Shown here: positions 1-15,682 of the stretch, piece by piece
Layout of the letters: every line of letters begins with the position of its first letter
Numbering within the stretch: position 1 is the first letter of the stretch
Source: Rhodospirillales bacterium
GTDB lineage: Bacteria > Pseudomonadota > Alphaproteobacteria > Rhodospirillales > Casp-alpha2
NCBI GenBank assembly: GCA_018664265.1
Contig: JABJOR010000510.1
Span: 1-15,682, forward strand
DNA length: 15,682 nucleotides
Direction: 5' to 3'
Program-made: the position numbers and the translations under genes
The notes under the pieces: model-generated
The model's input: only the letters and a program-made list of their open reading frames with translations
What the model was told of the DNA's origin: nothing
Database searches by the model: none

Positions 1-468
1 GGTGCGTATCTTCAGGTTGAACTGAAAGATATTCGCTCCGGCACAAAATTGAATGAGCGCTTTCGCTCTTCTGAAAAAGTAGAACGGGTTTCGCTTTCCC
101 AGCGCAACTACCAGTTCCTGTTTGCCGATGACGACATGTACACTTTCATGGACAATGAAACCTATGATCAGGTCACACTAAGTGCAGAAGACATTGGTGA
201 AGACAAAACAGTCTACCTGCAGGATGGTATGGCCGTGATCATCGAATTCCACGAAGAAGACGCTTTGGGTGTTGCCTTACCCGATCACGTAACGCTGGAA
301 ATTGTTGAAGCTGACGCTGTTGTCAAAGGACAGACTGCATCATCATCATACAAGCCAGCCGTACTGGAAAATGGCCTCAAGACCCAGGTTCCACCTCATA
401 TCGAAGCAGGAACCCGTGTTGTGATTAACACCGCTGACTGTTCTTACGTCGAACGTGCAAAGGACTGA
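1..468 (+). CDS. efp: Elongation factor P, 3' part (5' end outside the window)
   Basis: EF-P binds ribosomes stalled on proline runs and promotes peptide bond formation. The open frame enters from the window edge and gives 155 residues, against about 185-190 for a whole EF-P, so roughly 30 N-terminal residues are missing, including the loop with the modified Lys/Arg. The visible part starts with GAYLQVELKDIRSGTKLNERF, the end of the KOW-like domain I. The OB domains follow, with QFLFADDDMYTFMD and the C-terminal signature-like stretch around PPHIEAGTRVVINTADCSYVERA. A downstream ATG at 49 is internal to the conserved region and is not the start. suhB follows after a 6-base gap, so the two are probably co-transcribed. 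The family call is very secure; the modification type cannot be judged because the loop is absent. Confidence 0.96.
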   Translation, partial: GAYLQVELKDIRSGTKLNERFRSSEKVERVSLSQRNYQFLFADDDMYTFMDNETYDQVTLSAEDIGEDKTVYLQDGMAVIIEFHEEDALGVALPDHVTLEIVEADAVVKGQTASSSYKPAVLENGLKTQVPPHIEAGTRVVINTADCSYVERAKD

Positions 469-474
469 TCACAG

Positions 475-1278
475 GTGAGCCAGTATTCCCCCCTGATAAA
501 TGTAATGATCGCTGCGGCTCAAAAAGCTGGACGCAATCTGATTCGTGACTTTGGTGAAGTTGAACAGCTTCAGGTCTCACGCAAAGGCCCGGGGGATTTT
601 GTCACCAAGGCTGACAAGAAAGCGGAAAAGATTATCTTTGAAGAGCTTCGTAAAGCTCGCCCAAGTTACGGTTTTCTGATGGAAGAAAACGGAAGCATTC
701 CAGGCAATGACACATCCAATACATGGATTGTTGACCCCCTGGATGGCACGACAAACTTCCTGCACGGCATCCCCCAGTTTGCAGTTTCAATTGGGCTAGA
801 GCGTGACGGCGATCTTTTTGCCGGTGTTATTTACGAGCCTATTACAGATCAGACCTATTGGGCAGAAAATGGCAAAGGTGCCTATCAGAACAATCGACGC
901 CTGCGTGTTTCAGCCCGTCGGGATATGTCAGAATCTCTGTTTTCAACGGGAATACCTTTCATTGGGCAGCCCGCAGAAAGACACGCACAGTCGCAAAAAG
1001 AAATCGGCGCTGTTATGGACAAATGTTGTGGCATTCGTCGTTTTGGTGCGGCGTCACTGGATTTGGCGTGGGTTGCCGCCGGGCGCTATGAAGGTTTCTG
1101 GGAAACTGGATTACAGCCATGGGATATGGCGGCCGGTATTGTCATGATTCGTGAAGCTGGCGGTTTTGTCAGCGATTCAAGTGGCAAACGCAACATGATG
1201 AAATCCGGGTCAATCGTTGCAGGTAATGATTCACTTCACGCCACTTTGCTGTCTATTTTGCAAAAATCAGCCAAATAA
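475..1278 (+). CDS. suhB: Inositol-1-monophosphatase family protein (SuhB-like)
   Basis: Mg-dependent phosphatase of the inositol monophosphatase superfamily, 267 aa, the usual length. Metal-site motifs are complete: GDFVTKAD (40-47), E70-E71, the signature WIVDPLDGTTNF (84-95, with D87 and D90), and PWDMAAG with D217. It should hydrolyse inositol phosphates or related sugar phosphates in the cytoplasm; in enterobacteria SuhB also acts in rRNA antitermination, but nothing here shows that role. The start is GTG at 475, 6 bases after the efp stop, with only a weak AGG-like ribosome binding site; translational coupling is likely. No clear terminator follows; the 142-base gap to the next gene holds an AT-rich TATAAT-like element at 1294-1299 but no convincing -35. 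Confidence 0.95.
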   Translation: MSQYSPLINVMIAAAQKAGRNLIRDFGEVEQLQVSRKGPGDFVTKADKKAEKIIFEELRKARPSYGFLMEENGSIPGNDTSNTWIVDPLDGTTNFLHGIPQFAVSIGLERDGDLFAGVIYEPITDQTYWAENGKGAYQNNRRLRVSARRDMSESLFSTGIPFIGQPAERHAQSQKEIGAVMDKCCGIRRFGAASLDLAWVAAGRYEGFWETGLQPWDMAAGIVMIREAGGFVSDSSGKRNMMKSGSIVAGNDSLHATLLSILQKSAK

Positions 1279-1420
1279 ACTCTATATTTTTGATATAATT
1301 AAGCCAAAAACAGCAATATCTGTCAGAAAGCGGTCTTGCAGCTGTCAAACCAGTTGTGCATGCGCTTGGGCTTGGGTATGTTGATTGCAATGATCACGAT
1401 ACAGTGAACCGTTCAACGAA

Positions 1421-2389
1421 ATGCACATAAAAACACACGACGAAATACATAAAGAAAACAAAACTGAAATTCATAGCCATAAACTCCGTACATGCTGCTG
1501 GGTATCTCTGGCTGGTGCCTTTATTTCGGCGCTTGGAATTAGCTCTGCTGTCATGGCGCAAAGCTCGCCAGTAATAGTGGATCTTTCCGTGCTTGATGAT
1601 AATGGAATGGCGCGATCAACCATGCCATCCTCTTCCTATGAGGGTTATACCACGCAAGGCAGCCTTTTGATGCCTGGTGCAACCCCACCGAAATCAACGT
1701 ATTACGGTCCGGCATTAACGAATGAAGCCATTAGCGCAGTAAAACCAATTATCTCGGCACCAGTATCAACAGTGACATCAATGCCAACAGCGTCATTGAC
1801 TGCATCCGACACAGTTGCAGCACCTGAACCAGAGCCCGTTCCAGTTGCTCCTGTTGTTGCAGTACTGGAGCCCACTTCCACAGTGACACCTTCCGTAGAA
1901 GCTCCGGAGGCTCCGGAAGCAATCGCACTTGAGCCTGAGACAGTATCTGCGCCCCCTCCTCTGCCTGACCCCGTTACGCAAACGGCTCCAGGTGTTGAAC
2001 CAGCGAGTGAAACGGTACCAGAAGCACAGGAAGTTGAAACAGCAGCAGTCACCACAGGGCCACCTTCTATTGAGCCCGGTCGTGCAATGCAGATTGTCTA
2101 CACCAAGTCAGATGCAGACATTCCAGCAGAAAGTGAAGACGCTTTAAGCGCTGTTGCTGAAGCCATCAAAGCCAATGAAGATTTAAGAGTACAATTAATG
2201 GCATTTGCAGGCGGAAGCGATCTTTCCTCCAGCAAGGCTCGGCGCCTGTCACTTTCACGGGCATTATCCGTCCGATCATACTTCATTGGTCAGGGTGTAC
2301 GCTCGACGCGAATTGATGTCCGCGCACTGGGCGACAAGACTGATGAAAATCCAATCAACCGGGTAGACATCAACATTACGCAACGATGA
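1421..2389 (+). CDS. Secreted OmpA-like protein with long Pro/Ala/Glu linker
   Basis: 322 aa. After a basic, His-rich N-terminus comes a hydrophobic stretch (about 24-46) ending VMA-Q, a plausible Sec signal peptide cut near residue 47. Residues about 100-225 are very rich in Pro, Ala, Val, Glu and Thr, as in spacers that cross the periplasm. The last 100 residues look like an OmpA domain: AFAGGSDLSSSKARRLSLSRA followed by a final NRVDINIT, which keep the expected Asp and Arg positions of peptidoglycan binding. The stop codon overlaps the start of the next gene (ATGA), so it is tightly coupled to the MotA/TolQ-like gene and the MotB-like gene. The likely role is a periplasmic accessory of that envelope machine (inference). 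The N-terminus before the signal is unusually long, and the ribosome binding site is weak, so the start is less certain than the gene. Confidence 0.85.
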   Translation: MHIKTHDEIHKENKTEIHSHKLRTCCWVSLAGAFISALGISSAVMAQSSPVIVDLSVLDDNGMARSTMPSSSYEGYTTQGSLLMPGATPPKSTYYGPALTNEAISAVKPIISAPVSTVTSMPTASLTASDTVAAPEPEPVPVAPVVAVLEPTSTVTPSVEAPEAPEAIALEPETVSAPPPLPDPVTQTAPGVEPASETVPEAQEVETAAVTTGPPSIEPGRAMQIVYTKSDADIPAESEDALSAVAEAIKANEDLRVQLMAFAGGSDLSSSKARRLSLSRALSVRSYFIGQGVRSTRIDVRALGDKTDENPINRVDINITQR

Positions 2390-3549
2390 AGCGTCCCCAA
2401 CGATACTTAATCCGTATGATCATGTTCGTGGCAGCTGTGGCTGCCCTTGGTGTATTTCTATTTCCACCTCTAAAATCAGCCTTTATGGCAAATGCCCCGC
2501 TCAACGGATTAATTGTCGGGGTTTTGCTGATTGGTATTGGCTATAATTTCCGTCAAGTTCTTGTCCTTTATACCGAAGTAGACTGGATCGAAGATTTTCG
2601 CCGTGATCGCCTGGTTGGCAGACTAACGCCTCGATTGCTGGCCTCCATGGCAACCATGCTTGGTGATAGCAGTTCGACCTTCCGACTTTCAGCACTTTCC
2701 ATGCGATCCGTGCTTGATGGAATTGCCTCACGGCTCGATGAATCTCGCGATATTTCCCGCTACACAATAGGCTTGCTGGTGTTTTTGGGACTGCTCGGTA
2801 CATTTTGGGGATTGCTCGATACCGTCAGCTCTATTCGTGGCGTCATCAGCAGCCTGTCAATAGGCAGTGACGGAGACATCGCAAATGTCTTTGCCAGCCT
2901 GAAACAGGGCCTGGAAGAACCTCTGGGCGGTATGGGAACAGCATTCAGCTCATCCCTGCTTGGCCTTGCAGGCTCGCTTATTCTGGGCTTTCTAGACCTT
3001 CAGGCAGGCCAGGCACAAAATCGCTTTTTCAATGACCTCGAAGAATGGTTATCCAGTGTTACACGGTTGTCCAGCGGTTCCATCTCATCTGATGGTGGTG
3101 ACCAGTCTGTTCCGGCCTATGTTCAGGCCCTGCTGGAACAAACGGCTGACAGTCTTGAAAATCTGCAAAGAACACTGACAAAAGGCGAAGAAAGCCGTAT
3201 TGCTGTCAATGGCAGTCTGCATCAAATGACCGAACAAATCGGCACCCTGAGCGATCACATGCGTACCGAACAGGCTATTATGCGCTCCATGGCGGAAAGC
3301 CAGGTCACCCTGAACGAAGCTTTGCGAAAAATAAGCGATAACACAGCCATGCAACCAGGTGGATCAACAGGGCCCATCGAAAATGACGCAACACGCTCTC
3401 ATATCCGTAACCTTGATCTTCAGATGGGACGCTTGGTTGAAGAACTAGCAACAGGGCGCAATGAAGTCCTCCAGCAAGTACGCAGCGAAATCAAGCTTCT
3501 TGCCAGAACAATTGCGGCCCTCGTTGATGACTCCAGACCTCAGCGGTAG
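2386..3549 (+). CDS. MotA/TolQ/ExbB-family proton-channel protein
   Basis: 387 aa inner-membrane protein. Hydrophobic segments lie near residues 7-26, 38-55, 126-150 and 180-205. The motif GLLVFLGLLGTFWGLLDTV followed by GMGTAFSSSLLGLAGSLILG is the conserved TM core of MotA/TolQ/ExbB channel subunits; a soluble domain sits between the second and third segments, and about 180 C-terminal residues are cytoplasmic, helical and partly coiled coil. It would pair with the MotB-like product downstream to turn proton flow into work on the envelope. Its ATG overlaps the stop of the preceding OmpA-like gene and it ends 15 bases before the MotB-like gene, so the three form one operon. It is not a flagellar motA by context, as no flagellar genes are near; TolQ is also less likely because no tolR/A/B follows. 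Confidence 0.9.
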   Translation: MKRPQRYLIRMIMFVAAVAALGVFLFPPLKSAFMANAPLNGLIVGVLLIGIGYNFRQVLVLYTEVDWIEDFRRDRLVGRLTPRLLASMATMLGDSSSTFRLSALSMRSVLDGIASRLDESRDISRYTIGLLVFLGLLGTFWGLLDTVSSIRGVISSLSIGSDGDIANVFASLKQGLEEPLGGMGTAFSSSLLGLAGSLILGFLDLQAGQAQNRFFNDLEEWLSSVTRLSSGSISSDGGDQSVPAYVQALLEQTADSLENLQRTLTKGEESRIAVNGSLHQMTEQIGTLSDHMRTEQAIMRSMAESQVTLNEALRKISDNTAMQPGGSTGPIENDATRSHIRNLDLQMGRLVEELATGRNEVLQQVRSEIKLLARTIAALVDDSRPQR

Positions 3550-3564
3550 TAGGCGGAAAGCGGT

Positions 3565-4884
3565 ATGAATTCAATCGCTCGCAGATCCCAACGCAATAAC
3601 AACATTTGGCCCGGCTTTGTCGATGCACTGGCGACGTTGTTAATGGTCATTATCTTTTTGCTGATGATTTTTGTTATTGCCCAGTTCTTCCTCAATGAAG
3701 CAATTTCGGGGCGCGACAAGGCATTGGATAATCTGAACAGCCAGATCAGCGAGCTATCGGAAATGCTCTCCATGGAACGTCTGCAAAGCGATGATTTACG
3801 CTCTGATGTGGCGAAGATTACGGATCAACTGCAGGCCTCCCTGCTTGCCCAGGATGAACTCTCCACAACTATTCGCGCTCTCAGCACCCGAACAGAAAGC
3901 GCAGAAGACAAAGTTAAAAGCCTCACTGACAAGCTCACTGGTGAGCGCGAGAAGAGCCTACAACAGGTTAAGGAAATATCGACGCTGGCTGATAAGGTAA
4001 GCGCACTGATTGCCCTGCGTGACCAACTGGAAACCCAGGTAAGCGATTTGTTAAAACGCTCAGAGACTGCCGAGCAGACATTGACAGTGCGTGATGAAAC
4101 CATTTCTGAGCAAATCAGCGAGATGGCGGCTCTGGCATTAAATATTAAATCTCTCACTGCCCTTAAAAAACAATTGGAAGCGGAAATATCAAAACTCGCG
4201 AGCCGTACAGAAGAAACCGAAGACCAATTGCTTGCAGAAATAGAACTATCCAGCAGTGCGCGCGCCGAGGTTGCTTTGCTTACTCAACAGATGGAAGCAT
4301 TACGCATCCAAATGGCACAGATATCGGCTGCTTTGGAAGCCTCAGAAGAGTTTAATCGTGAGCAAAAAGCTGAAATTCATAGTCTTGGACAGCGCTTGAA
4401 TGCAGCATTGGCAACCAAGGTTATGCAACTGAGTAAATACCGTTCTGAATTCTTTGGCCGTCTGCGTGAAATTCTTGGAAACACCGCTGGAATACAAATT
4501 GTCGGCGACCGTTTTGTCTTACAAAGCGAATTGCTGTTTGAACAAGGTTCTGCCGATATCGGTGAAACCGGTAAAAAACAAATGGAACATCTGGCAGCCA
4601 CATTAAAAGATCTGGCGACACGTATCCCTGATGATATTGATTGGGTTTTACGCATAGATGGACATACGGACACCGTTCCAATTTATAATTTCCGCTTTCC
4701 CTCAAACTGGGAGCTTTCCGCAGCCCGGGCCATATCTGTGGTTAAGTACCTGATCGCAGCAGGATTACCGCCAAGGCATCTGGCGGCAACCGGCTTTGGT
4801 GAATTCCAGCCGTTGGCTCTTGGTAAAGACCCAGAAACCTTGCGCCTCAACAGACGTATTGAATTGAAGCTGACACAGCGCTAG
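3565..4884 (+). CDS. MotB-like protein: one TM, long coiled coil, OmpA peptidoglycan-binding domain
   Basis: 439 aa. Near the N-terminus, WPGFVDALATLLMVIIFLL gives a single TM (about 17-45) with D20 where MotB/ZorB/TolR proteins hold the proton-carrying Asp. Residues about 45-290 are a continuous Glu/Leu/Lys/Gln-rich coiled coil in heptad style. The C-terminal 120 residues are an OmpA domain (LLFEQGSADI, then RIDGHTDTVPI, then LNRRIELKL) that should grip peptidoglycan. It is the stator partner of the preceding MotA/TolQ-like protein, anchored to the wall. The start at 3565 follows GGCGGAAAG (3551-3559). No terminator is visible before the MFS gene at 4936. The coiled coil is far longer than in flagellar MotB, which suggests a reach across the periplasm or a dimerising stalk. 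The specific process driven is unknown. Confidence 0.9.
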   Translation: MNSIARRSQRNNNIWPGFVDALATLLMVIIFLLMIFVIAQFFLNEAISGRDKALDNLNSQISELSEMLSMERLQSDDLRSDVAKITDQLQASLLAQDELSTTIRALSTRTESAEDKVKSLTDKLTGEREKSLQQVKEISTLADKVSALIALRDQLETQVSDLLKRSETAEQTLTVRDETISEQISEMAALALNIKSLTALKKQLEAEISKLASRTEETEDQLLAEIELSSSARAEVALLTQQMEALRIQMAQISAALEASEEFNREQKAEIHSLGQRLNAALATKVMQLSKYRSEFFGRLREILGNTAGIQIVGDRFVLQSELLFEQGSADIGETGKKQMEHLAATLKDLATRIPDDIDWVLRIDGHTDTVPIYNFRFPSNWELSAARAISVVKYLIAAGLPPRHLAATGFGEFQPLALGKDPETLRLNRRIELKLTQR

Positions 4885-4935
4885 GTTCCCTACCCTGAGC
4901 ACCCCGCAATTCCTCAACACAGGTCGATAATTATA

Positions 4936-6129
4936 ATGCTCCCATTGTTTATGATCGTTTTGGTCGACCTGATAGGATTTGGTCTCTATATACCGTTGCT
5001 GCCATTTTATGCAGAACATTATCAAGCCACTCCCTTTATTGTTGGTCTGGTAATGGCAATGTTCTCCTTTGCCCAATTCATATCGGCACCATTTTGGGGA
5101 AATCTTAGTGACCGTTTCGGGCGCAAACCTATTTTAATGATAGGCATGGCTGGGTCCATGATCTCCTATATCTGGTTAGCTTATGCTGACACCCTGTGGA
5201 TGTTATTTGCAGCAAGAGCCCTCAGTGGCCTGATGGCTGGCAATATTGCCGCTGCGTTTGCCTACATGGCAGATGTAACAACCCGTGAGACACGGGCAAA
5301 AGGCATGGGGATGATTGGTGCAGCTTTCGGGCTTGGTTTTATTGCCGGGCCGGCAATTGGCGGCATTCTGGCGGGGTCAGATCCTGCAAATGCCGATTTT
5401 CAAACCCCTGCATTGGTTGCAGCGGCGCTTTCTGCGACGGCTTTTATTCTTACAATGCTCATACTCAAAGAATCGCTTTCCCCGGACGTGCGCAAGAAAA
5501 TGGCTGGAGAAAAGCGCCCTACACGTACGGAGCAATTTCGCGCCATCCTTTCCCAGCCGTCTACTCTTCGTATAGTGGGATTGATATTTTTGGCAACGTT
5601 TGTATTCGCCGGGCTTGAGAGCACCTTTGCTATGTGGTCGCGCAGGCAATTTGGCTGGGGGCCAGAGCAAAATGGCTACCTGTTTGCCTTTATTGGCATC
5701 ATAAGTGCGATCATTCAAGGCGGCCTGATTGGACGAATGGCAAAATCCATGGGTGAAAAAACCCTTATCATTCAAGGCGCAGCAGCACTTGCACTGGGTG
5801 TGTTTTTGATCCCGTTCGCTGACAACCTGATCGTATTGGTCATTGCCATGATGATTGCAGGATATGGCTATAGTATTATCACCCCGGCTCTGAATAGCCT
5901 TATATCCCTGCAAGCCAGTGATAGCGAGCAAGGCAGCACACTGGGTGTTGCGCGGTCAGCCTCGACTCTGGCCCGCATTGCAGGCCCAGCATGGGCTGGC
6001 ATGCTGTTCTCGGCTCTAGGCATGGATTGGCCTTATTTCGGGGGCGCAATCGTTATGCTGGGGGTAATTGCCCTTGCCTGGAACACCCGTAAGCACGTTC
6101 AAGATTCTCGCAATGAAACACTCGAATAA
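4936..6129 (+). CDS. MFS drug-efflux transporter, TCR/Tet type (12 TM)
   Basis: 397 aa, the usual length for the DHA1/TetA-like branch of the major facilitator superfamily. TM1 carries VLVDLIGFGLYIPLLP; motif A, GNLSDRFGRKP (55-65), lies in the loop after TM2; TM5 has the antiporter motif C (AFGLGFIAGPAIGG, about 130-143). It should export a small hydrophobic compound in exchange for protons. The substrate cannot be told from sequence, so tetracycline should not be assumed. The start ATG at 4936 fits the family N-terminus; only a weak AGG (4921-4923) precedes it. It lies 51 bases after the MotB-like gene and may be read from the same transcript. No regulator gene is adjacent. Confidence 0.92.
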   Translation: MLPLFMIVLVDLIGFGLYIPLLPFYAEHYQATPFIVGLVMAMFSFAQFISAPFWGNLSDRFGRKPILMIGMAGSMISYIWLAYADTLWMLFAARALSGLMAGNIAAAFAYMADVTTRETRAKGMGMIGAAFGLGFIAGPAIGGILAGSDPANADFQTPALVAAALSATAFILTMLILKESLSPDVRKKMAGEKRPTRTEQFRAILSQPSTLRIVGLIFLATFVFAGLESTFAMWSRRQFGWGPEQNGYLFAFIGIISAIIQGGLIGRMAKSMGEKTLIIQGAAALALGVFLIPFADNLIVLVIAMMIAGYGYSIITPALNSLISLQASDSEQGSTLGVARSASTLARIAGPAWAGMLFSALGMDWPYFGGAIVMLGVIALAWNTRKHVQDSRNETLE

Positions 6130-6168
6130 AGAACTTCAACAAATTTTAACGGAATATCGAAGCAAGGG

Positions 6169-6197
6169 TTGCGCCAGCGCTATAGTTGGCGTATAGA
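6169..6197 (+). promoter_or_regulatory. Predicted sigma70-type promoter of rpmE
   Basis: TTGCGC (6169-6174), a 17-base spacer and TATAGA (6192-6197), placing the transcript start near 6204, 20 bases before rpmE. The same stretch contains two mutually exclusive hairpin arms (CGCCA 6172-6176 with TGGCG 6187-6191; GGCGT 6188-6192 with ACGCC 6199-6203). If transcription starts further upstream, these could matter in RNA, but the promoter reading is simpler. Confidence 0.5.
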
Positions 6198-6223
6198 AAC
6201 GCCCTGAATTTTGGAGCAAGATT

Positions 6224-6448
6224 ATGAAACAAGATATACACCCTGAATACCATACCATTAATGTTGAAATGACAGATGGAAGCACGTTCCAGACTTGCTC
6301 AACCTGGGGCAAAGAAGGTGACACACTGAAGCTTGATATCGATATCAAGTCACATCCAGCATGGACCGGTGTACACCGTCTTATGGATAGCGGTGGACAG
6401 CTGGCTAAATTTAACAAAAGATTTGCAGACTTCGGCCTCAAAACCTAA
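6224..6448 (+). CDS. rpmE: 50S ribosomal protein bL31
   Basis: 74 aa protein of the large ribosomal subunit that bridges to the small subunit. [12 protein letters not shown] at the start and [15 protein letters not shown] with HPAWTG are typical of alphaproteobacterial bL31. It lacks the four zinc-binding cysteines of the zinc-containing form, having only one Cys, so it is of the zinc-free type. Ribosome binding site GGAG at 6213-6216. It stands alone with its own predicted promoter and terminator. Confidence 0.96.
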
Positions 6449-6473
6449 GTTCTTCAGAACTGAGCATAGAATT

Positions 6474-6505
6474 AAGGCACTGTTTATTCGGTGCCTTTTT
6501 TTATT
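6474..6505 (+). terminator. Rho-independent terminator of rpmE
   Basis: Stem AAGGCAC (6474-6480) with GTGCCTT (6491-6497), then a long T run. Just upstream, AGTTCTTCAGAACT (6448-6461) is a perfect inverted repeat directly after the stop codon. Confidence 0.85.
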
Positions 6506-6552
6506 TTTATCTATTTTTTACTATTCTAAATGCATAGTAATATCGAAATAAT

Positions 6553-6582
6553 CGTATTTTCATGTAAATTGCTGAAAATACG
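6553..6582. repeat. Perfect 10-bp inverted repeat, spacer 10, upstream of the cyclase gene
   Basis: CGTATTTTCA (6553-6562) and TGAAAATACG (6573-6582) are exact reverse complements with 10 bases between. The arm centres are 20 bp apart, two helical turns, as expected for a dimeric DNA-binding protein; a hairpin is also possible. It lies 76 bases before the cyclase start, just upstream of a -35-like TTGACC (6593-6598) with no clear -10. Confidence 0.6.
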
Positions 6583-6657
6583 GGATGAGGATTTGACCCT
6601 CGTTACAGACTTATTAACGGCTTAAACGAATTCAGGATTTACTGGTTTACAACGGTC

Positions 6658-8505
6658 ATGGCTAGGCAAATAAATTTTGAAGTGCAGGTTATGCAAGGGG
6701 GGCGATGGAGCATCCACGCCAGATACCCTGCTACGGGCCATGACGAATCTATAGAAGATGCAAAACAAGTAGAAAATTCCGGCATCGGAAAAGTTCGTGT
6801 CCTGCGCGATATTTACGATTCAGAAGCTGGCACCAGCGTTGAGCGTGTAATCTATGCTTCTCTGGCGGCAGGTGGGACTGGCGAGACTGGCAAGCCGCAA
6901 GGCTCAGATGGTGCAGGAGGGTCTGACGATTGGGGTGGTGGAGGCTCCGGTGGAGGCTCCGGCGGTGGCTCCGGTGGCGGTGGTGATGATTTTGATGACT
7001 TCGATTTTGGTGATGATGATTTCGGGGATGATGAGTTCTTTGACGAAGACGAGCGCCGGGAAGCCAAACGCACTAAAAAGGCCGCTAAAAGAAAAGCTAA
7101 TCGCAAACAAACGACCATGCCCATCCTGATCAGCAAACTGCTGATGATCGTTTTGGTGGGTATTGCCATTGGTGTTGCAGTGATAAATGTTTCCAGCCCT
7201 TATATTACAAACCTCAATCTGTTTGGCACGAAGCTGGTTGGCCATAACCGGGACAATGCGCTTATTATCATTTTCCTGACGACCTTTACGGTTACGTCAC
7301 TGTCCATGGCATCAATGTTACTGAGAAATACAGGGCTCAAGGCATCTCAACGCAGAGCCAGATCCGCGGCACCCCGAAAGTCGGCAAATCAGGCCAAGCC
7401 TGCCAAGACAGCTCAAGAACAAATTGACAGTGAAGCACAGGATCTGAAAGAAGACATTGTTGAATCTGATCAAATGGGGGAGTTCCGCAAAGATGCTGCT
7501 GAACGCAGTGATGAGGAAAATGAAGACTCTGATGCAGATGACGACGCCGAAAGCGAAGAAGAACCACCTGAAGCTTCAATACCGACTGGCATGTCACCCC
7601 ATGCGGAACAACAAAAAGCCAGTATGACACAATTTATCAATAAGGCCATGACAGGTGTTGGCAAAGACACTCAAGCCATGTCGAATTATGAAAAATTTGG
7701 CATGAGCCTGTTCATAGCCGGATCCTGCGAGGTTCTTGCTGCTAAAAAAGAACTGAATGAAAACGATATTTCCAAGATTATGGCAGAAAGTGTACAGAAG
7801 ATGGGCTTCAAGAAAGTACACGCCAAGGGTTTTGCCGAAAAGCATGCGGAATATCTGGTTCAGGATGCCACCTATATGAATATGTTTCAGGCTGGTCGAA
7901 ATGCCATGAGCACGTATCTGGATGACGAATCCAGTATCCCAGGAAATATGGCTAATGCGATCTCAACCTGGAACAAGCCCAAGAAAAAAGAAGCCGACAG
8001 TGGCCCTATTACTGTGTTGTTCACAGACATTGCAGGCTCTACAGCCATGACACAGCAATACGGTGATGCCGGAGCCCAGGATATCGTAAGAGCGCATAAC
8101 AAGATTGTACGCAATGCCCTGACTATGTGTTCTGGCAAGGAAATCAAGCATACAGGTGATGGCATCATGGCATCTTTTGCCAAAACCTCTGACAGCATTG
8201 ATGCTTCTATACAGATACAACAAGAAACCAAGAAATATACAGCAGCGACACCGGACAGGCCATTGCACATTAAAATAGGCGTCAATGCAGGCGAGCCTAT
8301 TGCAGAGGATAATGACCTGTTTGGAACAACTGTTCAGATGTCGGCCCGCATTGTAGACAAGGCTCAGGCAGATCAAATTTTTGTCTCGGAAATTATCAAG
8401 GGCATCAGTGCAGGAAAACACTACAGTTTTGTTAATCGAGGTACCTATCAGATGAAGGGCTTCGATCAGGACCCGGTCCTCTACGAAGTCATGTGGGATG
8501 AATAA
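6658..8505 (+). CDS. Membrane-bound class III adenylate cyclase with Gly/Asp/Lys tract
   Basis: 615 aa; makes cyclic AMP (inferred). In order: a small N-terminal domain (1-72); a Gly/Ser linker (about 80-112, encoded by near-tandem 12-base repeats near 6940-6985); an acidic Asp/Phe patch (113-135); a basic Lys/Arg patch (136-150); two TM segments (about 152-180 and 200-222); a charged, acidic stretch (about 235-305); a helical domain (about 310-435); and a C-terminal cyclase domain (447-613). Catalytic residues: metal Asp457 in FTDIAGST and Asp501 in KHTGDG; ATP-choosing pair Lys497 and Asp553 (in DLFG); transition-state Arg564. The usual Asn four residues before that Arg is Gln560. Start ATG 6658 has a poor ribosome binding site. 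Both termini should be cytoplasmic, with a short loop between the TMs. The gene stands alone. Confidence 0.88.
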   Translation: MARQINFEVQVMQGGRWSIHARYPATGHDESIEDAKQVENSGIGKVRVLRDIYDSEAGTSVERVIYASLAAGGTGETGKPQGSDGAGGSDDWGGGGSGGGSGGGSGGGGDDFDDFDFGDDDFGDDEFFDEDERREAKRTKKAAKRKANRKQTTMPILISKLLMIVLVGIAIGVAVINVSSPYITNLNLFGTKLVGHNRDNALIIIFLTTFTVTSLSMASMLLRNTGLKASQRRARSAAPRKSANQAKPAKTAQEQIDSEAQDLKEDIVESDQMGEFRKDAAERSDEENEDSDADDDAESEEEPPEASIPTGMSPHAEQQKASMTQFINKAMTGVGKDTQAMSNYEKFGMSLFIAGSCEVLAAKKELNENDISKIMAESVQKMGFKKVHAKGFAEKHAEYLVQDATYMNMFQAGRNAMSTYLDDESSIPGNMANAISTWNKPKKKEADSGPITVLFTDIAGSTAMTQQYGDAGAQDIVRAHNKIVRNALTMCSGKEIKHTGDGIMASFAKTSDSIDASIQIQQETKKYTAATPDRPLHIKIGVNAGEPIAEDNDLFGTTVQMSARIVDKAQADQIFVSEIIKGISAGKHYSFVNRGTYQMKGFDQDPVLYEVMWDE

Positions 8506-8551
8506 GAAGCTTTTCCACAATACCTAATTCGCAAAATTATCTTCCCCTCCC

Positions 8552-8580
8552 CTTGCGGACACTTCACAACAAACATACAT
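8552..8580 (+). promoter_or_regulatory. Possible heat-shock (RpoH-type) promoter of hsp20
   Basis: CTTGCGG (8552-8558) and CATACAT (8574-8580) with a 15-base spacer resemble the CTTG...CCCATNT pattern of sigma32 promoters. The transcript would start near 8586, exactly where the structured leader begins. The match is partial. Confidence 0.4.
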
Positions 8581-8585
8581 CCCCT

Positions 8586-8699
8586 TCAGACAGAGCATTC
8601 AATGCTGCAGAGCAGGTTGAAAGTCTGTCTGACATTACCATGATGACCTGGCCATTTGGCAGGCATCTTAACCCATGTAGCTCTGAAGAGGATATGGCT
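8586..8699 (+). promoter_or_regulatory. ROSE-like RNA thermometer leader of hsp20
   Basis: The leader can fold into three successive units. Unit 1: a perfect 9-bp stem TCAGACAGA (8586-8594) with TCTGTCTGA (8624-8632), enclosing two small hairpins (GCAT/ATGC 8595-8605; CTGC/GCAG 8605-8615). Unit 2: CCTG...CAGG (8647-8663) with an inner CC/GG and a bulged G. Unit 3: CCATGT (8673-8678) with ATATGG (8692-8697), then CTC-TGAA-GAG (8681-8690), which buries the ribosome binding site AAGAGGA (8686-8692). The strand opposite the site reads UAGCU, one base from the UYGCU hallmark of ROSE elements, which control small heat-shock genes in alphaproteobacteria. The fold was done by eye. Confidence 0.6.
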
Positions 8700-9164
8700 A
8701 TGCACAACATCGATTTTTCACCCCTGTTTCGTCACTCAGTTGGTTTTGACCGTATGCAAAAAATGCTCGATACGGCAACACATATGGATTCGTCTTCACA
8801 ATCTTATCCGCCTTACAACATCGAAGCCTTCAGCGAAAACAACTACGCTATTTCACTGGCCGTGGCCGGATTTGGGCCACAGGACCTTGATGTAACGGTG
8901 ACGGAAAACACCCTGATTATTTCAGGCCAAGCACAAGACAGTAAAGACAATCCGCAATACTTGCACCGAGGCATAGCAAGGCGCGCATTCGAGCGCCGAT
9001 TCCAGCTCGCCGATACAATTAAAGTTACCGGCAGTTCTCTGGATAACGGCATGCTGAATATTGATCTTGTCCGCGAAATTCCAGAATCACAAAAACCCCG
9101 TAAAATTGAAATTGCCAGTCCGGCACATTCAACACAACAAATTGAAACAAGCCAAGCAGCTTGA
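8700..9164 (+). CDS. Small heat-shock protein, Hsp20/IbpA type
   Basis: 154 aa ATP-independent holdase chaperone that binds unfolding proteins. The N-terminus MHNIDFSPLFRHSVGFDRM closely matches the IbpA-type start (MRNFDLSPLYRSAIGFDRL in E. coli). The alpha-crystallin domain runs from about 37 (YPPYNIEAFSENNYAISLAVAGF) to about 130, with a GMLNIDLVREIP end strand, and a short Gln/Ser/Ala-rich tail follows. The frame can be extended upstream to a TTG at 8553, but that part falls in the structured leader and promoter. ATG 8700 has AAGAGGA at the right distance (7 bases); ATG 8694 is too close. It has its own promoter, leader and terminator, so it is a single-gene heat-shock unit. Confidence 0.92.
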   Translation: MHNIDFSPLFRHSVGFDRMQKMLDTATHMDSSSQSYPPYNIEAFSENNYAISLAVAGFGPQDLDVTVTENTLIISGQAQDSKDNPQYLHRGIARRAFERRFQLADTIKVTGSSLDNGMLNIDLVREIPESQKPRKIEIASPAHSTQQIETSQAA

Positions 9165-9206
9165 TTTCTAACGTGCTGAAATTATAGGAGTTTTGTGAAA
9201 TTATTA

Positions 9207-9247
9207 AGGGGGCTACCTTGTGGCAGCCCCCTATTAATTTTTTTTCT
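9207..9247 (+). terminator. Rho-independent terminator of hsp20
   Basis: Stem AGGGGGCT (9207-9214) with AGCCCCCT (9225-9232), a 10-base loop, then a T-rich tract including eight T (9238-9245). Confidence 0.9.
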
Positions 9248-9330
9248 CACCCTGTCAAACTCGCGTTTGAATATTAGCAAAAACACTATAGACAAGGTTT
9301 TGTTTCAAGGTCAAGGACTCTCATAATAAA

Positions 9331-9355
9331 GCTTCAATTTATATGAAATTGAAGC
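9331..9355. repeat. 10-bp inverted repeat directly after the small RNA terminator
   Basis: GCTTCAATTT (9331-9340) and AAATTGAAGC (9346-9355) are exact reverse complements around a 5-base loop. On the minus strand it follows the T run of the small RNA terminator and is itself followed by TTTATTATG, so it may act as a back-up terminator. The gene-free stretch 9165-9518 otherwise holds the hsp20 terminator, the small RNA and its promoter. Confidence 0.55.
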
Positions 9356-9431
9356 AAAAAAACCGCCCCAACCAGGGGCGGCAAGTTTAACAGGGAGGCG
9401 TCGAAGATAAGTAGGTTTTAACCTACTCACC
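9356..9431 (-). ncRNA. Candidate trans-acting small RNA with CCUCCCU loop, ~76 nt
   Basis: Reading the minus strand from about 9431: a 5' hairpin GUAGGUU-AA-AACCUAC (9426-9411); an unpaired stretch of about 28 bases with GCCUCCCUG (9399-9391), complementary to ribosome binding sites; then the stem CCGCCCC-UGGUU-GGGGCGG (9381-9363) and seven U (9362-9356). Hairpin, C-rich single strand, intrinsic terminator is the build of Hfq-type small RNAs. Length and the CCUCCCU element recall the alphaproteobacterial alpha-r8/MmgR (Rfam 'suhB') group as I remember it; I could not check this. There is no sensible reading frame in it. A promoter with a CtrA box lies immediately upstream. Confidence 0.6.
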
Positions 9432-9436
9432 TACCA

Positions 9437-9468
9437 AGTATACATAGATATTCTTAATATTCTGTTAA
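9437..9468 (-). promoter_or_regulatory. CtrA-type promoter of the small RNA (full TTAA-N7-TTAA box)
   Basis: A full CtrA box TTAACAGAATATTAA (minus strand, 9468-9454) is followed by a -10 element TATACT (9442-9437). With a start near 9431 the box spans about -38 to -24, replacing the -35, as at CtrA-activated promoters. There is no ordinary -35 hexamer. The box is symmetric in its half-sites; rightwards it would face the 3' end of the DUF1192 gene, where no + strand gene begins. Confidence 0.6.
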
Positions 9469-9518
9469 ACTATATAAACGCTGTATTTATATTATTTTTG
9501 CACCATAAGTACTATTGA

Positions 9519-9698
9519 TTACTTAAAGAAAGAGTCCGCATTTGATCGGGCTCCATCTTTCAAAACAATTGCATCTTTAGTGCGTTGAATTTCTTCTTCC
9601 AACTCAGCTATATACTCATTTAGAGCTTCAACGGAAAGGATCTCCAGATTCTTGGTTTCTTTCTTTTTCGGTGCAGGTTCCAAGTCATCAGTGTCCAT
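9519..9698 (-). CDS. DUF1192 family small protein
   Basis: 59 aa, the usual size for this alphaproteobacterial family of unknown function. The N-terminus MDTDDLEP precedes a basic PKKKE patch, then the conserved SVEALNEYIAELEEEIQRTKDAI helix, probably a coiled coil, and the family-typical end SADSFFK. A longer frame from ATG 9752 is possible, but GGGAG on the minus strand (9709-9705) sits 6 bases before ATG 9698 (3 before ATG 9701), and the conserved part starts there. The gene is divergent from trcR and ends 50 bases before the CtrA box of the small RNA. Confidence 0.85.
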   Translation of the reverse strand: MDTDDLEPAPKKKETKNLEILSVEALNEYIAELEEEIQRTKDAIVLKDGARSNADSFFK

Positions 9699-9842
9699 CA
9701 TCCACTCCCATTCAATCTGACTGAAATTGTTCTTAAAATTCAATTTTTGCATTCTAAATCATGTTTCAAGGAAAAAACCATCGATTTTACCCGGATAGGG
9801 CATGATTAAATTGAATTTTTACAACTTTTTTTGATAAGTCCT

Positions 9843-9871
9843 TTGACCAAAAGGAAAAGGAAGCGTAAATA
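9843..9871 (+). promoter_or_regulatory. Predicted sigma70-type promoter of trcR
   Basis: TTGACC (9843-9848), a 17-base spacer and TAAATA (9866-9871). This gives a leader of about 70 bases before the trcR ATG. Confidence 0.5.
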
Positions 9872-9937
9872 TGTGCACAACTCCTTTACAATTTAACAAA
9901 GTGCAAACCGCCCGCTGCGTTTTGCCACAGTGGGAAG

Positions 9938-9949
9938 AGGAATATTCCT
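9938..9949 (+). promoter_or_regulatory. Palindrome over the trcR ribosome binding site
   Basis: AGGAATATTCCT is a perfect 12-base palindrome ending at the base before the ATG (9950). It includes the AGGA of the ribosome binding site (GAAGAGGAA, 9935-9942), which can pair with UCCU 4 bases further on. It could dampen initiation or serve as a protein site; chance is also possible. Confidence 0.35.
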
Positions 9950-10633
9950 ATGACGCGTCCTTTGATGCCCAAAGCCACGGCAGTCTGGCTTTTAGATAAT
10001 ACAACACTAACATTCGAGCAGATTGCAGCCTTTTGCGAACTCCACATGCTGGAAATTCAGGCAATTGCCGATGATGAAGTTGCCGTTGGTATGCAGGGTC
10101 TGGATCCTGTACGCGGCGGTGAACTCGAACTTGAAGAAATCAAACGTTGTGAAGCTGATCCGGCTGCACGTCTTGATATGACCCAAAACGCACAAGACCA
10201 TGCAAAACAGCAGAAAAAAAAGAAAGCCCGTTATACACCAGTGTCCAAACGTCAGGACCGCCCGGACGCCATTGCATGGCTATTAAAAAATTACCCGGAA
10301 TTAACCGATGCACAAATCGGCAAGTTGATCGGCACAACAAAACCGACAATCAATTCTATCCGCGACCGTAGCCATTGGAACACACCAAATATTACGGCTC
10401 AAAATCCTGTAGGTCTGGGACTGTGCACAAGCACCGAGCTGGAAAAAGTCATTACGCTGGCCCGTGCACGCGCAGGTATTGTATCAGCCCCCGCAGAAGA
10501 GGCTCAGGCCGAGGCTCCTGCTGCTGAAACAGTAGAAGAGCCACAAAACATTGATGCCGCTTCTGTTTTCGCTAATTATCCAAAGCCCGAATCTGAAACA
10601 GAATCAGAAGCAGAATCGGAAAAAAGCGAATAA
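9950..10633 (+). CDS. trcR: DUF1013 family regulator, TrcR-like (cell cycle)
   Basis: 227 aa. The start MTRPLMPKATAVWLLDNT is the family-typical N-terminus; DUF1013 proteins are annotated as cell-cycle transcriptional regulator TrcR in alphaproteobacteria. Two similar helix-turn-helix-like segments are visible: residues 11-41 (AVWLLDN-TLTFEQI...IQAIAD) and 107-139 (AIAWLLKN..LTDAQI...INSIRD), joined by an acidic part and a basic KKKKARY patch near 90. After the conserved SHWNTPNI block comes a disordered Ala/Pro/Glu/Ser tail (about 175-227). Start ATG 9950 has GAGGAA 9 bases ahead. It is probably a DNA-binding protein; target promoters are not shown by the sequence. The CtrA-box small RNA and DUF1192 lie divergently next door. 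Confidence 0.9.
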   Translation: MTRPLMPKATAVWLLDNTTLTFEQIAAFCELHMLEIQAIADDEVAVGMQGLDPVRGGELELEEIKRCEADPAARLDMTQNAQDHAKQQKKKKARYTPVSKRQDRPDAIAWLLKNYPELTDAQIGKLIGTTKPTINSIRDRSHWNTPNITAQNPVGLGLCTSTELEKVITLARARAGIVSAPAEEAQAEAPAAETVEEPQNIDAASVFANYPKPESETESEAESEKSE

Positions 10634-10650
10634 CTCCATCTGATCCAAAT

Positions 10651-10690
10651 AAAACCCCACCGTGATGCAAATGCTCACAGTGGGGCTTTT
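10651..10690. terminator. Bidirectional terminator between trcR and the rhodanese operon
   Basis: AAAACCCCAC (10651-10660) and GTGGGGCTTTT (10680-10690) with inner GTGA/TCAC. T tracts lie on both outer sides, so it can stop trcR on the plus strand and the minus operon ending at 10716. Confidence 0.85.
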
Positions 10691-10715
10691 CTAATGCAAT
10701 ATAGATATCTCTGCC

Positions 10716-11084
10716 TTATCGGCTTGTTGGATAGCCTGAATCAATCCACGCTTGAGTGCCTACTTCGATATAGTTGACCCGTGAAAAGCCAATCTTTGCC
10801 AACTCGCGTGCAGCTTGCGCTGCCATTGGTCCTGCTTGGCACGATGTGATCACGTGCATACTGCGATCAAAGAGGGCATCTGGTAAGTTTCCCTCACGAA
10901 TTTCATCAAGTTCGATGTTGTATGCGCCGGGAATGATACCCGTGGTTGAGGCAATTGCCGAAGCCGGACGTGGATCAATAAAGATCACATCGCTTTTGTC
11001 CAGAAACATGGCTGCTATTTGTGGCTTAAGTGAAACAATATTATCCTCGGCTTTGGATACTGGTGTGCCATTACATGAAGTCAT
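10716..11084 (-). CDS. Single-domain rhodanese-like sulfurtransferase
   Basis: 122 aa, last gene of the minus operon. Rhodaneses carry sulfane sulfur on an active-site Cys. Here that is C82 in the loop CQAGPMA, after VIFIDPRPASAI (33-44) and GIIPGAYNIELDEI (49-62), both standard rhodanese motifs; WIDSGYP closes the fold. The loop differs from the common CxxGxRA by having Met in place of Arg, which may alter acceptor choice. There is no signal peptide, so it is cytoplasmic. Ribosome binding site AAGGAG, 6 bases before the ATG. The dsrE-like gene ends 30 bases upstream. Likely partner: the DsrE-like protein with its CPPC pair. Confidence 0.9.
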   Translation of the reverse strand: MTSCNGTPVSKAEDNIVSLKPQIAAMFLDKSDVIFIDPRPASAIASTTGIIPGAYNIELDEIREGNLPDALFDRSMHVITSCQAGPMAAQAARELAKIGFSRVNYIEVGTQAWIDSGYPTSR

Positions 11085-11114
11085 CTTTTTCTCCTTTTGT
11101 GAGTTGTTGCGGGT

Positions 11115-11486
11115 TTAGAAGCTAAGTGTGGCTGCGCCATCTTTAATCAGGGCGTGCATGGCTGGTGAGCCGACAATTTCTACACCATCAATCAGATCGT
11201 CCTGTCCGTAACCACGCACAGCAGCGCAAGGGGGGCAGGCCAAAATCTTGCCGCCATTTTTCTGAAAGTTATCAATAAGGTCTTTCATGGAAGGGTCGAA
11301 CGGGTTCATCTTAACATGCTCCGCAGCACCTTTGCGGATCAGATCAATGCCTGCGCTGACCAGGAACATAGTCACTTCAAGGCCGGAACCGAGGCCACCA
11401 TTTGCGACTGTCCAAGCCACGGTTGCACGTTCGTCATCATGTCCACGAGAAGCGACAATAACCAATTTTTCATTTGAGTTAGCCAT
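11115..11486 (-). CDS. DsrE/DsrF-like family protein with CPPC motif
   Basis: 123 aa. LVIVASRGHDDERATVAWTVANGGLGSGLEVTMFLVSAGIDLI is the start of the DsrE/DsrF/TusD-like alpha/beta fold. C84 and C87 form CPPC in the segment GGKILACPPCAAVRG, a place where related proteins carry a sulfur-relay Cys; two Cys in this spacing could also do thiol redox chemistry. It is cytoplasmic. Ribosome binding site AAGGAAAA. It lies between the YgjV-like gene (59 bases before it) and the rhodanese (30 bases after), which suggests handling of persulfide sulfur (inference). It is not dsrE of dissimilatory sulfite reduction: no dsr genes are present. Confidence 0.88.
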   Translation of the reverse strand: MANSNEKLVIVASRGHDDERATVAWTVANGGLGSGLEVTMFLVSAGIDLIRKGAAEHVKMNPFDPSMKDLIDNFQKNGGKILACPPCAAVRGYGQDDLIDGVEIVGSPAMHALIKDGAATLSF

Positions 11487-11545
11487 TAGATTTTCCTTTT
11501 TAAAAATTAAATTTGAGATGTGTCGATTTGATTGGGCACATTGCC

Positions 11546-12133
11546 CTATACGCTTACAGTCTGGTGGGCGCCTCCTATGCCGGGATATCTTGAATGTGAA
11601 ATTGTTCTGTTACGTTTGCGTAGCTCGGCACGTAACGCAGCAAGGCTTATGGCAAGTGAAATACATGCTCCTATCAAGGCTGGGGCGGCTCCAACTAACA
11701 GGTCATAGCCCATTGCAAATGGCGCAGAAGCCAACATAAACATGCGTAGCCTGATTGTGTCGTGCTGAAGTCGTCCGATCATGATTAAGGCTGAGGCTAT
11801 TAAGACAAACAGGGTGGGTAAACCTGCCCAAGTGATCATTCCTGCCGTCGCAACAACCGGAAGAAACGCCAAGCCCAAAACCCGAAGCCGCGGGTTTTCA
11901 CCAACCAATAAAGCGACCAGCGTTTGAGACGCACCAATTATACAAACTGCGGCCCCGCTCCAAGCATCCATCAAGGAATATTGAACCGCGTAGTTCATCC
12001 CTATGCCCATCTGAACACCAAGCATAGAACGGCGCTTGGTGAGCAATGGCCAAATCATCTGACAGGCGAGCCCTGCCGCACCAAATGCGGCTGCTGTGGG
12101 GTTATCCAGTAATGTGCTTATTGTTATTGACAT
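11546..12133 (-). CDS. YgjV-like inner-membrane protein
   Basis: 195 aa, almost wholly hydrophobic, with about six TM segments. The pattern ...MIWPLLTKRRSMLGVQMGIGMNYAVQYSLMDAWSGAAVCIIGASQTLVALLV resembles the YgjV family (E. coli YgjV: 'KRRFKKQLSVYSAVIGVHFFLLG...'); the match is by overall pattern, so the family call is moderate. Function is unknown in E. coli. It is the first gene of the minus operon with dsrE and rhodanese, and its promoter carries a TetR-type operator. It may pass a substrate or signal for the two sulfur-linked enzymes (inference). Ribosome binding site GGAGAGAG precedes the ATG at 12133. The last 20 residues are polar and basic. Confidence 0.75.
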   Translation of the reverse strand: MSITISTLLDNPTAAAFGAAGLACQMIWPLLTKRRSMLGVQMGIGMNYAVQYSLMDAWSGAAVCIIGASQTLVALLVGENPRLRVLGLAFLPVVATAGMITWAGLPTLFVLIASALIMIGRLQHDTIRLRMFMLASAPFAMGYDLLVGAAPALIGACISLAISLAALRAELRKRNRTISHSRYPGIGGAHQTVSV

Positions 12134-12144
12134 TTAACTCTCTC

Positions 12145-12164
12145 CATACCAACTAGTCGGTATG
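12145..12164. promoter_or_regulatory. TetR-family operator before the ygjV-like operon
   Basis: CATACCAACTAGTCGGTATG is a 20-bp palindrome with one mismatched pair (A against C at positions 7 and 14). It lies directly after the -10 of the minus-strand promoter, over the expected transcript start, so binding would block it. The divergent TetR-family gene at 12321 is the natural ligand. A reduced version, ACCAATAGGTAT (12299-12310), lies at the start of the tetR transcript and may be a weak second site. Confidence 0.75.
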
Positions 12165-12193
12165 TAATAAGATACTAAATGGTCTGCTGTCAA
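12165..12193 (-). promoter_or_regulatory. Promoter of the ygjV-dsrE-rhodanese operon
   Basis: On the minus strand: TTGACA (12193-12188, perfect -35), 17-base spacer, TTATTA (12170-12165). The operator follows without a gap. Confidence 0.65.
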
Positions 12194-12266
12194 TCACTTT
12201 TTTGTGAGTTCATTAAAAATTTTAAAATATTATTATATATCAATGCATTAATAATAACAAAATAAC

Positions 12267-12295
12267 TTGATAAAGAGCCTAATTCGGCGTATAAA
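12267..12295 (+). promoter_or_regulatory. Promoter of the TetR-family gene
   Basis: TTGATA (12267-12272), 17-base spacer, TATAAA (12290-12295). It predicts a start near 12302, which rules out the TTG at 12267 as a translation start. Confidence 0.65.
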
Positions 12296-12320
12296 CAAAC
12301 CAATAGGTATGGAGAATGAC

Positions 12321-12956
12321 ATGAAAGATCGCGGCGAAACGACTCGAGAAAGTATATTGGATGCAGCCAAAACACTGGTTATGTCCAAAGGATTTTCTGG
12401 AACATCTATTGATGATGTTCTGAAGCTAACCGGAAAAACCAAGGGTGCGTTTTTCCATCACTTTAAGGGCAAGGCTGATCTTGCCTGCCAATTGGTCAAG
12501 CGATATGCATTGAACGATCTCAAAATGTTTCAGGAGCTCGATAAACAATCCCAGGAACAAAGTGACGATCCGTTACAGCAAATGCTGATCTTTATAGAAC
12601 TGTTTGAAGTCTATATTAGCAACTCAGACGATCCGGCCCCCGGATGCATGTATGCAGTTTACACATATGAAAGTCGACAATTTGATCCGGATGTTTTGGA
12701 TTTCGTTTCGGATACGCTCAGACAATGGACGGCGATCTATGTGCGAAAGTTTCAAGATGTCATGGACAAATACGACCCTGCCTTAGACGTAACCGCAAGG
12801 CAATTGGCAGAAATGATCGTATCTGTGATTGAAGGCGGGCTAGTCTTGCAGCGCGCCCACGGCGACACCGATACAACCAGACGCCAATCTATACAGTTCA
12901 GAAACTACCTGAGATTACTATTTGGAAACCCGAACACAAAGAACGAAGCGGCGTGA
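12321..12956 (+). CDS. TetR-family repressor, NemR-like, with a candidate sensing cysteine
   Basis: 211 aa. The N-terminal DNA-binding domain is clear: RESILDAAKTLVMSKGFSGTSIDDVLKLTGKTKGAFFHHFKGKADL (9-54). The ligand-binding part has PAPGCMYAVYTYE around residues 105-117, where NemR/AcuR-like members carry a GC(L/M) motif; Cys109 is near the position of the electrophile-sensing Cys106 of E. coli NemR, so sensing of reactive compounds is plausible (inference). The start chosen is ATG 12321, with GGAG 6 bases ahead; ATG 12309 and a TTG at 12267 are less likely because they crowd the transcript start or lie in the promoter. It is divergent from the ygjV-like operon, which it probably represses through the operator at 12145-12164. 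Confidence 0.9.
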   Translation: MKDRGETTRESILDAAKTLVMSKGFSGTSIDDVLKLTGKTKGAFFHHFKGKADLACQLVKRYALNDLKMFQELDKQSQEQSDDPLQQMLIFIELFEVYISNSDDPAPGCMYAVYTYESRQFDPDVLDFVSDTLRQWTAIYVRKFQDVMDKYDPALDVTARQLAEMIVSVIEGGLVLQRAHGDTDTTRRQSIQFRNYLRLLFGNPNTKNEAA

Positions 12957-12977
12957 TCTGACGAGCTTCCTTGAGGT

Positions 12978-13001
12978 TTGTAAACCAGCATTGGTTTACA
13001 A
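12978..13001. repeat. 10-bp inverted repeat between convergent tetR and prpE
   Basis: TTGTAAACCA (12978-12987) and TGGTTTACAA (12992-13001), exact reverse complements with a 4-base loop. It lies in the 68-base gap between two convergent genes, so it may act as a terminator in both directions, though no T tract follows on either side. Confidence 0.5.
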
Positions 13002-13024
13002 GCCATCGCGGAACCTGCCGTAGC

Positions 13025-14932
13025 CTAGGTGCGGGCGCTGGAATATCCAGCGCTCTGCAGGGCCTCATCAATTTCACCAAGAATAGCCGGATCATCAATT
13101 GTTGCTGGCATTTTGTAATCTTCACAATCCGCTATTTTTTGCATAGTTCCGCGCAGAATTTTACCTGAGCGGGTCTTTGGTAAACGCTTGATAACCACAG
13201 CGGATTTAAAAGCTGCTACCGGGCCGATCTTGTCACGAACCATGGCAACAACTTCTGCAATGATTTCAGCATCCGTGCGCTCAACCCCGGCATTCAATGC
13301 CAGGAAGCCAAAGGGCACCTGCCCCTTCAATTGATCAGCCACACCAATCACTGCACATTCTGCCACATCGGGATGGGCTGCCAGAACCTCTTCCATGCCA
13401 CCCGTTGACAGGCGATGGCCAGCAACGTTGATGATGTCATCCGTCCTTGCCATGATGTACAGGTAGCCGTCTTCATCCTTATATCCGGCGTCTGAAGTCT
13501 TGTAGTACCCAGGATAGTCTTCAAGATAAGCACTAAGATAGCGCTCATCAGCGTTCCACAGTGTCAGCAGGCTTGAAGGTGGCATGGGCAGCTTGACGCT
13601 GATTGCGCCAATATCGCCATCGGAGACTTCATTACAATCGTCATCAAGAATGCGAACATCCCAACCAGGTGCCGCCTTGCTGGGGGAACCTGGCTTAACG
13701 GGGAACGGGTGCAGTCCCATGCAGTTCGACGCAATAGCCCAACCGGTTTCCGTCTGCCACCAATGGTCAATGACCGGCACACCGAGTTTCTCTTGTGCCC
13801 AGTGCAAGGTATCAGGGTCGGTGCGTTCACCAGCGAGAAAAAGAGACTTTAAGGAACTCATGTCATAATCGGCGATTAATATACCTTCCGGGTCCTCACG
13901 CTTGATGGCGCGAAAGGCCGTCGGCGCGGTAAACAATATATTGATCTTGTATTCGGAAATCATCCGCCAGAAAGCTCCGGCATCGGGTGTACCGACTGGT
14001 TTGCCTTCATACATTACCGTCGCGCAACCATGCAGCAACGGCGCATAAACAATATAGGAGTGACCAACAACCCAACCAACGTCTGATGCTGCCCAGTACA
14101 CGTCTCCGGGTTTTGCATCATAGATATTCGACATGGACCACTTCAGCGCCACCATATGCCCGCCATTATCGCGCATAACGCCTTTGGGCTCTCCTGTGGT
14201 GCCGGATGTGTATAAAATATAGAGCGGATCTGTCGCCATTACGGGCACGCACTCTGCAGGTTGAACGGTAGACATAGCACCAGTCCAGTCCACATCTCGT
14301 CCGTCAATCATTGAAGCCGTAGCTTGCGCGCGTTGCAAAATGACACAATGCTCAGGCTTATGCTTGGCAATCTCAATCGCGCTATCAAGCAAAGGCTTGT
14401 ATTCAATAACCTTGTTGGTCTCAATTCCGCACGATGCTGTTACGATGGCTTTTGGCTTGGCGTCATCAATTCGTACAGCCAACTCATTGGCTGCAAATCC
14501 GCCAAAAACAACAGAATGAACAGCCCCAAGCCTCGCGCATGCCAACATGGCAATGGCGGCCTCTGCGATCATTGGCATATAAACAATAACGCGATCGCCC
14601 TTGGATACACCTTGTGCAGCCAGGACACCGGCAAACAAGGCCACTTCATCGCGCAACTCGCTGTATGTATAGGTTTTCTTGGTCCCACCCGTAACTGGGC
14701 TGTCATAAATTAATGCAGTTGTGTCGCCACGCCCAGCTTCCACATGGCGGTCAAGGGCGTTATAGCAGGTATTACACTGAGCGCCGCTGAACCAGCGGTA
14801 AAACGGCTTGTTTGAAGAATCGAGAACTTTGTCCCACGGTTTTATCCAATCGATCTCTTTGGCAGCATCGCCCCAAAATCCCTCCGGGTCTTGAATGGAA
14901 CGGTCATATTCTTCCTGATATCGATTGCTCAT
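13025..14932 (-). CDS. prpE: Propionyl-CoA synthetase (PrpE-like acyl-CoA ligase)
   Basis: 635 aa AMP-forming enzyme: propionate + ATP + CoA to propionyl-CoA + AMP + PPi. The N-terminus with FWGDAAKEIDWIKPWDKVLD and FYRWFSGAQCNTCYNALDRHV is typical of PrpE rather than Acs. Motifs: P-loop-like YTSGTTGEPKGV (about 241-252), DHWWQTETGW (about 395-404), SDAGYKDEDGYLYIMARTDDIINVAGHR, and the catalytic Lys591 in KTRSGKILRG, a residue acetylated by Pat-type enzymes in relatives. It is cytoplasmic. No methylcitrate-cycle genes are nearby, so the fate of the product is not shown here. Start ATG 14932 has AGGGG 10 bases ahead and a sigma70-like promoter upstream. An alternative substrate such as acetate or another short acid cannot be ruled out. 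Confidence 0.92.
   Translation of the reverse strand: MSNRYQEEYDRSIQDPEGFWGDAAKEIDWIKPWDKVLDSSNKPFYRWFSGAQCNTCYNALDRHVEAGRGDTTALIYDSPVTGGTKKTYTYSELRDEVALFAGVLAAQGVSKGDRVIVYMPMIAEAAIAMLACARLGAVHSVVFGGFAANELAVRIDDAKPKAIVTASCGIETNKVIEYKPLLDSAIEIAKHKPEHCVILQRAQATASMIDGRDVDWTGAMSTVQPAECVPVMATDPLYILYTSGTTGEPKGVMRDNGGHMVALKWSMSNIYDAKPGDVYWAASDVGWVVGHSYIVYAPLLHGCATVMYEGKPVGTPDAGAFWRMISEYKINILFTAPTAFRAIKREDPEGILIADYDMSSLKSLFLAGERTDPDTLHWAQEKLGVPVIDHWWQTETGWAIASNCMGLHPFPVKPGSPSKAAPGWDVRILDDDCNEVSDGDIGAISVKLPMPPSSLLTLWNADERYLSAYLEDYPGYYKTSDAGYKDEDGYLYIMARTDDIINVAGHRLSTGGMEEVLAAHPDVAECAVIGVADQLKGQVPFGFLALNAGVERTDAEIIAEVVAMVRDKIGPVAAFKSAVVIKRLPKTRSGKILRGTMQKIADCEDYKMPATIDDPAILGEIDEALQSAGYSSART
13035..13053 (-). 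other. Hairpin inside the last codons of prpE
   Basis: GCGCTGGAATATCCAGCGC: an 8-bp GC-rich stem with a 3-base loop, 8 bases before the stop codon. It may be chance, or may aid 3' end formation or stability; no T run follows. Confidence 0.35.
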
Positions 14933-14968
14933 TTTAGTGTAACCCCTATTTGATCCTGCATTGCCTTC

Positions 14969-14996
14969 ATTATATCAGCCTGTATTTTCATGCCAA
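14969..14996 (-). promoter_or_regulatory. Predicted sigma70-type promoter of prpE
   Basis: Minus strand TTGGCA (14996-14991), 16-base spacer, TATAAT (14974-14969, perfect -10). Start near 14962, giving a 30-base leader. Confidence 0.6.
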
Positions 14997-15054
14997 TATC
15001 ACCATTGCATTATAGTAAAGTCCGGGCTCAATAATGTCACGGGTGTATAATGAA

Positions 15055-15082
15055 CATAAAATAAAACGGCACCCCTGTCCGT
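15055..15082 (-). terminator. Probable terminator of the ydcH-like transcript
   Basis: Minus strand ACGG(A)CA-GGGG-TGCCGT (15082-15066), then TTTATTTTATG (15065-15055). A modest 6-bp stem with one bulge and a good U tract. Confidence 0.5.
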
Positions 15083-15128
15083 AATTTTCAAACGAAATTC
15101 ACGAACAGCAAAGCACCGTTCTATCAAA

Positions 15129-15172
15129 GTTTTCATTATCCGGGAGTGCAGATACTCAACCGGAATGAAAAC
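15129..15172. repeat. Long 17-bp hairpin in the 3' region of the ydcH-like transcript
   Basis: GTTTTCATT(AT)CCGG-GAGT, loop GCAGAT, ACTC-(AA)CCGG-AATGAAAAC: 17 base pairs with two 2-base bulges. It lies 21 bases after the ydcH-like stop (minus strand). The probable terminator is about 45 bases further on, so the hairpin sits inside the 3' untranslated region. No run of T follows it directly on either strand. Confidence 0.7.
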
Positions 15173-15193
15173 AGTTATTCATCTGTAAAGAGG

Positions 15194-15358
15194 TTAATGC
15201 GTAATCTCTTCCAGTTGATCTTTAATCTTTAATTTTTGCTTTTTTAGATCTGCGATCATCAGATCATCAGGGTGAGGTCTATTTTTTTCGGTATCAATTT
15301 CGTCTTCAAGAGCGTGATGTTTGGCTTTTAACGTATCAACTTGTTCAATAAAGCTCAT
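15194..15358 (-). CDS. YdcH-like DUF465 protein (small coiled-coil)
   Basis: 54 aa. MSFIEQVDTLKAKHHALEDEIDTEKNRPHPDDLMIADLKKQKLKIKDQLEEI is a typical DUF465/YdcH helix-turn-helix hairpin with the central Pro-rich turn (RPHPDD); function unknown. The start at 15358 is set by GGAGGA 6 bases before it; a longer frame from 15424 has no such site and adds 22 residues unlike the family. A second copy of the family lies divergently at 15552. Confidence 0.9.
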   Translation of the reverse strand: MSFIEQVDTLKAKHHALEDEIDTEKNRPHPDDLMIADLKKQKLKIKDQLEEITH

Positions 15359-15551
15359 CAGTGGTCCTCCTAACCCGTAATTAATGAAGTCGGAGCTAAT
15401 CGAAATTATAATCCTCCGACACAAGAATTGTACCTCAGATAATTTTAAAAATCTACTTTTCTCGTTATTGAATTATTTATTCCGAAAGTTCAACACGCGC
15501 TCACAATTTTTGGTATGATGGAGGCAGCGCTTTAAAAAACTTGGCTGAACT

Positions 15552-15682
15552 ATGGATGATATAGAAAAAATAAAAGACAGGCTTACAGAGCTGAAAAATG
15601 AACACCGTGATCTTGATGAAATCATTTTGCAATTGACGTCCAACATGCAATACGACCAGATCAAGCTGCAACGGCTGAAGAA
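15552..15682 (+). CDS. YdcH-like DUF465 protein, 5' part (cut by window end)
   Basis: 43 codons are visible. MDDIEKIKDRLTELKNEHRDLDEIILQL...YDQIKLQRLKK matches the other DUF465 branch, whose hallmark is EHRDLD at the turn of helix 1 and YDQ..LQRLKK in helix 2. A TATGAT at 15514-15519 could be the -10 of its promoter, with TTCAAC (15489-15494) at a somewhat long 19-base distance. No clear ribosome binding site is seen. It is divergent from the first ydcH-like gene; the stop lies beyond the window. Confidence 0.8.
   Translation, partial: MDDIEKIKDRLTELKNEHRDLDEIILQLTSNMQYDQIKLQRLK

Follow-up and report, generated by a model that had tools for sequence, protein, structure and literature searches.

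We report that positions 9356–9431 (minus strand) of the window, by which we mean the whole 15,682-nucleotide stretch of Rhodospirillales DNA that was analysed, are very probably a real small-RNA gene whose product would be a distant relative of the Rfam family BjrC1505. Judged from sequence comparison, both the homology and the predicted promoter of this RNA are well supported, and our confidence that the gene is real and related as stated is high. The explanation that we favor, and consider probable as a whole, is that the gene encodes a stand-alone, trans-acting sRNA, activated by CtrA and divergent from BjrC1505, that would act by masking Shine–Dalgarno sequences. What appears to be new here, going by the accessible open literature, is the putative link between CtrA and the family of this RNA across several orders; the RNA type itself is known (BjrC1505).

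Parts of the predicted gene and its neighbourhood

The predicted RNA is ∼76 nt long, with a predicted 5′ end at 9431. All its parts lie on the minus strand, in the order claimed by the first-pass annotation: a full CtrA box (TTAA-N7-TTAA, TTAACAGAATATTAA; 9454–9468), which would occupy about −23 to −37 given a start at 9431; a −10 element, TATACT (9437–9442), that begins 11 nt past the CtrA box; a predicted 5′ hairpin of 11 bp (9406–9431); a predicted open linker of 23 nt with GCCUCCCUG (9383–9405); and an intrinsic terminator (9356–9382). The terminator consists of a stem-loop of 8 pairs with a loop of 5 (9362–9382) and of seven U (9356–9362), the first of the seven T being in the stem. Within the open linker, the conserved CCUCCCUG (CCTCCCTG; 9391–9398) is the predicted pairing region. 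Its predicted folding energy is −32.1 kcal/mol (z = −4.3), and only 1 of 200 shuffles was equally stable. The earlier claim of a complete small-RNA gene thus gains support from the gene's own promoter-like signals, from a CtrA box at the putative −35, and from a C-rich linker that resembles an anti-Shine–Dalgarno sequence. Immediately after the sRNA terminator (9331–9355, minus strand) there is a second terminator-like hairpin, which is A+T-rich.

For comparison we used a set of 21 copies (own included), drawn from BLAST and RF02356 matches in 41 genomes (own included). Seven of the 28 inspected loci were omitted from this set: L019 and L020 as sibling-like, L021 as a second copy in genome G003, and L027, L033, L035, and L040 because the motif was absent or changed. 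None of the seven has a DUF1192 or Hsp20 match, and L019–L021 have no box with at most one mismatch within 140 nt.

The first-pass annotation had placed the RNA next to trcR and had taken this as adding weight. The cell-cycle gene is indeed nearby, but the adjacent gene is a DUF1192 gene (PF06698, Pfam 55.3 bits; 9519–9752, minus strand), upstream on the same strand as the RNA, and trcR (PF06242, named by Pfam transcriptional cell cycle regulator TrcR; 9950–10633, plus strand) is the second neighbour, one gene farther out. On the other side an Hsp20-family gene (PF00011; 8553–9164, plus strand) converges on the RNA. When the flanks of the 21 copies (own included) were searched by tblastn, DUF1192 was found in 19, the Hsp20 gene in 18, and trcR in only 5 of the fetched flanks, so that a special link to trcR falls away: the conserved neighbour, and the genomic anchor used below, is DUF1192, not trcR. 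Elsewhere in the window, 6658–8505 encodes a 615-aa protein in which an adenylate/guanylate cyclase domain follows a long, Gly/Asp-rich, low-complexity part; this cyclase-domain gene adjoins the Hsp20 gene in several relatives. A gene pair at 2386–4884 encodes a 387-aa protein without a Pfam match and an OmpA-domain protein, and by eye alone recalls a MotA/MotB-like pair.

Relation to BjrC1505 and to sibling RNAs

A scan of the window with Rfam, which the first-pass annotation had proposed, gave no match at gathering score, and the best loose match was BjrC1505 (RF02356; 29.4 bits, E = 9.2e-4 in 411 bases, full model) rather than the expected suhB. BjrC1505 has a gathering score of 50 bits, which places the window RNA under the cut-off. 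Among the 41 genomes (own included), BLAST found matches in 19 and RF02356 weak matches in 30, none of the 41 reaching the cut-off. There are, however, DUF1192-linked copies over it, L052 at 73.2 bits with a perfect box and L060 at 56.2 bits with the linker GACGCCUCACUG and a box with one mismatch; a third DUF1192-linked copy, L056, scores 44.7 bits. The window RNA shares the DUF1192 neighbourhood with L052 and L060, and since these two are over the Rfam cut-off we take it to be homologous to BjrC1505. It resembles BjrC1505 in its GACGCCUCCCUGUU linker, 5′ hairpin, and terminator, and shares with the over-cut-off copies the CtrA box as well as the neighbour. It differs in the distance of its box from the linker core, −70 as compared to about −84 to −90 in most named copies among the matches listed, and in having one hairpin 5′ of the linker, where L099 and, by eye, much of the kin alignment A2 have two. 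The score under the cut-off and the single 5′ hairpin together suggest a divergent BjrC1505 variant and not a filed member of the family.

Inspection of 34 loci found with our model R1, which was built from the 21 copies, led to two main kinds of CCUCCCUG RNA. The first kind carries GACGCCUCCCUG or a near variant, mostly together with DUF1192 and a box; the sibling kind typically carries ACGUCUCCCAGACGUGAAGCCUCCCUGUU, with no box in any of 15 (at most one mismatch, within 120 nt) and with fetched flanks that lack DUF1192. R1 was rejected as a family test, because it scores the sibling RNA L042, which lacks box and DUF1192, at 49.2 bits and the true kin L052 at 45.4 bits; its count of 206 of 387 class genomes is for this reason an upper bound only. 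Some adjacent R1 matches, a few hundred bases apart, look tandem-like (G181:C1:3175672-3176244, G359:C6:79516-79793, and G091:C32:58266-58596). The window's own genome has one sibling, L071 (G000:C280:70-164), and a third, weaker RNA, L072 (G000:C172:2958-3046; 31.9 bits). Both carry a CUCCCUGUU core and a terminator, L071 being of sibling type with a hairpin ...CTCCCAGACG...; for both, a search within 140 nt gave no perfect CtrA box, and L072 has, at −88 from CTCCCTG, a box with one mismatch.

We therefore rely on a model of the first kind alone, R2, built from 28 copies, none among the 21 (30 were extracted; L124 and L153 were left out as cut inside the terminator). With R2 the window RNA scores 42.2 bits (E = 3.3e-10), above the 14–25 bits obtained for sibling-type RNAs, L072, and L021; L020 is unmatched. 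Of the 21 copies, 18 reach at least 27 bits with R2, and the remaining three (L022, L018, and L013) score like siblings. In the alignment of kin, A2, the three helices, 18 pairs in all, are 98.6% paired, as compared to 39–59% for slid versions, and 8 pairs show changes on both sides (shuffles: mean 2.1, 0 of 500 as high), figures that are favored by the structure having been derived from A2 itself. Such changes affect 4 of 5 pairs in the hairpin next to the linker, and compensatory changes affect 3 of 7 pairs in the terminator. Covariation, to which the first-pass annotation had looked as a check on its proposal, is thus present.

Other described RNAs are more distant or can be compared by description only. 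SorX (RF02784), which also has a CCUCCCUGUU core ahead of its terminator, was rejected as a family for the window RNA (21.1 bits, cut-off 46.6), as was EcpR1 (SmelC291), whose loop motif UCCGCCGCAUCU, as given in PMC4414408, is absent from the window RNA. SmelC671/sm84 of Sinorhizobium meliloti (ReC71 in Rhizobium etli), compared by description, likely belongs to the same family. Its CUCCCUGU is described as single-stranded between hairpin and terminator (PMC3927594), an arrangement that the window RNA is predicted to share; its size is given as 100 nt (PMC2873474) or as ∼80 and 110 nt (PMC2573895; see also PMC7143759), and a sigma70-dependent promoter was predicted for it (PMC2573895). A point of difference is that the accessible parts of these descriptions do not mention CtrA. 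BjrC1505 is named in a table (PMC6337395). In the accessible open literature we found no function for BjrC1505 or sm84, and no report there of CtrA control of the family formed by the window RNA, BjrC1505, and sm84.

Conservation of the CtrA box

A CtrA box is expected 0.31 times per window by chance, and 51 of 200 window shuffles hold at least one; the box by itself therefore means little, and its conservation is what counts. It is perfect in 19 of the 21 copies and has at most one mismatch in all 21 (own included). A TANNNT begins exactly 11 nt past the box in 14 of the 21, while the intervening sequence is variable; this fixed step with a variable interior suggests a fixed promoter architecture in which the box covers the −35.

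We extended the test to the class in a form independent of the RNA's promoter, using DUF1192 (PF06698) as an anchor, which is present in 85 of 153 class genomes (own included in both), and called an RNA where GCCTCCCTGT (at most one mismatch) and a T-run were found in the 1 kb that follows DUF1192 on its own strand. Such an RNA lies downstream of DUF1192 at 17 of the 85 loci (own included), as compared to 1 of 85 in the antisense control; a recognised copy is absent at the other 68. The box, at −70 to −92 from the core, has at most one mismatch in 16 of these 17 copies and is perfect in 7 (15 and 6 of 16, respectively, excluding the own locus). The background rates in 65-nt pieces are 112/7268 (1.5%) for at most one mismatch and 22/7268 for a perfect box. 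Conservation of the box in relatives, the other check proposed at the outset, is accordingly borne out.

A scan of named genomes by the linker alone returned at least 118 stretches at at least 80 loci, of which 4 near an edge were dropped, leaving 76 scorable; by their titles, these are largely from Hyphomicrobiales, plus Sneathiella (Sneathiellales), among the matches listed. Again among the matches listed, a box with at most one mismatch stands at −96 to −62 from the core in 72 of the 76 loci, and three of the four boxless loci are in records labelled Bacteroides, Planctomycetota, and Chitinophagaceae. A perfect box is found within 140 nt in 40 of the 76 listed loci (background 176/12182). 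DUF1192 lies within 1.5 kb in 39 of the listed loci, 21 of them with a perfect box; the box is also perfect in 19 of the 37 listed loci without it, 10 of which have less than 1.5 kb upstream, and in 13 of the other 27.

The regulator itself is encoded in the window's own genome: the protein L370 scores 407.6 bits with NCBIfam NF045991 (cut-off 350), and its best PDB match by sequence is the cell cycle response regulator CtrA. GcrA is likewise encoded. In the leader of this ctrA gene, shortly 5′ of the start codon, TTAATAAACATTAA holds two TTAA that are 6 and not 7 bases apart. A CtrA box over the −35 is an activating position for CtrA. From the sequence we consider CtrA control of the window RNA quite probable, and we infer activation from the box sitting over the −35.

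Pairing, rival explanations, and wider meaning

In the mechanism that we propose, phosphorylated CtrA would bind the box over the −35 and switch the sRNA gene on in the part of the cell cycle in which CtrA is active. The linker would then pair with Shine–Dalgarno sequences of the CAGGGAGG type, to which it is complementary, and would keep the mRNAs concerned from being translated, probably with Hfq. The candidate targets would be nutrient-uptake and catabolic genes, overlapping those of the sibling sRNAs; given that the siblings have the same CCUCCCUGUU, it is the promoter and not the pairing region that would give the window RNA its special role.

The linker core is nearly invariant among copies, and CUCCCUGU has a mean predicted unpaired probability of 0.72 over the 21 copies (range 0.32–0.99), with 0.83 for the window RNA. 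The core may be exposed in the loop of an additional weak stem (A2 columns 59–64 with 71–76), which pairs well and hardly varies: 54 of 2000 shuffles were as good (37 mixed sequences), and A2 shows no variation at 3 of its 6 pairs.

As for targets, the pattern CAGGGAGG-N4-9-ATG gave 43 hits in six genomes (30 loci fetched), as compared to 12 for the reversed pattern; a non-complementary control, AAGGGAGG, gave 44. The control being equally common, nothing indicates that target sites have been selected, and the target set is a guess. Among 16 scanned products of site-bearing genes, 11 are transporter parts or resemble catabolic enzymes, a count that we do not use as evidence; three additional scanned products came from a separate search. 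The site-bearing genes include those for periplasmic binding proteins, TRAP and TctC transporters, BKACE, alanine dehydrogenase, and M20 peptidases. That the candidates form duplexes of low energy is a circular result, since they were picked by complementarity. For the window's own ctrA, gcrA, trcR, DUF1192, and Hsp20 leaders, pairing is no better than in shuffles, and gcrA was rejected as a target, with a leader match (at most one mismatch) in only 1 of 22 (3 of the 22 starts being poorly resolved). The anti-Shine–Dalgarno sRNA SisA represses transporter-type genes, e.g. that for a TonB-dependent receptor (PMC12559287). Overall, we would give silencing by Shine–Dalgarno masking an even chance, and our confidence in any named target is low.

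Several other explanations must be weighed. The RNA could be a genuine sRNA of this family whose box is unused by CtrA in this host, or at which CtrA represses. CtrA binding is a prediction, a single box is unremarkable in a window of this size, and 32 of 72 boxes in named copies, among the matches listed, have one mismatch. Yet the box has at most one change in 21 of 21 copies and a fixed distance to the −10 in 14, it stands at the activating position, and CtrA is encoded, so we consider this reading unlikely. More improbable still is that hairpin, linker, and terminator are simply the tail of the DUF1192 mRNA (its 3′ untranslated region with the terminator) and not an independent gene: 19 of 21 copies do have DUF1192 close upstream in the same orientation, but both the box and the −10 stand between it and the RNA, perfect boxes occur at named loci that have no DUF1192 within 1.5 kb (the 19 of 37, or 13 of 27 with at least 1.5 kb upstream, among the matches listed), and the linker is conserved far above what a terminator needs.

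The remaining two alternatives concern the sibling RNAs and their pairing region. The first-pass annotation had likened the window RNA in build to the alphaR8/MmgR group, and it could be a copy from this anti-Shine–Dalgarno family (alphaR8; MmgR, SisA–D; RF00519, suhB) that has acquired a new promoter. The likeness lies in a C-rich, anti-Shine–Dalgarno-like pairing region, a terminator, and small size, and the CCUCCCUGUU core is common to the sibling L071 of the own genome and others; L042, a sibling, scores 35.3 bits with RF00519 (cut-off 41). Kinship finds no backing in the score of the window RNA with the same model, only 16.9 bits, nor in R2, which separates it from the siblings as described above, and its GACGCCUCCCUG linker context and DUF1192 neighbourhood mark a different family. 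Moreover, alphaR8 genes adjoin an FGase gene in most species (PMC12559287), whereas the window RNA has DUF1192 and Hsp20 as neighbours and not an N-formylglutamate amidohydrolase gene, and SisA–D are described in the accessible text of the same source as having no common promoter motif, in contrast to the conserved CtrA box here. We regard such an origin as highly improbable, the least probable of the readings considered. Alternatively, the RNA might be a sponge or decoy that pairs mainly with another RNA instead of silencing mRNAs, which we think improbable: SisA, with its anti-Shine–Dalgarno motif, acts on mRNAs (PMC12559287). That source also describes a sponge of sibling sRNAs in Caulobacter, and target-site enrichment is absent here; in the own genome (78% complete), AACAGGGAGG is found only inside two sRNA genes.

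We thus return to a CtrA-activated, trans-acting relative of BjrC1505 as the preferred reading. Other cell-cycle RNAs are EcpR1 (PMC4414408) and CcnA (PMC8959179). CcnA of Caulobacter crescentus, which the first-pass annotation had invoked as a CtrA-driven RNA, is 182 nt long, lies at the replication origin, and acts with a CCCC loop on the ctrA and gcrA leaders (PMC8959179); pairing with these leaders is unsupported for the window RNA. CcnA serves here as an analogy only.

In the order to which the window belongs, and also in Hyphomicrobiales and Sneathiellales, the CtrA box keeps one promoter position, which points to a common input for the family, and the conservation of the box gives BjrC1505/sm84-type RNAs a testable place in the cell cycle. 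We suggest tentatively, as a possibility that we hold somewhat more doubtful than not, that a single ancient sRNA of the alphaproteobacteria unites BjrC1505, the window RNA, and probably sm84; it would belong to the core CtrA regulon and would damp translation of nutrient-uptake and catabolic genes by cell-cycle phase or cell type, while the siblings would do likewise under other conditions. If this is true, CtrA would control gene expression through an old RNA arm in addition to CcnA, an RNA known chiefly from work on Caulobacter.
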